Shown piece after piece: positions 1 to 64,000 of a stretch of 64,000 nucleotides of DNA; positions within the stretch are counted from its first letter, which is position 1; every line of letters starts with the position of its first letter. The translations under genes and the position numbers were made by a program. This DNA comes from Streptomyces brevispora (GTDB lineage: Bacteria; Actinomycetota; Actinomycetes; Streptomycetales; Streptomycetaceae): NCBI RefSeq assembly GCF_007829885.1, contig NZ_VIWW01000001.1:1550001-1614000 (forward strand), given 5' to 3'. Under the pieces are notes generated by a model. It was not told where the DNA came from. It made no database searches and saw only the letters and a list, made by a program, of their open reading frames with translations.

Positions 1-317
1 GTGCTGATGACCAGCACATCGCCCTCGGGGGTCCAGCCGTGCACGGCGGTCCGCGCGTCGCCCCAGTAGGTCAGCCGCTCGGAGGGGCCACCGTCGACGG
101 GGGCCAGATGGGCCTCGGGCGCCCCGTCCCGGGTGGACGTCCAGGCGACGAGGGAGCCGTCGGGAGATATCCGCGGCTGGGTGACGGGTCGGTTGTCTGC
201 GCTGACACGCCAGGCTCGGCCGCCGTCGAGCGGCGCCAGCCAGACATCGTCCTCGGCGGTGAAGGCGATCAGGTCGCCCTGGACATGGGGATACCGGAGG
301 TAGGAAGGCTGCGTCAC
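1..317 (-). CDS. Tricorn-like S41 family protease, N-terminal part only (runs off the window)
   Basis: The first 105 codons of a leftward gene whose remainder lies outside the window. The start is the GTG at 315-317, reading MTQPSYLRYPHVQGD. The visible part consists of beta-propeller (TolB/WD-like) repeats, with phrases such as AFTAEDDVWLAPLDGG and ISPDGSLVAWTSTRDG that are typical of the N-terminal six-bladed propeller of actinobacterial tricorn protease homologues. In that family the propellers gate peptides into a C-terminal PDZ and S41 serine-protease domain, which cannot be checked here. Gene order around it matches the Streptomyces tricorn locus upstream of dnaJ2. Other PD40-repeat proteins such as S9 peptidases are the alternative. 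Confidence 0.8.
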   Translation of the reverse strand, partial: MTQPSYLRYPHVQGDLIAFTAEDDVWLAPLDGGRAWRVSADNRPVTQPRISPDGSLVAWTSTRDGAPEAHLAPVDGGPSERLTYWGDARTAVHGWTPEGDVLVIS

Positions 318-392
318 ATGGATCACCCTAGGCCGCGGCCCGGTACGGAGAGGCGGAGTTGGCCGGAGTCCGCCGTACGTCCGGCAGCGCGC

Positions 393-938
393 TCACTTGC
401 CCTGGGGGTACGCGGTCACCGTGACGGTGACCGTCGCCGTCGGCCGGACCCCTTCCCCGCTGCCGCCCGCCGGGGGCCGGGACGGCACGGATGGCGACGG
501 CGCGGCGTCGCAGTTGCCGAGCATCGTGGCCCGGAAAACGGTCTTCCCGCCCGCCTTCGCGGTCATGTCACCGCTGACGCACCGGCCTTCGACCTCCCGG
601 TCGACCATGCCGTTGAGGCTGATGTCCTGGCCGTCCTTGGTGCGGCCGTTGCAGTCGACGTCGGCGACCCGGCTGGTGACGGCGGTGGACGAGCCGGCCC
701 GGGCGGCGGCGCTCGCGCCCCCGCCGGTCCGGGCCGTACAGCTCAGCCACTGCACGTCCACCCCTTCGTGCTCCAGCGCGCGGGTGCCGGTCCGGTCGGT
801 GGTCACGGCGATGGACGCCGAGTTCAGACCGCCGACCGGATCGCAGGCCGCCAGGCCGGCGACGACCGCGCCCGCGAGGCAGATCACGGCTGGAAAACGA
901 CGGAACCTTCGATTGCGCCATGCCCTTGATGTCCCCAT
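393..938 (-). CDS. Secreted lipoprotein of unknown function
   Basis: A 181-residue protein from the ATG at 938, preceded by GGGAAG at a usable distance. The N-terminus MGTSRAWRNRRFRRF is positively charged, followed by a hydrophobic stretch and a lipobox LAAC at about residues 27-30, so it should be lipidated and anchored outside the membrane. The mature part has four further cysteines (near WLSC, VDC, GRC, GNC), compatible with two disulphides, and a proline/serine and Thr-Val-rich C-terminus. A longer reading frame upstream to 1193 exists but overlaps rsmE and lacks a signal sequence, so it was not used. I do not recognise a family; function unknown. Confidence 0.75.
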   Translation of the reverse strand: MGTSRAWRNRRFRRFPAVICLAGAVVAGLAACDPVGGLNSASIAVTTDRTGTRALEHEGVDVQWLSCTARTGGGASAAARAGSSTAVTSRVADVDCNGRTKDGQDISLNGMVDREVEGRCVSGDMTAKAGGKTVFRATMLGNCDAAPSPSVPSRPPAGGSGEGVRPTATVTVTVTAYPQGK

Positions 939-998
939 ACGGGCAGCTTCCCACCGCTCCTGACGGTGCGGTAGACCGATTGCGGCCAGAACCGGCCA

Positions 999-1022
999 GA
1001 ATTCCGGGAAACGGCGGAATTC
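999..1022 (-). terminator. Small inverted repeat at the end of rsmE
   Basis: GAATTCCG and CGGAATTC form an 8-bp stem with an 8-nt loop, overlapping the rsmE stop codon. It lies between two leftward genes and could end the rsmE transcript, but there is no T-run, so this is a weak call. Confidence 0.35.
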
Positions 1023-1764
1023 ATGACCAGCGGCCGGTGCGGCCCAGCAGCAGGGCCGTTGCCGCCGTACCCGCCGTCGAGGTGCGCAGGACGGTCGGTC
1101 CGAGCCGGCAGGTGCGGGCACCCGCGGCGGTGAACACGGCCAGCTCATCGGGCGAGACACCGCCCTCCGGGCCGACGACCAGCACGATCTCACCCGTCCG
1201 GGGCAGGGCGACGGTGGCCAGCGGCTCGCTGTCGTACCCGCGGTCCTCGTGCAGTACGGCCGCGAAGTCGGCCGTGGCCAGAAACGGGGCGACCTGTTTG
1301 GTCGTCATCGCGTCCGCCACCTCCGGGAACCGCACCCGGCGCGACTGCTTGCCGGCCTCGCGGGCCGTGCCGCGCCATTTCGCCAGGGCCTTGAGACCCC
1401 GGTCGCCCTTCCACTGGGTGATGCAGCGCCCGGCCTGCCACGGCACGATCGCGTCGACGCCGGTCTCCGTCATCGTCTCGACGGCGAGCTCGCCGCGCTC
1501 CCCCTTGGGCAGGGCCTGGACGACGGTGATACGGGTGGCGGGCCGGGGCTCCTCGCGGACGGACTCCAGGGTGAGCACCAGTCGGTCCTTGCCCTCGGCT
1601 GCCGTCACGACGCCCTGCGTCCAGCGGCCCCGGCCGTCCGTCAGGACGACGTCCTCACCGGCGCGCAGGCGTTTCACCGAGACGGCGTGCCGTCCCTCCG
1701 GCCCCTCCAGGACGAACCCGGGCCCATCGGGCATCTGATCGACGACGAAGACGGGTGCCGTCAC
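1021..1764 (-). CDS. rsmE: 16S rRNA (uracil(1498)-N(3))-methyltransferase
   Basis: A 247-residue protein, normal length for RsmE, which methylates N3 of U1498 in 16S rRNA using S-adenosylmethionine. The N-terminal third (PVFVVDQMPDGPGFVLEGPEGRHAVSVKRLRAG in two blocks) is the PUA-like RNA-binding domain. The C-terminal SPOUT knot is visible as LVVGPEGG at about 195-202 and LGPTVLRTSTAG at 221-232, the cofactor loops of the family. The start is GTG at 1764; its first bases overlap the stop of the upstream nitronate monooxygenase (GTGA), so the two are translationally coupled. A much longer ORF in this frame is an artefact reading antisense-like sequence inside the upstream gene. Confidence 0.95.
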   Translation of the reverse strand: MTAPVFVVDQMPDGPGFVLEGPEGRHAVSVKRLRAGEDVVLTDGRGRWTQGVVTAAEGKDRLVLTLESVREEPRPATRITVVQALPKGERGELAVETMTETGVDAIVPWQAGRCITQWKGDRGLKALAKWRGTAREAGKQSRRVRFPEVADAMTTKQVAPFLATADFAAVLHEDRGYDSEPLATVALPRTGEIVLVVGPEGGVSPDELAVFTAAGARTCRLGPTVLRTSTAGTAATALLLGRTGRWS

Positions 1765-2834
1765 TGCGTGCTCCTTGCGCTCAGTGCCGCACGTGCGGCG
1801 TCCAGTTCCTCGGCGAGCAGCCCGACCAGCCGGCCGGCCGGCAGCTCGCGTGCCATCCGGTGCCCCTGGCCCGCCCACAGTGCCATGCCCTGCGCGTCCC
1901 CGGCCTTGGCCGCCGCCTTGCGCAGCGGCGTGGTCAGCTGATGGAGCTGCGGGTAGGCGGCGGGGGCGTACGGTCCGTGCTCGCGTACGAAGCGGTTGAC
2001 CAGGCCGCGGGCCGGGCGTCCGGAGAACGCCCGGGTCAGGGTGGTGCGGACGAACAGCGGGTTGGTCAGGGCCTGCTTGTGCAGCAGATGGGCACCGGAC
2101 TCCGGGCAGATCATGAAGGCGGTGCCGAGCTGGGCGGCGCCGGCACCCGCCGCGAGCACCGCGGCGATCTGGGAGCCGCGCATCAGGCCGCCGGCGGCGA
2201 TGACCGGGATCTGCACGGTCTCGCACACCTGGGCCACCAGGCTGAGCAGTCCGGTCCCCATGCCGTCGGCCTGCGGGTCGTCGCGGTGCGTGGACTGGTG
2301 GCCGCCCGCCTCGACGCCCTGGGCGCAGACCGCGTCGGCGCCCGCCCACTGCGCGGCCTGGGCCTCCTCGGGCGTGGTGACCGTCACGACGGTGTACGTG
2401 CCCACCTCGGCGAACGCGTCGAGGGTGTCGCGGCTCGGGCAGCCGAAGGTGAAGGAGAGGACCGGGACCGGGTCCTCCAGCAGGATGGCGAGCTTGGCCT
2501 CGTAGCCGTCGTCGCCGCCGGAGTCGGTTTCGCCGAGCGGGGTCTCGTACCAGACGGCCTCGCCCGCGAGCTGGTGCCGGTACACCTCGACGGCGCTCGG
2601 GTCGGCGAGGTTGGGCTGCGGCATGAAGAGGTTGACGCCGAAGGGCTGGCCGGTCAGTCCGCGGACCTGCTTGATCTCGTTGTACATGCCGTCCGCGGTC
2701 TTGTACCCGGCGGCCAGGAAGCCGAGTCCGCCGGCCTCGGCCACCGCGGCGGCGAGCTGCGGGCAGGAGACTCCACCGGCCATCGGGGCCTGCACGATCG
2801 GATACCGGCAGAGATCGGTCAATGCGGTTGGCAT
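1761..2834 (-). CDS. Nitronate monooxygenase (2-nitropropane dioxygenase family)
   Basis: A 357-residue FMN-dependent TIM-barrel enzyme that oxidises alkyl nitronates such as propionate-3-nitronate and is thought to detoxify them. Family signs are YPIVQAPMAGGVS at the N-terminus, GADAVCAQGVEAGGHQS around residues 170-187 (phosphate-binding segment), and PVIAAGGLMRG around 212-222. The start ATG at 2834 reads MPTALTDLCRYP. The gene overlaps rsmE by four bases (GTGA) and follows dnaJ2 on the same strand after a strong terminator, so it probably has its own promoter. Substrate cannot be assigned from sequence. Confidence 0.9.
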   Translation of the reverse strand: MPTALTDLCRYPIVQAPMAGGVSCPQLAAAVAEAGGLGFLAAGYKTADGMYNEIKQVRGLTGQPFGVNLFMPQPNLADPSAVEVYRHQLAGEAVWYETPLGETDSGGDDGYEAKLAILLEDPVPVLSFTFGCPSRDTLDAFAEVGTYTVVTVTTPEEAQAAQWAGADAVCAQGVEAGGHQSTHRDDPQADGMGTGLLSLVAQVCETVQIPVIAAGGLMRGSQIAAVLAAGAGAAQLGTAFMICPESGAHLLHKQALTNPLFVRTTLTRAFSGRPARGLVNRFVREHGPYAPAAYPQLHQLTTPLRKAAAKAGDAQGMALWAGQGHRMARELPAGRLVGLLAEELDAARAALSARSTQ

Positions 2835-2901
2835 GACCGCATCGTGCCATGTCCTTCCTGTCCCGTGATGCGCACCCCGCGGCCGCGTTATGTCCGCAAT
2901 G

Positions 2902-2933
2902 CCGTACGGGCCCGGAAACCCGGGCCCGTACGG
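2902..2933 (-). terminator. Strong hairpin downstream of dnaJ2
   Basis: A perfect 14-bp G+C-rich stem (CCGTACGGGCCCGG and its complement) around a 4-nt A-rich loop lies 26 bp after the dnaJ2 stop. It separates the hrcA-dnaJ2 heat-shock unit from the nitronate monooxygenase gene. No long T-run, as is common for Streptomyces terminators. Confidence 0.75.
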
Positions 2934-2958
2934 TGCCGATGCGTGGGGCCGTCCGTGT

Positions 2959-4095
2959 CTAGCGGCCGTTGAACGCGTCCTTCAGGCGCGAGAACAGGCC
3001 CTGCTGCCCGGGCTGGAACTGGCCGGTGGGCCGCTCCTCACCGCGCAGTTTCGCCAGCTCCCGCAGGAGGCGTTCCTGTTCGGGGTCCATCTTCGTCGGG
3101 GTCATCACCTCGACGTGCACGATCAGGTCGCCCCGCCCGCCACCCCGCAGATGGGTGATGCCGCGCCCGTGCAGCGGGACGGACTGGCCGGACTGGGTGC
3201 CCGGCCTGATGTCCACCTCCTCCAGGCCGTCGAGCGTCTCCAGCGGCACCTTGGTGCCGATGGCCGCCGCCGTCATGGGGATGGTGACCGTGCAGTGCAG
3301 ATCGTCGCCGCGCCGCTGGAACACCGCGTGCGGCAGCTCGTGGATCTCGACGTAGAGATCGCCGGCCGGGCCGCCGCCCGGGCCGACCTCGCCCTCGCCC
3401 GCGAGCTGGATGCGGGTGCCGTTGTCGACACCTGCGGGGATCTTCACCGTGAGGGTGCGCCGCGAGCGGATGCGGCCGTCGCCCGCGCACTCCGGGCAGG
3501 GGGTCGGCACGACCGTACCGAAGCCCTGGCACTGCGGGCAGGGCCGTGAGGTCATGACCTGGCCGAGGAACGACCGGGTGACCTGGGAGACCTCGCCGCG
3601 GCCGCGGCACATGTCACAGGTCTGGGCCGAGGTGCCGGGTGCGGCGCCCTCGCCGTTGCAGGTCGCACAGACGACGGCCGTGTCGACCTGGATGTCCTTG
3701 GTGGTGCCGAAGGCCGCCTCGGAGAGGTCGATCTCCAGCCGGATCATGGCGTCCTGGCCGCGCCGGGTGCGCGAACGGGGTCCGCGCTGCGACGCCGTAC
3801 CGAAGAACGCGTCCATGATGTCGGAGAAGTTGCCGAAGCCGCCCTGTCCGAATCCGCCCGCGCCACCTCCGCCGGAGGCGGACAGCGGGTCGCCGCCGAG
3901 GTCGTAGACCTGCTTCTTCTGGGCGTCCGACAACACCTCGTAAGCGGCGTTGATCTCCTTGAACCGCTCCTGGGTCTTCGGATCGGGGTTCACATCCGGG
4001 TGCAGCTCGCGTGCGAGCCGCCGGAAGGCCTTCTTGATCTCGTCCTGCGAAGCGTCGCGGCGCACGCCGAGTACGGCGTAGTAGTCCGTGGCCAC
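2959..4095 (-). CDS. dnaJ2: Chaperone DnaJ (DnaJ2)
   Basis: A 378-residue type I Hsp40, co-chaperone stimulating DnaK. The J domain spans about 1-70 with the HPD motif at 32-34. A glycine/phenylalanine-rich linker follows (about 70-100, GGGGAGGFGQGGFGNF). Four zinc-binding CxxC motifs are at 143-146, 160-163, 186-189 and 200-203, followed by the C-terminal substrate-binding domain. It starts at GTG 4095 directly after the hrcA TAA stop (no gap), so it is co-transcribed with hrcA and should share the CIRCE operator. This is the hrcA-linked paralogue usually called dnaJ2 in Streptomyces; the dnaK-operon dnaJ lies elsewhere. Confidence 0.97.
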   Translation of the reverse strand: MATDYYAVLGVRRDASQDEIKKAFRRLARELHPDVNPDPKTQERFKEINAAYEVLSDAQKKQVYDLGGDPLSASGGGGAGGFGQGGFGNFSDIMDAFFGTASQRGPRSRTRRGQDAMIRLEIDLSEAAFGTTKDIQVDTAVVCATCNGEGAAPGTSAQTCDMCRGRGEVSQVTRSFLGQVMTSRPCPQCQGFGTVVPTPCPECAGDGRIRSRRTLTVKIPAGVDNGTRIQLAGEGEVGPGGGPAGDLYVEIHELPHAVFQRRGDDLHCTVTIPMTAAAIGTKVPLETLDGLEEVDIRPGTQSGQSVPLHGRGITHLRGGGRGDLIVHVEVMTPTKMDPEQERLLRELAKLRGEERPTGQFQPGQQGLFSRLKDAFNGR

Positions 4096-5112
4096 TTACG
4101 ACTCCGCCAGGATCTGTCCGACGTAACGAGCCACTGCGCGTACCGCTCCCATCGTTCCGGGGTAGTCCATGCGGGTCGGTCCGACCACGCCGAGTTTGGC
4201 GACTGCCTCGTCGCCCGAACCGTAGCCGACTGCGACGACGGACGTGGAGTTGAGGCCCTCATGGGCGTTCTCGTGCCCGATTCGTACGGTCATGCCTGAG
4301 TCCGTGGCCTCGCCGAGCAGCTTCAGCAGCACGACATGCTCCTCCAATGCCTCCAGCACAGGCCGGATCATCACGGGGAAGTCGTGTCCGAAGCGGGTGA
4401 GGTTGGAGGTGCCGCCGATCATCAGCCGCTCCTCCGTCTCCTCGACGAGGGTTTCGAGCAGGATCGAGAGCACGGTGGACACGGTTGCCCGGTCCTCGCT
4501 CTCGAAGGATTCCGGCAGGTCCTGCACCAGCTGCGGGACGTCCGTGAAGCGGCGTCCCACCACCCGGCTGTTGAGCCGGGCCCGCAGATCGGCGAGAGGG
4601 GTCTCACCGAACGGCGTCTGGCAGTCGACCAGCCGCTGTTCGACCCGGCCGGTGTCCGTGATCAGCACGAGCATCAGCCGGGCGGGGGCCAGCAGGAGCA
4701 GTTCCACGTGCCGCACCGTCGAGCGGGTCAGCGAGGGGTACTGCACGACGGCGACCTGCCGGGTCAGCTGCGCGAGCAGCCGTACGGTACGTCCCACGAC
4801 ATCGTCGAGGTCGACCGCGCCGTCGAGGAAATTCTGAATGGCGCGGCGCTCCGGCGACGACAGGGGCTTGACGCCCGCGAGCCGGTCGACGAAGAGCCGG
4901 TAGCCCTTGTCCGTCGGGATGCGTCCCGCGCTGGTGTGGGGCTGGGCGATGAAGCCCTCGTCCTCCAGCACCGCCATGTCGTTGCGGACGGTGGCCGGGG
5001 AGACCCCCAGCTTGTGCCGCTCCGTGAGCGCCTTGGAGCCGACGGGCTCCTCGGTGCCGACATAGTCCTGGACGATGGCGCGCAGCACTTCGAGTCTGCG
5101 TTCGCTGAGCAT
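4096..5112 (-). CDS. hrcA: Heat-inducible transcription repressor HrcA
   Basis: A 338-residue HrcA. It binds CIRCE operators and represses class I heat-shock genes; GroEL modulates its activity. The N-terminal winged helix is visible as [19 protein letters not shown] at about 35-53, followed by the wing region [13 protein letters not shown] and the GAF-like C-terminal domain. The start ATG at 5112 ([10 protein letters not shown]) fits family N-termini better than the 367-codon open frame beginning at 5199, which would run through the operator. A CIRCE copy lies 58 bp upstream, so the gene is autoregulated. Co-transcribed with dnaJ2. Confidence 0.97.
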
Positions 5113-5169
5113 CGCGCACACCTCCAGCTGTATACCTCGGTCGATCTCGGGTCGTTCCCGGGACTTCTC

Positions 5170-5196
5170 CTGGCACTCTGTCCGTACGAGTGCCAG
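5170..5196. promoter_or_regulatory. CIRCE operator (HrcA binding site)
   Basis: CTGGCACTC-N9-GAGTGCCAG, a perfect 9-bp inverted repeat with a 9-bp spacer. The consensus CIRCE is TTAGCACTC-N9-GAGTGCTAA, so each arm matches 7 of 9 and the spacing is exact. It sits upstream of hrcA, the expected place for autoregulation. Confidence 0.95.
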
Positions 5197-5298
5197 CAAT
5201 CCCCCCGGTCAGTGTACGGCGACGGGGTGGGCCCCTAGCAAGGGCGACCGGCCACGCTACCGCGAGACCGCGCAGGTCGTTGCCGATAGCGTCGCCGC

Positions 5299-6021
5299 AT
5301 GGACGCCACTTGGGAAGAGTTCGGCTGGGAGCGGTTGGGTGACGGAGTGGGCCGGCGGCGGCTGCCCGGCTGGGATGCGACGGTCGCACTGGTGGCCGGA
5401 GCGGACGGGGCCCTTCTCTTCGACACGGGCTCGACGCTCCGGGAGGGCGTCGAACTGCGGACCCGGATCGAGCGGATGCTGGGCCGGAGGGTGACACATG
5501 TCGCACTGAGCCATCCGCACTTCGATCATGTGCTGGGCACCGCGGTCTTCGCCGGGGCCCGGGTGTACGGGGCGGTCGGCCTGGCGGATCTGCTGAGGGC
5601 CGAGGCGGATGGCCTCCACCGCTCCGCGGTGGCGCACGGGGTGTCCGAACGGGACGCGGCGGAGGCCGTGGACGTGCTGGTGGCCCCGCACCACGAGGTG
5701 TGCGGGGAGTGGACGCTCGACCTGGGCGGCGGCCGCCAGGTGCTGCTGGCCGACGTGGGTCCGGGGCACAGCGGCCACGATCTGGCGGCGCTGGTGCCCG
5801 GCTCGCCCGCGATCGTCCTCTGCGGCGACCTGGTCGAGGAGTCCGGCGAGCCGCAGGCCGGCCCCGACGCGGTCACCTCCCGCTGGCCGGCCGCGCTGGA
5901 CCGGCTGCTGGCCCTGGGCGGCGAGGACGCGCTGTACGTGCCGGGGCACGGAGCGGTGGTGGACGCCGCGTTCGTCCGGGCGCAGCGCGACGCGCTGGCG
6001 GTTCGCTTCGGCGTGTCGTGA
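5299..6021 (+). CDS. MBL-fold metallo-hydrolase
   Basis: A 240-residue metallo-beta-lactamase-fold protein. The HxHxDH dinuclear metal motif is at H72, H74, D76, H77 (SHPHFDH); H157 (GPGHSGHD) and D177 (CGDLVE) are the likely remaining ligands, and PGHG near 216 the last histidine. Members hydrolyse thioesters, lactones, phosphodiesters or other bonds; nothing here fixes the substrate. The start ATG 5299 lies seven bases after a TAGCGT-like -10 hexamer and no Shine-Dalgarno is visible, suggesting a leaderless transcript. Divergent from hrcA. Confidence 0.85.
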   Translation: MDATWEEFGWERLGDGVGRRRLPGWDATVALVAGADGALLFDTGSTLREGVELRTRIERMLGRRVTHVALSHPHFDHVLGTAVFAGARVYGAVGLADLLRAEADGLHRSAVAHGVSERDAAEAVDVLVAPHHEVCGEWTLDLGGGRQVLLADVGPGHSGHDLAALVPGSPAIVLCGDLVEESGEPQAGPDAVTSRWPAALDRLLALGGEDALYVPGHGAVVDAAFVRAQRDALAVRFGVS

Positions 6022-6046
6022 GGCCGTCCCGTCCTATCGTCGTCCG

Positions 6047-6865
6047 ATGCGCAGCTATCAGCCGGACCTGACCCCGCCGTGGAAGAAGTCCGCCCCCGTC
6101 CCCGAGGTGCCCGCCGATCCGGATCTGGTCGTGGAGGAGGTCGCCACCGGCTTCTGCGGGGCGGTGATCCGCTGCGAGAAGACCGCCGCGGGTCCGACGG
6201 TGACCCTGGAGGACCGGTTCGGCAAGCACCGGGTCTTCCCGATGGAGCCGCGTGGCTTCCTGCTGGAGGGCCGGGTGGTCACGCTCGTACGGCCGTCGGC
6301 CGGCGGCCCTGTCCGGCCCGCCCGTACGGCGTCCGGCTCGGTGGCGGTCCCCGGGGCGCGGGCCCGGGTGGCGCGGGCCGGGCGGATCTACGTGGAGGGC
6401 CGGCACGACGCGGAGCTGGTGGAGCGGGTCTGGGGCGACGACCTCCGGATCGAGGGGGTGGTCGTCGAGTACCTGGAGGGCATCGACGACCTCCCGGCGA
6501 TCGTGCGCGAGTTCTCCCCGGGCCCGGACGCGCGCCTCGGGGTGCTGGTCGACCATCTGGTGCCGGGTTCCAAGGAGTCCCGCATCGCGGGGCAGATCAC
6601 GGACGGGAACGTTCTGGTGGTCGGCCATCCGTACATCGATGTGTGGGAGGCGGTGAAGCCGTCGTCCGTGGGGATCGCCGGCTGGCCGGTGGTGCCGCGC
6701 GGCCAGGACTGGAAGACGGGTGTGTGCCGTTCGCTGGGGTGGCCGGAGAACACCGGCGCGGCCTGGCAGCGGATTCTGTCCTCGGTCCGCACCTTCCGGG
6801 ACCTGGAGCCCGAACTCCTGGGCCGGGTAGAGGAATTGATTGACTTCGTCACGCTTCCCGACTGA
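6047..6865 (+). CDS. DUF3097 family protein with a Toprim-like signature
   Basis: A 272-residue protein of the actinobacterial DUF3097 family, function unknown. It begins 25 bp after the MBL-fold gene; ATG 6047 follows a TATCGT-like hexamer by a few bases, again suggesting a leaderless start. Residues 1-85 form a small beta-rich domain (VTLEDRFGKHRVFPMEPRGFLLEG). The middle reads RIYVEGRHDAELVERVWG at 113-130 and LVDHLVPGSKESRI at 167-180. The pairing of EG-x-x-D with a later D-x5-G-x4-R resembles the acidic motifs of Toprim domains such as RNase M5 and DnaG (VEGxxD and DxDxPGxxxR). The resemblance is my reading by eye, not an established annotation. Confidence 0.85.
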   Translation: MRSYQPDLTPPWKKSAPVPEVPADPDLVVEEVATGFCGAVIRCEKTAAGPTVTLEDRFGKHRVFPMEPRGFLLEGRVVTLVRPSAGGPVRPARTASGSVAVPGARARVARAGRIYVEGRHDAELVERVWGDDLRIEGVVVEYLEGIDDLPAIVREFSPGPDARLGVLVDHLVPGSKESRIAGQITDGNVLVVGHPYIDVWEAVKPSSVGIAGWPVVPRGQDWKTGVCRSLGWPENTGAAWQRILSSVRTFRDLEPELLGRVEELIDFVTLPD

Positions 6866-6982
6866 TGTCCGGGGGGTCTTCCCGCTAATCCTGGGCCGAT
6901 CCCTACGATTTCCTGCGCCCCGCACGCATCATGGGTTATTGAGTGGTGCCTGGCTCTTTTCGCGAGGGAAGGCACGGGGGCG

Positions 6983-9841
6983 ATGGCACGCGAGGTATGG
7001 CAGGACAGTGCGGACAACGAGGCGGCCTCGGCCGTCTTCCACTTCGTGCAGCAGCTCATCGACCGGTACCGGGACAACCGGCCGGTGATGCCGCTGGTCG
7101 TCCTCCAGGCTGCCGACGCCGATGTCCCGTCCGCCGTGGACGCCAAGGTCGAGCAGATCGTGCGCCAGATCCACCGGGCCAACCAGCTGCGCCGCGTCCC
7201 GCTGAAACTGCTCGACGGCCGGGGCGAAACGCCGTACGAAGCGGCCCTCGACATGGTCCGCACGCTGACCGACAAGCCGTGGGAGACCCGGGGCGGCTCG
7301 CAGTACAAGCCCTTCTCCTTCCCCCGCTCGCGGCTGCTCGGCGCCATCGAGCAGGCCACTGCCGCAGTGGTCCGGGAGCCGGACCCGGGCGGCTCCCCCG
7401 ATGACCGCGACGAACGGATCCTGGAGCAGCTGAGCACGCTGCGCTGGCGGGTCAGCCGGCGGGGGCCGCGGAACTGGCTGGGCGCGTTCAGGGAATCGGT
7501 GCGGCCGGAGACGTTCCTCGGGGCCGTCGTCATCGCGGTGCTGGGTGTGCTGCTCGGCGAGATCGGCTGGGTGCCCACCGCTCTGGTGGCCGTGGGCGCG
7601 GTGCTGGGTCTCGCGGTCGTCCGGCTGGTGACGACGTCGGCGCCGCCCCTGCTGTGGCTGCGGCGGGCCAGCCGATGGTTCGCCACCACCTCTTCGCTGG
7701 CTGCGGCCAGTACCGAATACCCGTCCGACGGCTGGTCCCGGTTCTCGCCCAGCGGGTCGTGGCGGGTCATCCGGGTCCGGGCCGCGGTGGTCGCCGGGCG
7801 GGTGGCCGACGCGGCGGCGGGCGACGAGCAGTCCCGCCAGTTCCATCTGGAGCTGCGGGTCCAGGCGCTGCTGGAGGACCTGCGGGACAACTACCGCCCC
7901 CACACGCTGGACTGGCGGCGCGGAAAGCGCATCGTGCCACCGGTGGTCTTCCTGCCCACCGCCTGTCAGAACAACGGTGGCATCCAGCTGATCAACGCCA
8001 TCAACAACGTCCGCTCCCGGCGCAGCGAGGTGGATCCGCTGCTGCTGCTGGCGTCGCTGCCCGCGGCCGAGATACTGCGGCACACGCCGCCGCTGCCCGC
8101 CGAGCCGCTGCCCACGCACAGCGATGCGGCGCGGGCCCGTTACGACAACTGGATCAGCCATCTCAGTATCGGCCAGTCCCCCTCGGCCGCCGCCACGCTC
8201 GCCTGGGTGCTGCGGCTGCCGCTCTCGACCGAGCAGCTGACCCATGAGCACGGGCACGCGCTGCTGGTCACGACACGCGTGCGCAGGACGTGGGTCTGGT
8301 GGGTGATGTCGCGTACGACCGTCGCGTTGCTCCTGGTCGGCGCTCTGCTGGGGACCTTCCTGGTGGGCAGTCGGCTGGCTGACCGGTACTGCCACGGCCC
8401 GCTCACCGACGTGAACACGGACTCGGTGAAACTCCCCGGCCCGGGTGGCGGGCCGCAGGAGTGCATAGGCGTGTCGACGACCACGCAGGTGCGTTTCGCG
8501 TCGGGCAACGACCTGTCGCTGGACGGCTCCGGCAAGGGTGTCACCTTCGACCGGATCGAGCGTGCGGTGGAGGAGGAGAACGCCGCCATCGGGCCGGAGG
8601 ACGAACACGTCACCATCATCTACGCGGGTCCGTTCACCGCGGCGTCCAGGGAGGGCACCCGTAAGGCCCTGGAGGAGCTGACCGGGGTCTACCTGTACCA
8701 GCACCACGCCAACAAGAACTTCTCCGTCAAGCTCAAGGTGCTGACCGCCAACGGCGGACAGGACATGCTCCAGCAGACAACGGCGGTGAAGAAGATCATC
8801 GAGGTGGCCCGGAAGGACTCCACGGTCGTCGGTGTGGTCGGGCTCGGGCGGGACACGACCGACAGCCCCAGGTCCACCGAGATGCTCCAGAAGGCCGGTC
8901 TGCCGGTGGTGGACACCACCAACTCCGGTGGCTATCTGGCGAAGAACTACTCGAACTACTTCGGCCTCGCCGCCACCGACCAGGAGCAGGCGGACGCGCT
9001 GGGCCTGGTGGCCCGGCAGGTGGCCAGGAAGGCCAGGCATCCGCGGGCCCTCGTGCTCTCCCGCAAGCTGGGCAACAACGACAAGGACCGCTACACGCAG
9101 GAGCAGCGCGAGGTGGGCCGCACGATGCTGCTGAAGGCCAAGTTCAAGCTCACCGGGCAACGGCAGTACAGCCTCAGCAAACACAACAGCGCCGATCTCG
9201 ACAAGCCGGTCCAGAAGATCTGCGACGCGGACCCGGCACCGGACGCCCTGTACTTCGCCGGCCGGGTCGAGGACGTCAACAACCTGATGAGCCGGCTCGC
9301 CCAGGGCTGCGCCGGAAAGCCCATCACGGTCTTCACCGGCGACGACCTGGCGAAGGCGCGGTTCGACGACAGCACGGCTCTCACCGAGGACGTCACGCTC
9401 TACCACACGGCACTCGCCCCGATGGGCCGCGGCCGGAACGGCGTCTACACGGAGTCACACACGGCCCTGGAGAAGCTCCTGCCCACGGGCAGGACCCTGC
9501 CGCCCCTGCCGGCGGCCAAGCCCTACAAGGACGGCCTGTTCTCCAGCGGCCAGTCGGTCATCTCCTACAGCGCGACGAGCGCCCTGTACGACGCCGCCAG
9601 CCACAACGACGTGGCGAACAGCGCCGCCGAGACATGGGCGAACCTGTACGCGGTGAACCTGAAGGCCATGCCCACCGGCACGATCACGTTCCGCGGTTTC
9701 ATCCCGTACGAGGCCCAGGCCGGCCACGGTCTCGACGTCGTCAAGATCACGTATCCGGGCGGCCGGACCCGGAGCAGGATCATCTGCGGCCGGCCGGCCG
9801 GTGCCCACGAGCTCACCCCTGCCGGCTGCCCGGTGGGGTGA
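6983..9841 (+). CDS. Large membrane receptor-like protein with C-terminal type 1 periplasmic-binding domain
   Basis: A 952-residue protein, ATG 6983 with GGGAAGG upstream. Residues 1-175 are soluble and begin as a compact alpha/beta domain (MPLVVLQAADADVPSAVDAK). Two membrane helices follow at about 177-216, then about 225 soluble residues that include PPVVFLPTACQNNGGIQLI, then a third helix at about 444-466. From about 490 to the end the sequence looks like a type 1 periplasmic-binding (branched-chain amino acid receptor) fold: VGVVGLGRDTTDSP, AGLPVVDTTNSGGYLAKNY, ADALGLVARQVARKARHPRALVLSR. Predicted topology is N-inside, binding domain outside. Similar proteins are labelled ABC substrate-binding proteins, but no permease or ATPase is nearby. 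I infer a sensor; the N-terminal domain is unrecognised. Confidence 0.85.
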   Translation: MAREVWQDSADNEAASAVFHFVQQLIDRYRDNRPVMPLVVLQAADADVPSAVDAKVEQIVRQIHRANQLRRVPLKLLDGRGETPYEAALDMVRTLTDKPWETRGGSQYKPFSFPRSRLLGAIEQATAAVVREPDPGGSPDDRDERILEQLSTLRWRVSRRGPRNWLGAFRESVRPETFLGAVVIAVLGVLLGEIGWVPTALVAVGAVLGLAVVRLVTTSAPPLLWLRRASRWFATTSSLAAASTEYPSDGWSRFSPSGSWRVIRVRAAVVAGRVADAAAGDEQSRQFHLELRVQALLEDLRDNYRPHTLDWRRGKRIVPPVVFLPTACQNNGGIQLINAINNVRSRRSEVDPLLLLASLPAAEILRHTPPLPAEPLPTHSDAARARYDNWISHLSIGQSPSAAATLAWVLRLPLSTEQLTHEHGHALLVTTRVRRTWVWWVMSRTTVALLLVGALLGTFLVGSRLADRYCHGPLTDVNTDSVKLPGPGGGPQECIGVSTTTQVRFASGNDLSLDGSGKGVTFDRIERAVEEENAAIGPEDEHVTIIYAGPFTAASREGTRKALEELTGVYLYQHHANKNFSVKLKVLTANGGQDMLQQTTAVKKIIEVARKDSTVVGVVGLGRDTTDSPRSTEMLQKAGLPVVDTTNSGGYLAKNYSNYFGLAATDQEQADALGLVARQVARKARHPRALVLSRKLGNNDKDRYTQEQREVGRTMLLKAKFKLTGQRQYSLSKHNSADLDKPVQKICDADPAPDALYFAGRVEDVNNLMSRLAQGCAGKPITVFTGDDLAKARFDDSTALTEDVTLYHTALAPMGRGRNGVYTESHTALEKLLPTGRTLPPLPAAKPYKDGLFSSGQSVISYSATSALYDAASHNDVANSAAETWANLYAVNLKAMPTGTITFRGFIPYEAQAGHGLDVVKITYPGGRTRSRIICGRPAGAHELTPAGCPVG

Positions 9842-9859
9842 GCCGTCCCCGGCGCGTCC

Positions 9860-11101
9860 TCAGTCCACCAGGTCCCGCACGACCGCGTCGGCCAGCAGCC
9901 GCCCCCGCAGGGTCAGCACGGCCCGACCCTCACCGAACGGCCCGGACTCCAGCAGACCGTCGTCCACGGCCCGCCGGGCCGCCGTGAGGCCGGCCGGGGC
10001 GAGCAGGGACAGCGGGCAGCCGTCGGCGAGCCGCAGCTCCAGCAGGATGCGCTCGACCCGGCGGTCCTCCGCGGAGAGGATCTCGCGTCCGGCCCCCGGC
10101 GAGCGCCCCTCGGCCAGCGCCTGCGCGTACGCCCCCGGGTGCTTCACGTTCCACCAGCGCACACCGCCGACGTGGCTGTGCGCGCCCGGTCCCGCGCCCC
10201 ACCAGTCCGCCCCGCGCCAGTACAGCTCGTTGTGCAGGCAGCGGCCTTCGGGCGTCCGGGACCAGTTCGACACCTCGTACCAGGAGAAGCCCGCCGCGGC
10301 CATCGCCTCGTCCGCGATCAGATACCGGTCGGCGTGGGCGTCGTCGTCCGTCATCGGGATCTCGCCGCGCTTGATCCGGCGGGCCAGCTGGGTGCCCTCC
10401 TCGACGATCAGGGCGTACGCGGACACATGGTCGGGCCCGGCGCCGATCGCCGCGTCCAGCGAGGCCCGCCAGTCGTCGTCGGACTCCCCCGGGGTGCCGT
10501 AGATCAGGTCGAGGTTGACGTGGTCGAAGCCGGCCGCCCGCGCCTCGGCGACACAGGCCTCGGGCCGGCCGGGGGTGTGCGTGCGGTCGAGGATCTTCAG
10601 TACGTGCTGCCGGGCGCTCTGCATCCCGAAGGAGATCCGGTTGAAGCCGCCCTCGCGCAGCTCGGCCAGGTACGCCGGGCCGACCGACTCCGGGTTGGCC
10701 TCGGTGGTGATCTCGGCGTCGTCCGCGAGCCCGAACTCGTCCCGGATCGCCGCCAGCATCCTGACGAGATCGGCGGCGGCCAGCAGGGTCGGCGTACCGC
10801 CGCCGACGAAGACGGTGCGGACCGGCCGGGGGTCGCCGCCGAGGACCTTGCGGGCCTGGCGGACCTCGCCGATCAGATGGGAGGCGTAGTTGTCCCGGGA
10901 GGCCAGCGCGCCGCCGGAGCCGCGCAGCTCGGTCGCGGTGTACGTGTTGAAGTCGCAGTAGCCGCAGCGGGTCGCGCAGTACGGCACATGCAGGTAGAAG
11001 CCGAGCGGCCGGCCAGCTGCGCCTTCCAGGGCATGGCGGGGCAGCGCCCCGTCGTCGGGCACGGGTTCACCATCGGGCAGTACGGAAGGCATACCGTCCA
11101 T
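9860..11101 (-). CDS. hemW: Radical SAM heme chaperone HemW
   Basis: A 413-residue radical SAM protein of the HemW (formerly coproporphyrinogen III oxidase-like) family, which binds heme and is thought to hand it to membrane acceptor proteins. The CxxxCxxC cluster motif is at C42, C46, C49 (YCATRCGYCDF); the cysteine following CxxC typical of HemN is replaced by Phe as in HemW. GGGTPTLL follows the cluster and the C-terminal HemN_C domain is present (LELRLADGCPL onwards). It runs convergent to the receptor-like gene with 18 bp between stops. The ATG at 11101 gives the longest plausible N-terminus; the internal ATG at 11092 is an alternative. Confidence 0.93.
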   Translation of the reverse strand: MDGMPSVLPDGEPVPDDGALPRHALEGAAGRPLGFYLHVPYCATRCGYCDFNTYTATELRGSGGALASRDNYASHLIGEVRQARKVLGGDPRPVRTVFVGGGTPTLLAAADLVRMLAAIRDEFGLADDAEITTEANPESVGPAYLAELREGGFNRISFGMQSARQHVLKILDRTHTPGRPEACVAEARAAGFDHVNLDLIYGTPGESDDDWRASLDAAIGAGPDHVSAYALIVEEGTQLARRIKRGEIPMTDDDAHADRYLIADEAMAAAGFSWYEVSNWSRTPEGRCLHNELYWRGADWWGAGPGAHSHVGGVRWWNVKHPGAYAQALAEGRSPGAGREILSAEDRRVERILLELRLADGCPLSLLAPAGLTAARRAVDDGLLESGPFGEGRAVLTLRGRLLADAVVRDLVD

Positions 11102-11170
11102 TGTCGCGCGCCGCCCGGCAACCGGACGCCACCCCGTTTCCGGGCAGGGCCGGCGCTGCCCCGCCCGGCC

Positions 11171-13081
11171 CTACAGTGCCTGGAGGACGAGCAGCGCCAG
11201 GTCGTCGTCCGGCGGGCGCTCGGCGAAGGCGTGCACCTCCTGGTTGATGCGGTCCGCGATCTCTTCGGCGGTCAGCCCGGTGCAGCCGGCCAGGGCCTGC
11301 GCCAGGCCGTCGTCGTCGTCGAACATCACCGGCCCGGAGCGTCGCTCCGTCACCCCGTCGGTGACGCACAGCAGGCTGTCGCCCGGGGCCAGGTCGAAGC
11401 TCTGGCTCTCGTACGTCGCGTCGTCCATGACACCGAGCAGCAACTGCGGTTCGGCGGCGATCCGCACCGTGCCGTCGGGGCGCAGCAGCAGCGGCAGCGG
11501 GTGGCCCGCGCTCGCCAGGGTGCAGCGCGCGCCCCCGTCGGGCAGCGGCACGAGTTCCCCGTAGAGCAGGGAGAGGAACCGGGGTCCGCTCTCCGCCGAC
11601 TGCTGGCCGCTCGCGGCGGCGACCATCAGCGCGGCCGCCTCGGCGGCCTCCATCGCGTCGTCGAGGAGCAGCCGGTTGAGCCGGACCAGGACCTCACCGA
11701 CCTGGTAGCCCTCGCGGGCCAGCAGCCGCAGCCAGGGACGGGCGAGACCGGTGACGACGGCGGCCTCGGGGCCGCTGCCCTGGACGTCGCCGAGGACGAA
11801 GCACCAGCGGTCGTTGGGACACGGGAAAATGTCGTAGAAGTCACCGCCGACCACTCCGTCGTCGCTGGGTTCGTACACCAGGGAGCTGGCGACGCCGGGT
11901 ATGTCGGCGACCTTGCTGGGCAGCAGACCGCGCTGCAGGATGCGGCTGATGGTGGCCTGCCGGGTGTAGGCGCGGGCCGCGCCCACGGCGAGGCCGACCC
12001 TGCGTACGAAGTCCTCTATGAGGGCGGTCACCTCGTCGGGGACGCGGGCGACGTCCTCGCGGCCGACGAGTACGGCGCCGAGGGTGCGGCCGCCCGAGGT
12101 GATCCGGTACGCGAGGGCGACGCCGTCGCTGCCGTCCGGCGGGTCGGCGTCCTCCGCGCCGACGGGCCACGGGATCGAGACGGGTCCGGTGCCGACCCGT
12201 TCGGGGAGCCGGAGCGGGTCCCCCTCCAGCACCGCGCGCAACCCCTCCGTGCAGGTCTCGTCTATGTGCCAGACCTTGGCGAGCCGCGGGACGGCCACCC
12301 GGCCGGCGCTCTCCGGCTCCAGCCAGATCGCGCACCAGTCGGCGAGCCTGGGCACCAGTAACTGTCCGGCGAGCGCGGCCACGATGTCCTCGTCGAGCTG
12401 TCCGGCCAGCAGGTCGGAGGCCTCGGCGAGGAACGAGAGCGCGCCGCGTCCGGCCCAGTCCGCGTCGTCCCGCAGTGCGCGCCGGGCGGTGGGGGCGAGG
12501 AGTTCGGCCGCGCGCAGCCCGTGCTGGAAGCCGGGCTCCGTGCGGGCGTCGGCGAAGGGGTTCCAGTCGTCGACGGGGAGCCGGGCCCAGACGGTCTTGA
12601 GGCCGGTGCGGTAGGTGATGCCCCAGCGTTCGGCGAGGGTGGCGACGAGCTCCAGTCCGCGCCCGTACTCGGCGGGATCCTGCGGGCTGACCGCGTCGTC
12701 GTTCTCGCTGCCGTCGCTGCGCACGGCACGGGCCGGATGGTGGTCGGAGACCTCCAGTACCAGTGCCGACACCTCGTCCTCGGTCGCCTCCTCCAGCCGG
12801 AAGAGCAGTTCGACGTTGGTCCCGGCGTGCACGACGGCGTTGGTGACCAGCTCGCTGACGATGACCGCCGCGTCGTCGGACAGCCGGTCGCTGAACCCCA
12901 CGGCCGCGGGCAGCCCCAGCCCGCCCCACTCGGCGAGCGCTGCCTCGACGAACCGCCGGGCCGCGGCGGGCGCGAGCAGGTTCCCGGGCAGGCTCGTGCA
13001 GGCGACCGGCTGGGTGCCCGCGGAGGTGGCACTGGTTCCGGGACGCTGCACGATGTCCCGCTGCAAGGGAATGGACCCCAC
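11171..13081 (-). CDS. HATPase - GAF-like - SpoIIE (PP2C-type) phosphatase regulator
   Basis: A 636-residue signalling protein. The N-terminal RsbW/SpoIIAB-like HATPase domain has the N-box SELVTNAVVHAG at about 76-87 and a G-box region around YGRGLELVATLAERWG. A middle GAF-like region follows (about 230-390), then a SpoIIE serine phosphatase domain with VGGDFYDIFP, LGDVQGSGPEAAV, LASAGHP and a closing PPDDDLALLVLQ. Such fusions can both phosphorylate and dephosphorylate anti-sigma-factor antagonists in sigma-B-like partner switches. The GTG at 13081 was chosen because AGGAG lies seven bases upstream; ATG at 13123 is an alternative with a poorer site. No cognate sigma factor or antagonist is adjacent. 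Confidence 0.88.
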   Translation of the reverse strand: MGSIPLQRDIVQRPGTSATSAGTQPVACTSLPGNLLAPAAARRFVEAALAEWGGLGLPAAVGFSDRLSDDAAVIVSELVTNAVVHAGTNVELLFRLEEATEDEVSALVLEVSDHHPARAVRSDGSENDDAVSPQDPAEYGRGLELVATLAERWGITYRTGLKTVWARLPVDDWNPFADARTEPGFQHGLRAAELLAPTARRALRDDADWAGRGALSFLAEASDLLAGQLDEDIVAALAGQLLVPRLADWCAIWLEPESAGRVAVPRLAKVWHIDETCTEGLRAVLEGDPLRLPERVGTGPVSIPWPVGAEDADPPDGSDGVALAYRITSGGRTLGAVLVGREDVARVPDEVTALIEDFVRRVGLAVGAARAYTRQATISRILQRGLLPSKVADIPGVASSLVYEPSDDGVVGGDFYDIFPCPNDRWCFVLGDVQGSGPEAAVVTGLARPWLRLLAREGYQVGEVLVRLNRLLLDDAMEAAEAAALMVAAASGQQSAESGPRFLSLLYGELVPLPDGGARCTLASAGHPLPLLLRPDGTVRIAAEPQLLLGVMDDATYESQSFDLAPGDSLLCVTDGVTERRSGPVMFDDDDGLAQALAGCTGLTAEEIADRINQEVHAFAERPPDDDLALLVLQAL

Positions 13082-13289
13082 AGGGCGGCTCCTGACCTGT
13101 TCTCGCTCTGCCTGTTCTCGCATTGCGCCGCTGACGACAGGGACAGAGTGACAGATCGGCCCAGCCCATACGCGCCGAGTTACTGAAGTGAGGGGAGAAG
13201 TACGCGGAGAGGTGCGGAGAGGTGCGGGGAGAAGCGCGCGCGGGAACGACGCCCCGGCCCCCGCGCCGGAACGCGTGGGCCGGACGCCG

Positions 13290-15179
<1,890 letters not shown>

Positions 15180-15254
15180 GACATCCTCCGGGCCTACGGC
15201 AGCGCTTCACGACCGGCTGCTGATGTGCGGCTTGCTCTCCGCGTGCGTCTGGGT

Positions 15255-15300
15255 GCTTGATCCTGCTTGATCTTGTGCTTGATCCGGTACTTGATCCTGC
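15255..15300. repeat. Four direct CTTGATC repeats upstream of the acyl-CoA ligase gene
   Basis: Four copies of CTTGATC spaced 11-14 bp apart (consensus about CTTGATCCTG) lie 76-121 bp before the ligase start. Spacing near one helical turn is what a cooperatively binding regulator would prefer. No known operator consensus recognised. Confidence 0.7.
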
Positions 15301-15391
15301 TGTTTAACTGGCGAGTAACTACGAAGCCGTGATCAGGGTAGAGCGCCCGCGTCCGCCGCGTAAGAGGCAATCGGACCCCGCTTCATAACGA

Positions 15392-15433
15392 ACGGGCCCC
15401 CGCGCCGCAGGGTTCTGCGATGCGAGGGCCCGT
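15392..15433 (-). terminator. Terminator downstream of lepA
   Basis: ACGGGCCC and GGGCCCGT pair around a 26-nt loop containing further G+C pairing, about 40 bp past the lepA stop, and are followed on the minus strand by TTCGTT. It separates lepA from the acyl-CoA ligase gene. Confidence 0.65.
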
Positions 15434-15473
15434 GGTCCTACCGATCAGTACGGTCGGCAGGCGGGGGAACGGC

Positions 15474-17348
15474 CTACTTCTTGGCCTTGCTCTCCCCGGC
15501 GGACTCGTCCGTCGACAGCACGGAGATGAACGCGTCCTGCGGCACCTCCACGTTGCCGACCATCTTCATCCGCTTCTTGCCTTCCTTCTGCTTCTCCAGC
15601 AGCTTCCGCTTACGGGAGATGTCACCGCCGTAGCACTTGGCGAGGACGTCCTTGCGGATGGCGCGGACGGTCTCACGGGCGATGACCCGGGAGCCGATGG
15701 CCGCCTGGATCGGCACCTCGAAGTTCTGCCGCGGGATCAGCTTCTGCAGCTTCGCGACGAGCCGGACGCCGTACGCGTACGCCTTGTCCTTGTGCGTGAC
15801 CGCGGAGAACGCGTCGACCTTGTCGCCGTGCAGCAGGATGTCGACCTTGACGAGGTCGGCGGACTGCTCGCCGGTGGGCTCGTAGTCGAGCGAGGCGTAG
15901 CCGCGGGTCTTGGACTTCAGCTGGTCGAAGAAGTCGAAGACGATCTCGGCGAGCGGCAGGGTGTACCGGATCTCGACCCGGTCCTCGGAGAGGTAGTCCA
16001 TGCCGAGGAGGGTGCCGCGGCGCTGCTGGCACAGCTCCATGATCGCGCCGATGAACTCGCTGGGCGCCAGGACCGTGGCCCGGACGACCGGCTCGTGCAC
16101 CTTGTCGATCTTGCCCTCGGGGAATTCGCTCGGGTTGGTGACGGTGTGCTCGCTGCCGTCCTCCATCTCGACCCGGTAGACCACGTTGGGCGCGGTGGCG
16201 ATGAGGTCGAGGCCGAACTCGCGCTCCAGCCGCTCCCGGACCACGTCGAGGTGGAGCAGGCCGAGGAAGCCGACGCGGAAGCCGAAGCCGAGCGCGGCGG
16301 AGGTCTCCGGCTCGTACACCAGGGCGGCGTCGTTGAGCTGAAGCTTGTCGAGGGCCTCGCGCAGGTCCGGGTAGTCCGATCCGTCCAGCGGGTACAGGCC
16401 CGAGAACACCATCGGCTTGGGGTCCTTGTAGCCGCCCAGTGCCTCGGTCGCCCCCTTGTTCAGGGAGGTGATCGTGTCACCGACCTTGGACTGCCGGACG
16501 TCCTTCACACCGGTGATGATGTAGCCGACCTCGCCCACACCGATGCCGTCGGACGGGGTCATCTCCGGGGAGGAGACCCCGATCTCCAGCAGCTCGTGGG
16601 TGGCGCCGGTCGACATCATCCGGATGCGCTCGCGCTTGTTCAGTGAGCCGTCGACGACACGGACGTACGTCACGACGCCTCGGTACGAGTCGTAGACCGA
16701 GTCGAAGATCATCGCGCGGGCCGGGGCGTCGGCCTTGCCGACGGGCGCCGGTACGTCCCTGACCACCCGGTCCAGCAGCGCGTCCACACCGACTCCGGTC
16801 TTCGCGGAGACCTTGAGGACGTCCTCGGGCTGGCAGCCGATGAGGTTGGCCAGCTCCTCGGAGAACTTCTCGGGCTGCGCGGCCGGCAGGTCGATCTTGT
16901 TGAGCACCGGGACGATGGTGAGGTCGTTCTCCATCGCCAGGTAGAGGTTGGCGAGGGTCTGGGCCTCGATGCCCTGCGCGGCGTCCACCAGCAGGACCGT
17001 GCCCTCACAGGCGGCGAGCGACCGGGAGACCTCGTAGGTGAAGTCGACGTGCCCCGGGGTGTCGATCATGTTGAGGATGTGGGTGCTGCCCTGGTCCTCG
17101 CCGACAGTGGGCGCCCAGGGCAGCCGTACCGCCTGGGACTTGATGGTGATGCCACGCTCGCGCTCGATGTCCATCCGGTCGAGGTACTGAGCGCGCATCT
17201 GCCGCTGGTCGACCACACCGGTCAGCTGGAGCATCCGGTCGGCAAGGGTCGACTTGCCGTGGTCGATGTGCGCGATGATGCAGAAATTGCGGATCAGCGC
17301 CGGGTCGGTACGGCTCGGCTCGGGCACGTGGAGAGGAGTCGCGGGCAC
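15474..17348 (-). CDS. lepA: Elongation factor 4 (LepA), ribosome back-translocase GTPase
   Basis: A 624-residue translational GTPase. G1 is AHIDHGKST at 26-34, G3 DTPGH, G4 NKID; domain II, the EF-G-like domains and the LepA C-terminal domain ([22 protein letters not shown]) are all present. GTG 17348 gives [16 protein letters not shown], matching Streptomyces LepA N-termini; the 823-codon open frame extends far upstream but runs antisense through rpsT. Divergent from rpsT with about 210 bp between them holding both promoters. Confidence 0.97.
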
Positions 17349-17457
17349 GCAGGGTCCTGATTCTTGAGACGCCGAACGCCGTGTCTCGGGTCGATGTCGG
17401 GTCGGTCGGATCTGTACGTAGCTCCCATCGTCCCACGCTTGCGGAGCGGAAGCCGGT

Positions 17458-17487
17458 TTGGGCCGGTCGGAGCGCGACTGGTACCGT
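17458..17487 (+). promoter_or_regulatory. Probable housekeeping promoter of rpsT
   Basis: TTGGGC at 17458-17463 and TACCGT at 17482-17487 are separated by 18 bp, a fair match to HrdB-type promoters, and lie 75 bp before the rpsT start. Confidence 0.5.
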
Positions 17488-17561
17488 GGACAGCTGTGCC
17501 TCGTGGCTCTCCGGCCGCAGGGCGCACATCGAAGATCCAACGAACCTGAAAAGGCTCTTTC

Positions 17562-17828
17562 GTGGCGAACATCAAGTCCCAGATCAAGCGGAACAAGACC
17601 AACGAGAAGGCGCGCCTGCGTAACAAGGCCGTCAAGTCGTCGCTCAAGACCGCAGTCCGCAAGGCCCGCGAGGCCGTCGTCGCGGGCGACGTCGAGAAGG
17701 CCACCGTGGCCGTTCGCGACGCGTCCCGTGCGCTCGACAAGGCTGTCTCGAAGGGTGTCATCCACAAGAACGCCGCCGCCAACAAGAAGTCGGCGCTGGC
17801 CACCAAGGTTGCCACCCTCCAGGGCTGA
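17562..17828 (+). CDS. rpsT: 30S ribosomal protein S20
   Basis: An 88-residue basic protein, [22 protein letters not shown] at the N-terminus in family register, a primary 16S rRNA binder. It starts at GTG 17562, preceded by AAAGG. Codon choice is strongly biased (CGC, AAG, GTC), as expected for a highly expressed ribosomal gene. Divergent from lepA and next to holA, the usual actinobacterial order. Translation ends at TGA 17828 and is followed by a strong terminator. Confidence 0.98.
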
Positions 17829-17950
17829 GCATTCCCGATGTGATCGCCGGAACGGACTCAGCGGGCCCTCTCTCCCGCTCCTGACCGGCACCCCGCGCCG
17901 CACACCGAACCTGCGTTCGCCACGCGGGTGCGGCGCACCAAGCACAGACC

Positions 17951-17996
17951 GAAGGCCCCTGCCGTTCCCCTCCCCAGGGGGACGACAGGGGCCTTC
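17951..17996 (+). terminator. Terminator of rpsT
   Basis: GAAGGCCCCTG pairs with CAGGGGCCTTC, with an inner CGT-CCC / GGG-ACG extension, forming a long nearly continuous stem 120 bp after the rpsT stop. It should work in both directions for the convergent holA transcript. Confidence 0.85.
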
Positions 17997-18039
17997 GTCA
18001 TGCGCGCGTCGTCATGCGCGCGCGTCGAGGACGCGCGGC

Positions 18040-18240
18040 TACGTTTCGAGCCCGGTCGGGAGTGTGTTTCGCGTTTCAGGCCCGTCCGGGGTGCGTTCTG
18101 ACGCTTCCAGCCCGTCTGGCGTGCGTTCTGAGGCTCCAAGCCCGTCTGGCGTACGTCTGAGCCTTAAGCCCGTCCGGCGGTTGAGGACGCCATGGACCGC
18201 AGATCCAAGCCCGCCAGGCGGTTGAGGACAACACGGCGGG
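18040..18240. repeat. Degenerate tandem copies of a GCCCGTCCGGCG-type extragenic repeat
   Basis: At least six copies of a core close to AAGCCCGTCTGGCG follow one another at about 33-45 bp intervals, each trailed by GTGCGTTCTGA or GGTTGAGGAC. GCCCGTCCGGCGNTTGAGGAC is a repeat I know to be scattered through Streptomyces intergenic DNA. Its role is unknown. Confidence 0.75.
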
Positions 18241-18285
18241 CCGGACGAACCCGGCGCCCCTGCCCCCGCTCGCCCAGGGACAGCG

Positions 18286-19272
18286 CTACCGCCCCGCCCG
18301 CGCGGCCCGCGCCACGGCCACCACGGCCTTCTCCAGCGCGTACGCCGGGTCGTCCCCGCCCCCCTTGACCCCCGCATCCGCATCCGCGACCGCCCGCAGC
18401 GCCACCGCGACGCCGTCCGGCGTCCAGCCACGCATCTGCTGGCGCACCCGGTCGATCTTCCACGGTGGCATGCCTAGCTCACGGGCGAGATCCGCCGGCC
18501 GCCCCCCGCGCGCCGACGACAGCTTGCCGATCGCCCGAACGGCCTGCGCGAGCGCGCTGGTGATCAGGACAGCCGCCACTCCGGTCGACAACGACCAGCG
18601 CAAGGCCTCCAGCGCCTCCGCCGCACGCCCCTCGACCGCCCGGTCGGCGACCGTGAAGCTCGACGCCTCCGCGCGCCCCGTGTAGTAGCGCCCGACGACC
18701 GCCTCGTCGATCGTGCCCTCGACGTCCGCGACGAGCTGCGACACCGCACTCGCCAGCTCCCGCAGATCGCTGCCGATGGAATCGACCAGCGACTGGCACG
18801 CCTCGGGGGTCGCCGAGCGCCCCAGCGCCCGGAACTCACCCCGTACGAAGGAGAGCCGCTCGGCCGGCTTGGTGGTCTTCGGGCATGCGACCTCCCGCGC
18901 ACCCGCCTTGCGTGCCGCGTCCAGCAGGCCCTTGCCCTTGGCGCCACCCGCGTGCAGCAGCACGAGCGTGATCTCCTCGACCGGGTCGTCGAGATACTTC
19001 TTGACGTCCTTGATCGTGTCGGCGGAGAGATCCTGCGCGTTGCGCACGATCACCACCTTGCGCTCGGCGAAGAGCGACGGGCTCGTCAGCTCGGAAAGCG
19101 TGCCGGGCTGGAGCTGATCGGACGTGAGGTCACGGACGTCCGTGTCGGCGTCGGAGGCGCGGGCCGCCACCACCACCTGCTGCACGGCGCGGTCCAGGAG
19201 CAGGTCCTCCTGGCCCACGGCGAGCGTGAGCGGGGCGAGCGGGTCGTCGGTGGAATTCCTTCTGGTGGCCAT
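18286..19272 (-). CDS. holA: DNA polymerase III subunit delta
   Basis: A 328-residue clamp-loader subunit that opens the beta clamp. Family features: LTLAVGQEDLLLDRAVQQVV near the N-terminus, SLFAERKVVIVRNAQDL in the region after it, the long helical middle, and RELGMPPWKIDRVRQQMRGW in the C-terminal domain. ATG 19272 (MATRRNSTDDP) is chosen over an in-frame upstream extension because a promoter-like motif ends eight bases before it. Convergent to rpsT. The upstream motif resembles actinobacterial DNA-damage promoters (separate entry). Confidence 0.94.
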   Translation of the reverse strand: MATRRNSTDDPLAPLTLAVGQEDLLLDRAVQQVVVAARASDADTDVRDLTSDQLQPGTLSELTSPSLFAERKVVIVRNAQDLSADTIKDVKKYLDDPVEEITLVLLHAGGAKGKGLLDAARKAGAREVACPKTTKPAERLSFVRGEFRALGRSATPEACQSLVDSIGSDLRELASAVSQLVADVEGTIDEAVVGRYYTGRAEASSFTVADRAVEGRAAEALEALRWSLSTGVAAVLITSALAQAVRAIGKLSSARGGRPADLARELGMPPWKIDRVRQQMRGWTPDGVAVALRAVADADAGVKGGGDDPAYALEKAVVAVARAARAGR

Positions 19273-19280
19273 CGTCGTCC

Positions 19281-19303
19281 AGCATCCCACGCGCCACTGA
19301 CAA
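19281..19303 (-). promoter_or_regulatory. RecA-NDp / PafBC-like promoter motif upstream of holA
   Basis: On the minus strand TTGTCAGTGG (19303-19294) is followed after seven bases by GATGCT (19286-19281), eight bases before the holA ATG. The known mycobacterial LexA-independent DNA-damage promoter is tTGTCRGTGg-N8-TAnnnT. The first element matches perfectly; the -10 is weaker and one base closer. Confidence 0.55.
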
Positions 19304-19382
19304 CCCGGCCGGCCGCTGCCCGGCACCCGGCTGCACGGACACCCCCGCCGGGGCACAGCCGCCCGTACCGGAGAATGGACGG

Positions 19383-19628
19383 GTGAGCGATGTGAGACAT
19401 GTGCTGGTGCTGCCCGACCGTGACACGGCGGAGGAGGTGGCGGGCGAGCTGGCCGACCGGTTCGGGGTCACCGAGGAGCCGCAGCTCGTGCGCGACGCGC
19501 TGGCCGGCGAGGACGACGCCGAGGACGCCCAGTGGCTGGTGGTCGTGGAGGACCCGGACCGACGGCTGGACTCCGCGGCCCTCGACGCATTCGCCGCGGA
19601 GTACGAGGGGTGGCTGGAGGCCCCGTAG
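19383..19628 (+). CDS. Small conserved acidic protein, function unknown
   Basis: An 81-residue acidic protein (MSDVRHVLVLPDRDTAEEVAG...). It begins at GTG 19383 with GGAGA upstream, divergent from holA. The pattern of a short beta strand (HVLVLPD), helix (TAEEVAGELADRF) and second strand (AQWLVVVEDP) suggests a small alpha/beta fold, and codon use matches neighbours, so I take it as real. No family recognised. Confidence 0.7.
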   Translation: MSDVRHVLVLPDRDTAEEVAGELADRFGVTEEPQLVRDALAGEDDAEDAQWLVVVEDPDRRLDSAALDAFAAEYEGWLEAP

Positions 19629-19791
19629 GGCGTCCGGGCTCCGGGTGGCTGGACTTCGTTGTCGGAGCAGCGGCCCACCGACGAGCATGCATTCGATCAC
19701 TCTTGTGGCGTTCGAGGCAAACAGAACGTCTCGCGGTGACTTGGGTGCAGCTGCTACCGAAGGTCCGAATTGATTACTGCGTTGAGGTGCG

Positions 19792-20649
19792 TCACCCATT
19801 CGGCGCGGAAGCACCGGCCCCGCGGACGGTGGGCAGCCGGTCGAGGCGCAGCCCGAAGTGCTCGCGGTAGCCGGCGAGCACCTCGTCGTCGCTCCCCAAC
19901 GGCGTCTCGTTGCGCTCGCCGCCCACCGTCGTGACGAGCTTCCGGCCACTGAGCGTGATCCGGCCGGAAGCGGTGAAACGGGAGCAGACCGGAGCCCGGG
20001 TGAAACCGGAATCGGGTGAGGTGCGGTGGTACCAGGCGCCGGCCCGAAAGTCCGCCAGCACCCGGGGCCGCGGATCCAGACGGAACTGCGGGGCACCGTC
20101 ACGCAGCACATCGAGATCGCCGTAGGCCTCGGCGTCCCCGTATGCCTCGGCGTTCTCGGCGTTCTCGGCGAGGGCCCGCCTGATCCGGAAGGTGCCGCGC
20201 GGGTCCTCCTGATCCGTGCGGTCGTCGAGTGCGAGCGGATGCTGGGCGTGGTCGCCGAAGCCGACATCCACGAGCCACGGACCGGTGCCGTCGTCCGTCT
20301 CCACTCGGAGCGCCAGGTGATCGTAGGGAATGCCGAGCTTCCCGTCGTCGCCATGAACGCGGGCCTGGAGCAGCGTGACGCCGAAGCCCAGTTCCCGCAG
20401 CAACGCGGCGAAGGCTCCGTTGAGTTCGTAGCAGAACCCACCGCGGCGGCCCGACACGATCTTGTCGAGAAGCGCCTGTTCCTCCAGCACGATGTCCTCG
20501 CCGAGATGGATCGAGAGGTTCTCGAAGGGAACGGAGGTGAGGTGGCACAGTTGCAGCTCACGCAGTGCCGCGGCGTCGGCACGGCCGGGCCTGGTGGCGC
20601 CGATGCGCGCCAGGTAGGAGTCGACGGTATGCGGCAGTTGGGGGTCCAT
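19792..20649 (-). CDS. Arylamine N-acetyltransferase
   Basis: A 285-residue NAT family enzyme transferring acetyl from acetyl-CoA to arylamines or, in some clusters, releasing amide-linked polyketides. The Cys-His-Asp triad is visible: C73 in RRGGFCYELN, H111 in PYDHLALRV, D128 in WLVDVGFGD. VPFENLSIHLGE near 40-51 is also family-typical. ATG 20649 gives MDPQLPHTVDSYLARIG; ATG 20685 would add 12 residues without a better ribosome site. No biosynthetic cluster is adjacent, so a detoxifying or metabolic role is more likely. Confidence 0.93.
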   Translation of the reverse strand: MDPQLPHTVDSYLARIGATRPGRADAAALRELQLCHLTSVPFENLSIHLGEDIVLEEQALLDKIVSGRRGGFCYELNGAFAALLRELGFGVTLLQARVHGDDGKLGIPYDHLALRVETDDGTGPWLVDVGFGDHAQHPLALDDRTDQEDPRGTFRIRRALAENAENAEAYGDAEAYGDLDVLRDGAPQFRLDPRPRVLADFRAGAWYHRTSPDSGFTRAPVCSRFTASGRITLSGRKLVTTVGGERNETPLGSDDEVLAGYREHFGLRLDRLPTVRGAGASAPNG

Positions 20650-20720
20650 ACCGGCAGTCTGTCCCGGGACACTGCGGCCCGCCATGAGCCGGTGGTCCTA
20701 GGTCCGGCGGCGGAGGTGCG

Positions 20721-21206
20721 GTGCCGGGCGCGCTCACTGGTGTGCCGGACATGACGAAGCATGAGCCGGCCCGCAGCCGGGAGCAGCGCAAGCAGGATGT
20801 GCTCGATCACCTGGAGAAGGACAAGGACGCATGGGTGTCCACCGCCTCGCCTGACGGGGTGCCGACCCTGGTGCCGCTGTCGTTCGTGTGGGACCGGGGG
20901 ACATTGCTGATGGCCACCCGGCGCACCAACCCCACCGCGGTCAACGTGACGCCGGCCGGGCACGCCCGGATCGCCGTCGGTCACACCCGTGATGTGGTCC
21001 TCGTCGAGGCGACGGCCGAGGTGATCGAGGGGGCGGACCTTGCCACGGAGTCGGGTGACGCCTTCGCCTCCAAGCTCAACTGGGACCTGCGTGGCCGCCC
21101 CACCTGGGTGTACCTGCGCTTCACTCCGACCGCGGTCAAGGCCTGGCGGGAGGAGAACGAACTGACCGGCCGTGAACTGATGGCCGAAGGACGATGGCTG
21201 GACTGA
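20721..21206 (+). CDS. Pyridoxamine-phosphate-oxidase-like FMN/F420-binding split-barrel protein
   Basis: A 161-residue protein with the split-barrel fold: EKDKDAWVSTASPDGVPTLVPLSFVWDRGTLLMAT, then NVTPAGHARIAVGHTRDVVLVEATAEVIEG. Actinobacterial members bind FMN, F420 or heme and often reduce F420-linked substrates; which applies is not evident. GTG 20721 has GGAGG four bases upstream; ATG 20751 (MTKHEPARS) is an alternative start without a visible ribosome site. The stop lies 8 bp from the convergent comEC stop. Confidence 0.82.
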   Translation: MPGALTGVPDMTKHEPARSREQRKQDVLDHLEKDKDAWVSTASPDGVPTLVPLSFVWDRGTLLMATRRTNPTAVNVTPAGHARIAVGHTRDVVLVEATAEVIEGADLATESGDAFASKLNWDLRGRPTWVYLRFTPTAVKAWREENELTGRELMAEGRWLD

Positions 21207-21214
21207 GTACACGG

Positions 21215-23806
21215 TCATGACCGGCCCACCGCCCGTACTCCCGGCCCGGCACCCGTCACCGCGATCGCACCGTCCCTGTCGGTACGGAGCACCACCGCTC
21301 CCCCGGCTCTGAGCGCCTCGACCGTACGGGCGGCCGGATGCCCGTACGGGTTGTCGCGGCCCACACTCACCAGGGCGATCCTCGGATGCACGCTGCGCAA
21401 CAGGGCGGGGTCCTGATGTGCGGAGCCGTGATGGGCGACCTTGAGCACATCGACTCGCGGGAGGGCCGGGTAGCTGCGCAAAAGCCCCTGCTGGGAAGGG
21501 GGTTCGAGGTCACCGGGGAGCAGCAGCGTGAGCCCACCGGCCCGTACGAACAGGGTGACGCTGGCGTCGTTCGGCTCCTGCGGTACGGGACCGGCCGCGC
21601 CCGCCGACGCACCGCCCACCGGCCACAGCACCTGCCAGTCCAGCGCGCCGATCCGTCGTCGCTCACCGGGGACGGCCCGCACCACGGGGATACGGGCCGC
21701 CGCGGCCGTTCTCGTCACGAACGCGGCCTGCTCCGGCGGTTCGTCCAGGCTCGTCGTCTGGATCGCGCCCACCGCCCTGCCCCGCAGTACACCGGGCAGA
21801 CCCCGGACATGGTCGGCGTGAAAATGGGTGAGCAGCAGCAACGGGACGCGGGTGATGCCCAGGTCTCGCAGGCAGCGGTCGACCGGTCGGGGATCCGGCC
21901 CGGTGTCGACGACCACACCTGAGCCGGGCCCCGCCGCGAGCACCAGGGCATCACCCTGGCCCACATCGCACATCGCGAACGCCCAGCCCGGTGGCGGCCA
22001 TCCGGTCAGCACCCGGGTCAGCGGCACCGGGCGCAACACCGCGAGCACCAGCAGCAGCGCCGCGGCCGAGCACACCCACGGGTGGCGTCCGATGCGCCGG
22101 GCGAACAGCACCACCAGCCCCGTCAGCGCGGCCAGCAGCAGCGCGCCCGTCCAGCCGTCGGGCCAGCCGATCTCCGCGCCGGGCATCGCCGCCCCAGTCC
22201 GGGCCACGGAGGCGATCCAGCCGGCCGGCCACCCCGCCACCCGGGCGAGCAGTTCGGCCACCGGCATGGCCACCGGGGCCAGGGCCAGCGTGGCGAACCC
22301 CACAACCGTGGCCGGCGCCACCGCGAACTCAGCCAGCAGGTTGCACGGGATCGCCACCAGGCTCACCCGGGAGGCGAGCAGCACCACAACGGGCGAGCAC
22401 ACCGCCTGCGCCGCCGCCGCGGCAGCCAGCGCCTCGGCGAGCCGGGACGGCACGCCGCGCCGTTGCAGCGCGTCGCTCCACCGCGGGGCGATGGTCAGGA
22501 GCGCGCCGGTGGCCAGGACCGACAGGACGAATCCGTAACTGCGCGCCAGCCAGGGGTCGTAGAGCACCAGCAACAGAACGGCGGCGGCCAGCGCGGGGAA
22601 CAGTGTTCTGCGCCGCCCGGTGCCGATGGCGAGCAGTGTGATCAGGCCGCAGGCGGCGGCCCGCAGCACACTCGGTTCGGGCCTGCAGACGAGGACGAAG
22701 GCGAGCGTGAGCCCGCCGCCGAGCAAGGCGGTCATCCGCAACGAGATCCCCAGCCCTGGTGCCAGCCCGCGGCGTTCGGCACGCAGGGCGCTGCCCGGCG
22801 GTCCGATGAGCAGGACGAGCAGGATCGCCAGGTTGGCACCCGAGACCGCCATCAGATGGGTGAGGTCGGTCGCTCTGAACGCATCGTGCAGTTCCGGCGT
22901 GACCCTGGTGGTGTCGCCGACGACCAGTCCGGGCAGGAGGGCCCGCGCATCGGGGCCGAGCCCCTCGGTCGCCGTGCGCAGCCCGGCGCGCAGCCCGCCC
23001 GCCGTGCGCTGGAGGAGCGTGGGCGGGCCGGTGATGCGGGGCGGGCCCTTGCCGTCGGGGCGAAGAACGGCGGCGGCCCGCTCCCCGCCGTGCAGCGTCG
23101 GCGCCAGCCGGGCGCCGACGCGTAACCGGGTGGAGGGGAGCAGTTGCTGCCACTGCGCCGCCGCACCGCCGGGCGTGACGATGACCAGTACCGGTGTACG
23201 CAGCCGGGTGGCCGTGCCGTCGGGCCTCGTCAGCAGGGTGATCTCGGCATCCAGGAGAAGGGAGGCGGGCGTGCTGTGGTCGCCGCGTACCCGGGGGAAG
23301 GTCTGCCGGGCGTCGGAGGTGAGGGTGATCTCCGCATCGATCCTCGCGAACTGCCGGGCCAGTGCGGGCACCGGTCCCTGCCGTACGTCGGCGCTGTGCA
23401 GTCCGGCGGACGCCGCCCCGGCCGCCGCGCAGAGCAGCGCCGCCGCCGCGGCCGTGGTGTGCAGTCGCCATCGATCGTCGCCCGCCATACGCGGTCCTCG
23501 CCGCCCGTCGACCACAGTGCGCAGTCTCCGCCGCCCGTCACCCGCGGTGTCCCCGCTGCCGGCCGGAGCGGCGCGTGCGGCGCGGACCGGTCGGAATCCC
23601 GGCACGGCGAGCAGGACCATGGCCGTCCCAAGACAGAGCACCACCGCCACCGCCGCCCACAGCCCCGGCACCCCCACGGCCAGCCCGGCACCGGCCCAGG
23701 CCGCCAGGGCCGGCGGAACCAGTCGTAGATCGGGCGGGCCCTCCTGCCGTGGGTCGGAGACTCCGAGCCGCCGGCCCGACGCCGTGTGGATGTCCTCGAC
23801 ACTCAC
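21215..23806 (-). CDS. comEC: ComEC/Rec2 family DNA-uptake channel protein
   Basis: An 863-residue polytopic membrane protein. Order: N-terminal helices, an OB-fold-like DUF4131 region, the Competence channel domain (LPGLVVGDTTRVTPELHDAFRATDLTHLMAVSGANLAILL onwards, given in pieces here: GLVVGDTT and HLMAVSGAN), many helices, then a C-terminal MBL-fold domain with LLLTHFHADHVRG near 656-666 and KVAHHGS. GTG 23806 overlaps the comEA stop (GTGA), so comEA-comEC are coupled. Streptomyces are not known to be naturally competent by classic means, and the role of this pair there is open. Confidence 0.94.
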   Translation of the reverse strand: MSVEDIHTASGRRLGVSDPRQEGPPDLRLVPPALAAWAGAGLAVGVPGLWAAVAVVLCLGTAMVLLAVPGFRPVRAARAAPAGSGDTAGDGRRRLRTVVDGRRGPRMAGDDRWRLHTTAAAAALLCAAAGAASAGLHSADVRQGPVPALARQFARIDAEITLTSDARQTFPRVRGDHSTPASLLLDAEITLLTRPDGTATRLRTPVLVIVTPGGAAAQWQQLLPSTRLRVGARLAPTLHGGERAAAVLRPDGKGPPRITGPPTLLQRTAGGLRAGLRTATEGLGPDARALLPGLVVGDTTRVTPELHDAFRATDLTHLMAVSGANLAILLVLLIGPPGSALRAERRGLAPGLGISLRMTALLGGGLTLAFVLVCRPEPSVLRAAACGLITLLAIGTGRRRTLFPALAAAVLLLVLYDPWLARSYGFVLSVLATGALLTIAPRWSDALQRRGVPSRLAEALAAAAAAQAVCSPVVVLLASRVSLVAIPCNLLAEFAVAPATVVGFATLALAPVAMPVAELLARVAGWPAGWIASVARTGAAMPGAEIGWPDGWTGALLLAALTGLVVLFARRIGRHPWVCSAAALLLVLAVLRPVPLTRVLTGWPPPGWAFAMCDVGQGDALVLAAGPGSGVVVDTGPDPRPVDRCLRDLGITRVPLLLLTHFHADHVRGLPGVLRGRAVGAIQTTSLDEPPEQAAFVTRTAAAARIPVVRAVPGERRRIGALDWQVLWPVGGASAGAAGPVPQEPNDASVTLFVRAGGLTLLLPGDLEPPSQQGLLRSYPALPRVDVLKVAHHGSAHQDPALLRSVHPRIALVSVGRDNPYGHPAARTVEALRAGGAVVLRTDRDGAIAVTGAGPGVRAVGRS

Positions 23807-25164
23807 GGTCGCACCAGTGGCTGAAGGTCGGCGAACCGGCGGTCGCCGATCCCGTTGACCTCGCGGAGTTCGTCGACGGACCGGAAACCACCGTGCTGGG
23901 TGCGGTAGTCGACGATGTGCTGAGCGAGGACGGGGCCCACGCCGGGCAAGGTGTCGAGCTGTTCGGCGGTCGCGCTGTTGAGGCTCACCGGTCCCGTGGT
24001 GGTGCCGCCCGTGGCCGTCTGCCCCGCACCGCCCCCTTCCGTGCCGCCTGCGGCAACCATGCCGGGCGGTGCGCCCACCAGGATCTGCTCCCCGTCCACG
24101 AGCACTCGGGCCCGGTTGAGGCCGTCGAGGTCCACACCGGGCCGGACCCCTCCCGCCGCCCGCAGCGCGTCGGCGACCCGGGCGCCGGGCGGCAGCCGGT
24201 GGATCCCCGGCCGCCGTACCTTCCCGCTCACATCCACCACGATCCGCCCGCCCGGCCCCCCGGCGACGGGCGGCAGCCCCGGGGACGGCTCGGGCGCACC
24301 GGCCCCGTCGGCCACCGGGTCCGTGCCGGCCCGCGGTACCGGGGCGCGCCCGGCCTCACTGACGTGATCGGGGGCGCGTACGCCTTCGGGGCGTGCGGAC
24401 CAGAAGTGCATCCCGGCGAGGACCGCCGCCGCCACCAGGACAACGGCGAGTGCGGCAAGGGCCTTTGGCTCCAGACCGCATCTGAGCTGTACCCACACCG
24501 GCAGCCGCTCCCGCAGCGCGGGAACCACCCGCGCCCACCGCCCCTCCGGGTCCGGACGCGACGCGGTCCCGGACGGCGTCTTCGCTGCGGATGCTGCCGC
24601 CGCTGAGGTCGGCCCGCGTGTCGGGGACGGCGCATGTGCCGGGGCCTGCCCGAGTGCTGAGGCCGGCGCATACGGGTGCGCGTGGCGGGACTCAGGCGTG
24701 GATGCAGGCGTGGATGCAGGCACAGGTGCAGACACAGGTGCAGACACAGGCGCAGACGCGGACGCAGACGCAGCCGGGGACGGGGACGGGGACGGCGGCA
24801 CAGTGGATGGCGCAGAGGCGGCCAAGGGCGGCGGCACGGCGGACGGCTCAGACTCAGCCTGCGACAGACCAGCAGTGCGGGACGCCTCCGGGGCCATGCC
24901 CACCGCCTGCCGGGCCACACGTCCCCCGTACCCGCCCGCCATGAGCGCATCGGCACGGCTGCGCGACGCCGCAGCGGCGGCTGCGCGGTCCGGCGCGTGC
25001 CGCCGCCTGCCTGGTCCGGTGCCGGCCGCGCTCCGGACGCGCCCTTCCGAGGAAGGAGCGCGGCCTGGCCCGCTACCGGGTCCGCCGCCGATCCTGCCGA
25101 AGGCGCCGGTACGGCCGATTCCGCCGCCGGGTCCGCTGGTTGCACGATGTGATCGGGAAGCCAT
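23803..25164 (-). CDS. comEA: ComEA-like helix-hairpin-helix DNA-binding protein
   Basis: A 453-residue membrane-anchored DNA-binding protein. The first 215 residues are low-complexity (Arg/Gly/Ala, then Pro/Ser/Ala/Val), a membrane helix lies near 235-255 (ALAALAVVLVAAAVLAG), an SLBB domain near 308-370 (GRIVVDVSGKVRRPG), and the ComEA double HhH at 393-453 (LNSATAEQLDTLPGVGPV, VNGIGDRRFADLQPLV). The N-terminal cytoplasmic part is unusually long for ComEA and contains a 12-bp tandem DNA repeat. ATG 25164 (MASRSHRATSG) is the likely start; later ATGs at 24942 and 24897 cannot be excluded. Confidence 0.9.
   Translation of the reverse strand: MASRSHRATSGPGGGIGRTGAFGRIGGGPGSGPGRAPSSEGRVRSAAGTGPGRRRHAPDRAAAAAASRSRADALMAGGYGGRVARQAVGMAPEASRTAGLSQAESEPSAVPPPLAASAPSTVPPSPSPSPAASASASAPVSAPVSAPVPASTPASTPESRHAHPYAPASALGQAPAHAPSPTRGPTSAAAASAAKTPSGTASRPDPEGRWARVVPALRERLPVWVQLRCGLEPKALAALAVVLVAAAVLAGMHFWSARPEGVRAPDHVSEAGRAPVPRAGTDPVADGAGAPEPSPGLPPVAGGPGGRIVVDVSGKVRRPGIHRLPPGARVADALRAAGGVRPGVDLDGLNRARVLVDGEQILVGAPPGMVAAGGTEGGGAGQTATGGTTTGPVSLNSATAEQLDTLPGVGPVLAQHIVDYRTQHGGFRSVDELREVNGIGDRRFADLQPLVRP
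24693..24788. repeat. 12-bp tandem repeat, eight units, inside comEA
   Basis: Eight contiguous 12-bp units from CAGGCGTGGATG (two exact copies) through CAGACACAGGTG-type units to GGGACGGGGACG. In frame each unit encodes four residues, giving the Ser/Ala/Pro/Val-rich linker of ComEA. Copy number could vary between strains. Confidence 0.85.
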
Positions 25165-25234
25165 GCCTCATGACGCTAGGCACTTCTGCCGGAATCCGCC
25201 GAGGGCACCCAATTACGGTGGAAAACCTGCCCGT

Positions 25235-25243
25235 TGTGGATAA
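25235..25243 (-). promoter_or_regulatory. Single DnaA-box-like 9-mer
   Basis: TTATCCACA on the minus strand, in the 100-bp gap between comEA and degV. It equals the E. coli DnaA box; Streptomyces prefers TTGTCCACA. A lone box may titrate DnaA or affect comEA transcription, or be chance. Confidence 0.35.
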
Positions 25244-25266
25244 CTCCACCACTCCGGGCAGTGACA

Positions 25267-26112
25267 TCAGCGCGGCGAAACCACTGCTCCGAGCAGCCCC
25301 GGCCCGGTGTGCGCGCCGATCACCGCACCCACCTCGCTGACATGCAGATCGACCAGTCCGGGAATCCGCTCGCGCAGCCGCTCGGCCAGTCGCTCGGCCC
25401 GTTCCGGGGCAGCCAGGTGATGCACCGCGATGTCCACCCGCCCGCTGCCCGCCCGCTCGGCGACGATCTCCTCCAGCCGGGCGATGGCCTTCGAGGCCGT
25501 CCGCACCTTCTCCAGCAGTTCGATGCGGCCGCCGTCCAGCTGAAGCAGCGGTTTCACGGCGAGGGCGGAGCCGAGCAGCGCCTGCGCGGCACCGATCCGG
25601 CCACCGCGGCGCAGGTAGTCCAGGGTGTCGACGTAGAAGTAGGTGGACGTGCCCGCCGCACGCTTCTCGGCGGCCGCCACCGCCTCGTCCAGGCTGCCGC
25701 CCGCCTCGGCGGCCGCCACCGCCGCCAAGGCGCAGAATCCGAGGGCCATGGCGACCATCCCGGTGTCCACCACCCGCACCGGCACCGGAGCGTCCTTCGC
25801 CGCGAGCAGCGCGGCGTCGTACGTGCCGGAGAACTCCGCGGACAGGTGCAGCGAAACGATACCGCTCGCCCCGGCGTCGGCGGCCGCGCGGTACGTGGCG
25901 GCGAACACCTCGGGGCTGGGCCGGGAAGTCGTCACGGGGCGGCGTTTCTGGAGCGCCAGCGCGAGGGAGCGGGCCGAGATCTCGGTTCCCTCCTCCAGCG
26001 CCTGATCGCCGAGGACGACGGTCAGCGGCACTGCGGTGATGCCATGCCGTTCCATCGCCTCGGGCGGCAGGTAGGCCGTTGAATCGGTGACGATCGCGAC
26101 ATGGCGGGACAT
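25267..26112 (-). CDS. DegV family fatty-acid-binding protein
   Basis: A 281-residue DegV protein. These bind a fatty acid and, as FakB, present it to the FakA kinase for phosphorylation. Family segments: VAIVTDSTAYLPPEA at the N-terminus, TTSRPSPEVF near 75, LSAEFSGTYDAA near 105-116 and IGAHTGPGLLG near the end. ATG 26112 (MSRHVAIVTDS) is chosen; the open frame upstream lacks family similarity. No fakA-like gene is adjacent here, so the kinase partner is unknown. Confidence 0.93.
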   Translation of the reverse strand: MSRHVAIVTDSTAYLPPEAMERHGITAVPLTVVLGDQALEEGTEISARSLALALQKRRPVTTSRPSPEVFAATYRAAADAGASGIVSLHLSAEFSGTYDAALLAAKDAPVPVRVVDTGMVAMALGFCALAAVAAAEAGGSLDEAVAAAEKRAAGTSTYFYVDTLDYLRRGGRIGAAQALLGSALAVKPLLQLDGGRIELLEKVRTASKAIARLEEIVAERAGSGRVDIAVHHLAAPERAERLAERLRERIPGLVDLHVSEVGAVIGAHTGPGLLGAVVSPR

Positions 26113-26285
26113 GAGCGGGAGGTTACCTTCCGGGACGGTGGCTCGGCAGTCCGGCCCAGACCGAATGATCAGTTCCGGTCGCTTCGAGGCGCATCCTGCC
26201 ATGCCCGGTCACTTGACGCTGCTGCCCGCCCCGCAGCAGCCCGCCGGCACCACACTCCCCGACACACGCCTCCCAGTTCCCGACC

Positions 26286-26353
26286 AGGTCCTGGTCAGTT
26301 CGCGGTGAGGTCCTGGTCAGATTTCGTGGTCAGGTCCTGGTCAGTTCGTGGTC
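26286..26353. repeat. Three tandem copies of a 22-24 bp unit
   Basis: AGGTCCTGGTCAGTTCGCGGTG, shown in parts as AGGTCCTGGTCAG followed by TTCGYGGTS, occurs three times head to tail (22, 24 and 22 bp). The last copy covers the stop codon and final codons of the adjacent leftward gene, so the repeat has grown at the gene end. Confidence 0.8.
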
Positions 26354-27132
26354 TCGGGCCGCGCCGCCTTCTGCCACGGGTATGCGGTCTGCTGCCGCGG
26401 GTCCGCGGCGGTGATGGCCTGCGCGCCCCCTTCGCCGTCCCCAGGCCCGCGCCCGTGCCCCTGCTTCCGCCCGCGCTCCTGCCCCTGCCGCCGGACCGGT
26501 TCGGCGGCTTCGGCCGGGTCATGGCCCGGTCCCTGGCCGCGGGCGGCCGACCCGTCGGGGTGCTGCCCCGGTGCCGGCTCCTGCGTCGCCGTCGTCCAGT
26601 GCCGCAACGCACCGGCCTCCACGTCGATCTGTACGTTCAGCGCCGCCAGATCGTCGTCGGCGAACTGGCGGGCCCGGTCACGCGCGGCCCACCGCAGCGA
26701 CTCGGCGGAGCGCGTGATCTGCCCCGTGCGCTCCTTGAGCCCCGCCAGCAGCGAGGACACCGTCGTCTTGTCCGGCTCCCGCTCCAGCCTCTTCAGCTCG
26801 TCGTCCAGCTCACGGCCGTGGACACTCAGCCGCTGGAAGAGTCCCAGCGACTCGGAGAGCGAGGCGTCCTCGGTCACGCCCGTCTGCAACGCCTCCTGCG
26901 TGGCCCGCATCGAGGTGCGCAGTGAGAGGCGCAGCTGTGCCAGCTCGCCGCTGACACCCACCTGTCCGAGGCTCTTCGCCCGCAGTGTGGTGTCCTCGAC
27001 GGTGCGGCGCGCCTGCGTGATCGTACGGTCCACCCCGCGCCTGGCGGCCCCGATGACCTTGACGCCCGCGTAGACGCCCAGGGCCATGAACGCGACGACG
27101 AGCAGCCCCAGGATCAGGATCACGGTTTCCAT
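26341..27132 (-). CDS. Membrane-anchored coiled-coil protein, function unknown
   Basis: A 263-residue protein. One N-terminal membrane helix (VILILGLLVVAFMALGVYAG, about 4-23) is followed by a long charged helical region (about 30-175) likely to form coiled coil, with heptad-like runs such as ELDDELKRLEREPDKT. The C-terminal 80 residues are Gly/Gln/Pro-rich and disordered (GQGPGHDPAEAAEPVRRQ). ATG 27132 begins METVILILG. Conserved architecture in Streptomyces, but I know no function; the topology suggests an envelope-associated scaffold. Confidence 0.78.
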   Translation of the reverse strand: METVILILGLLVVAFMALGVYAGVKVIGAARRGVDRTITQARRTVEDTTLRAKSLGQVGVSGELAQLRLSLRTSMRATQEALQTGVTEDASLSESLGLFQRLSVHGRELDDELKRLEREPDKTTVSSLLAGLKERTGQITRSAESLRWAARDRARQFADDDLAALNVQIDVEAGALRHWTTATQEPAPGQHPDGSAARGQGPGHDPAEAAEPVRRQGQERGRKQGHGRGPGDGEGGAQAITAADPRQQTAYPWQKAARPETTN

Positions 27133-27197
27133 GAGTGCCCCTCGGATGGTGTGACGGCTGCCGACACATGTTTACCGGCCCCTCCACCGTAAACGGA

Positions 27198-27240
27198 ACG
27201 GGCAGGCCGCGGGTTCCATCGGAACCCCCAACCTGCCCGT
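27198..27240 (-). terminator. Terminator of leuS
   Basis: Two nested inverted repeats: ACGGGCAGG with CCTGCCCGT outside, GGGTTCC-ATC-GGAACCC inside, 60-100 bp past the leuS stop. Confidence 0.8.
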
Positions 27241-27299
27241 AGGGGAAAGCCCTCACACCTGAAGGTCCTGACAACAGCTGCCAGAACCTCTCGTCCGGA

Positions 27300-30173
27300 T
27301 CATGCCGGAACGATGTTCACCAGCTTCGGCGCACGGACGATCACCTTGCGGATGCCCGCCCCGTCCAGCGCGGCGACCACCGCCGGGTCTGCCAGTGCCA
27401 GGGCCTCCAGCTCCTCGTCCGTGATCGACGGGGAGATCTCCAGGCGCGCCCTGACCTTGCCCTTGATCTGCACCACACAGGTCACGGTCTCGTCGATGAC
27501 GTACGCCGGGTCGGCCACCGGGAAGTCCTGGTGCACGACCGATTCGGTGTGGCCCAGCCGGCGCCACAGCTCCTCGGCGATGTGCGGCGCCAGCGGCGCC
27601 ACCAGCAGCACCAGCCGCTCCGCGACGGAGCGCGGCAGCGGGCCGCCCGCCTTGGTCAGATGGTTGTTCAGCTCGGTGACCTTGGCGATGGCCGTGTTGA
27701 AGCGCATGCCGGCCATGTCCGCGCCGACACCGTCGATCGCCTTGTGCAGGGCACGCAGCGTGTCCTCGCCGGGCTCGGTGTCAACGACGGTGACCTCACC
27801 GCTCTCCTCGTCGACGACATTGCGCCACAGCCGCTGCAGCAGCCGGTACTGGCCGACGACCGCGCGCGTGTCCCAGGGGCGCGACACGTCCAGGGGACCC
27901 ATCGCCATCTCGTACAGGCGCAGGGTGTCCGCACCGTACTCGCCGCAGATCTCGTCGGGCGTCACGGCGTTCTTCAGGGACTTGCCCATCTTGCCCAGGA
28001 CGCGGGAGACCTTCTCGCCCTCGTAGTAGTACGCGCCGTCACGCTCCTCGACCTCGGCCGCCGGGACCGCGATACCGCGGCTGTCCCGGTAGACGAACGC
28101 CTGGATCATGCCCTGGTTGTACAGCTTGTGGAACGGCTCGGTGGAGGAGACGTGGCCCAGGTCGTGCAGCACCTTGGACCAGAAGCGGGCGTACAGCAGG
28201 TGCAGTACGGCGTGCTCGGCACCGCCCACGTACAGGTCGACGCCACCGGTCGGCTGCCCCTCGCGCGGGCCCATCCAGTACTGCTCGATCGCCGGGTCGA
28301 CCAGCTTGGCGGCGTTGTTCGGATCCAGGTAGCGCAGCTCGTACCAGCAGGAACCGGCCCAGTTGGGCATGGTGTTGGTCTCGCGGCGGTAGCTTCGCAG
28401 GCCAGCCCCATCGCCCAGGTCCAGCATGACGTTGACCCAGTCGGCGTTGCGGGACAGCGGGGTCTCGGGCTGGGTGTCGGCGTCGTCCGGGTCGAAGGTG
28501 CGCGGCGAGTAGTCGTCGACCTCCGGCAGCTCCAGGGGCAGCATCGACTCGGGCAGCGGGTGGGCGATGCCCTCCTCGTCGTACACGATCGGGAAGGGCT
28601 CGCCCCAGTAGCGCTGGCGGCTGAACAGCCAGTCGCGCAGCCGGAAGTTGACGGTGCCCTCGCCGACGCCGTGCTCCTTCAGCCAGTCGGTGATGCGGGC
28701 CTTCGCGTCGACGACACCCAGGCCGTCCAGGGAGATCTCGTCGTTCGCGGAGTTGACCAGCTTCGCTTCGTACGAGGCGAAGGCGTCCTCCCACGTCGAG
28801 GCGTCCGTGCCGCGGTCGTCCGACGGCTGGACGACACAGCGCATCGGCAGCTCGAAGGCGCGCGCGAAGGCGAAGTCGCGCGCGTCGTGCGCCGGCACGG
28901 CCATGATCGCGCCGGTGCCGTAGCCCATCAGGACGTAGTCGGCGATGAAGACGGGGATCTGCTCGCCGGTGACGGGGTTGGTGGCGTACGCACCGGTGAA
29001 GACGCCGGTCTTGTCCTTGGCCTCGGCCTGGCGCTCCACGTCGGACTTGGCGGCGGCCTGCTTGCGGTAGGCGGTGACGGCCTCCGCCGGGGAGGCGTAT
29101 CCGCCGGTCCAGACCGGGTGGGTGCCCTCGGGCCAGGCGGCCGGAATGATCCGCTCGACCAACTCGTGCTCGGGCGCCAGCACCATGTACGTGGCGCCGA
29201 ACAGGGTGTCCTGGCGGGTGGTGAACACGGTGATGTCACCGGCGCCGTCGACCGGGAAGTCGACCCGCGCGCCCTCGGAGCGGCCGATCCAGTTGCGCTG
29301 CTGCAGCTTGATGGCCTCGGGCCAGTCCAGCCCGTCCAAGTCGTTCAGCAGCCGGTCGGCGTAGGCGGTGATGCGCATGTTCCACTGGCGCAGCTTGGCC
29401 TTGAAGACGGGGAAGTTGCCGCGCTCGGAGCGGCCGTCGGCCGTGACCTCCTCGTTGGCCAGGACGGTACCCAGGCCGGGCGACCAGTTGACGGGCGCGT
29501 CGGAGGCGTAGGCCAGGCGGTGGCCGCTCAGCACATCGGCGCGCTCCACCGCGCTCAGCGCGCTCCAGTCACGGCCGTCCGGGGCCGGGCGCTCACCGCT
29601 CTCGAACTGGGCGACCAGCTCGGCGATCGGCCGGGCGCGGTCCGCCTCGGAGTCGTACCAGGAGTTGAAGATCTGCAGGAAGATCCACTGGGTCCACTTG
29701 TAGTACTCGGACTCGATGGTGGCGAACGAGCGGCGCTTGTCGTGGCCCAGGCCCAGCCGGCGCAGCTGCGCCGTCATGTTCTCGATATTGGACTCGGTGG
29801 ACAGCCGCGGGTGCGTGCCGGTCTGTACGGCGTACTGCTCCGCGGGCAGGCCGAAGGCGTCGAAGCCCAGGGTGTGCAGGACGTTGTGGCCGGTCATCCG
29901 CTGGTGACGGGCGAAGACATCGGTGGCGATGTAGCCCAGCGGGTGGCCGACGTGCAGGCCCGCACCCGAGGGGTACGGGAACATGTCCATGATGAATTTC
30001 TTCGGCTTGGCGGCCAGCTCCGGATTGTCCGCCAGGTCGCCGCTCGGGTTGGGTGCCTCGTAGGTGCCCTCGGCGTCCCAGAAGTCCTGCCAGCGTGCCT
30101 CGATGTCGGCGGCCATCGCTGCCGTATAGCGGTGCGGCGCAGCAACGTCGGCTGCGGAATTCGTCTCGCTCAT
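27300..30173 (-). CDS. leuS: Leucine--tRNA ligase
   Basis: A 957-residue class I aminoacyl-tRNA synthetase. The HIGH-type motif is HVGH at 74-77 ([17 protein letters not shown]), a CP1 editing domain follows (about 250-450), and the KMSKS-type motif reads KMGKS at 728-732, the actinobacterial form. ATG 30173 (MSETNSAAD) has GAGG seven bases upstream; an in-frame ATG at 30200 would bring no better site. The 5' region encodes a leucine-rich leader peptide and an intrinsic terminator, so expression is probably controlled by leucyl-tRNA supply through ribosome-mediated attenuation (separate entries). Confidence 0.97.
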
Positions 30174-30241
30174 GATCCTCAAAGCTCCATCGATCGTCAT
30201 CTGCCGGCGCCCACGTCTACGGACACGCGTCTACGGAAACG

Positions 30242-30265
30242 AAAAATCCCCTCGCACAGGAGGGG
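30242..30265 (-). terminator. Attenuator terminator before leuS
   Basis: CCCCTC pairs with GAGGGG around a 6-nt loop, followed on the transcribed strand by A and five T. It ends 69 bp before the leuS start, inside the leader, so it is an attenuator and not the end of an upstream gene. Confidence 0.85.
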
Positions 30266-30310
30266 ACGCCGCGCCGATGCCGACCAGGCATTCTCACCGG
30301 TCGGGAGTGA

Positions 30311-30349
30311 TCAGCGCGGCTCGCTAAGCAGAAGGCGTACGGCACGCAT
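30311..30349 (-). CDS. leuS leader peptide MRAVRLLLSEPR
   Basis: Twelve codons, ATG at 30349 to TGA at 30311, with consecutive CTT-CTG-CTT leucine codons at positions 6-8. CTT is a rare leucine codon in this high-G+C genome, which would sharpen sensitivity to charged tRNA-Leu. The Shine-Dalgarno is weak, so the message may start close to the ATG. Confidence 0.75.
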   Translation of the reverse strand: MRAVRLLLSEPR

Positions 30350-30519
30350 GGCGCCAGGGTACCGCACAGGCCCGGCGGCCACCCGGGCGCCGCCGATCCG
30401 TGGACACGGCGGGACATGAAACGTATGGCGACCCGTCCGATTCGGCGGTACGGCGGGGCCGATCGGGCCCTGCACGCCGACCGGTCTGCGGCAGCGGCCG
30501 CAGTTGACGTGACACAAAC

Positions 30520-30557
30520 GAGCAGCGGGTCATCCGAATTCGGATGACCCGCTGCTC
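30520..30557 (-). terminator. 38-bp perfect palindrome downstream of tRNA-Ala
   Basis: A perfect inverted repeat with 19-bp arms and an EcoRI site at its centre (GAGCAGCGGGTCATCC... mirrored). It starts 12 bp past the tRNA 3' end on the transcribed side and is followed by GTTTGTG, so it most likely ends tRNA transcription. Confidence 0.8.
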
Positions 30558-30568
30558 GATCTTCACTG

Positions 30569-30641
30569 TGGAGCTAAGGAGAATTGAACTCCTGACCTCC
30601 TGCATGCCATGCAGGCGCTCTACCAACTGAGCTATAGCCCC
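30569..30641 (-). tRNA. tRNA-Ala (anticodon GGC)
   Basis: A 73-nt cloverleaf: acceptor GGGGCTA pairs with TAGCTCC (one G-T), D arm AGCTCAGTTGGTAGAGC, anticodon stem CCTGC/GCAGG with loop ATGGCAT giving anticodon GGC, T arm AGGAG-TTCAATT-CTCCT, discriminator A. The 3' CCA is not encoded. Identical to the copy at 31975-32047. Confidence 0.97.
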
Positions 30642-30752
30642 GTGTTGTGCTGCCCGGTCTCCCGTGGCGACATCGAGAACATTACCGGTCACCCCGGCCG
30701 TCCACCAAATCCTTTCCGCTCTGCCCGGTTCCTCCTCATCGGCGGGGCCCGG

Positions 30753-30986
30753 TCAGGCGGTGGCGAAGGAGTAGAAGCGCTTGAGCGTGCAGTGCTCCTC
30801 CAGCAGACGGCCGTAGATCGGCTCCCCCTCCAGCTCCCGGTAGGTCTCGATGGGGTCGCCCTTTATGACCAGCGCCCGCGCGCATTCCTCGCACCAGTAC
30901 TGGTAGTCCGGGTTGACCGGATCCATGTCCCTGACGATGGGCGTACCGCTGCCGCACCAGTCGCACTTCCGCCTGTGTGCACCCAT
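30753..30986 (-). CDS. Small zinc-ribbon-like protein, function unknown
   Basis: A 77-residue protein, MGAHRRKCDWCGSGTPIVRD at the N-terminus. Two CxxC pairs, C8/C11 and CEEC near residues 32-35, can bind one zinc. The C-terminal half (GEPIYGRLLEEHCTLKRFYSFATA) is conserved-looking and has no transmembrane segment. It lies between the two tRNA-Ala genes, three bases after the stop of a 49-codon ORF. No function known to me. Confidence 0.75.
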   Translation of the reverse strand: MGAHRRKCDWCGSGTPIVRDMDPVNPDYQYWCEECARALVIKGDPIETYRELEGEPIYGRLLEEHCTLKRFYSFATA

Positions 30987-30989
30987 GGG

Positions 30990-31139
30990 TCAGCTCCGGC
31001 TGCGGCCGCGGGCCGTGCACAAGTGAAGGATTCCGCCGGATCCGCCGGACTGCCGGATCTCGCGGGGCGAACTGCCGACGCGCAGGCGGGCGTCGGGAAC
31101 AGGGGGCAGGTCCGGGACCTCGTGGCGACTCGCAGGCAT
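30990..31139 (-). CDS. Small ORF (49 residues) upstream of the zinc-ribbon gene
   Basis: ATG 31139 follows GGGAGGGAG with eight bases of spacing, among the best ribosome sites in the window. The product (MPASRHEVPDLPPVPDARL...) is Pro/Arg-rich and ends GGILHLCTARGRSRS. It stops three bases before the next gene, so a translational coupling role is possible. No family recognised; could be a small protein or a leader ORF. Confidence 0.5.
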   Translation of the reverse strand: MPASRHEVPDLPPVPDARLRVGSSPREIRQSGGSGGILHLCTARGRSRS

Positions 31140-31209
31140 CGCGCACTCCCTCCCGTTCGGTCCGTCGCCCCCTCCGGCGGTCCGATTCTGCCATGACCCC
31201 GCAAGGGGG

Positions 31210-31790
31210 TCAGCCCTGCCGAGATCCGGTCGGCCGCCGACGCCGCACAAGACCCGCCGACACACCGACGACGGTGGCCGCCGACAGTGCGAGAGCACCT
31301 ACCCACAACGCCTCTCCCGAACCCTGGGTCCCCGGCGAATCAAGGCGGTTGAGGCAGAACGTGCCGAACCCCGCGACGCCGATCAGCCGGCCGAGTTGGG
31401 TGACGGTGACGAGCACGCCGCTCGCATCGGCGGCGCCCTCCGGTCGTATGTTCGCTAGGGCACCCGTAGGAGTGGGACTGAAGCCCAGCGCCATGCGCGC
31501 GCCGACGACGGCGAAGACCATGTACAGCCCGCCGCCGCTGTCGCCGCCGTCGCGCATCAGGAGGCAGAACCAGCCCGATCGGCAGATTGACCAGGGAGAC
31601 CGGCCGCCGGACCGTCCCGAACAGATCCGCGCTGACCAGCACCCCGCCCACCACCTGCCCTGCCGCGGCACCGGTGGCCGGCACCGCCGCGCAGGCGCCC
31701 AGCTTGCGCCACGGCTGGCCGAAGTGCGGGCTCGCTGCGGAGAGGTCCGCGACGAACGTCTCCCGGGCGGGCTCGCCCGTATGACGCCCA
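31210..31790 (-). pseudogene. Remnant of a DHA2-type MFS drug transporter
   Basis: Two frames each hold part of one transporter. Upstream part (about 31790-31565): AAAGQVVGGVLVSADLFG and VNLPIGLVL, which match the end of the N-terminal half of DHA2 exporters. Downstream part (about 31560-31210): GFSPTPTGALANIRPEGAAD, ASGVLVTVTQLGRLIGVAGFG and a final membrane helix. Roughly 170 residues in the middle and most of the N-terminus are missing and the parts are out of frame. Cannot make a functional transporter. Confidence 0.82.
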
Positions 31791-31934
31791 TAGCCGCCCC
31801 GCAGGGTCGCCACCAGAGACGGATGACGTCGGTGTCCCTCTCCGTCAACGGGCTGCCGGAGTGCCGGATCGTCGCCTGCACCCCGGCCGACCGGGAGAGC
31901 GAACGGCAGATGACGATGCTGTGCGGCCGCCGAC

Positions 31935-31969
31935 AAAAAGATCCCGCCCCCTGACGGGGACGGGATCTT
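31935..31969 (-). terminator. Terminator of the second tRNA-Ala
   Basis: AAGATCCCG pairs with CGGGATCTT, with an inner CCCC/GGGG extension, followed on the minus strand by a T-run. It begins 6 bp after the tRNA 3' end. Confidence 0.85.
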
Positions 31970-31974
31970 GATTG

Positions 31975-32047
31975 TGGAGCTAAGGAGAATTGAACTCCTG
32001 ACCTCCTGCATGCCATGCAGGCGCTCTACCAACTGAGCTATAGCCCC
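31975..32047 (-). tRNA. tRNA-Ala (anticodon GGC), second copy
   Basis: Identical over all 73 positions to the tRNA at 30569-30641; identity extends to about 76 bp (30567-30642 and 31973-32048) and then stops. The pair forms a 76-bp direct repeat 1.4 kb apart. Confidence 0.97.
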
Positions 32048-32175
32048 GCTGTTCGCTGTGTTTCCCTGCGTTTCCGCGCTGCGAACAAGAAGAACTTTAG
32101 CCTGTGACCAGCCGGAAAGTGAAATCCGGCCGATGCCGCGCGAACGCGCCGTCCGGGCACTGAGCGGTCGACCGT

Positions 32176-32829
32176 TCAGTCGTCGTCGCCGAGCACCGGC
32201 TCGGGCAGGGTGCCCGCGTTGTGCTCCAGCAGACGCCAGCCGCGAGCGCCCTCGCCCAGCACCGACCAACAGCAGTTGGTCAGCCCGCCGAGCCCTTCCC
32301 AGTGATGCGACTCCAGGCCCAGCAGCCGGCCGATGGTGGTCCGGATGGTGCCGCCGTGGCTGACGACGACGAGCGTGCCGTCGTCGGGCAGCTTGTCGGC
32401 GTGTTCGAGCACCACAGGCGCGGCCCGGTCGGCGACCTCGGTCTCCAGCTCACCGCCGCCGCGCCGCACCGGCTCACCGCGCTTCCAGGCCGCGTACTGC
32501 TCGCCGAACCGGCCCACGATCTCCTCGTGGGTGAGGCCCTGCCAAGCGCCCGCGTAGGTCTCACGCAGACCGGGGTCGTGCGCGATGCCGAGGCCGGTGA
32601 CCGCGGCGAGCTCGGCGGCCGTGGCCGCGGCCCTGCGCAGATCGGAGGCGACGATCGCGTCCGGCTTCAGCGAGGCGAGCAGCCGGGCGGCCCGACGGGC
32701 CTGCCCGACGCCGACCTCGGTCAGCTCGATGTCCGTGGAACCCTGGAACCGGCGTTCCAGGTTCCACGCCGTCTGGCCGTGTCGCCAGAGGACGATCCTG
32801 CGGCCCCTGCCGCTTCCGCTGCCGTTCAG
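32176..32829 (-). CDS. Histidine phosphatase (phosphoglycerate-mutase superfamily), CTG start
   Basis: A 217-residue phosphohistidine enzyme: WRHGQTAWN with the RHG motif at 16-18, ASDLRRAAATAA near 70, and the second histidine in VVVSHGGTIRTT near 150. Substrate unknown; annotated relatives are called phosphoglycerate mutases or alpha-ribazole phosphatases. No ATG, GTG or TTG exists in frame before the RHG motif. The CTG at 32827-32829 overlaps the rsfS TGA as CTGA and has GGAAGGTGA upstream, so it is the best start; the first usable canonical codon (GTG at 32517) would remove the catalytic histidine. Coupled to rsfS. Confidence 0.85.
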   Translation of the reverse strand: MNGSGSGRGRRIVLWRHGQTAWNLERRFQGSTDIELTEVGVGQARRAARLLASLKPDAIVASDLRRAAATAAELAAVTGLGIAHDPGLRETYAGAWQGLTHEEIVGRFGEQYAAWKRGEPVRRGGGELETEVADRAAPVVLEHADKLPDDGTLVVVSHGGTIRTTIGRLLGLESHHWEGLGGLTNCCWSVLGEGARGWRLLEHNAGTLPEPVLGDDD

Positions 32830-33257
32830 CTGTGGTCACCTTCCGTGCCGCCGGTGAGCTGTGCGTGCTCCTCGGCCTTGCCGCGGGTCTTCACGGCGTC
32901 CTCGGGCAGAGCGATCTCGGGGCAGTCCTTCCAGAGGCGCTCCAGCGCGTAGAAAACGCGCTCCTCGCTGTGCTGGACATGGATGACGATGTCGACGTAG
33001 TCGAGGAGGATCCAGCGTGCGTCGCGGTCGCCCTCACGGCGGACCGGCTTGACGCCGAGCTCCTTCTGGAGCTGCTCCTCGATCTCGTCGACGATCGACT
33101 TGACCTGGCGGTCGTTGGGGGCCGAAGCCAGCAGGAAGGCGTCCGTGATCGACAGCACATCGCTGACGTCGTACGCAATGATGTCGTGCGCGAGCCGGTC
33201 GGCGGCCGCCTGAGCGGCAGCGTTGATGAGCTCGATGGAGCGGTCCGTGGCGGTCAC
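32826..33257 (-). CDS. rsfS: Ribosomal silencing factor RsfS
   Basis: A 143-residue RsfS (Iojap/DUF143). It binds ribosomal protein L14 and blocks subunit joining under nutrient stress. Family segments: DIIAYDVSDVLSITDAFLLASAPNDRQVKSI broken as VLSITDAFLLASAPNDRQ, then ARWILLDYVDIVIHVQHSEERVFYALERLW (ILLDYVDIVIHVQ). GTG 33257 is the start. It lies downstream of nadD and the LCP-like gene, the common actinobacterial order, and its stop overlaps the CTG start of the phosphatase. Confidence 0.95.
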   Translation of the reverse strand: MTATDRSIELINAAAQAAADRLAHDIIAYDVSDVLSITDAFLLASAPNDRQVKSIVDEIEEQLQKELGVKPVRREGDRDARWILLDYVDIVIHVQHSEERVFYALERLWKDCPEIALPEDAVKTRGKAEEHAQLTGGTEGDHS

Positions 33258-33505
33258 AAGCAGGCTTTCGTCGGCGGGCAGATCGACCTCTAGGGTCTCA
33301 CGGACCGCCGACAGCCCACACAGCCATTGTTCGAAGATCGTTCAGGCGTCGCCCGAAGCCACCCCGCGACGGCCCCGGGACCGCTGCGACGCGGCCCCGG
33401 AACGGCTGCGGGGCGGCTCCGGAACCATCCCGAAACCACCCCGCAGCCGATCATGTCGGCCGTGTCGATCCAGCCGGCCCAGTCGATCGGGCCGGCCCAG
33501 TCGGC

Positions 33506-35281
33506 CTAGTCGATTTTGTAGTTCTGTCCGATGACGACGGACACAGCCGCGTTCCCGGCCGGCTCGCCCCGCTTCACCGCACTCGTCGGCAGATCGAGGG
33601 TCTTGGCGACCTGGGTCGCCTTCTCCTTGTCCGCGGCGTCCTTGTAGATGATCTCGGAGGAGGCCACAGGGTCGGACTTCCCGCCGTTGACGAAGGCATA
33701 GCCGCCGTTGACCAGCTTGATCCGGGCGGACTCGGTGCCGCCCTCGTTGCCGGTGGCGTTCTTGATGGCGACCCGCACCGCCGCGTCCGCCGCCGGGGCC
33801 TTGACCGTGCCGCCCAGGATGTCCTTGACGACGCTGTCCGTGGCCGCGTCCGTGAGGCTGCCGTCCCCCTGGACCGGCAGCAGCGCCGTCTTGTAGTCAC
33901 CGACCTTGGCGTGCTTGGCGAGCTTGGCCAGGGAGGCGCCGAGGTCCTCCTCACGGAGCGACGGGTCAAGGATCTGGGCCAGCGTCTGCACGGTGATGGT
34001 GGCGGACTTCGGGTCGTCCGAGATCTTCCGCAGCACCCCGCGGATGACCTGCCCGAAGCGCATCAGCTGCTTCGCCTCGGCCTCGCCGGAGCCGCGGTAG
34101 GTGGCGTACGCGACGGCCATCGGACCGCTGAGCGTCTGCGCCTTGCCCTTCTTCACCAGGGGCGAGGCCCCCTTCTTGGCGTCGGGCACGTCGGTGTCGG
34201 TGTCGACATCGATGTTGCCGACGAGGTCGACGAGGTTCTCCAGATACGGGGTGTCCAGCCGCCAGGTACCGCTGATCTCGGTGCCGAGCAGTGTGTCGAT
34301 GGACTCGCGGGTGCCGGTGGTGCCGTCGTCCTCGACCGACTTGCCGAGCGTGCTCGTGTTGCCGTCCTCGTCGGCGACGGCGAGGGAGTTGGGGAGCAGG
34401 ACCGTGGCTCCCTGCTTGGTGGTGACGTTGTCGACGAGCAGCGCCGTGGACGTATCGCCGCCCTTGGTGTTGTGGAGATGGACCACGATGACGTCCCGCC
34501 GCTGCGGACCGGTCGACGCGGTGCCCTCCTCCTCCGAGGCGGAGAAACCGGGGAGCTTGCCCGCGGACCACAGGTAACCGACCCCGCCGACCACGACCAG
34601 GGCCACCACGACGATCAGCGCGACCATCCGGTTGTGGCCTCGGCGGCGTGCTTCCTCGCGGCGCTCACTGCGGCTCTCGGTGAACTTGAGCCAGTCGATG
34701 ACGTCTTCGGAGTCCTCGTCGGGCTCCTCGATGAAGGAGAACTGCTCGGTGCCGTAGTCGCGGTCGCCACGACGCTGCCCCGGGACGACTGCCTCCGACT
34801 CGGCCTCCGGTGCCGGACCGGGGTCCCGCTGCGGCGGGACAGGCGTGGGAGCGGGCGCGGGTGGCTGGGTCTGTTGCGGGACGGTCCACTGCTGGGCGGT
34901 GTCCACCGCGGCGGGCTGCTGCCCGGTGTCGTAGCCGTAGCCGTCGTAGCCGTATCCCTGCTGCGCGGGCTGGGCCTGCTGAGGCTGGTGTTGCTGGGCG
35001 GCGTACGGGTCGTACTGCTGCGGAGGCGGGGCCTGCTGTTGTTGCTGCTGTTGCTGTTGCTGCTGTGCGTACGGGTCGTAGCCGTAACCCTGATCCGTCT
35101 GGGGTGCCTGCTGCCCGGGGTATTGCTGGGGCTGCTGTACCTGCTGCTGCTGCTGCTGCCCGTAAGGGTCGTACTGCTGCTGTCCGGGCTGCTGCTGATA
35201 CACCGGCTGCCCGTACTCGTCGTAGCCGACGATCTGTGGCTGCTGGTAGTACGGGTCGTACGGATTCTGTCGGTCGTTCAC
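33506..35281 (-). CDS. LCP-like / LytR_C envelope protein with poly-Gln N-terminus
   Basis: A 591-residue type II membrane protein. Residues 1-150 are very Gln/Tyr/Pro-rich with runs of up to 11 Gln, a membrane helix is at 219-238, an LCP-like domain at about 262-430 (RRDVIVVHLHNTKGG), and a LytR_C domain at about 500-590 (VRVAIKNATGNEG). LCP proteins attach teichoic acids and other glycopolymers to peptidoglycan. The canonical SIPRD arginine motif is replaced by VLLPNSLAV at 294-302, so catalysis by the usual residues is doubtful. By position it matches S. coelicolor SCO2578, which I recall being studied as the wall-glycopolymer ligase PdtA. GTG 35281 starts 19 bp after nadD. Confidence 0.85.
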   Translation of the reverse strand: MNDRQNPYDPYYQQPQIVGYDEYGQPVYQQQPGQQQYDPYGQQQQQQVQQPQQYPGQQAPQTDQGYGYDPYAQQQQQQQQQQQAPPPQQYDPYAAQQHQPQQAQPAQQGYGYDGYGYDTGQQPAAVDTAQQWTVPQQTQPPAPAPTPVPPQRDPGPAPEAESEAVVPGQRRGDRDYGTEQFSFIEEPDEDSEDVIDWLKFTESRSERREEARRRGHNRMVALIVVVALVVVGGVGYLWSAGKLPGFSASEEEGTASTGPQRRDVIVVHLHNTKGGDTSTALLVDNVTTKQGATVLLPNSLAVADEDGNTSTLGKSVEDDGTTGTRESIDTLLGTEISGTWRLDTPYLENLVDLVGNIDVDTDTDVPDAKKGASPLVKKGKAQTLSGPMAVAYATYRGSGEAEAKQLMRFGQVIRGVLRKISDDPKSATITVQTLAQILDPSLREEDLGASLAKLAKHAKVGDYKTALLPVQGDGSLTDAATDSVVKDILGGTVKAPAADAAVRVAIKNATGNEGGTESARIKLVNGGYAFVNGGKSDPVASSEIIYKDAADKEKATQVAKTLDLPTSAVKRGEPAGNAAVSVVIGQNYKID

Positions 35282-35300
35282 CGGTGCCCCTCTCCGTGGC

Positions 35301-35918
35301 TCATTCGCCGCGGTAAAGCTGGCGCTTGTCGATGTAGCGGACCACACCGTCCGGCACCAGGTACCAGACCGGATCGCCCTCGGCGACCCTCCCTCGACAG
35401 TCTGTGGAGGAGATCGCCAGCGCGGGAACCTCCACGAGAGAGACGCCGCCCTCCGGCAGACCGACGTCCGTGAGCACATGCCCCGGCCGCGTCACACCGA
35501 TGAAGTGGGACAGCGAGAAAAGCTCGTCGGCGTCCCGCCAGGTGAGGATCTGGGAAAGCGCGTCGGCGCCGGTGATGAAGAAGAGGTCCGCGTCCCCGTG
35601 GACCGCGCGCAGATCCCGCAGCGTGTCGATCGTGTAGGTGGGACCCTTGCGGTCGATATCGCTCCGGCTGACCGAGAACTGCGGGTTCGACGCAGTCGCG
35701 ATGACCGTCATCAGATACCGGTCCTCGGCCGCGGACACGTGCTTGTGGCTCTTCTGCCACGGCTGCCCGGTCGGGACGAAGACCACCTCGTCGAGGTGGA
35801 ACTGGGCGGCCACTTCACTGGCCGCCACCAGGTGTCCATGATGAATCGGGTCAAATGTCCCGCCCATCACGCCAATTCGGCGTTTTCCACGGCCGGTAGG
35901 CACTTCCTGCTCTCCCAT
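35301..35918 (-). CDS. nadD: Nicotinate-nucleotide adenylyltransferase
   Basis: A 205-residue enzyme joining nicotinate mononucleotide and ATP in NAD synthesis. [15 protein letters not shown] at about 17-31 holds the GxFxPxHxGH nucleotidyltransferase motif, and [20 protein letters not shown] near 170-190 the ISSTxIR-type motif (here SSTDCR). ATG 35918 ([11 protein letters not shown]) is used; the longer open frame to 36251 overlaps the small membrane gene. Head of the nadD - LCP - rsfS - phosphatase run. Confidence 0.95.
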
Positions 35919-35956
35919 GCGTGCAGAGCCTACTGGCACAGCTGTACGCCTCGGCC

Positions 35957-36121
35957 TCAGCGGTCGCGGTTGAAGCGCGTGGTGATCCACAGAAGGAGGA
36001 GAAGCGCGACAAACGCACCGCCACCGACGAGGAGCGGGTTGAGACTTTCGTGATTGCCGCCGTGCTCGGCGCCCTCGGCGGCGACGGTGACCAGCTGGTG
36101 TGCGGTGCTCGTGAGGCTCAT
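35957..36121 (-). CDS. Small single-pass membrane protein (54 residues)
   Basis: ATG 36121 to TGA 35957: an acidic/His N-terminus ([22 protein letters not shown]), a hydrophobic segment [19 protein letters not shown] at about 31-49 and a basic tail RFNRDR, so N-outside topology is likely. It sits 38 bp before nadD and downstream of a second tiny membrane protein of the same design. Too short for most gene finders. Ribosome site weak. Function unknown. Confidence 0.7.
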
Positions 36122-36205
36122 CTTCGGCAGGACCTATCGATCGGGAGTCGGAGGGGAGACGTCGCGGACATCGTATGCGGGCGCCCTGGGCACGCTCACG
36201 CCGAC

Positions 36206-36358
36206 TCAGTCGTTGTTGTCGTCGTTGCGGTATCCGCGCAGCAGGAACCACGCCAGCAGTGCTGCTCCGACGAGCGAGACGAGCAGCACGATACGGAGCG
36301 TGTTGCCCGGTCCCTGCTCTTCGGATGCGGCGGCGAACAGAGCAACGGTGTGCGGCAT
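36206..36358 (-). CDS. Small single-pass membrane protein (50 residues)
   Basis: ATG 36358 follows GAGGAGA with good spacing. [18 protein letters not shown], then the helix [21 protein letters not shown] at about 19-39, then [10 protein letters not shown]. First gene of the leftward group leading to nadD, divergent from the M48 protease. A longer in-frame start at 36466 would overlap the protease start and is not supported. Function unknown. Confidence 0.72.
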
Positions 36359-36375
36359 GTCGGGCGTCTCCTCAG

Positions 36376-36384
36376 TTATCCACA
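36376..36384 (+). promoter_or_regulatory. Single DnaA-box-like 9-mer
   Basis: TTATCCACA in the 110-bp divergent promoter region between the 50-residue membrane protein and the M48 protease. Second such box in the window; relevance uncertain. Confidence 0.3.
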
Positions 36385-36468
36385 GCCCCCCGCACACCGT
36401 AGCTCCAGCACCTACGCTGGGATTTGTCAGGGGGCGAGCGACGTCTCGTACGAACAGGGGGCCCATTC

Positions 36469-37623
36469 ATGACCGAAAGCAGCCACGAGAGTCACGAGAA
36501 CGTGCCGAGCAGGCAGCGCAGGCGTTTCCCGGGAATCTCCTCCCGGGCCTACGAGCACCCGGCGGACCGCTCGGCCCTGGTCGCCCTGCGGAAGCTGAGC
36601 GGTTTCGACACCGTCTTCAAGGCGCTGAGCGGCCTGTTGCCCGAGCGCAGTCTGCGGCTGCTCTTCCTGTCGGACTCCGTCCGGGTGAGCGACGCCCAGT
36701 TCGCCCATCTCAACAGCATGCTGCGGGACGCCTGTTACATCCTGGACCTGGAGAAGGTCCCGCCGATGTATGTCACCCAGGACCCCCGGCCCAACGCCAT
36801 GTGCATCGGTCTCGACGAGCCGATCATCGTGGTGACGACGGGCCTGGTGGAGCTGCTGGACGAGGAGGAGATGCGGGCGGTCGTCGGCCACGAGGTGGGG
36901 CACGCCCTCTCCGGTCACGCCGTGTACCGCACGATCCTGCTCTTCCTCACCGGTCTCGCCCTGAAGGTGGCCTGGATCCCGCTCGGCAACGTGGCGATCA
37001 TGGCGATCGTGACGGCGCTGCGCGAGTGGTTCCGCAAGTCGGAGCTGTCCGCCGACCGGGCCGGTCTGCTGGTCGGCCAGGATCTGAAGGCCTCGATGCG
37101 CGGGCTCATGAAGATCGCCGGAGGCAACCACCTCCACGAGATGAACGTAGACGCCTTCCTCGCCCAGGCCGACGAGTACGAGAAGGGCGGCGACCTGCGC
37201 GATTCCGTGCTCAAGATCCTCAATATGCTGCCCCGTACGCACCCCTTCACCACGGTGCGCGCGGCAGAGCTGAAGAAGTGGTCCGAGACCCGCGACTACC
37301 AGCGGATCATGGACGGGCACTACCCGCGTCGTGACGACGACAAGGACACCTCGGTCACGGACTCCTTCAAGGAATCCGCCTCGCACTACGCCGATTCGGT
37401 ACGCAGCAGCAAGGACCCACTGATGAAGCTGGTCGGCGACATCGCGGGCGGCGCCGGCGATCTGGGCGGCAAGCTCCGTGACAAGTTCACCGGCGGGGGC
37501 GGGGGCGGGGGCGGCGCCGGGGCCGGCAAGGGCGACGCTACGGACGGCTCGCGGGGGTCCCAGGAGTCGCGGAGCCCTGAGGACCCCGAGGGGCCGCAGG
37601 AGTCCGGGCCGGCGGGGAACTGA
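36469..37623 (+). CDS. M48 family membrane metallopeptidase
   Basis: A 384-residue zinc protease. The HExxH motif is H141-E-V-G-H145 (VVGHEVGHALSGH), the third zinc ligand E192 lies in SELSADRAGL, and hydrophobic helices flank them (ILLFLTGLAL, VAIMAIVTAL). The C-terminal 60 residues are Gly-rich (eight consecutive Gly) and then Glu/Ser/Pro-rich, clearly disordered. ATG 36469 has AGGGGG upstream. The HtpX-like fold suggests membrane or envelope protein quality control. Its 3' end overlaps the convergent membrane-protein gene by 86 bp. Confidence 0.9.
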   Translation: MTESSHESHENVPSRQRRRFPGISSRAYEHPADRSALVALRKLSGFDTVFKALSGLLPERSLRLLFLSDSVRVSDAQFAHLNSMLRDACYILDLEKVPPMYVTQDPRPNAMCIGLDEPIIVVTTGLVELLDEEEMRAVVGHEVGHALSGHAVYRTILLFLTGLALKVAWIPLGNVAIMAIVTALREWFRKSELSADRAGLLVGQDLKASMRGLMKIAGGNHLHEMNVDAFLAQADEYEKGGDLRDSVLKILNMLPRTHPFTTVRAAELKKWSETRDYQRIMDGHYPRRDDDKDTSVTDSFKESASHYADSVRSSKDPLMKLVGDIAGGAGDLGGKLRDKFTGGGGGGGGAGAGKGDATDGSRGSQESRSPEDPEGPQESGPAGN

Positions 37624-38674
37624 TCTCCAGCGTCCCGCACAGCGCCGCGGTGGGCCGTCCCGTCTCGTACGGGTCGGTGCCCGCCGGGCCCCGGGAGACC
37701 GCTCGCCGACCGGCGAGCAGAGGCCGCAGCGCACCGCTGGTGTCGGCCGTGCAGGACTGCGGTCCGGCCTGGACGTAGCTGGTTCGCACCTCCAGTCGGC
37801 CCAGCCGCAGATCCTCCCGGTCGAGCCGGAAGCGCAACTCCCGCCGTACGGTGAACAGCGACGCGCCATCGGCCTGTTGGGGGCCCGAGACGGCCGGGCG
37901 GAGCGCGTAGGTGAAGGTGTGGTCCGACATCACCTCCAGTGCGTCGGCCCCCACCTCCGCGTACCGCAGGGTGCCCCGGACCCGGATGTCCGGGGCGGGG
38001 GCGACCACGGCCGGGTCGAATCGCACGAGCCAGCCGGTCGCGGCGTGCTGCCCGTCGTCGTACGGCTCGTTCATGCTCCGCTCGAACTGGACCATCTGGT
38101 CCGGGTCGAGCAGCGACTCCACCGGCCGCACCGTGTTGCCGCCAAGGACGTCCGGGTCCAGCGAGGAGGCCACCAGGTAGTTCTTGACCGTGGCCAGGGC
38201 GGCTACCACCTGGCTCTCCGAGAAGTTGTCCGTCCGCCTGGCCACCGGAGGACTGATGCCTGCGGCACCCGTCGGGTAGTGGGCGGCGGGGCTGCTCGCG
38301 AACAGGCCGTCCGGGGTGCCCGGAGGGACGACGCCGAGCGGCGCCAGGGGGACGAAGGTCATCCGCAACGGCTCGGCCCGTCTCGCGACGGGGGCCTGAT
38401 AGGGGTGGCGAAAGCCCATGAAGACGGCCGTGCCGAAAGCCAGGGCGATCAGGACGACCAGGACGAGCGCCGCCCGGGAGCCGGTGCGGAAGGTCCGGCC
38501 CGGCAGGCTCCGTACGGCGTGGGCGTGCTCCCCCATGCGCTCCTGGGCGGAGAACTCCTGAAGCCGGGCAGCCCGGACGAAGGACTCGTCGAAGACGAGT
38601 GACCGGTACTCGTCCTCACCGCCGCTCGCGCTGTTATCCGCCGGGCCTTCGGGTGGATCTCCATGGTGTGCCAT
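37538..38674 (-). CDS. Single-pass membrane protein with VFDE-FVRAA motif
   Basis: A 378-residue protein, ATG 38674 (MAHHGDPPEGPADN). Residues 20-46 read EDEYRSLVFDESFVRAARLQ..., a motif repeated in the next gene upstream. A membrane helix lies at about 69-86 (ALVLVVLIALAFGTAVFMG), then about 290 extracellular residues (VVAALATVKNYLVASSLDPDVLGG, RFRLDREDLRLGRLEVRTSYVQ) with two cysteines late. Resembles the S. coelicolor SCO2583 position. I do not know a function. The last 86 bp overlap the M48 gene tail to tail. Confidence 0.8.
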   Translation of the reverse strand: MAHHGDPPEGPADNSASGGEDEYRSLVFDESFVRAARLQEFSAQERMGEHAHAVRSLPGRTFRTGSRAALVLVVLIALAFGTAVFMGFRHPYQAPVARRAEPLRMTFVPLAPLGVVPPGTPDGLFASSPAAHYPTGAAGISPPVARRTDNFSESQVVAALATVKNYLVASSLDPDVLGGNTVRPVESLLDPDQMVQFERSMNEPYDDGQHAATGWLVRFDPAVVAPAPDIRVRGTLRYAEVGADALEVMSDHTFTYALRPAVSGPQQADGASLFTVRRELRFRLDREDLRLGRLEVRTSYVQAGPQSCTADTSGALRPLLAGRRAVSRGPAGTDPYETGRPTAALCGTLEISSPPARTPAAPRGPQGSATPGTPASRP

Positions 38675-39067
38675 GACTTCTCCCGACTCCACGTCACCGA
38701 CCGGAGGCCGGTGCGGTGCGCCCCCGCCCCGGCCGGACGGCCTGAGCAGCGCCTGCCCGTCATGCGGGGGCATGCGCGGGCAAGTGAGGAGCCCCCTCTT
38801 CGAGCGGGTGAGGGGTCATACCTTCAGAGTAGGTCGATTACGGCGAACGTAAACGCGGAGACGGGAGAACCGCCCCGGCGCGCGACCGGCGCGCGACGGT
38901 CGCAGGCAGACCCCGGGCAGACCCGGACAGCCCCGGACGGCCCCGGCGAGGGACAGCCCCGGCACGCCACGGGACGGAACGTCATGGGGCCGGGGCGGGG
39001 CCCCGCAGGGCGTGCACAGAGCCGGGGCGGGCCCCGCAGGGCGTGCGCAGAGCCGGAGCGGCCCTCG
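38675..39067. other. Gene-free stretch between the two VFDE-FVRAA membrane-protein genes
   Basis: About 390 bp without a credible gene. It holds the 5' region of the 378-residue protein and, from 38895 on, G+C-rich repetitive DNA ending in a 30-bp tandem repeat (39000-39085). Confidence 0.65.
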
Positions 39068-39085
39068 TCAGGGCGTGCGCGGGGC
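39000..39085. repeat. 30-bp tandem repeat, three units, at the 3' end of the 198-residue protein gene
   Basis: GCCCCGCAGGGCGTGC followed by ACAGAGCCGGGGCGG recurs at 39000, 39031 and (diverged) 39061. The third unit contains the stop codon of the gene at 39068, so the array seems to have formed by duplication of the gene end. Confidence 0.8.
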
Positions 39086-39664
39086 TGTGGAGGCCACCGG
39101 GCGGAGGTAGCTGCCCGAGGCGGACGGGGCGGCGGAGGGCGCCGGCGCGCTGTCCACTCCGCTCGTGGCCGGCGGCGGGACCTGGTCCTGCCGGTCGCCC
39201 GAGGTGTTGCGGTAGACGGCACTGAAAGCCAGCGCGACCATGCCCATGCCCATCACCAGGGCCAGGAGCCAGGCCACCGGCCGGTGCCAGCGGGCGGTTC
39301 CCCGATAGGGGCGCAGGGCGCCGCCGTGGCGCCCGTAGGGGCCGTCGTCGTGGTAGTCGTCGTCCGCGCCGAGCCGGTCGTCGTAGGCGCTTCCGCGGCC
39401 GTACGCACCGCCCGGCCCGTAGCCGTCCTCGTAGAGCTCGTCGTCCAGTGGTCCGCCGCCGGACCGGGCCCGGAAGGCCTCCGCCTCGGCACGCGCCTCG
39501 GCGGCCGCCAACAACCGCTCGACAGCGGTCGGTTCGTGGAAGGCGGCGGCCCGTACGAAGTCCTCGTCGAACACCACGGAGGCGAAGTCCTCGTCCGCGC
39601 CCCCGCGGTCGTCGTCGGGCTCCCAGCCGTTCGGGAACGGCCTGCCCCCCACGTCGTCCGGCAC
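39068..39664 (-). CDS. Single-pass membrane protein with VFDE-FVRAA motif, SCO2584-like
   Basis: A 198-residue protein, GTG/ATG-region start at 39664 (MPDDVGGRPFPNGW). Residues 24-51 (DEDFASVVFDEDFVRAAAFH...AVERL) match the motif of the 378-residue neighbour. A long acidic, Gly/Tyr/Asp-rich cytoplasmic part follows, then a membrane helix at about 130-150 (PVAWLLALVMGMGMVALAF) and a short Pro/Ser/Ala-rich outer tail. By position it corresponds to SCO2584, which I recall being linked to the Streptomyces spore-wall synthesising complex; this link is from memory and untested here. Confidence 0.8.
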   Translation of the reverse strand: MPDDVGGRPFPNGWEPDDDRGGADEDFASVVFDEDFVRAAAFHEPTAVERLLAAAEARAEAEAFRARSGGGPLDDELYEDGYGPGGAYGRGSAYDDRLGADDDYHDDGPYGRHGGALRPYRGTARWHRPVAWLLALVMGMGMVALAFSAVYRNTSGDRQDQVPPPATSGVDSAPAPSAAPSASGSYLRPVASTAPRTP

Positions 39665-39729
39665 GGCTTCAGCCTAGCCCCGGAGGGTCGTTTTGGGCAG
39701 GGAGACCGCACATTCGGTGCATCCGGAGC

Positions 39730-41013
39730 TCACCTCACATGGCCGTCGCCGGTCACGATGTACTTCGTGGACGTCAGTTCCGGCAGCCCCATCGGACCCC
39801 TGGCATGCAGCTTCTGCGTGGAAATACCGATCTCGGCGCCGAAGCCGAACTGACCGCCGTCGGTGAAACGCGTCGAGGCGTTCACGGTCACCGTCGTCGA
39901 ATCCACCAACTGGGTGAAACGGCGGGCCGCGGCCTGTGAAGTGGTCACGATCGCCTCGGTGTGGCCGGACGACCAGAGCCGGATGTGCGCCACGGCCGCG
40001 TCCAGCGACTCCACGACGGCGGCCGCGATGTCGTACGAGAGGTACTCGGTCTCCCAGTCCTCCGGCGTCGCCGCCACCACGGTGGCCTTGGAGCCCTCGG
40101 CGTACTCCATGACCCGTTCGTCGCCGTGCACGGTCACACCGGCCTCGGCCAGGGCGTCCAGGGCCAGCGGCAGGAACGCCCCGGCGACCTCCTTGTGGAC
40201 CAGGAGCGTCTCGGCCGCGTTGCAGACGCTCGGGCGCTGCGCCTTGGAGTTGACCAGGATGGCGACGGCCATGTCGAGGTCGGTCTGCGCGTCCACGTAC
40301 ACATGGCAGTTGCCGGTACCGGTCTCGATCACCGGGACGGTGGACTCCTCGACGACCGTGCGGATCAGCGAGGCACCGCCGCGCGGGATGAGCACGTCGA
40401 CCAGGCCGCGGGCCCGCATCAGCTCCCGGACGGAGTCACGGTTCTCGCCCGGCACCAGTTGCACCGCGTCGGCCGGCAGCCCGGAGCCGCCGACCGCGTC
40501 GCGCAGTACCCGGACCAGCGCCTCGTTGGACGCGTGGGCGGAGGACGAACCGCGCAGCAGCACCGCGTTGCCCGACTTCAGGCACAGCGCCGCCGCGTCC
40601 ACCGTCACATTGGGCCGGGCCTCGTAGATGATCCCGACCACGCCGAGCGGCACCCGGACCTGGCGCAGATCGATGCCGTTGGGGAGCGTCGAGCCGCGCA
40701 CCACCTCGCCGACCGGGTCGGGCAGCGCCGCCACGTCCCGCACATCGGCGGCGATGGCGCGGATCCGCTCGGGGTTGAGGGTGAGCCGGTCGACGACCGA
40801 CTCACTGGTCCCGGCCTCGCGGGCGCGCGCCACGTCCTCGGCGTTGGCCGCGATGATGTCGCTCGTCCGCACTTCGAGCGCGTCCGCGATCGCCAGCAGC
40901 GCGTCGTCCTTCGCCGCGCGCGGAAGTGGCGCGATGTCGGCGGCTGCGGAGCGTGCCCGGTAGGCGGCCTGGGCGACCGGGGACATGTTGTCGTACGGCG
41001 AAAGCGTGGTCAT
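39730..41013 (-). CDS. proA: Gamma-glutamyl phosphate reductase
   Basis: A 427-residue aldehyde-dehydrogenase-fold enzyme reducing gamma-glutamyl phosphate with NADPH in proline synthesis. The catalytic cysteine is about C264 in [29 protein letters not shown] near 130 and the C-terminal [18 protein letters not shown] are also conserved. ATG 41013 ([12 protein letters not shown]). Separated from proB by one small conserved gene, all leftward. Confidence 0.97.
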
Positions 41014-41095
41014 GCCCGCAGAGTAGTGCGCACACTGCGGGCATACGTCACGTATCCCGTGATGCGAGACAGCCGCCGGCCGTCACCCGGCCCGG

Positions 41096-41599
41096 TCAGT
41101 ACGGGTGCACACCGACCGGGGCCGCCGGGGGCGGCCCGTACCCCTCGGCGATGCGCTGGTGGTACGTCTCGCGGTCGATGACCTCCAGGCCGACGATCTC
41201 CCACGGCGGCAGACCGGCGCTGGAGCGGTGCTCCCCCCACAACCTCAGGGCGACCGCCGCCGCGTCGTGCAGGTCACGGGCCTCTTCCCAGTAGCGGATC
41301 TCCGCGTGGTCGTTGGCATACCGGCTGGTCAGCAGGAAGGGGTGGTCGTGTGCGAGCTGCTCGAGGCCACGTCTGACCTCCTTCAGCGGGATCTCCGCAC
41401 CCGAGACGCAGAGCGTGATGTGCCACAGCTTCGACTGGACGCGCTCCTGGCTCACCACCGGCGTCTGCTCGGGCCCGGTGGTCCGCTCGTCCCTCCGGTC
41501 CGCGGCCCTCCTCCCGTCGAAATCGGCCCCTGCTCCGACGCTGGTCAGGGCTCGGCCGCCCGTTCCTCGGGGCGGCGCCCCCGGGCGCGCTCGTCTCAC
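41096..41599 (-). CDS. Conserved protein of unknown function between proA and proB
   Basis: A 167-residue protein. GTG 41599 has a perfect AGGAGG six bases upstream, so the long form is preferred, although the conserved-looking part begins only at VVSQERVQSKLWHITLCVSG (GTG 41458 or 41455 as alternatives). The conserved core has EVRRGLEQLAHDHPFLLTSRYANDHAEIRYWEEARDLHDAA in pieces (GLEQLAHDHPFLL, EIRYWEEARDLHDAA) and ends GPPPAAPVGVHPY. No membrane segment or known motif. Its position in the pro locus may only reflect shared transcription. Confidence 0.78.
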   Translation of the reverse strand: MRRARPGAPPRGTGGRALTSVGAGADFDGRRAADRRDERTTGPEQTPVVSQERVQSKLWHITLCVSGAEIPLKEVRRGLEQLAHDHPFLLTSRYANDHAEIRYWEEARDLHDAAAVALRLWGEHRSSAGLPPWEIVGLEVIDRETYHQRIAEGYGPPPAAPVGVHPY

Positions 41600-41743
41600 C
41601 GGCGGCCTCCTGTGAATATGTCGCTGTGCTGTGTACCCCGCAGTGTCCCTGCTACAAAGTGGACCAGCCCGCGGCCCGGCTTGGGGCGGTTTTCGTGAAG
41701 GTCTCCGCCCGAAGGCTGGACTTTCAGCCGTTTCAGGTGTTTG

Positions 41744-42871
41744 TCAGCTGTGAAGGATTACAAGATCGTCCCTGTGTACGACTTCGCGCTCGTAGGCGGG
41801 GCCCAGTTCGCGCGCCAGGTCGCGGGTGGAGCGGCCGAGGAGCTGCGGGATCTCCTTGGCGTCGAAGTTGACGAGCCCGCGGGCCACCGCCCGGCCGCGC
41901 GGATCGCGCAGTTCCACCGGGTCGCCCGCGGTGAACTCGCCCTCGACCGCGGCGATCCCGGCCGGCAGCAGCGAGCTGTGGCGCTCGACGACCGCCCGCA
42001 CGGCACCGTCGTCCAGGGTCAGCGAGCCCTGCGGGGTGGAGGCGTGGGCGAGCCACAGCAGCCGGTCCGTGGTGCGTCGTCCGGTGCGGTGGAAGTAGGT
42101 ACCGGTGTCGCGGCCCGCCAGCGCGTCCGCCGCGTGGCTCGCCGAGGTCAGCACGACCGGGACACCGGCGGCGGTGGCGATCCGGGCGGCCTCGACCTTG
42201 GTGACCATGCCCCCGGTCCCGACGCCCGCCTTGCCCGCGCTGCCGATGCTGACCCCGGCCAGATCGGCGGGGCCGGTGATCTCGGCGATGCGGGTGGTGC
42301 CGGGGATGCTCGGGTCGCCGTCGTAGAGGCCGTCCACGTCCGAGAGGAGGACCAGCAGATCGGCACGGACCAGATGGGCGACGAGCGCGGCGAGCCGGTC
42401 GTTGTCGCCGAACCGGATCTCGTCGGTGGCGACGGTGTCGTTCTCGTTGACGACCGGCAGCGCGCCCATGTCCAGGAGCTGGTCGAGGGTGCGGTAGGCG
42501 TTGCGGTAGTGGGCGCGGCGGCTGGTGTCGTTGCTGGTGAGCAGCACCTGGCCGACGCGTACGCCGTAGCGGGCGAAGGAGGCGGTGTAGCGGGCGACGA
42601 GCAGTCCCTGGCCGACGCTGGCGGCGGCCTGCTGCCTGGCCAGGTCCTTGGGCCTGCGGTGCAGTCCGAGCGGGGCCAGTCCGGCCGCGATGGCGCCGCT
42701 GGAGACCAGGACGACCTCCCGCTCGCCGCCGCTGCGGACCTTGGCGAGCACATCGACGAGCGCGTCGACGCGGTCCGCGTCGAGTCCGCCGGTGGCTGTG
42801 GTGAGGGAGGAGGAACCGACCTTGACGACGATCCTGCGGGCCTCCGTGACGCCCTGCCTTGCCCCTGACAC
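41744..42871 (-). CDS. proB: Glutamate 5-kinase
   Basis: A 375-residue enzyme phosphorylating glutamate, first step of proline synthesis. Amino-acid-kinase domain: IVVKVGSSSLT near 14-24, VVLVSSGAIAAG near 53, NENDTVATDEIRFGDNDRLAA near 150-170, GTGGMVTKVEAA near 222. A C-terminal PUA domain (about 285-375, RDPRGRAVARGLVNFDAKEI) is present. GTG 42871 is the start. In the usual actinobacterial order obgE lies directly upstream; here about 10 kb of glycopolymer genes intervene. Confidence 0.97.
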   Translation of the reverse strand: MSGARQGVTEARRIVVKVGSSSLTTATGGLDADRVDALVDVLAKVRSGGEREVVLVSSGAIAAGLAPLGLHRRPKDLARQQAAASVGQGLLVARYTASFARYGVRVGQVLLTSNDTSRRAHYRNAYRTLDQLLDMGALPVVNENDTVATDEIRFGDNDRLAALVAHLVRADLLVLLSDVDGLYDGDPSIPGTTRIAEITGPADLAGVSIGSAGKAGVGTGGMVTKVEAARIATAAGVPVVLTSASHAADALAGRDTGTYFHRTGRRTTDRLLWLAHASTPQGSLTLDDGAVRAVVERHSSLLPAGIAAVEGEFTAGDPVELRDPRGRAVARGLVNFDAKEIPQLLGRSTRDLARELGPAYEREVVHRDDLVILHS

Positions 42872-43075
42872 GCGTATCCCCCGTGGTTCGGCCTCGATCC
42901 GGAATCCGCAATCTACGCGAGCGCCGGAATCGGCGCGTGTGCGTTCCGCCCCGTGGACCCCGGTTCATCCGGATCCGTGCCGCTCCGTGTCCGGAGCGCT
43001 CCGCGTCTCGTTGCAGCAGATGTCGGCAGCCCTGCCGACGGACTCCGGGAACTCCAGGAACAAGGACGTGATCGC

Positions 43076-43708
43076 ATGCGCCAGCTCTCCATCCCAGGGG
43101 CCTGGGTGCACGAGCCCGAGGTCATCACGGACGGCCGCGGCAGCTTCCACGAGTGGTTCAGGGCCTCGGATCTCGATGCGGCGGCGGGGCACTCGCTGGG
43201 GCTCGCGCAGGCCAACTTCTCCCGTTCCGCCCGGGGCACGCTGCGCGGGATCCACTTCGCCGATGTGCCGCCGGGCCAGGCGAAGTACGTGAAGTGCGTG
43301 CGCGGCGCGGTGCTCGACGTGATCGTGGACATCCGGGCCGGTTCGCCCACGTACAAGCGGTGGGAGGGGGTCCGTCTCGACGACACCGGTCACCGGGCTG
43401 TCTATCTCGCCGAGGGGCTCGGCCACGCGTTCATGGCGCTGACGGACGACGCGTGCGTCCTGTATCTCTGCTCGGAGGGTTACGCGCCCGCGCGTGAGCA
43501 CGGCATCGATCCGCTCGACGCGGAGCTGGGCATCGCCTGGCCGCGGGACATCGCGCCGCTGCTGTCGGGGAAGGACGCGGCGGCCCCTTCGCTGGCCGAG
43601 GCGCAGGAGCAGGGACTGCTTCCCTCGTACGCGCGGTGCGAGGCGTACTACGCGCGGCTGCGGGCGGGTGAGCCGGCGCCCGTCCGGGCCGGGGAACTGA
43701 TCCCCTGA
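43076..43708 (+). CDS. rfbC: dTDP-4-dehydrorhamnose 3,5-epimerase
   Basis: A 210-residue cupin-fold epimerase, third step of dTDP-L-rhamnose synthesis. The catalytic histidine is H60 in TLRGIHF; LDVIVDIRAGSPTYKRWEG and the downstream tyrosine region AVYLAEGLGHAFMAL fit RmlC. ATG 43076 (MRQLSIPGAW). Divergent from proB and convergent with rfbD, so it is transcribed apart from rfbABD. The Ala/Glu-rich C-terminus is longer than in enterobacterial RmlC. Confidence 0.95.
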   Translation: MRQLSIPGAWVHEPEVITDGRGSFHEWFRASDLDAAAGHSLGLAQANFSRSARGTLRGIHFADVPPGQAKYVKCVRGAVLDVIVDIRAGSPTYKRWEGVRLDDTGHRAVYLAEGLGHAFMALTDDACVLYLCSEGYAPAREHGIDPLDAELGIAWPRDIAPLLSGKDAAAPSLAEAQEQGLLPSYARCEAYYARLRAGEPAPVRAGELIP

Positions 43709-43828
43709 GCGGCGCCCGTCCGGGCCTGGGCTGAGATCAGGGGCACCGGTCAGGGGCGTTCCGCGGCTGACCGGCGCCCGTACGGCCGGGGCTCGGATCA
43801 GGGGAACCGGTCAGGGGCGTTCCGCGGC
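43709..43828. repeat. 62-bp direct duplication at the 3' end of rfbD
   Basis: 43709-43767 and 43771-43828 are near-identical; the most conserved part is GGTCAGGGGCGTTCCGCGGC in both. The second copy carries the rfbD stop codon (43811) and last codons, the first is an extra copy between the convergent rfbC and rfbD ends. Confidence 0.8.
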
Positions 43829-44695
43829 GAGCAGCGCCGGGAACGCCTCGCCCAGGGCTGTGCGCCAGTCCCGGATGGGTTCGATCCCGGCCGCGGCGAA
43901 CCGGTCGTGCGCGAGCACGCTGAACGCCGGCCGGGGGGCGGGCCGTACCGAGGCCCCGCTGGTGGTCGGGCGGACCCGGGCCGGGTCGGCGCCGAGCAGC
44001 CGGAAGATCTCCCGGGAGAAGCCGAACCAGGTCGTCTCGCCGCCGCTGGTGCCGTGGTAGACCCCCGCCGGGGCGGTGCCGTCGAGCGCGGCCCGTCCGA
44101 GCCGGACCAGCCGGCCGGCCAGGTCGGCGGTCCAGGTGGGCTGGCCGCGCTGGTCGTCCACCACGTCGAGGGTGTCCTTGACGCCCTCCAGCCTGATCAT
44201 CGTCCGGACGAAGTTGCCGCCGCCGGCCCCGTACAGCCAGGCGGTGCGCACCACGTAGCCGGTGTCGGGGAGGGTCTCCAGGACGGCGCGTTCGCCCGCG
44301 AGCTTGGTGCGTCCGTAGGCGCTGCGCGGGCCGGTGGGGGCGTCCTCGCCGTACGGCCGGACGCCGTCCCCGGCGAACACGTAGTCGGTGGAGACGTGGA
44401 GCAGGACGGTGCCGTGCTCGCGGCAGGCCTCGGCGAGGACCGCGGGGCCGGTGCCGTTGACCCGCAGCGCGGCGTCCTCCTGGCTCTCGGCGTCGTCGAC
44501 GGCGGTCCAGGCGGCGCAGTTGACCACGACCGCGGGGCGGTGGGCGGCGAACGTCTCCCGGACGCGGGCCGGATCGGCGATGTCCAGGGCGGTGCGGTCC
44601 GCCGCGACGGCGGTGACGTCCTCGTGGGCGAGGGCGGCCAGCAGGTCCTGGCCCAGCATTCCGGCGGCCCCGGTGACCAGCCAGACGGGGCTCAC
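43811..44695 (-). CDS. rfbD: dTDP-4-dehydrorhamnose reductase
   Basis: A 294-residue SDR-fold reductase making dTDP-L-rhamnose, final step. WLVTGAAGMLGQDLL at about 4-18 is the NADPH motif, VLLHVSTDYVFAGDG near 95 and YGRTKLAGER near 125 (YxxxK) the active site. GTG 44695 overlaps the rfbB stop as GTGA, so translation is coupled; a longer frame to 44749 lies wholly inside rfbB and is rejected. Confidence 0.95.
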   Translation of the reverse strand: MSPVWLVTGAAGMLGQDLLAALAHEDVTAVAADRTALDIADPARVRETFAAHRPAVVVNCAAWTAVDDAESQEDAALRVNGTGPAVLAEACREHGTVLLHVSTDYVFAGDGVRPYGEDAPTGPRSAYGRTKLAGERAVLETLPDTGYVVRTAWLYGAGGGNFVRTMIRLEGVKDTLDVVDDQRGQPTWTADLAGRLVRLGRAALDGTAPAGVYHGTSGGETTWFGFSREIFRLLGADPARVRPTTSGASVRPAPRPAFSVLAHDRFAAAGIEPIRDWRTALGEAFPALLAAERP

Positions 44696-45678
44696 AGTGC
44701 GGCCCTCTCCTTGAGCGGCTCCCACCAGGCGCTGTTCGCGCGGTACCACCGCACGGTCTCGGCGAGGCCGGTGCGGAAGTCCTTGCGGGGCTCGTAGCCG
44801 AGCTCCTCGCGGATCTTGGTGCAGTCCACGGAGTAGCGGCGGTCGTGGCCCTTGCGGTCCTCGACGTAGGTGACGTCGGTGTCCCAGTCGGCGCCGCAGG
44901 CCTCCAGCAGCAGACCGGTGAGTTCCTTGTTGGAGAGTTCGGTGCCGCCGCCGATGTTGTAGACCTCGCCCGCGCGTCCCCGGGTGCGGACGAGTTCGAT
45001 GCCCTGGACGTGGTCGTCGATGTGCAGCCAGTCGCGGACATGGGCGCCGTCGCCGTACAGCGGGACCGGCCGGCCCTGGAGCAGGTGGGTGACGAACAGC
45101 GGGACGACCTTCTCGGGGAAGTGGTGGTGCCCGTAGTTGTTGGAGCAGCGGGTCACCCGTACGTCGAGTCCGTGGGTGCGGTGGTACGAGAGCGCGATCA
45201 GGTCGCTCGACGCCTTGGAGGCGGAGTACGGGGAGTTGGGTGCGAGGGGTTCGCTCTCGGTCCAGGAGCCTTCGTCGACCGATCCGTAGACCTCGTCGGT
45301 GGAGATGTGCACGAAGGTCTCCACGCCCGCCAGGTGCGCGGCGTGGACGAGGGTGTGGGTTCCCACGACGTTGGTGCGGACGAAGGTGGCGCCGCCGTCG
45401 ATGGAGCGGTCCACGTGCGATTCGGCGGCGAAGTGCACCACCTGGTCGTGCCCGGCCATGAGACCGCCGACCAGTTCCGCGTCACAGATGTCGCCCTGGA
45501 CGAACGAGAAACCCGGGTGGTCGCGGACCTCGTCGAGGTTGGCCGGGTTGCCCGCGTAGGTGAGCTTGTCGAGCACGGTGACGGCCACGTCACCGGGTCC
45601 GTCCGGGCCCAGCAGCGTACGGACGTAGTGCGAGCCGATGAAGCCGGCACCGCCGGTCACCAGGATGTGGGTCGTCAT
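44692..45678 (-). CDS. rfbB: dTDP-glucose 4,6-dehydratase
   Basis: A 328-residue extended SDR enzyme, second step of dTDP-L-rhamnose synthesis. ILVTGGAGFIGSHYVR at 5-20 binds NAD, FVHISTDEVYGSV near 120 has the TDE catalytic motif, YSASKASSD near 155 the YxxxK. ATG 45678 overlaps the rfbA stop (ATGA). Middle gene of the tightly coupled rfbA-rfbB-rfbD unit. Confidence 0.96.
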   Translation of the reverse strand: MTTHILVTGGAGFIGSHYVRTLLGPDGPGDVAVTVLDKLTYAGNPANLDEVRDHPGFSFVQGDICDAELVGGLMAGHDQVVHFAAESHVDRSIDGGATFVRTNVVGTHTLVHAAHLAGVETFVHISTDEVYGSVDEGSWTESEPLAPNSPYSASKASSDLIALSYHRTHGLDVRVTRCSNNYGHHHFPEKVVPLFVTHLLQGRPVPLYGDGAHVRDWLHIDDHVQGIELVRTRGRAGEVYNIGGGTELSNKELTGLLLEACGADWDTDVTYVEDRKGHDRRYSVDCTKIREELGYEPRKDFRTGLAETVRWYRANSAWWEPLKERAAL

Positions 45679-46745
45679 GAGGAGATCTGCACCTTGCTGT
45701 GGTCGCCGAGGACGAGGCGGTGGGCGGAGGGGCTCCTGGGCGCGGGGGTCACCTCGACCTCGTGGCCGATGAGGGAGGCCTCGACGCGGCGGACGCCGTC
45801 GATCGAGGCGCCCCGCAGGACGATGGAGTACTCGATCTCGCTGTCCTCGATCCGGCACTCCTGGGCGACCGAGGTGAACGGCCCGACGTAGGCGTCGCTG
45901 ATCACGGAGCGGGCGCCGATGATGGCGGGGCCGACGATCCGGCTGCGGGTGACCCGGGCGCCCTGTTCGATCCGTACCCGGCCGATGATCTCGCTCTCGT
46001 CGTCGACGTGGGCGCCGTCGGTGCACGGTTCGATGGTCTCCAGGACGGTCCGGTTGACCTCCAGCATGTCGGTGACGTTGCCGGTGTCCTTCCAGTACCC
46101 GCGGATCATGGTGGAGCGGACGTCGCGCTCCTGGTCGATCAGCCACTGGATGGCGTGGGTGATCTCCAGCTCGCCGCGCCAGGACGGGCGGATGGAGCGG
46201 ACCGCCTCGTGGATGACCCGGGTGAAGAGGTAGACACCGACGAGTGCCAGGTCGCTCTTGGGTTCCCTGGGCTTCTCCTCCAGGGCCACCACCCTGCCCT
46301 CGCCGTCGAGCTCCGCGACGCCGAACGAGGTCGGGTCGGGCACCTGGGTCAGCAGGATCTGGGCGTCGGGCCGGTCCGCCCGGAACCCCTCGACCAGGCC
46401 GGCGATCCCGCCGATGATGAAGTTGTCCCCGAGGTACATGACGAAATCCTCGTCGCCCAGGAAGCGCTGGGCGATCAGGACCGCGTGCGCGAGGCCGAGC
46501 GGCTCGGACTGCGGGATGTAGGTGACGTCGATGCCGAACCGGGAACCGTCGCCGACCGCCGCGCGGATCTCCTCCTCGGTGTCGCCCACGATGATGCCGA
46601 CCTCGGTGATGCCCGCTTCCGCGATGGCCTCCAGGCCGTAGAACAGCACCGGTTTGTTCGCCACCGGGACCAGTTGTTTGGCCGAGGTGTGGGTGATCGG
46701 ACGGAGCCGGGTGCCCGCCCCACCGGAAAGTACGAGAGCCTTCAC
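45675..46745 (-). CDS. rfbA: Glucose-1-phosphate thymidylyltransferase, long form
   Basis: A 356-residue nucleotidyltransferase making dTDP-glucose from glucose 1-phosphate and dTTP. KALVLSGGAGTRLRPITHTSAKQLVP, split as LSGGAGTRLRP and HTSAKQLVPVANKP, is the pyrophosphorylase signature. It is the long StrD-like form with a C-terminal left-handed beta-helix (DESEIIGRVRIEQGARVTRS, VISDAYVGPFTSV), not the 290-residue RmlA. GTG 46745 fits family N-termini (MKALVLSGG); GTG 46763 would add six residues. First gene of the leftward rfbABD unit. Confidence 0.93.
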   Translation of the reverse strand: MKALVLSGGAGTRLRPITHTSAKQLVPVANKPVLFYGLEAIAEAGITEVGIIVGDTEEEIRAAVGDGSRFGIDVTYIPQSEPLGLAHAVLIAQRFLGDEDFVMYLGDNFIIGGIAGLVEGFRADRPDAQILLTQVPDPTSFGVAELDGEGRVVALEEKPREPKSDLALVGVYLFTRVIHEAVRSIRPSWRGELEITHAIQWLIDQERDVRSTMIRGYWKDTGNVTDMLEVNRTVLETIEPCTDGAHVDDESEIIGRVRIEQGARVTRSRIVGPAIIGARSVISDAYVGPFTSVAQECRIEDSEIEYSIVLRGASIDGVRRVEASLIGHEVEVTPAPRSPSAHRLVLGDHSKVQISS

Positions 46746-47265
46746 TTTTGTATCTGCCCCCACGATGAGATGGCGGTCCTGTCGCGGCTGCGACCTGTCG
46801 GGCGACCATACTTAGATTCACCGTCCCATCTGTGGCGAAACAGCCCTCACGCCCCTTTACCGACACATCCGGACGAAAAGCGGCAGTGGCCCGTAACCAC
46901 CTGTCGCTTTTCGCGCCCGCCCGACCCACCGGCGCGGAAACACGCTTTCGTCACGCCGAACTGGTTTACGGGCGCAGCCACCCCGGATGTGGAGCGACAC
47001 CCCCGTGACCAGTGCGGCACATTTCGTATTTTTGTGGGCACATCGCGCGAATTCGCCAACCGGGAACTCGGTTGCTTCCATTCGCTAAACTCTCACAAAC
47101 CTTTCACCTTCATCTCATGATCGGACTGGCTGCCGTTCATATGGTGGGGCCTCTGTACCCCCCATGCCCACCGGGCGGCCTGTCAGCTACCGGTCGCCCG
47201 GCCGGCCGTGCCGCCACGTCGGCCCCACCGCGCACGTGAGCGCTCGCGCTCTTTGGAGTCCCCCA
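46746..47265. other. Long divergent intergenic region between rfbA and the polymerase gene
   Basis: About 520 bp with no supported gene and clearly lower G+C than its surroundings. It contains A/T-rich promoter-like patches (TAAGTATG on the minus strand near 46810, CATATGG near 47140) and a strong inverted repeat (46874-46913). Room for a small RNA or extensive regulation. Confidence 0.7.
46874..46913. repeat. Inverted repeat in the rfbA upstream region
   Basis: CGAAAAGCG-G-CAG-TGG pairs with CCA-C-CTG-T-CGCTTTTCG: a stem of about 15 bp with two mismatched positions and a 7-nt loop. Each strand ends in a TTTT/AAAA run, so it could terminate a short transcript in either direction or bind a dimeric regulator. 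Confidence 0.7.
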
Positions 47266-49338
47266 GTGCAACTGCTCTCCCCGGTCCTGCGGTACGCCGC
47301 GAAGGTCCTCCCGATCGCCGTACTGACCGCGTCCTTCGCCGCTCAGGCCGCCGCAGCCGTTGTCCCGCACCTCGCACTGCTCATCGCGGCGACGGCCGCC
47401 AACCTCCTGGCCGAGGCCTCCCTGCACCGCTGGTGGCCCGGCCAGGTCTCCCTGCTCGCCAAGGTCCGGGCCGATGTCATGGTCCGGAGGCTGACCTGTG
47501 ACTTCCTGCTGATCGTGGGGCTGCTCCGGCTGGGCGGGTACCACCGGGAAACGGAATATCTCCCCCTGGTCCTCGGCCTGCTCTTCTTCTACGCGCTCCA
47601 CTTGGCCGGCCACGCGGCGGCGATCCGGGTGCGCGCCCTGCGGACCATGCCGCTGCTCACCCGCAACATCGACGCCTCCGCGCTGCGGATCGCCCCGGCG
47701 CCGCCCTCACTGCTGACGCGCCGCCACGGGCCGCGCCTGCTGCTGTTCGGGCTGCCCGCGACCGCGGGCCTGCTGGTGACGGCGGCGAGCGACGAGCCGG
47801 AGTTCGCCTCGGCGGGCATCGCGGTGTCGGCCGCTCTCGCCGCCGTCTCGCTCGGCAGGCTGGTGTGGTGTCTGGTGCGCCGCCGCCCGTCGTCGCCCGA
47901 GGAGGTGCTGGACTGGTTCGACGGCTGGCTCGCCGACTACCGGCCGACCGTCGGCATGTACTTCTCCGGCGGCGCCTCGTCCGCGTACCAGGCCAACATG
48001 TGGCTCGACGCGCTGGCCGGGCTCGACGGCCGCCCGCTGATCGTGCTGCGCGAGCGCTTCATGATGCAGCGGATCGGTGCGACGGACATCCCCATCGTGT
48101 GCATCCCGAAGGTCTCCCAGTTGCTCCGCCTGGAGCAGTCGACCCTGAAGCTGCTGATCCACCCCGCGAACTCCGGCAAGACCTCGCAGATCCTGCGGAT
48201 ACCGTCGATCAAACACGCCTTCGTCAACCACGGCGAGAGCGACAAGCTCTCCAGCTGCAATCCGTACGCGAAGGCCTACGACGAGGTGTGGGTCGCCGGA
48301 CCGGCCGCGCGCGAACGCTACGCGCTGGCCGACGTCGGCATCGAGGACCGCGACGTGGTGGAGATCGGCCGCCCCCAGCTCGCCCCGATCACCCCGTACA
48401 CGGGCCCGCCCACCGGTGCGTACACGACCGTGCTCTACGCCCCCACCTGGGAGGGCTGGGACGGCAATCCGGGGAACACCTCGGTCATCCTGGCCGGCGA
48501 GAACATCGTCCGGGCACTGCTCGCCGACCCCGGCGTCCGGCTGCTCTACAAGCCGCACCCGATGACGGGCTCGGTCGATCCCCTGGCCGGCGCCGCCAAC
48601 GACCGTATCCAGGCCCTGATCCAGGAGGCCAACCGCGGCCGCACCGGCCCGCGCCCCGGTCCGCAGGCCGCTGCCGAACTGGCCCGGCGGACCTCGGAGC
48701 TGCACAGGCTGACCGACGCCTCGTTCCGGGACGACGCGGACGACGCGGAGCGCATGCTGGTACAGAGCACGCCGGAACCCGGCCGGGCCGAGGCCGTCAC
48801 CGCGGCGACCGCGGCCTGGGAGGCGGCCCACTGGGCGTCGCTCCCCGCGGCGGAACACCAGATCATCACCACCCCGCAGCCCGCGCTGTACGCCTGCTTC
48901 AACGAGGCGGACCTGTTGATCAGCGATGTGTCGAGCGTGGTCACGGACTATCTGGCGGCCGAGAAGCCGTACGCCGTGGCGAACACCAGCGACATGCCCG
49001 AGGACCTCTTCCGCGACGCGTTCCCGACGGTCGGCGCGGCGACGATCCTGACCCCGGACGCGGCGGGTGTCGCCGCGCTTCTCGACGCGGTGCGCCACCC
49101 CGGCAACGACGGGCTGGGCGCGGCCCGCGCCGCTCTGAAGCTCCAGCTCCTCGGCCCCTCGGACCCGCCGTCCCAGGCACGCTTCGCCGAGGCGGCGATC
49201 GGGCTGTGCGAGGTGGCTGACGAACACCGCGCACGGATGTCGAACCGGCTGCTCGCGGCTATCCCGACACAGCGGGGAGCGCTGGAGGAGGCGGAGGCGG
49301 CCGACGAGGAACAGCTGGAGCCGACACCCGAGGGATAG
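47266..49338 (+). CDS. Membrane CDP-glycerol glycerophosphotransferase family protein
   Basis: A 690-residue protein, GTG 47266 with GGAG nine bases upstream. Residues 1-210 contain several hydrophobic helices (LALLIAATAANLLAEA, LLIVGLLRLGGY, LVLGLLFFYALHL, LLLFGLPATAGLLV). The remainder is a Glyphos_transf (TagB/TagF-type) domain: HAFVNHGESDK near 315, YAPTWEGW near 390, YKPHPMTG near 427, LISDVSSVVTDYL near 552. These enzymes transfer glycerol- or ribitol-phosphate units onto teichoic-acid chains. The extra membrane domain distinguishes it from classic TagF. Flanked by dTDP-rhamnose and galE genes, so a wall glycopolymer role is likely. Confidence 0.88.
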   Translation: MQLLSPVLRYAAKVLPIAVLTASFAAQAAAAVVPHLALLIAATAANLLAEASLHRWWPGQVSLLAKVRADVMVRRLTCDFLLIVGLLRLGGYHRETEYLPLVLGLLFFYALHLAGHAAAIRVRALRTMPLLTRNIDASALRIAPAPPSLLTRRHGPRLLLFGLPATAGLLVTAASDEPEFASAGIAVSAALAAVSLGRLVWCLVRRRPSSPEEVLDWFDGWLADYRPTVGMYFSGGASSAYQANMWLDALAGLDGRPLIVLRERFMMQRIGATDIPIVCIPKVSQLLRLEQSTLKLLIHPANSGKTSQILRIPSIKHAFVNHGESDKLSSCNPYAKAYDEVWVAGPAARERYALADVGIEDRDVVEIGRPQLAPITPYTGPPTGAYTTVLYAPTWEGWDGNPGNTSVILAGENIVRALLADPGVRLLYKPHPMTGSVDPLAGAANDRIQALIQEANRGRTGPRPGPQAAAELARRTSELHRLTDASFRDDADDAERMLVQSTPEPGRAEAVTAATAAWEAAHWASLPAAEHQIITTPQPALYACFNEADLLISDVSSVVTDYLAAEKPYAVANTSDMPEDLFRDAFPTVGAATILTPDAAGVAALLDAVRHPGNDGLGAARAALKLQLLGPSDPPSQARFAEAAIGLCEVADEHRARMSNRLLAAIPTQRGALEEAEAADEEQLEPTPEG

Positions 49339-49347
49339 GCCCCGGCC

Positions 49348-49410
49348 GACGCACGGCAGAGGCCCGGCGCCGCCCCCGAAAAGGGTGGTGCCGGGCCTCT
49401 GCCGTGCGTC
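49348..49410. terminator. Bidirectional terminator between the polymerase gene and galE
   Basis: A perfect 21-bp stem, GACGCACGGCAGAGGCCCGG-C and its complement, around a 21-nt loop, between two convergent genes. Confidence 0.92.
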
Positions 49411-49420
49411 CGCGCGCTCG

Positions 49421-50392
49421 CTACGGGTGACGGTGGCGCCAGCCCTGCCAGGCGGAGTCGATCATCTCGTCCACGCCGTACCGGGCCGACCAGCCCAGTT
49501 CCGCGCGGATCCGGTCGGCGCCGGCGACCACGCGTGCCGGGTCACCGGCCCGGCGGGCGGTCACCTCGGGGGCCATGTGCCCGTTGTCCGTCACCTTGAG
49601 GATCCGGTCCACCATCTCCCGTACGGAACTGCCCTCACCGCGGCCGATGTTGAGGGTGAGATCCGTACCCCGCTCGGCCGCGTCGAGCCGGATCGCGGCG
49701 GCGAGGTGGGCGGAGGCGATGTCCTTGACGTGGATGTAGTCGCGGACGCAGGTGCCGTCCGGCGTCGCGTAGTCGTCACCGAAGATCCGCGGGCCCTCGC
49801 CGGCCTCGAGGCGCTCGAAGACCATCGGGATGAGGTTGAACACCCCGGCGTCGGCGAGTTCGGGCGACGCCGCACCGGCGACGTTGAAGTAGCGGAGCGA
49901 GGCGCAGCGCAGTCCGTGGGCGCGGGCGGCGGCGTGGATCAGCCACTCGCCGACGAGCTTGGTCTCGCCGTACGGGCTCATCGGCGCGCAGGGGGTCTCC
50001 TCGGTGACGAGGTCGACATCGGGCATGCCGTAGACGGCGGCGGAGGAGGAGAACACCAGCCGGTCGACACCCGCGTCGACCATGCTCTCGAGCAGCACCT
50101 CCAGACCCGTCACGTTCTCCCGGTAGTAGTGGAGGGGACGCTCGACGGACTCGCCGACCTGCTTCTTGCCCGCGATGTGCACCACGCCGGTCACGCCGTG
50201 TTCACGGATCGCCGCGTCCAGTGCCTGACGGTCGAGAACACTGCCGGTCACCAGGGGCACCCCGGAGGGCACGCTCTCGGCGTTCCCGGTCGACAGGTCG
50301 TCGTACACGACGACCTGCTGACCGCCCGCGAGCATCGCGCGCACGACATGCGCACCGATGTATCCCGCCCCACCCGTAACCATCCAGGTCAT
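49421..50392 (-). CDS. galE: UDP-glucose 4-epimerase
   Basis: A 323-residue extended SDR epimerase interconverting UDP-glucose and UDP-galactose. MVTGGAGYIGAHVVRAM at 4-20 binds NAD, RLVFSSSAAVYG near 118 and YGETKLVGEWL near 148 carry Ser and YxxxK, and LRYFNVAGA near 173 is family-typical. ATG 50392 (MTWMVTGGAG) has GGGAG nine bases upstream; the longer frame to 50482 has none. Supplies UDP-galactose, plausibly for the surrounding glycopolymer genes. Confidence 0.94.
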   Translation of the reverse strand: MTWMVTGGAGYIGAHVVRAMLAGGQQVVVYDDLSTGNAESVPSGVPLVTGSVLDRQALDAAIREHGVTGVVHIAGKKQVGESVERPLHYYRENVTGLEVLLESMVDAGVDRLVFSSSAAVYGMPDVDLVTEETPCAPMSPYGETKLVGEWLIHAAARAHGLRCASLRYFNVAGAASPELADAGVFNLIPMVFERLEAGEGPRIFGDDYATPDGTCVRDYIHVKDIASAHLAAAIRLDAAERGTDLTLNIGRGEGSSVREMVDRILKVTDNGHMAPEVTARRAGDPARVVAGADRIRAELGWSARYGVDEMIDSAWQGWRHRHP

Positions 50393-50598
50393 GTCGTGCG
50401 TCTCCCTGTCCGAGGTCATACCCGTCCGCTTCACCCTACGTGCAGACCACGTCGGACCGGCGGACCGGACCTCGCCGTTCAAAGGCGGCTGACAGCAATC
50501 AATTACGCTGTCCGGGTGCCGGATGCCGTCTCACTGTCCAACGGTGTGCACCGCACTCCTCGCACAGACCCTCGGACAGCTCTCTGGACTGGTGGACG

Positions 50599-52830
50599 AT
50601 GCCTCGACTGACACTCATCGTGCCTGCGTACAACGTGCAGGGGTACATCGGGGAGTGTCTCGACTCCGTGCTCCAGCAGGACTTCACCGACTTCGAGATC
50701 ATCGGCATCGACGACTGCTCACCGGACGGCTCCGGCGCGATCCTCGACACGTACGCGGAACGCGACGCCCGCATCCGTGTGCTCCACCTCACCGAGAACG
50801 TGGGTCTGGGACGCGCGCGCAACGCGGGAATCGACGAGGCGACCGGTGACTATCTGCTCTTCCTCGACAGCGACGACACCCTGGCCCCGGGCTCGCTGGC
50901 GGCCATCGCGGCGCGCCTCGACGCGACGGACGACCCCGACGTCCTGATCTACGACTACACCCGCACCTACTGGGACGGACGGCTGCTGCGCAACAAGCGC
51001 GCGGAGCTGCTGGACGAGAGCGGTCCCGCCGTCTTCTCCCTGGCGGACCGGCCGCAGTTGCTGGACCTGCTGCAGATCGTGTGGAACAAGGCGTACCACC
51101 GCGACTTCGTCGCCCGGCACGGATTCCGCTTCCCGCCCGGGTATTACGAGGACGCGCCGTGGACGTACTCCTCGCTGATCTCGGCGCGGAGCATCGCCGT
51201 CCTCGACCGCTCCTGTGTGCTGTACCGGCAGCGGCGTGAGGGCGGGAACATCCTCCGCACGGTCAGCCGCAAGCATTTCGATGTCTTCGATCAGTACGAC
51301 CGGGTTTTCGCCTATCTGGACTCGCGGCCGGATCTCGATGTCTGGCGTCCGGCGCTCTTCAGGAAAATGGTCGACCACTTCCTGACCGTCCTGGAGAAGC
51401 CCGGCCGGCTTCCGAAGAACACACGGGCCGAGTTCTTCCACCGCGCGGCCAAGGAGTACCGGAGCCGCCTTCCGGAGGGCTTCGAGCGGCCGCTGGGCGG
51501 CCGGGGCTACAAGTACGCGCTGCTGGGCCTCGACTCCTACCCGGCGCTGGTCGGCGTCACCCGGGTCAACAACGTGCGCAACCGGGCCCAGCTGGGCGGC
51601 CGGGCCCGTGCCGGCCGGGCCAAGCGCGCCGCTCTGGGAATGTTCTACAAGTCCCAGCTGCACATGCCGCTGGACGAGAACCTCGCGGTGTTCTCCGCGT
51701 ACTGGGGCCGCGGCTACTCCTGCAACCCCGCGGCCATCGAGGCGGAGCTGGGCCGGCTGGCCCCGGACGTGCGCCGGGTCTGGGCGGTCAGGTCCGAGCA
51801 CCGCGACCGGGTCCCCAAGGGCGTCGACACCGTGGTCGTCGGGTCCCGCGAGTACTGGTCGGTGATGGCCCGCGCGAAGTACCTGACGAACAACGTGAAC
51901 TTCGGCGACACCGTGATCAAGCGCGAGGGCCAGATCCATCTGCAGACCCATCACGGCACCCCGCTGAAGACGATGGGGCTGGACCAGGCCCAGTTCCCCG
52001 CGTCCACCAGCATGGACATGGAGAAGCTGCTCAGCCGGTGCGACCGCTGGGACTACAGCCTGTCCGCCAACCGGTTCTCCACCACCGTGTGGGAGCGGGT
52101 CTACCCCTGTCGGTACACCTCGCTGGAGACCGGCTACCCGCGCAACGACGTACTGCTCAACTCCACCGCGGCGGACGTCTCACGGGCCCGGCACGAACTC
52201 GGCCTGGCGGACGGCTCGACGGCCTTCCTCTACGCGCCGACCCACCGCGAGTACCAGAAGTCCTTCACCCCGCGGCTCGACCTGCCGAGGCTGGCGGAGG
52301 AGCTGGGTCCGGACGTCACCCTGCTGGTGCGCGGTCACTACTTCTACAAGCCGACCGGGCGCCTCGCCGACCTCCAGGCCAGCGGCCGGATCATCGACGT
52401 CTCCGCGCACGGGAACGTCGAGCAGCTCTACCTCGCGGCGGACGCCCTCGTCACGGACTACTCATCGGCGATGTTCGACTACGCCAACCTGGACCGGCCG
52501 ATCGTGATCTACGCCGACGACTGGGACACGTACCGGGTCGTGCGCGGCACCTACTTCGACCTGATGGCCGAGCCGCCGGGAGCCGTGGCGACCAGCCAGG
52601 AGGAGCTCACCTCGGTCCTCGGTTCGCAGGACTGGCGGAGCCAGCGGTCGGCCGGGCTGCGCAAGGCGTTCCGGGAGCGCTACTGCGACTTCGACGACGG
52701 CCGCGCCGCGGAGCGCGTCGTGCGCCGGGTGTTCCTGGGCGAGCAGACGCTGCTTCCGGTCGTCCCGCTCGCCGAGCGCACCCCGGCCCCCTCCCCCGCC
52801 GAGGCGCTCTCAGCGGCCGGCCGCTCCTGA
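50599..52830 (+). CDS. Fused family-2 glycosyltransferase and CDP-glycerol glycerophosphotransferase
   Basis: A 743-residue two-domain protein, ATG 50599 (MPRLTLIVPAYNVQGYIGE). Residues 1-330 are a GT-A glycosyltransferase: VPAYNVQGYIGECLDSVL at 8-25, GIDDCSPDGSG near 35, LLFLDSDDTLAPGS with the DxD near 86-92. Residues 400-743 are a Glyphos_transf domain: QTHHGTPLKTMGL near 448, YAPTHREYQKSF near 544, VRGHYFY near 576, LVTDYSSAMFDYANLDRP near 617. It could add a sugar and a glycerol-phosphate unit in turn, making a disaccharide-phosphate-like polymer. No membrane helix. Divergent from galE. Confidence 0.93.
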   Translation: MPRLTLIVPAYNVQGYIGECLDSVLQQDFTDFEIIGIDDCSPDGSGAILDTYAERDARIRVLHLTENVGLGRARNAGIDEATGDYLLFLDSDDTLAPGSLAAIAARLDATDDPDVLIYDYTRTYWDGRLLRNKRAELLDESGPAVFSLADRPQLLDLLQIVWNKAYHRDFVARHGFRFPPGYYEDAPWTYSSLISARSIAVLDRSCVLYRQRREGGNILRTVSRKHFDVFDQYDRVFAYLDSRPDLDVWRPALFRKMVDHFLTVLEKPGRLPKNTRAEFFHRAAKEYRSRLPEGFERPLGGRGYKYALLGLDSYPALVGVTRVNNVRNRAQLGGRARAGRAKRAALGMFYKSQLHMPLDENLAVFSAYWGRGYSCNPAAIEAELGRLAPDVRRVWAVRSEHRDRVPKGVDTVVVGSREYWSVMARAKYLTNNVNFGDTVIKREGQIHLQTHHGTPLKTMGLDQAQFPASTSMDMEKLLSRCDRWDYSLSANRFSTTVWERVYPCRYTSLETGYPRNDVLLNSTAADVSRARHELGLADGSTAFLYAPTHREYQKSFTPRLDLPRLAEELGPDVTLLVRGHYFYKPTGRLADLQASGRIIDVSAHGNVEQLYLAADALVTDYSSAMFDYANLDRPIVIYADDWDTYRVVRGTYFDLMAEPPGAVATSQEELTSVLGSQDWRSQRSAGLRKAFRERYCDFDDGRAAERVVRRVFLGEQTLLPVVPLAERTPAPSPAEALSAAGRS

Positions 52831-52872
52831 CCGATCCGGGGCATCCGGCGAACCGGGCGCCCCGGAAAACAC

Positions 52873-52908
52873 GCCGGTCCCGGCTCCCCGAGGGGAACCG
52901 GGACCGGC
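52873..52908. terminator. Bidirectional terminator between the fused transferase gene and obgE
   Basis: GCCGGTCCCGG pairs with CCGGGACCGGC, with an inner CCCC-GA-GGGG hairpin, between convergent genes. Confidence 0.9.
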
Positions 52909-52921
52909 GGAGTCTCCCGTG

Positions 52922-54361
52922 TCACGCGAACGGGTCGAACTCCTGGTACTCCTTGCTGACGTCGTCGCGCTCTTCCTCGCGGTCGCGACGGCGCTGCGCG
53001 GCCGGACGCGGCTCCTCCAGCCGGTGGTCCTCGCCACGGCGGCCGAGCATCTCCGCACCGGCCGTCACCGTCGGCTCCCAGTCGAAGACGACGGAGTTGT
53101 CCTCGGCCCCGATGGCCACCCCGTCGCCCGCACGGGCGCCCGCCTTGCGCAGCGCGTCCTCGACACCGAGCCGGTTCAGCCGGTCCGCCAGGTAGCCGAC
53201 GGCCTCGTCGTTGTTGAAGTCGGTCTGGCGCACCCAGCGTTCCGGCTTCTCGCCACGTACCCGGTAGATGCCGTCGTCCTCCAGCACCACGGTGAAACCG
53301 GCGTCGTCCACGGCCTTGGGCCGGATGACGATGCGGGTCGCCTCCTCCACCGGCTTGGCGGCGCGTGCCTCGGCGATGACGCCCGCCAGCGCGAAGGAGA
53401 GCTCCTTGAGCCCGGTACGGGCCACGGCGGAGACCTCGAAGACGCGGTAGCCGCGGGCCTCCAGGTCCGGACGGATCATCTCCGCGAGGTCCTGGCCGTC
53501 CGGGATGTCGATCTTGTTGAGGACGACGACGCGGGGGCGGTCGTCCAGACCGCCGTACAGCTTCAGCTCCTCCTCGATCATGTCGAGGTCGGAGACCGGG
53601 TCGCGGTCCGACTCCAGCGTCGCGGTGTCCAGTACGTGCACGAGCACCGAGCAGCGCTCGACGTGCCGCAGGAACTCCAGGCCGAGGCCCTTGCCCTGGC
53701 TGGCGCCCGGGATCAGGCCCGGGACGTCGGCGATGGTGTAGACGGTGGAGCCCGCGGTGACGACGCCCAGGTTCGGGACCAGCGTCGTGAACGGGTAGTC
53801 GGCGATCTTCGGCTTGGCCGCCGACAGGACCGAGATCAGCGAGGACTTGCCGGCGCTCGGGTAGCCCACGAGGGCGACGTCGGCGACGGTCTTCAGCTCC
53901 AGGACGATGTCCCGGCTCTCACCGGGCTCGCCGAGCAGCGCGAAGCCCGGGGCCTTGCGCCGGGCGGAGGCCAGCGCGCCGTTGCCGAGGCCGCCGCGGC
54001 CGCCCTGGCCGGCGACGAACATGGTGCCCTGGCCGACCATGTCGGCGAGCACGTTGCCGTTCGTGTCGAGCACGACGGTGCCGTCCGGCACGGGCAGGAT
54101 CAGGTCCTGGCCCTCCTTGCCGGTGCGGTTGTCACCGGCGCCGGGCTGGCCGTTGGTGGCCTTGCGGTGGGGGTGGTGGTGATAGTCGAGGAGCGTGGTG
54201 ACGGCCTGGTCGACGATCAGGGTCACATCGCCGCCACGGCCGCCGTTGCCGCCGTCCGGGCCGCCGAGCGGCTTGAACTTCTCACGGTGAACGGAGGCGC
54301 AGCCGTGGCCCCCGTTACCCGCGGCGGCATGCAGCTCGACGCGGTCCACGAAGGTGGTCAT
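52922..54361 (-). CDS. obgE: GTPase Obg/CgtA
   Basis: A 479-residue Obg GTPase linked to ribosome assembly and, in Streptomyces, onset of aerial growth. The glycine-rich Obg fold occupies about 1-155 ([16 protein letters not shown]), the G domain has G1 GYPSAGKSS at 166-174 and the FTTLVPNLG switch, NKIDIPD is G4, and the actinobacterial OCT domain follows ([30 protein letters not shown], about 355-385 region). The last 50 residues are charged and disordered. Downstream of rplU-rpmA in the standard order. Confidence 0.97.
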
Positions 54362-54430
54362 GGTTGGAACCTCCAGTTACATACGTGCAGAAATATCTCG
54401 CTCGTGCCCCTGTAGGAGCAACACGCGAAA

Positions 54431-54468
54431 GGCGGACCCACTTCCCGTACAAGGAAGTGAGGTCCGCC
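54431..54468 (-). terminator. Hairpin between rpmA and obgE
   Basis: GGCGGACC-CACTTCC pairs with GGAAGTG-GGTCCGCC with a 7-nt loop and one bulge, followed on the minus strand by TTT. It may partly terminate ribosomal-protein transcripts ahead of obgE. Confidence 0.75.
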
Positions 54469-54500
54469 TCCACGTCAAACCGCTCTACGAGCGCCGAGAA

Positions 54501-54758
54501 TCAGCCGGCGATCGGAACGATGTTCACGACCTTACGGCCACGGTGCGTGCCGAACTCGACCGCACCGGCGGCGAGGGCGAACAGCGTGTCGTCGCCGCCA
54601 CGGCCGACGCCCGTGCCCGGGTGGAAGTGGGTGCCGCGCTGGCGGACCAGGATCTCACCGGCGTTGACGGCCTGACCGCCGAAGCGCTTCACGCCGAGCC
54701 GCTGAGCATTGGAATCGCGCCCGTTCCGAGTGGACGATGCGCCCTTCTTATGTGCCAT
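54501..54758 (-). CDS. rpmA: 50S ribosomal protein L27
   Basis: An 85-residue L27. [20 protein letters not shown] at the start, then [28 protein letters not shown], split as [18 protein letters not shown], are invariant family segments. No N-terminal extension cleaved by Prp-type protease is present. Fourteen bases downstream of rplU; co-transcribed with it. Confidence 0.98.
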
Positions 54759-54772
54759 GTCTCCTCAGTCCC

Positions 54773-55093
54773 TTACTTCGCAGCCGCGGGGATACCGGTG
54801 ACCTTGATCGCCGTGTACTGCTGGCGGTGACCCTGGCGACGGCGGTAGCCGGTCTTGTTCTTGTAGCGAAGGATGTCGATCTTCGCGCCCTTGTGGTGGT
54901 CCACAATCTCGGCCTGGACCTTGATGCCGTCAAGCACCCACGGGTCGCTGGTCACGGCGTCGCCGTCGACAACGAGCAGGGTAGAGAGCTCTACCGTGTC
55001 GCCAACATTGGCGGTGGGAATCTTGTCAACCTCAACGATGTCGCCGACAGCAACCTTGTGCTGGCGACCACCGCTGCGCACGATGGCGTACAC
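54773..55093 (-). CDS. rplU: 50S ribosomal protein L21
   Basis: A 106-residue L21: [20 protein letters not shown] at the start, [29 protein letters not shown] near the C-terminus ([14 protein letters not shown]). GTG 55093 is the start. First gene of rplU-rpmA-obgE; about 200 bp separate it from the glycerol-1-phosphate-dehydrogenase-like gene upstream. Confidence 0.98.
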
Positions 55094-55142
55094 GCGGATC
55101 TCACTCTCACTCGAAGCGGAAACCTCTGATGCCAGCCGCTCA

Positions 55143-55205
55143 CACGGGTCCGGGGACCCGTGATGATCCGGATTGGACGAGCGGCCTCTCCCGTACGAGC
55201 GGGAG
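55143..55205 (-). promoter_or_regulatory. Two hairpins in the rplU 5' region
   Basis: CACGGGTC-N4-GACCCGTG (55143-55162) and CTCCCG-N6-CGGGAG (55188-55205) lie 50-110 bp before rplU. They may form an L21-type autoregulatory leader. TTGACC (minus strand, 55247-55242) just upstream could be the -35 element. Confidence 0.45.
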
Positions 55206-55267
55206 GTCAGTGCTCAGAGGTGTGGCGAAACAAACGCCGACGGTCAAGATTACGGGGCCTCGGACAG

Positions 55268-55282
55268 CCCGGTCAAACCGGG
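55268..55282 (-). terminator. Short hairpin after the glycerol-1-phosphate-dehydrogenase-like gene
   Basis: CCCGGT-CAA-ACCGGG, a 6-bp stem with 3-nt loop, 9 bp past the stop. No T-run, so termination is uncertain. Confidence 0.45.
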
Positions 55283-55290
55283 CCCCGGTT

Positions 55291-56352
55291 TCAGGCCCCG
55301 ACCGCGCTGACGTAGTCGGCGTAGGCGTCCCTGATCCCGTCCGCGGACAGGTTCAGATGTTCCAGAACGGTGAACCGGCCCGGCCTGGTCCGGGGTGCGA
55401 ACTCGACCACCGAGACGAACTCCTCCACGCTGAATCCGATGTCCTGCGCGGTGACCGGCAGACCGTGGCGCCGCAGCGTCCCGGCCATCCGTACGGACTC
55501 CTGGCGGGCGCCGCGCAGATGCATCGCGAACGCCGCACCCAGACCGCACTGCTCCCCGTGGCTGGCCGCCCGCTTGGGGAACAGCAGGTCGAACGCGTGG
55601 TTGATCTCGTGACAGGCGCCGGAGGCGGGCCGGCTGTCGCCCGCGACCGACATCGAGATACCGGTGAGCACCAGCCCCTCCGCCAGCACCTGGAGGAAAC
55701 TGTCGTCGCCGATGGCCCCGGGATGGCGCAGCACGGCCTCGCCGGCCTGCCGGGCCATCGCCGCGGCCAGTCCGTCGATGTCCTCGCCGTTGACCCGGTG
55801 GGCCAGCTCCCAGTCCGCCACCGCGGAGATGTTCGAGAGCGCGTCCCCGATCCCGGACCGCACGAAGCGGACCGGGGCCTCACGGATGATGTCGAGGTCG
55901 ATGACGACGGCGATCGGGTTCGGGACACCGTACGAGCCGCGGCCCGAGTCGTTGTCCAGGGTGGCCACCGGTGAGCACAGACCGTCGTGGGACAGGTTCG
56001 TCGCCACGGCGACCAGCGGCAGCCCGATGCGCGCGGCGGCGAACTTGGCACAGTCGATGATCTTGCCGCCGCCGAGGCCGACCACCGCGTCGTACCGCCC
56101 GGACTTCATGTCCTCGGCCAGCTTGACGGCGTCGTTCAGCGTGCCGCCGCCGACCTCGAACCAGGAGGCACCGGGCAGGCTGTCCGACAGCCGCTCCCGC
56201 AGCGCCCGGCCGGAGCCCCCGCTGATCGCGACCGCCAGCTTCCCGGAGCCGGAGATGCGCTGATCCGCGAGGACCCCCGCCAGGTCCGCCAGCGCACCCG
56301 CACGGATGTCGACGACGACCGGTGCGGGTATCAGCCGGGTCAGTACTGGCAC
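55291..56352 (-). CDS. sn-Glycerol-1-phosphate-dehydrogenase-like / iron-containing alcohol dehydrogenase
   Basis: A 353-residue protein of the glycerol-1-phosphate dehydrogenase (EgsA/AraM) branch of iron-type dehydrogenases, which reduce dihydroxyacetone phosphate to sn-glycerol 1-phosphate with NAD(P)H. VVGLGGGKIIDCAKFAA near 93-109 is the cofactor loop, ATNLSHDGLCSPVA near 120, and metal ligands lie in GDALSNISAVADW, CHEINHAFD and SHGEQCG. GTG 56352 overlaps the upstream nucleotidyltransferase gene by 13 bases, so the two are coupled. Pairing with a CTP-type nucleotidyltransferase suggests production of a CDP-activated glycerol-type unit for a wall polymer or lipid. 3-Dehydroquinate-synthase-like activity is a less likely alternative. 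Confidence 0.85.
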   Translation of the reverse strand: MPVLTRLIPAPVVVDIRAGALADLAGVLADQRISGSGKLAVAISGGSGRALRERLSDSLPGASWFEVGGGTLNDAVKLAEDMKSGRYDAVVGLGGGKIIDCAKFAAARIGLPLVAVATNLSHDGLCSPVATLDNDSGRGSYGVPNPIAVVIDLDIIREAPVRFVRSGIGDALSNISAVADWELAHRVNGEDIDGLAAAMARQAGEAVLRHPGAIGDDSFLQVLAEGLVLTGISMSVAGDSRPASGACHEINHAFDLLFPKRAASHGEQCGLGAAFAMHLRGARQESVRMAGTLRRHGLPVTAQDIGFSVEEFVSVVEFAPRTRPGRFTVLEHLNLSADGIRDAYADYVSAVGA

Positions 56353-57092
56353 GCGATCTTCCTGCCCTTGGCCAGGTCCTCGTGGTTGTCGATCTCGACC
56401 CACTTGATGTCGCCGATCGGCTCCACGTCGACCTTGAAGCCGCGGTTGACGAGCTCCTGGTAGCCGTCCTCGTAGTACAGGTCGGGGTCGCGCTCGAACG
56501 TGGTCTTCAGGGCGTCGGCAAGCTCCTCGGCCGCGTCGCCCTCGATGAGGGTGACCCCGATGTACTCGCCGGTGGCGTCGGCAGGGTCCATCAGCTTGGT
56601 GATGCGCTGAACGCCCTTCGCGGGGTCGGCAACGACCTTCATCTCCTCGTCGGCGAGCTGCTTCACCGTGTCGAGGGCGAGGATGATCTTCTTGCCGTCG
56701 CCGCGGGCGGCCAGCAGCGTCTTCTCGACGGAGACGGGGTGCACGGTGTCGCCGTTGGCGAGGATCACGCCGTCCTTGAGGGCGTCACGGCCGCACCAGA
56801 GGGAGTAGGCGTTGTTCCACTCCTCGGCCTTGTCGTTGTCGATCAGCGTGAGGGTGACGCCGTACTTCGCCTCAAGGGCCGCCTTGCGCTCGTACAGGGC
56901 CTCCTTGCGGTAGCCCACGATGATCGCGACCTCGGTCAGCCCGACCTCGGCGAAGTTGCCCAGGGTCAGGTCGACGACAGTCAGGCTCTCCTCGTTCCCC
57001 TCGGGGCCGACCGGCACCAGGGCCTTGGGAAGCGTGTCGGTGTAGGGGCGCAGACGGCGGCCGGCGCCGGCCGCCAGAATCATGCCGATCAT
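56340..57092 (-). CDS. LicC-like nucleotidyltransferase (phosphocholine cytidylyltransferase family)
   Basis: A 250-residue sugar-phosphate/alditol-phosphate nucleotidyltransferase: MIGMILAAGAGRRLRPYTDTLPKALVP, split as LAAGAGRRLRPYT and LPKALVPVG, then NNAYSLWCGRDALKDGVILANGD (YSLWCGRDAL, ILANGDTV) and IKWVEIDNHEDLAKG at the end. LicC relatives make CDP-choline; others activate glycerol- or sugar-phosphates. ATG 57092 has AAGGAG with eight bases of spacing. It overlaps the dehydrogenase gene by 13 bases, strongly implying a joint pathway. Confidence 0.88.
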   Translation of the reverse strand: MIGMILAAGAGRRLRPYTDTLPKALVPVGPEGNEESLTVVDLTLGNFAEVGLTEVAIIVGYRKEALYERKAALEAKYGVTLTLIDNDKAEEWNNAYSLWCGRDALKDGVILANGDTVHPVSVEKTLLAARGDGKKIILALDTVKQLADEEMKVVADPAKGVQRITKLMDPADATGEYIGVTLIEGDAAEELADALKTTFERDPDLYYEDGYQELVNRGFKVDVEPIGDIKWVEIDNHEDLAKGRKIACQY

Positions 57093-57159
57093 GAGGGTTC
57101 TCCTTGGTCCTTGGTGCGTGTGTTTCGGGTGGGTCCGGGGGCCGTACGGGCGCTGCGGC

Positions 57160-58050
57160 TCAGAGCTCGGTCGCCACGTAGCCGCGCAGCCAGTCACGGA
57201 AGTCGGGGCCCAGGTCCTCGCGCTCGCAGGCGAGTCTGACGATGGCCCGCAGGTAGTCGCCGCGGTCACCGGTGTCGTAGCGGCGGCCGCGGAAGACGAC
57301 ACCGTGCACCGGGCCGCCGAGCTTCTCGTCGACGGCGAGCTGCTGGAGCGCGTCCGTCAGCTGGATCTCGCCGCCCAGGCCCGGTTCCGTCTCGCGCAGC
57401 ACGGCGAAGACCGCGGGGTCCAGGACGTAGCGTCCGATGACGGCGAGACTGCTGGGCGCGTCGCCGGGCTCCGGCTTCTCGACCAGCCCGGTGACCCGGA
57501 CGACATCGCTCTGGGAGGTGGCTTCCACCGCGGCGCATCCGTACTGGTGGATCAGCTCGGGCGCGACCTCCATCAGCGCGACGACGCTGCCGCCCTCGCG
57601 CTCCTGGATCTCGGTCATCCGCGCCAGCAGCGGGTCGCGCGGGTCGATCAGGTCGTCGCCGAGGAGCACCGCGAACGGCTCGTCGCCCACATGCGGTTCC
57701 GCGCACAGGACGGCATGACCGAGGCCTCGCGGGTCGCCCTGGCGGACGTAGTGCATGGTCGCCAGGTCGCTGGACTCCTGGACCCGCACCAAGCGCTCGT
57801 CGTCGCCCTTGCGGGTCAGCGCCGACTCCAGCTCGTAGTTCCGGTCGAAGTGGTCCTCAAGGGCGCGCTTGTTGCGCCCGGTGATCATCAGCACATCGTT
57901 CAGCCCCGCGGCGGCGGCCTCCTCCACGACGTACTGGATCGCCGGCTTGTCGACCACCGGCAGCATCTCCTTGGGAGTTGCCTTCGTCGCGGGCAGGAAC
58001 CGGGTACCGAGCCCGGCGGCCGGTATGACTGCCTTCTGGATCTTGCGCAT
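57160..58050 (-). CDS. galU: UTP--glucose-1-phosphate uridylyltransferase
   Basis: A 296-residue GalU making UDP-glucose. KAVIPAAGLGTRFLPATKA and KEMLPVVDKPAIQYVVEEA at the N-terminus, LGDDLIDPRDPLL near 130 and GLVEKPEPGDAPS near 190 are diagnostic. ATG 58050 (MRKIQKAVIP) is used; GTG 58071 would add seven residues. First gene of a leftward set with the nucleotidyltransferase and dehydrogenase; UDP-glucose feeds galE. Confidence 0.95.
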   Translation of the reverse strand: MRKIQKAVIPAAGLGTRFLPATKATPKEMLPVVDKPAIQYVVEEAAAAGLNDVLMITGRNKRALEDHFDRNYELESALTRKGDDERLVRVQESSDLATMHYVRQGDPRGLGHAVLCAEPHVGDEPFAVLLGDDLIDPRDPLLARMTEIQEREGGSVVALMEVAPELIHQYGCAAVEATSQSDVVRVTGLVEKPEPGDAPSSLAVIGRYVLDPAVFAVLRETEPGLGGEIQLTDALQQLAVDEKLGGPVHGVVFRGRRYDTGDRGDYLRAIVRLACEREDLGPDFRDWLRGYVATEL

Positions 58051-58099
58051 GTGCTCAGACTTCCGTGTCACGGGGAAGGATGCGGGTCGGCGGGGGCGG

Positions 58100-58151
58100 C
58101 AGTACGCAGCCGGCCCGGTCCCTGTGACGGAACCGGTCCGGCTGCGTACTG
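58100..58151 (-). terminator. Terminator of the RNase E/G gene
   Basis: A 20-bp stem with one mismatch, CAGTACGCAGCCGG-CCGGT and its complement, around a 12-nt loop, 20-70 bp past the stop. Confidence 0.9.
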
Positions 58152-58170
58152 GCGCACGGTACGAGGTGGG

Positions 58171-61100
58171 TCAGACCTCGTCGGCCGATGCCTTGACGGA
58201 GGACGGCGCCTGCTGCTCCGCCGCCACCGTCTTCTTCGCTGCCGCCTTCTTGGCCGTCGTCTTCTTCGCGACGGTCTTCTTGGCGGCCGTCTTCGTGGTG
58301 GCCGCCTTCTTCGCGGTGGCCTTCTTGGCGGTCTTGCGGGCCGCCTTCTTGGCCGGTGCCGACGCGGCCTCGGGCTCGGGCTCGGCGTCGGACGCGGCCT
58401 CGGCCGGAGCCGTCACCACGACGACCTCGGCCTCTTCGGCGCCGGCCGGGGAACCCGCGGGCGCGGTGGCCTTGCGGGTCGCCCGGCGCCGGGCACGCGG
58501 CGGCGCGGCCGGCTCCTCGGCCGGGGCCTGAACGTGCGGAGCCTCGACGACCGGGTCCTCCGCGGCGACCGGGCCGGCAGTGGACACCGGCTCCTCGGCC
58601 GGCTCGGCGGCCGGTGCCGGTTCGGCCTGGGCCGGAGAACCGGCCGGGGCGGTCGCCTTGCGGGTCGCCCGACGGCGCGTACGGCCCTGGGGCGCCTCGG
58701 CGGCCGGGGCCTCGACGACTGCGGTCTCGGCAACCGGGGCCTCGACGACCGGCTCCGGCTCCACCACGGGCTCGGGCTCCACGACCGGCTCCGGCTCCAC
58801 GACCGGCTCGGCCACCGGAGCCGGCGCGGACGCCGACTTCGGGGAACCGGCCGGAGCCGACGCCTTACGGGTCGCCCGGCGACGGCCACGGCCGCGCGAG
58901 GCGGCCGCCTCGGCCTCGGCCGGGCTGCTGTACAGCTCCTCGTCCGCGACGAACTCCGGCTCGGGCAGCGCCAGCGGGGCGGCTACCTCGGCCTCGACCT
59001 CGGCCTCGCTCTCGACCTCGTTGTCGTGGTCCAGCTCGTGCTCGTGACCGTGGTCGTGCTCCTGGTCCTGACCCGAACCGCCGCGGCCGCGCTTCTTGGC
59101 ACGCTTGCTGCCGCCACCGCCACCGCCGATCGAGCTGGGCTGCTCCATGTGCACGATCACGCCGCGCCCGTTGCAGTGGACACAGGTCTCGGAGAAGGAC
59201 TCCAGCAGACCCTGACCGACCCGCTTACGGGTCATCTGGACCAGGCCGAGCGAGGTGACCTCGGCGACCTGGTGCTTCGTACGGTCGCGTCCCAGGCACT
59301 CCAGCAGACGCCGCAGCACCAGGTCCCGGTTGGACTCCAGCACCATGTCGATGAAGTCGACGACGACGATGCCACCGAGGTCGCGCAGCCGCAGCTGGCG
59401 CACGATCTCCTCGGCCGCCTCCAGGTTGTTCTTGGTGACGGTCTCCTCGAGGTTGCCGCCCTGACCGGTGAACTTGCCGGTGTTGACGTCGACGACGACC
59501 ATCGCCTCGGTCTTGTCGATCACCAGCGAGCCGCCGCTCGGCAGATAGACCTTGCGGTCCAGCGCCTTCATCAGCTGCTCGTCGATCCGGTAGGTCGCGA
59601 AGATGTCGACCTCGGAGGTCCACCGCGACAGCCGGTCCGTCAGGTCGGGCGCCACGTGCGAGACGTAACCGTGGATGGTGTCCCACGCGTCGTTGCCGCT
59701 GACGATGACCTTGGAGAAGTCCTCGTTGAAGATGTCGCGGACGACCCGGACGGTCATGTCCGGCTCGCCGTAGAGCAGCGTCGGCGCGTTGGAGCTGCCG
59801 CTGCTCTTCGACTTCTTCTGGATGTCCTCCCACTGCTGCTGGAGCCGCTCGACGTCGCGGCGCAGCTCGTCCTCGCTCGCGCCCTCCGCGGCGGTACGGA
59901 CGATGACGCCCGCGTCCTCGGGGACGATCTTCTTGAGGATGGTCTTGAGCCGGGCGCGCTCGGTGTCGGGCAGCTTGCGGCTGATCCCGGTCATGGAGCC
60001 CTCGGGCACGTAGACCAGGTAGCGGCCGGGCAGCGAGACCTGGCTGGTCAGGCGGGCACCCTTGTGGCCGATCGGGTCCTTCGTCACCTGGACGAGGACG
60101 GACTGGCCGGACTTGAGCGCGGTCTCGATACGGCGCGGCCCGTGGGCCATGCCGAGCGCCTCGAAGTTGACCTCACCGGCGTACAGGACGGCGTTGCGGC
60201 CCTTGCCGATGTCGACGAAGGCGGCCTCCATGGACGGCAGGACGTTCTGGACCTTGCCCAGGTAGACGTTGCCGACGTAGCTGGTTGCCTGCTCCTTGTT
60301 GACGTAGTGCTCGACGAGCACGTTGTCCTCGAGGACGCCGATCTGGGTGCGCTCGCCGCTCTGGCGGACGACCATGACGCGCTCGACGGCCTCGCGGCGG
60401 GCCAGGAACTCCGCCTCGGTGATGATCGGAACCCGGCGGCGGCCCTGCTCGCGGCCCTCGCGGCGGCGCTGCTTCTTGGCCTCCATACGGGTCGAGCCCT
60501 TGATCGACTGGACCTCGTCGAAGCCGGTGCCGGGCTCGCGCTCGGCTTCCTTCTTACGGGGCTCGCGGACCTTGACGACCGTGCGCTCCGGGTCGTCCGT
60601 GCCGTTCTCGGCGTCGGACGCGGAGTCACCGCTGCGACGGCGACGGCGACGACGGCGCCGGCTGCTGCTCGATCCGGAGGCACCGGAGTCGTTGTCGTCG
60701 TGCTCGTCGTCGCCCTCGTCCTCGGACTCGTGGGCACGCTCGTGCTCGTCGTCGGAGGTGTCGTCGTCGGTGTGCTGCTCGGTGGTCTCGTCCTCGGCGG
60801 ACTCACCACGGCGGCGGCGACGGCCACCGCGACGGCGGCGGCGCGAGGGCCGGTCACCGTACTCGTCGGTGTCCTCGCCCTCGTGCTCGGCGTCGCTCTC
60901 GTTCTCCGGCTCGTGCTCGTCCTCGGCCTGCTCCTCCACCGGGGCGGCGGCCGGAGCGGGTGCGGCGGCGGGCTCGGCCTCGGCGGCCTCACCGCGACGG
61001 CGGCGACGGCGACGCGAACCACCCTGCGGAGCGGCCTCGGCGGGCGCCTCGGCGACCGGGGTCGGCTCCTCGACCGTCCCGATCTCGTCCTCGGGCTCCT

Positions 61101-62235
61101 CGTCGAGCTCGGCGGGAACCTCGGCGGCGGCCGCGGCAGCGGCGGTCTCCGGGGTCTGGAACATCGGCTCGGCGAAGACCGGGGCCTGGAACACGGCGAC
61201 GGCGGGGCGCGCCGCGCCACGGCTCCTGCGCGCGGGCTCCTCGACCTTGCCGGTGAACTCGGGGCGGCCCGCCGCGGCGGTGGCCCGGCGACGCCGGCTG
61301 CCGCGCGGAGTGGCCTCCTCGACCTCGGCGGCCTCGGCGGCCAGTTCCTCCACCGCCGCCTCGGGCAGGCTCTCGCCGATCTGGCCCTCGGTGCGCTCCT
61401 CGGCGACCGGCGGGGCACCTGCGGGGGCGGTCGCCTTGCGAACCGCACGACGGCGGCCGCGGGCGGGCGGGGCTGCCTCGGCCTCGGCCGGCTCTGCCGC
61501 CCGGGTGACCTCGGCGGGCTCGGCGGCCGGGGCGGACTCGGCCGGCTCGGTCCGGGTGGACTGCGGCGCACCGGCCGGGGCGGAGGCCCTGCGCCTGGTC
61601 CGACCGCGCGGCGCCTCGGCGACGACGGGCTCGGGGCTCTCCGTGGCTGCGGTCTCCTCGACGATCTCCACGGCCTCGGCGGCCTGCGGGGCACCCGCCG
61701 GGGCGGTGGCCTTGCGGGACGCCCGACGACGCGCACGCGGCGCCTCGACGACCGGCTCAACCGCGACAGCCTCTTCCTCGACCGGCTCAGCGGCCACAAC
61801 GGGCTCCACGACCTCAGCCGCCTGCGGCGCACCCGCCGGGGCGGTGGCCTTGCGGGACGCCCGACGACGCGCACGCGGCGCCTCGACGACCGGCTCAACC
61901 GCGACAGCCTCTTCCTCGACCGGCTCAGCGGCCACAACGGGCTCCACGACCTCAGCCGCCTGCGGCGCACCCGCCGGAGCGGTCGCCTTGCGGACCGCGC
62001 GGCGACGCGCACGGACGGGCGGGGCTGCCTCGGGGGTGCTCTCGGTGCTGCTGTCCGACTCTCCGGCGTCAACGGCCGGTATGGCCGGCGCGTCGGCAGC
62101 GCCCGGTGCGCCGCCCGACGGCGGGCCGGCCGGGCGGGACGCCGCACGGCGCCTGCGGCGCGGCGGCAGCTTGTCCCCGGGGGTGTTGTTGTCTTCTGCG
62201 TTCCCGGTCGTGCCGGGTTCGGTGGGCTCGAGCAT
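58171..62235 (-). CDS. rne: Ribonuclease E/G family protein
   Basis: A 1354-residue endoribonuclease central to mRNA decay and rRNA processing. As in Streptomyces RNase E, the catalytic core is in the middle: S1 domain near 602-690 (QIGVLEDNVLVEHYVN, AAFVDIGKGRNAVLY), catalytic aspartates in VVVDVNTGKFTG near 912 and VVVDFIDM near 957, zinc-link CVHC near 1015. The first 580 residues are Ala/Glu/Pro/Arg-rich with tandem repeats and acidic/Arg blocks; the C-terminus repeats the RRATRKATAPAGSP motif and ends in a Lys/Ala histone-H1-like tail (KKAARKTAKKATAKKAA). ATG 62235 (MLEPTEPGTTGNAED) chosen over a 35-residue upstream extension. Confidence 0.95.
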   Translation of the reverse strand: MLEPTEPGTTGNAEDNNTPGDKLPPRRRRRAASRPAGPPSGGAPGAADAPAIPAVDAGESDSSTESTPEAAPPVRARRRAVRKATAPAGAPQAAEVVEPVVAAEPVEEEAVAVEPVVEAPRARRRASRKATAPAGAPQAAEVVEPVVAAEPVEEEAVAVEPVVEAPRARRRASRKATAPAGAPQAAEAVEIVEETAATESPEPVVAEAPRGRTRRRASAPAGAPQSTRTEPAESAPAAEPAEVTRAAEPAEAEAAPPARGRRRAVRKATAPAGAPPVAEERTEGQIGESLPEAAVEELAAEAAEVEEATPRGSRRRRATAAAGRPEFTGKVEEPARRSRGAARPAVAVFQAPVFAEPMFQTPETAAAAAAAEVPAELDEEPEDEIGTVEEPTPVAEAPAEAAPQGGSRRRRRRRGEAAEAEPAAAPAPAAAPVEEQAEDEHEPENESDAEHEGEDTDEYGDRPSRRRRRGGRRRRRGESAEDETTEQHTDDDTSDDEHERAHESEDEGDDEHDDNDSGASGSSSSRRRRRRRRRSGDSASDAENGTDDPERTVVKVREPRKKEAEREPGTGFDEVQSIKGSTRMEAKKQRRREGREQGRRRVPIITEAEFLARREAVERVMVVRQSGERTQIGVLEDNVLVEHYVNKEQATSYVGNVYLGKVQNVLPSMEAAFVDIGKGRNAVLYAGEVNFEALGMAHGPRRIETALKSGQSVLVQVTKDPIGHKGARLTSQVSLPGRYLVYVPEGSMTGISRKLPDTERARLKTILKKIVPEDAGVIVRTAAEGASEDELRRDVERLQQQWEDIQKKSKSSGSSNAPTLLYGEPDMTVRVVRDIFNEDFSKVIVSGNDAWDTIHGYVSHVAPDLTDRLSRWTSEVDIFATYRIDEQLMKALDRKVYLPSGGSLVIDKTEAMVVVDVNTGKFTGQGGNLEETVTKNNLEAAEEIVRQLRLRDLGGIVVVDFIDMVLESNRDLVLRRLLECLGRDRTKHQVAEVTSLGLVQMTRKRVGQGLLESFSETCVHCNGRGVIVHMEQPSSIGGGGGGSKRAKKRGRGGSGQDQEHDHGHEHELDHDNEVESEAEVEAEVAAPLALPEPEFVADEELYSSPAEAEAAASRGRGRRRATRKASAPAGSPKSASAPAPVAEPVVEPEPVVEPEPVVEPEPVVEAPVAETAVVEAPAAEAPQGRTRRRATRKATAPAGSPAQAEPAPAAEPAEEPVSTAGPVAAEDPVVEAPHVQAPAEEPAAPPRARRRATRKATAPAGSPAGAEEAEVVVVTAPAEAASDAEPEPEAASAPAKKAARKTAKKATAKKAATTKTAAKKTVAKKTTAKKAAAKKTVAAEQQAPSSVKASADEV
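61683..61958. repeat. 138-bp tandem duplication in the RNase E/G gene
   Basis: 61683-61820 and 61821-61958 are almost identical, with a partial third unit to about 62000. Each encodes 46 residues containing VVAAEPVEEEAVAVEP and SRKATAPAGAPQAAE. The near-identity at DNA level points to a recent duplication. Confidence 0.9.
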
Positions 62236-62468
62236 GCGGGCGGTTCTCCCGTCGCGCTCCCGGGCGCCGCGCCTGATTCCGGTCCGGCACGGTCCGCATG
62301 ATGTACGCGGTACCGCTCGTCCGGGGCGCGGGCGCCGCACGGGGGCTGAATGTCTGGCTCGCCGGTTCCGTACGCGGTGTGCGCACGGCCTGGCGAAAGT
62401 CTTATGGGTCAGCGCGCGGCCCGGACCAGGTGGCTCCCGAGTCCGAGGGCTGCGCTACAACGACCGCC
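62236..62468. other. Short gap upstream of the RNase E/G gene
   Basis: 233 bp with no supported gene; presumably the RNase E/G promoter and 5' leader. I see no clear promoter or hairpin. Confidence 0.5.
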
Positions 62469-63293
62469 TTACGCGGTTCCCGCACCTTCCGGCGCCGTCG
62501 CGACGGCGGTCCCGGTGGCCGCGGGTAGAGCGGCCGGGGCTGCCTCGCGGTCAGGCGCGAGCGGGTCGGTCACCGTGCCGGACTCCTCGTCGAAGAGCCC
62601 CTGCGCCAGCCTGGTCACCGCTGCGGGGACCGGCGGCGCCAGGTCGGCCACAACGCGGAGACCGGACAGGACGTCGTCAGGTCGAACGGCAGGTGTCACG
62701 TGCCGAACAACCAGCCGCAGTATCGCACAGGCCTTGACCTCGGGCCTATCAGACTGTTGATCAAGGGCCTGCAGCTCCACCACGGCGGACCGGGCGTCGA
62801 AGCTGCGCATGCCGTTCTTCGTACGGCGCTGGACCTCGACGGTCTCGGCCGCGTTGAAGGCCGCCACGGCCTTCTCGGCGTCCTCCGCGGACACCCCGTC
62901 CAGCCGCATCTCCCAGATAGAGGCGGTCAGCCGGTCCGCGAGACCCGAGGTGCGGGCCTCCACGGCATCGGTGATGTCGAGGCCGTCCGGCAGCGAGTCG
63001 TTGAGCAGTTCCCGCAGGGTTTCGGGGTCCCGCGCCTCGGTGAGGGCGATCTCCAGGAACTCGGCCTCGCTGCCCGTACCGGTGGGGGCGGCATTGGCGT
63101 AGGACACCTTGGGGTGCGGGGTGAAGCCCGCCGAGTAGGCCATGGGCACCTGCGAGCGGCGCAGCGCCCGCTCGAAGGCACGCTGGAAGTCACGGTGGCT
63201 GGTGAACCGGAGGCGGCCGCGCTTGGTGTAGCGCAGACGAATGCGCTGCACTGCCGGTGCGGGCGGCGGGCCTTCGGGCTGTCGCTTGCCCAG
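62469..63293 (-). CDS. TIGR03936 family radical-SAM-associated protein (DUF2344)
   Basis: A 274-residue protein that usually accompanies a radical SAM enzyme (TIGR03960) and may act in tRNA or protein modification. QRIRLRYTKRGRLRFTSHRD, AYSAGFTPHPKVSYANAAP and TSIWE/ASIWEMRLDG are family segments. I place the start at CTG 63293 (reading GKRQPEGPPPAPAVQ): AGGAG lies eight bases upstream and Streptomyces relatives, as I recall them, begin MGKRQPEG. Alternatives are GTG 63332 with a weaker site or GTG 63251 at VQRIRLRY. The partner radical SAM gene is not in this window. Confidence 0.85.
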   Translation of the reverse strand: MGKRQPEGPPPAPAVQRIRLRYTKRGRLRFTSHRDFQRAFERALRRSQVPMAYSAGFTPHPKVSYANAAPTGTGSEAEFLEIALTEARDPETLRELLNDSLPDGLDITDAVEARTSGLADRLTASIWEMRLDGVSAEDAEKAVAAFNAAETVEVQRRTKNGMRSFDARSAVVELQALDQQSDRPEVKACAILRLVVRHVTPAVRPDDVLSGLRVVADLAPPVPAAVTRLAQGLFDEESGTVTDPLAPDREAAPAALPAATGTAVATAPEGAGTA

Positions 63294-63375
63294 TGGTTCT
63301 TCTCCTCGGTGCGGGGCGGACGCGGGTGGCACGCCGCCCTCGAAGTACAGGTGGGCCCGGGGTGTCCGCTCCGGC

Positions 63376-64000
63376 TCACCCCTGCTGGGCGGTTTTCTCG
63401 CCGTGCAGGGAGATCTCTGGTTCGGGCGCCGCGCTGGGCACAGTCGTTCCTTGTTGCGTATCACCCAGCCTACGCGCAAGGGGGCTCGCCGGTTCCCGGG
63501 GCTCGGTCACACGTGGCCCGCCGACCAGTGCCCGCCATGCGTCGTGGCGGGCCCGCCGGACGGTTTCGCGGGCCGTGCGCACGGTGTCCCGGGCCGTCCG
63601 GCCCGCGGCGACGGCCGCCCGCCGGGCCGGGGCCCATACGGCGTCGCGCACGAAATGTCCGACGGGGGTGCACATCGTGCGGTAGGCCCAGGCCAGCGGC
63701 GCCCCGACCAGATGCCACGCCAGCCGGGCAAGGGCCCGGCCGACGGCCCGTGAGACGAATCCGGCGACGCGCCAGGCGACGCCGAACGCGGCGGCGATCT
63801 CCCGGCCCACGGGGGTCAGCACCCGCCGGCAGAACCAGACCAGCGGAGTGACGAGAACCACCGCGACGAGCAGGTCGAGACCGGCCCACAGCCACCGGGA
63901 ACCGGCGACGACGCCGCGGGCCAGCAGGTCGAGCAGCCGGGCGACGCCGTGGCCGAGCGGGGTGAGCAGTTGCCGGTACACCCATTCCAGCGGCAGCACG
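63376..64000 (-). CDS. Membrane protein with repeated TPxG modules (5' part outside the window)
   Basis: At least 207 residues, open to the window edge. The visible part repeats a module of about 45 residues: VYRQLLTPLGHGVARLLD, FCRRVLTPVGREIAAAFG and YRTMCTPVGHFVRDAVW, each followed by an amphipathic or hydrophobic helix (LLVAVVLVTPLVWF is the clearest membrane segment). The C-terminal 90 residues are basic then disordered (RRAAVAAGRTARDTVRTA). The GTG at 63999 may be internal. Conserved next to the TIGR03936 gene in Streptomyces; function unknown. Confidence 0.72.
   Translation of the reverse strand, partial: VLPLEWVYRQLLTPLGHGVARLLDLLARGVVAGSRWLWAGLDLLVAVVLVTPLVWFCRRVLTPVGREIAAAFGVAWRVAGFVSRAVGRALARLAWHLVGAPLAWAYRTMCTPVGHFVRDAVWAPARRAAVAAGRTARDTVRTARETVRRARHDAWRALVGGPRVTEPREPASPLARRLGDTQQGTTVPSAAPEPEISLHGEKTAQQG

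Follow-up and report, generated by a model that had tools for sequence, protein, structure and literature searches.

A leucine-codon leader and two abutting hairpins upstream of the leucyl-tRNA synthetase gene of Streptomyces brevispora

Can a ribosome translating a short leucine-rich open reading frame decide whether transcription continues into leuS, and if so, through which RNA structure? The question is raised by a locus in a 64,000-nucleotide stretch of the Streptomyces brevispora genome (hereafter the window), where a preliminary description had proposed a leucine leader peptide followed by an attenuator. The 12-codon ORF with three consecutive leucine codons, two of them CTT, had been placed correctly to the base (30349-30311; codons 30334-30326), as had the terminator with its T5 run 69 bp before leuS. 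The proposed pairing of 30314-30320 with 30268-30274 (GCCGCGC:GCGCGGC) is real and extends to 11 bp. The elements of the locus are the following.

30356..30361, minus strand: -10 hexamer TACCCT, 6 nt 5' of the leader ATG; a leaderless transcript is expected.
30349 (ATG) to 30311 (TGA), minus strand: leader ORF leuL, 12 codons, MRAVRLLLSEPR; an identical peptide is reported in PMC8079986.
30326..30334, minus strand: regulatory leucine codons CTT CTG CTT; CTT is third in 150 of 155 leaders.
30310..30320, minus strand: stem arm A, GCCGCGCUGAU, formed by the Pro, Arg and stop codons; conservation and covariation.
30268..30278, minus strand: stem arm A', AUCGGCGCGGC; conservation and covariation.
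30246..30267, minus strand: terminator hairpin GUCCCCUC-CUGUGC-GAGGGGAU, without a gap to A'.
30242..30246, minus strand: terminator U-tract, U5, its end 69 nt 5' of the leuS ATG.
27300..30173, minus strand: leuS, leucyl-tRNA synthetase, ATG at 30173, without CTC or CTT codons.

The 5' arm of the A:A' stem (30320-30310 with 30278-30268) is thus the end of the ORF itself, and the terminator stem is formed by GTCCCCTC and GAGGGGAT (30267-30260 and 30253-30246). From the end of the leader ORF to the leuS ATG at 30173 there are 138 nt. Upon folding, the 141-nt leader was more stable than all of 200 shuffled sequences (z = -4.2). An Rfam scan of the window returned two tRNAs as its sole matches, so that the leader falls in no Rfam family, and a T-box riboswitch was discarded because no T-box or specifier-loop match was found in the window. 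The two tRNA genes upstream of leuS (30569-30641 and 31975-32047, minus strand) have equal Rfam scores and are 1.4 kb apart, the former being followed by a strong terminator-like hairpin of 18 bp (30558-30519).

The locus itself is already known. For S. coelicolor and S. avermitilis, attenuators preceding leuS had been predicted and called classical (Seliverstov 2005, PMC1262725), and an RNA-seq study of S. lividans described leuL2, which encodes the same peptide MRAVRLLLSEPR on a leaderless transcript followed by a hairpin and uridines (Droste 2021, PMC8079986). Given these published attenuators, our locus is the orthologue of a known element. In the open-access literature we found no further study of the leuS leader, subscription journals being outside the scope of the search. 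What is new here is the wide distribution of the element, its covariation, the abutment of the two hairpins and the matching codon choice of leuS.

The preliminary description had suggested an alignment of leuS upstream regions as a check, and this confirmed that the observation is a real feature. The leader is present in all Streptomyces genomes whose leuS upstream region was read, with ORF and stems kept, and also in many other families. In a structured search, 155 loci had the ORF, the stem and the terminator together, arranged in a rigid order: a TAnnnT box, leucine codons with the rare CTT last, two codons, arm A, a loop, A', 0-3 nt and the terminator. A' and the terminator were 0-3 nt apart at all 155 loci while the inner loop ranged from 6 to 53 nt, the range of observed gaps being partly conditioned by the search, which required a terminator near A' and allowed gaps of -2 to +7. 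Arm A begins 5 nt past the last leucine codon in 155 of 157 leaders. The leucine run is followed by two codons ending in G and then nearly always by CCG CGC TGA (among leaders sharing this spacing, CCG for Pro in 153/153 and CGC for Arg in 149/153). The stop codon comes before A in three lineages (L152, L159 and L176), and the stem is kept with different base pairs; since the leader stops ahead of A in these lineages, arm A is no longer coding there. On 32 diverse sequences, 97.3% of the cells pair and changes on both sides occur in 6 of 16 pairs, a covariation score that was reached by none of 500 shuffles and by no slid control; both stems covary. The TAnnnT box lies 6-7 nt 5' of the start codon in 155/155 leaders versus 46 of 3100 random positions, a placement that agrees with the leaderless transcript reported for S. 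lividans. In lineages without the leader (L145, L147-L150, L160-L163), a TAnnnT often stands a few bases 5' of the start codon of leuS itself, as if its transcript were leaderless (judged by eye). Abutting stems are not a general trait of terminators: the window together with 400 kb of the same genome holds 29 terminator-like sites, of which only the one at leuS has such a stem, compared with 52 of 1260 random positions.

The leucine codons themselves are strongly constrained. Codon 1 is CTT in 126 of 155 leaders, codon 2 is CTG in 133 and codon 3 is CTT in 150, although CTT makes up only 2.3% of the leucine codons of the genes sampled from the window genome. Such persistence of a rare codon, together with the fixed spacing from the leucine codons to the stem, argues against a constitutive partial terminator that merely follows a conserved non-regulatory short ORF. 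In favor of the latter, regulation of ilvB in S. coelicolor is reported to have been unaffected when the regulatory codons of its leader were replaced (PMC1262725), an observation that also counts against the mechanism proposed below. Family members upstream of ilvB and cimA, however, swap the leucine codons for Ile/Val codons, and we regard a constitutive terminator as very improbable.

The leader has a short ORF with a run of leucine codons, a terminator before the gene and, as predicted by folding, a structure that depends on the position of the ribosome. We folded the leaders with a ribosome placed at each leucine codon or at the stop codon, taking the ribosome to cover 13 nt beginning with the first base of the A site. 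The probability of A:A' was 0.98 with the ribosome at the first leucine codon, 0.77 at the second, 0.25 at the third and 0.00 at the stop codon. The terminator was predicted at every ribosome position (mean probability 0.88-0.97). Prior to emergence of the 3' arm, the 5' arm of the terminator was paired with a mean probability of only 0.03 (first leucine codon), 0.22 (third) and 0.40 (stop). In these models A:A' is the only element gated by the ribosome, and there is no competition for bases between it and the terminator. The stems lie side by side and can coexist, rather than excluding each other as the "alternative pairings" of the preliminary description would have it, and no antiterminator overlapping the terminator 5' arm was found, the gap being 0-3 nt. 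Of the leucine attenuator that it had proposed, the leader peptide, the terminator and the leuS target stand, being conserved and published with the same peptide, while the classical antiterminator step does not.

These folds bear directly on whether the leader is a classical attenuator of the trp type, in which a base-paired antiterminator takes the terminator 5' arm and A:A' serves as protector hairpin. Besides the published designation as classical, this reading can draw on the window sequence, where pairing of A' with the loop of the terminator (GCGCGG:CUGUGC) is possible and would enclose the 5' arm, and on the retention of the loop CTGTGC in 124 of 155 leaders. Against it, the terminator prevails in every ribosome state with its 5' arm mostly unpaired beforehand, and a stop-codon ribosome sitting on A would favor readthrough when leucine is plentiful, which is the wrong sign. 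Moreover, the pairing of A' with the loop was too weak in folding and is lost in distant members, whose loops (CCCG, CCA, CATGTC) do not allow it. We therefore consider a trp-type switch improbable. Two other candidate antiterminators were dropped, namely an extension of A:A' into the terminator arm, which is not conserved (by eye), and, on inspection, pairing of the leucine codons with the terminator 3' arm, because the ribosome covers these codons in both states.

A different possibility is that A:A' aids termination, as part of a two-part terminator or as a pause hairpin, and that a stall at the second or third leucine codon breaks it and so causes readthrough. A:A' is indeed lost with the ribosome at the third codon, gapless stacking of the two helices is possible, and the sequence from A' to the loop fits the pause consensus G-10 Y-1 G+1 as read from the sequence. 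But the first hungry codon, the first leucine codon, leaves A:A' intact, and a ribosome at the stop codon breaks A:A' as well, so that plenty would look like shortage. We find this unlikely.

Since the terminator forms in all ribosome states, base pairing offers no account of readthrough, and if a shortage of leucine induces leuS, it must be through its position that A:A' hinders the terminator. We think it probable that A:A', formed when the ribosome stalls, blocks the adjacent terminator and switches leuS on. Of this model, the layout, its conservation and covariation, the gating of A:A' by the ribosome in folding and the codon purge are shown, and we infer the direction of the response, the blocking step and the tRNA sensed. 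The leaderless mRNA would begin at or beside the leader ATG, and its 12-codon leader would be translated by a ribosome that follows RNA polymerase. If tRNA-Leu is poorly charged, above all the isoacceptor reading CTT and CTC, the ribosome would stall at the first leucine codon with its leading edge just short of arm A, allowing the 10-11 bp A:A' hairpin to form. The stem of a terminator has to form inside the exit channel of the polymerase, close to the RNA-DNA hybrid, and a rigid helix 0-3 nt upstream would occupy the narrow part of this channel, so that A:A' could stop completion of the stem and let polymerase read through into leuS. With plentiful leucyl-tRNA, the ribosome would reach the stop codon and cover A, A:A' could not form and the terminator would work. 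Induction of leuS when charged tRNA-Leu or leucine is short, as the preliminary description had supposed, is likely and the reading we favor.

The codon choice of leuS itself is equally unusual. Its 79 leucine codons comprise 76 CTG, 2-3 TTG and no CTC or CTT, versus about 40% CTC/CTT in other genes. Among 265 sampled genes of the window genome, on which all our codon ranks rest, leuS is the extreme case by a wide margin (binomial 3.7e-18 with 40% expected), followed by a gene at 8.6e-5 that is probably a shadow ORF and then by leuA with 4/36. In 57 other leuS genes (from Streptomyces and a relative) CTC and CTT account for 44 of 2682 leucine codons. High expression is ruled out as the cause, as the CTC/CTT share is 63% in EF-Tu and 68% in EF-G; in valS it is 39%. 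Under standard decoding rules, the tRNA-Leu with anticodon GAG would read both CTT and CTC, and a leuS mRNA that is nearly CTG-only would still be translatable when this tRNA is uncharged. Attenuators use starvation-sensitive codons for a reason given by Elf and Ehrenberg (PMC1183508), and the leuS codon pattern is the complement of their attenuator-codon rule; the purge from leuS of the codons tested by its leader fits selective tRNA charging.

Purge and leader tend to occur together. Outside Streptomyces, leuS genes with at most 5% CTC+CTT were found in 13 of 21 cases with a leader versus 1 of 19 without (Fisher p 0.0002, inflated by relatedness), and at the family level, with Streptomyces counted, 6 of 13 with a leader were purged versus 0 of 8 without (p 0.03). 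In several leader-bearing families leuS is unpurged, and the retention of CTC in leuS by some of them speaks against the blocking model. In one genome, G230 (L211), no leader was found and leuS has 3% CTC/CTT; the leader may have been lost or may lie elsewhere. In the window genome the own amino acid shows the strongest codon bias in 5 of 8 rankable synthetases, namely leuS, valS (L179), alaS (L349), serS (L344) and a ThrRS-like gene (L345), and ranks 4 in proS, 9 in ileS and 10 in thrS. Because valS shifts in the same way as EF-Tu and EF-G, expression could explain its bias.

A covariance model of the element matched 130 of 297 genomes of the class, in 58 of 114 genera, with merely a few weak-to-moderate matches outside the class. 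In genomes whose leuS was also located, the matches sit just 5' of it with few exceptions. In six genomes of one family (L270-L275) the element lies before a cimA-like gene (citramalate/isopropylmalate synthase-like, by sequence reading), as exemplified by the leader MPSQVLIIVRRAG, and in another family (L279-L282) and at L276 it precedes an ilvB-like gene. These leaders (L270-L275; L276, L279-L282; L307) carry Ile/Val/Leu codons and have the same layout of a stem abutting a terminator. The ilvB leader of the window genome, MRTRILVLGKRVG, which is the same peptide as S. lividans ilvL (PMC8079986), folds alike with its stem flush against the terminator. Such a structure was present at 16 of 30 ilvB loci of the class, 11 of them with a gap of 0, in a permissive search that allowed gaps of up to 11 and may have returned some spurious cases. 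More tentatively, and with somewhat less than even confidence, we suggest that the leuS, ilvB and cimA leaders form one class in which the antiterminator blocks by abutment, and that synthetase genes, most of all leuS, have been purged of those synonymous codons for their own amino acid that respond most to starvation.

At leuS, one essential gene joins a sensor codon, CTT, a body without a codon for the same tRNA and a putative switch of two hairpins that touch. Should abutment be enough to block a terminator, the usual requirement that an antiterminator overlap its terminator would be too narrow. For high-GC bacteria, the leuS codon pattern offers a natural test of the theory of selective charging. 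Further attention is best given to the layout of abutting hairpins and to the purge of codons from leuS.

Among known systems, the leuL2-leuS loci of S. lividans, S. coelicolor and S. avermitilis show no difference from ours, with an identical peptide (S. lividans), a leaderless transcript, a terminator and leuS downstream. The LEU element of actinobacterial leuA also has a leucine-rich leader ORF, but is described as pairing with the ribosome-binding site of leuA in a pseudoknot and as having no clear terminator (PMC1262725); because a terminator is present and covaries here, the leuS leader does not match that description. A parallel in sign is the M. tuberculosis ilvB1 leader, where a stall frees an anti-terminator downstream of the ribosome and a stop-codon ribosome masks it, and where replacement of the regulatory codons in a reporter gave low, non-inducible expression (PMC13236596). 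Regulatory codons and a terminator are likewise common to both, and the proposed leuS response agrees with it in direction. Compared by description and not by sequence, ilvB1 differs in its LVVI codons, its biosynthetic operon and its structures, which are described as mutually exclusive (PMC13236596). As in the trp, his and leu attenuators of E. coli and Salmonella, the position of the ribosome on a short ORF would decide termination, and in their leu leader the regulatory codon is also rare; those attenuators, however, use overlapping alternative stems, whereas the stems of the leuS leader abut with no overlap.
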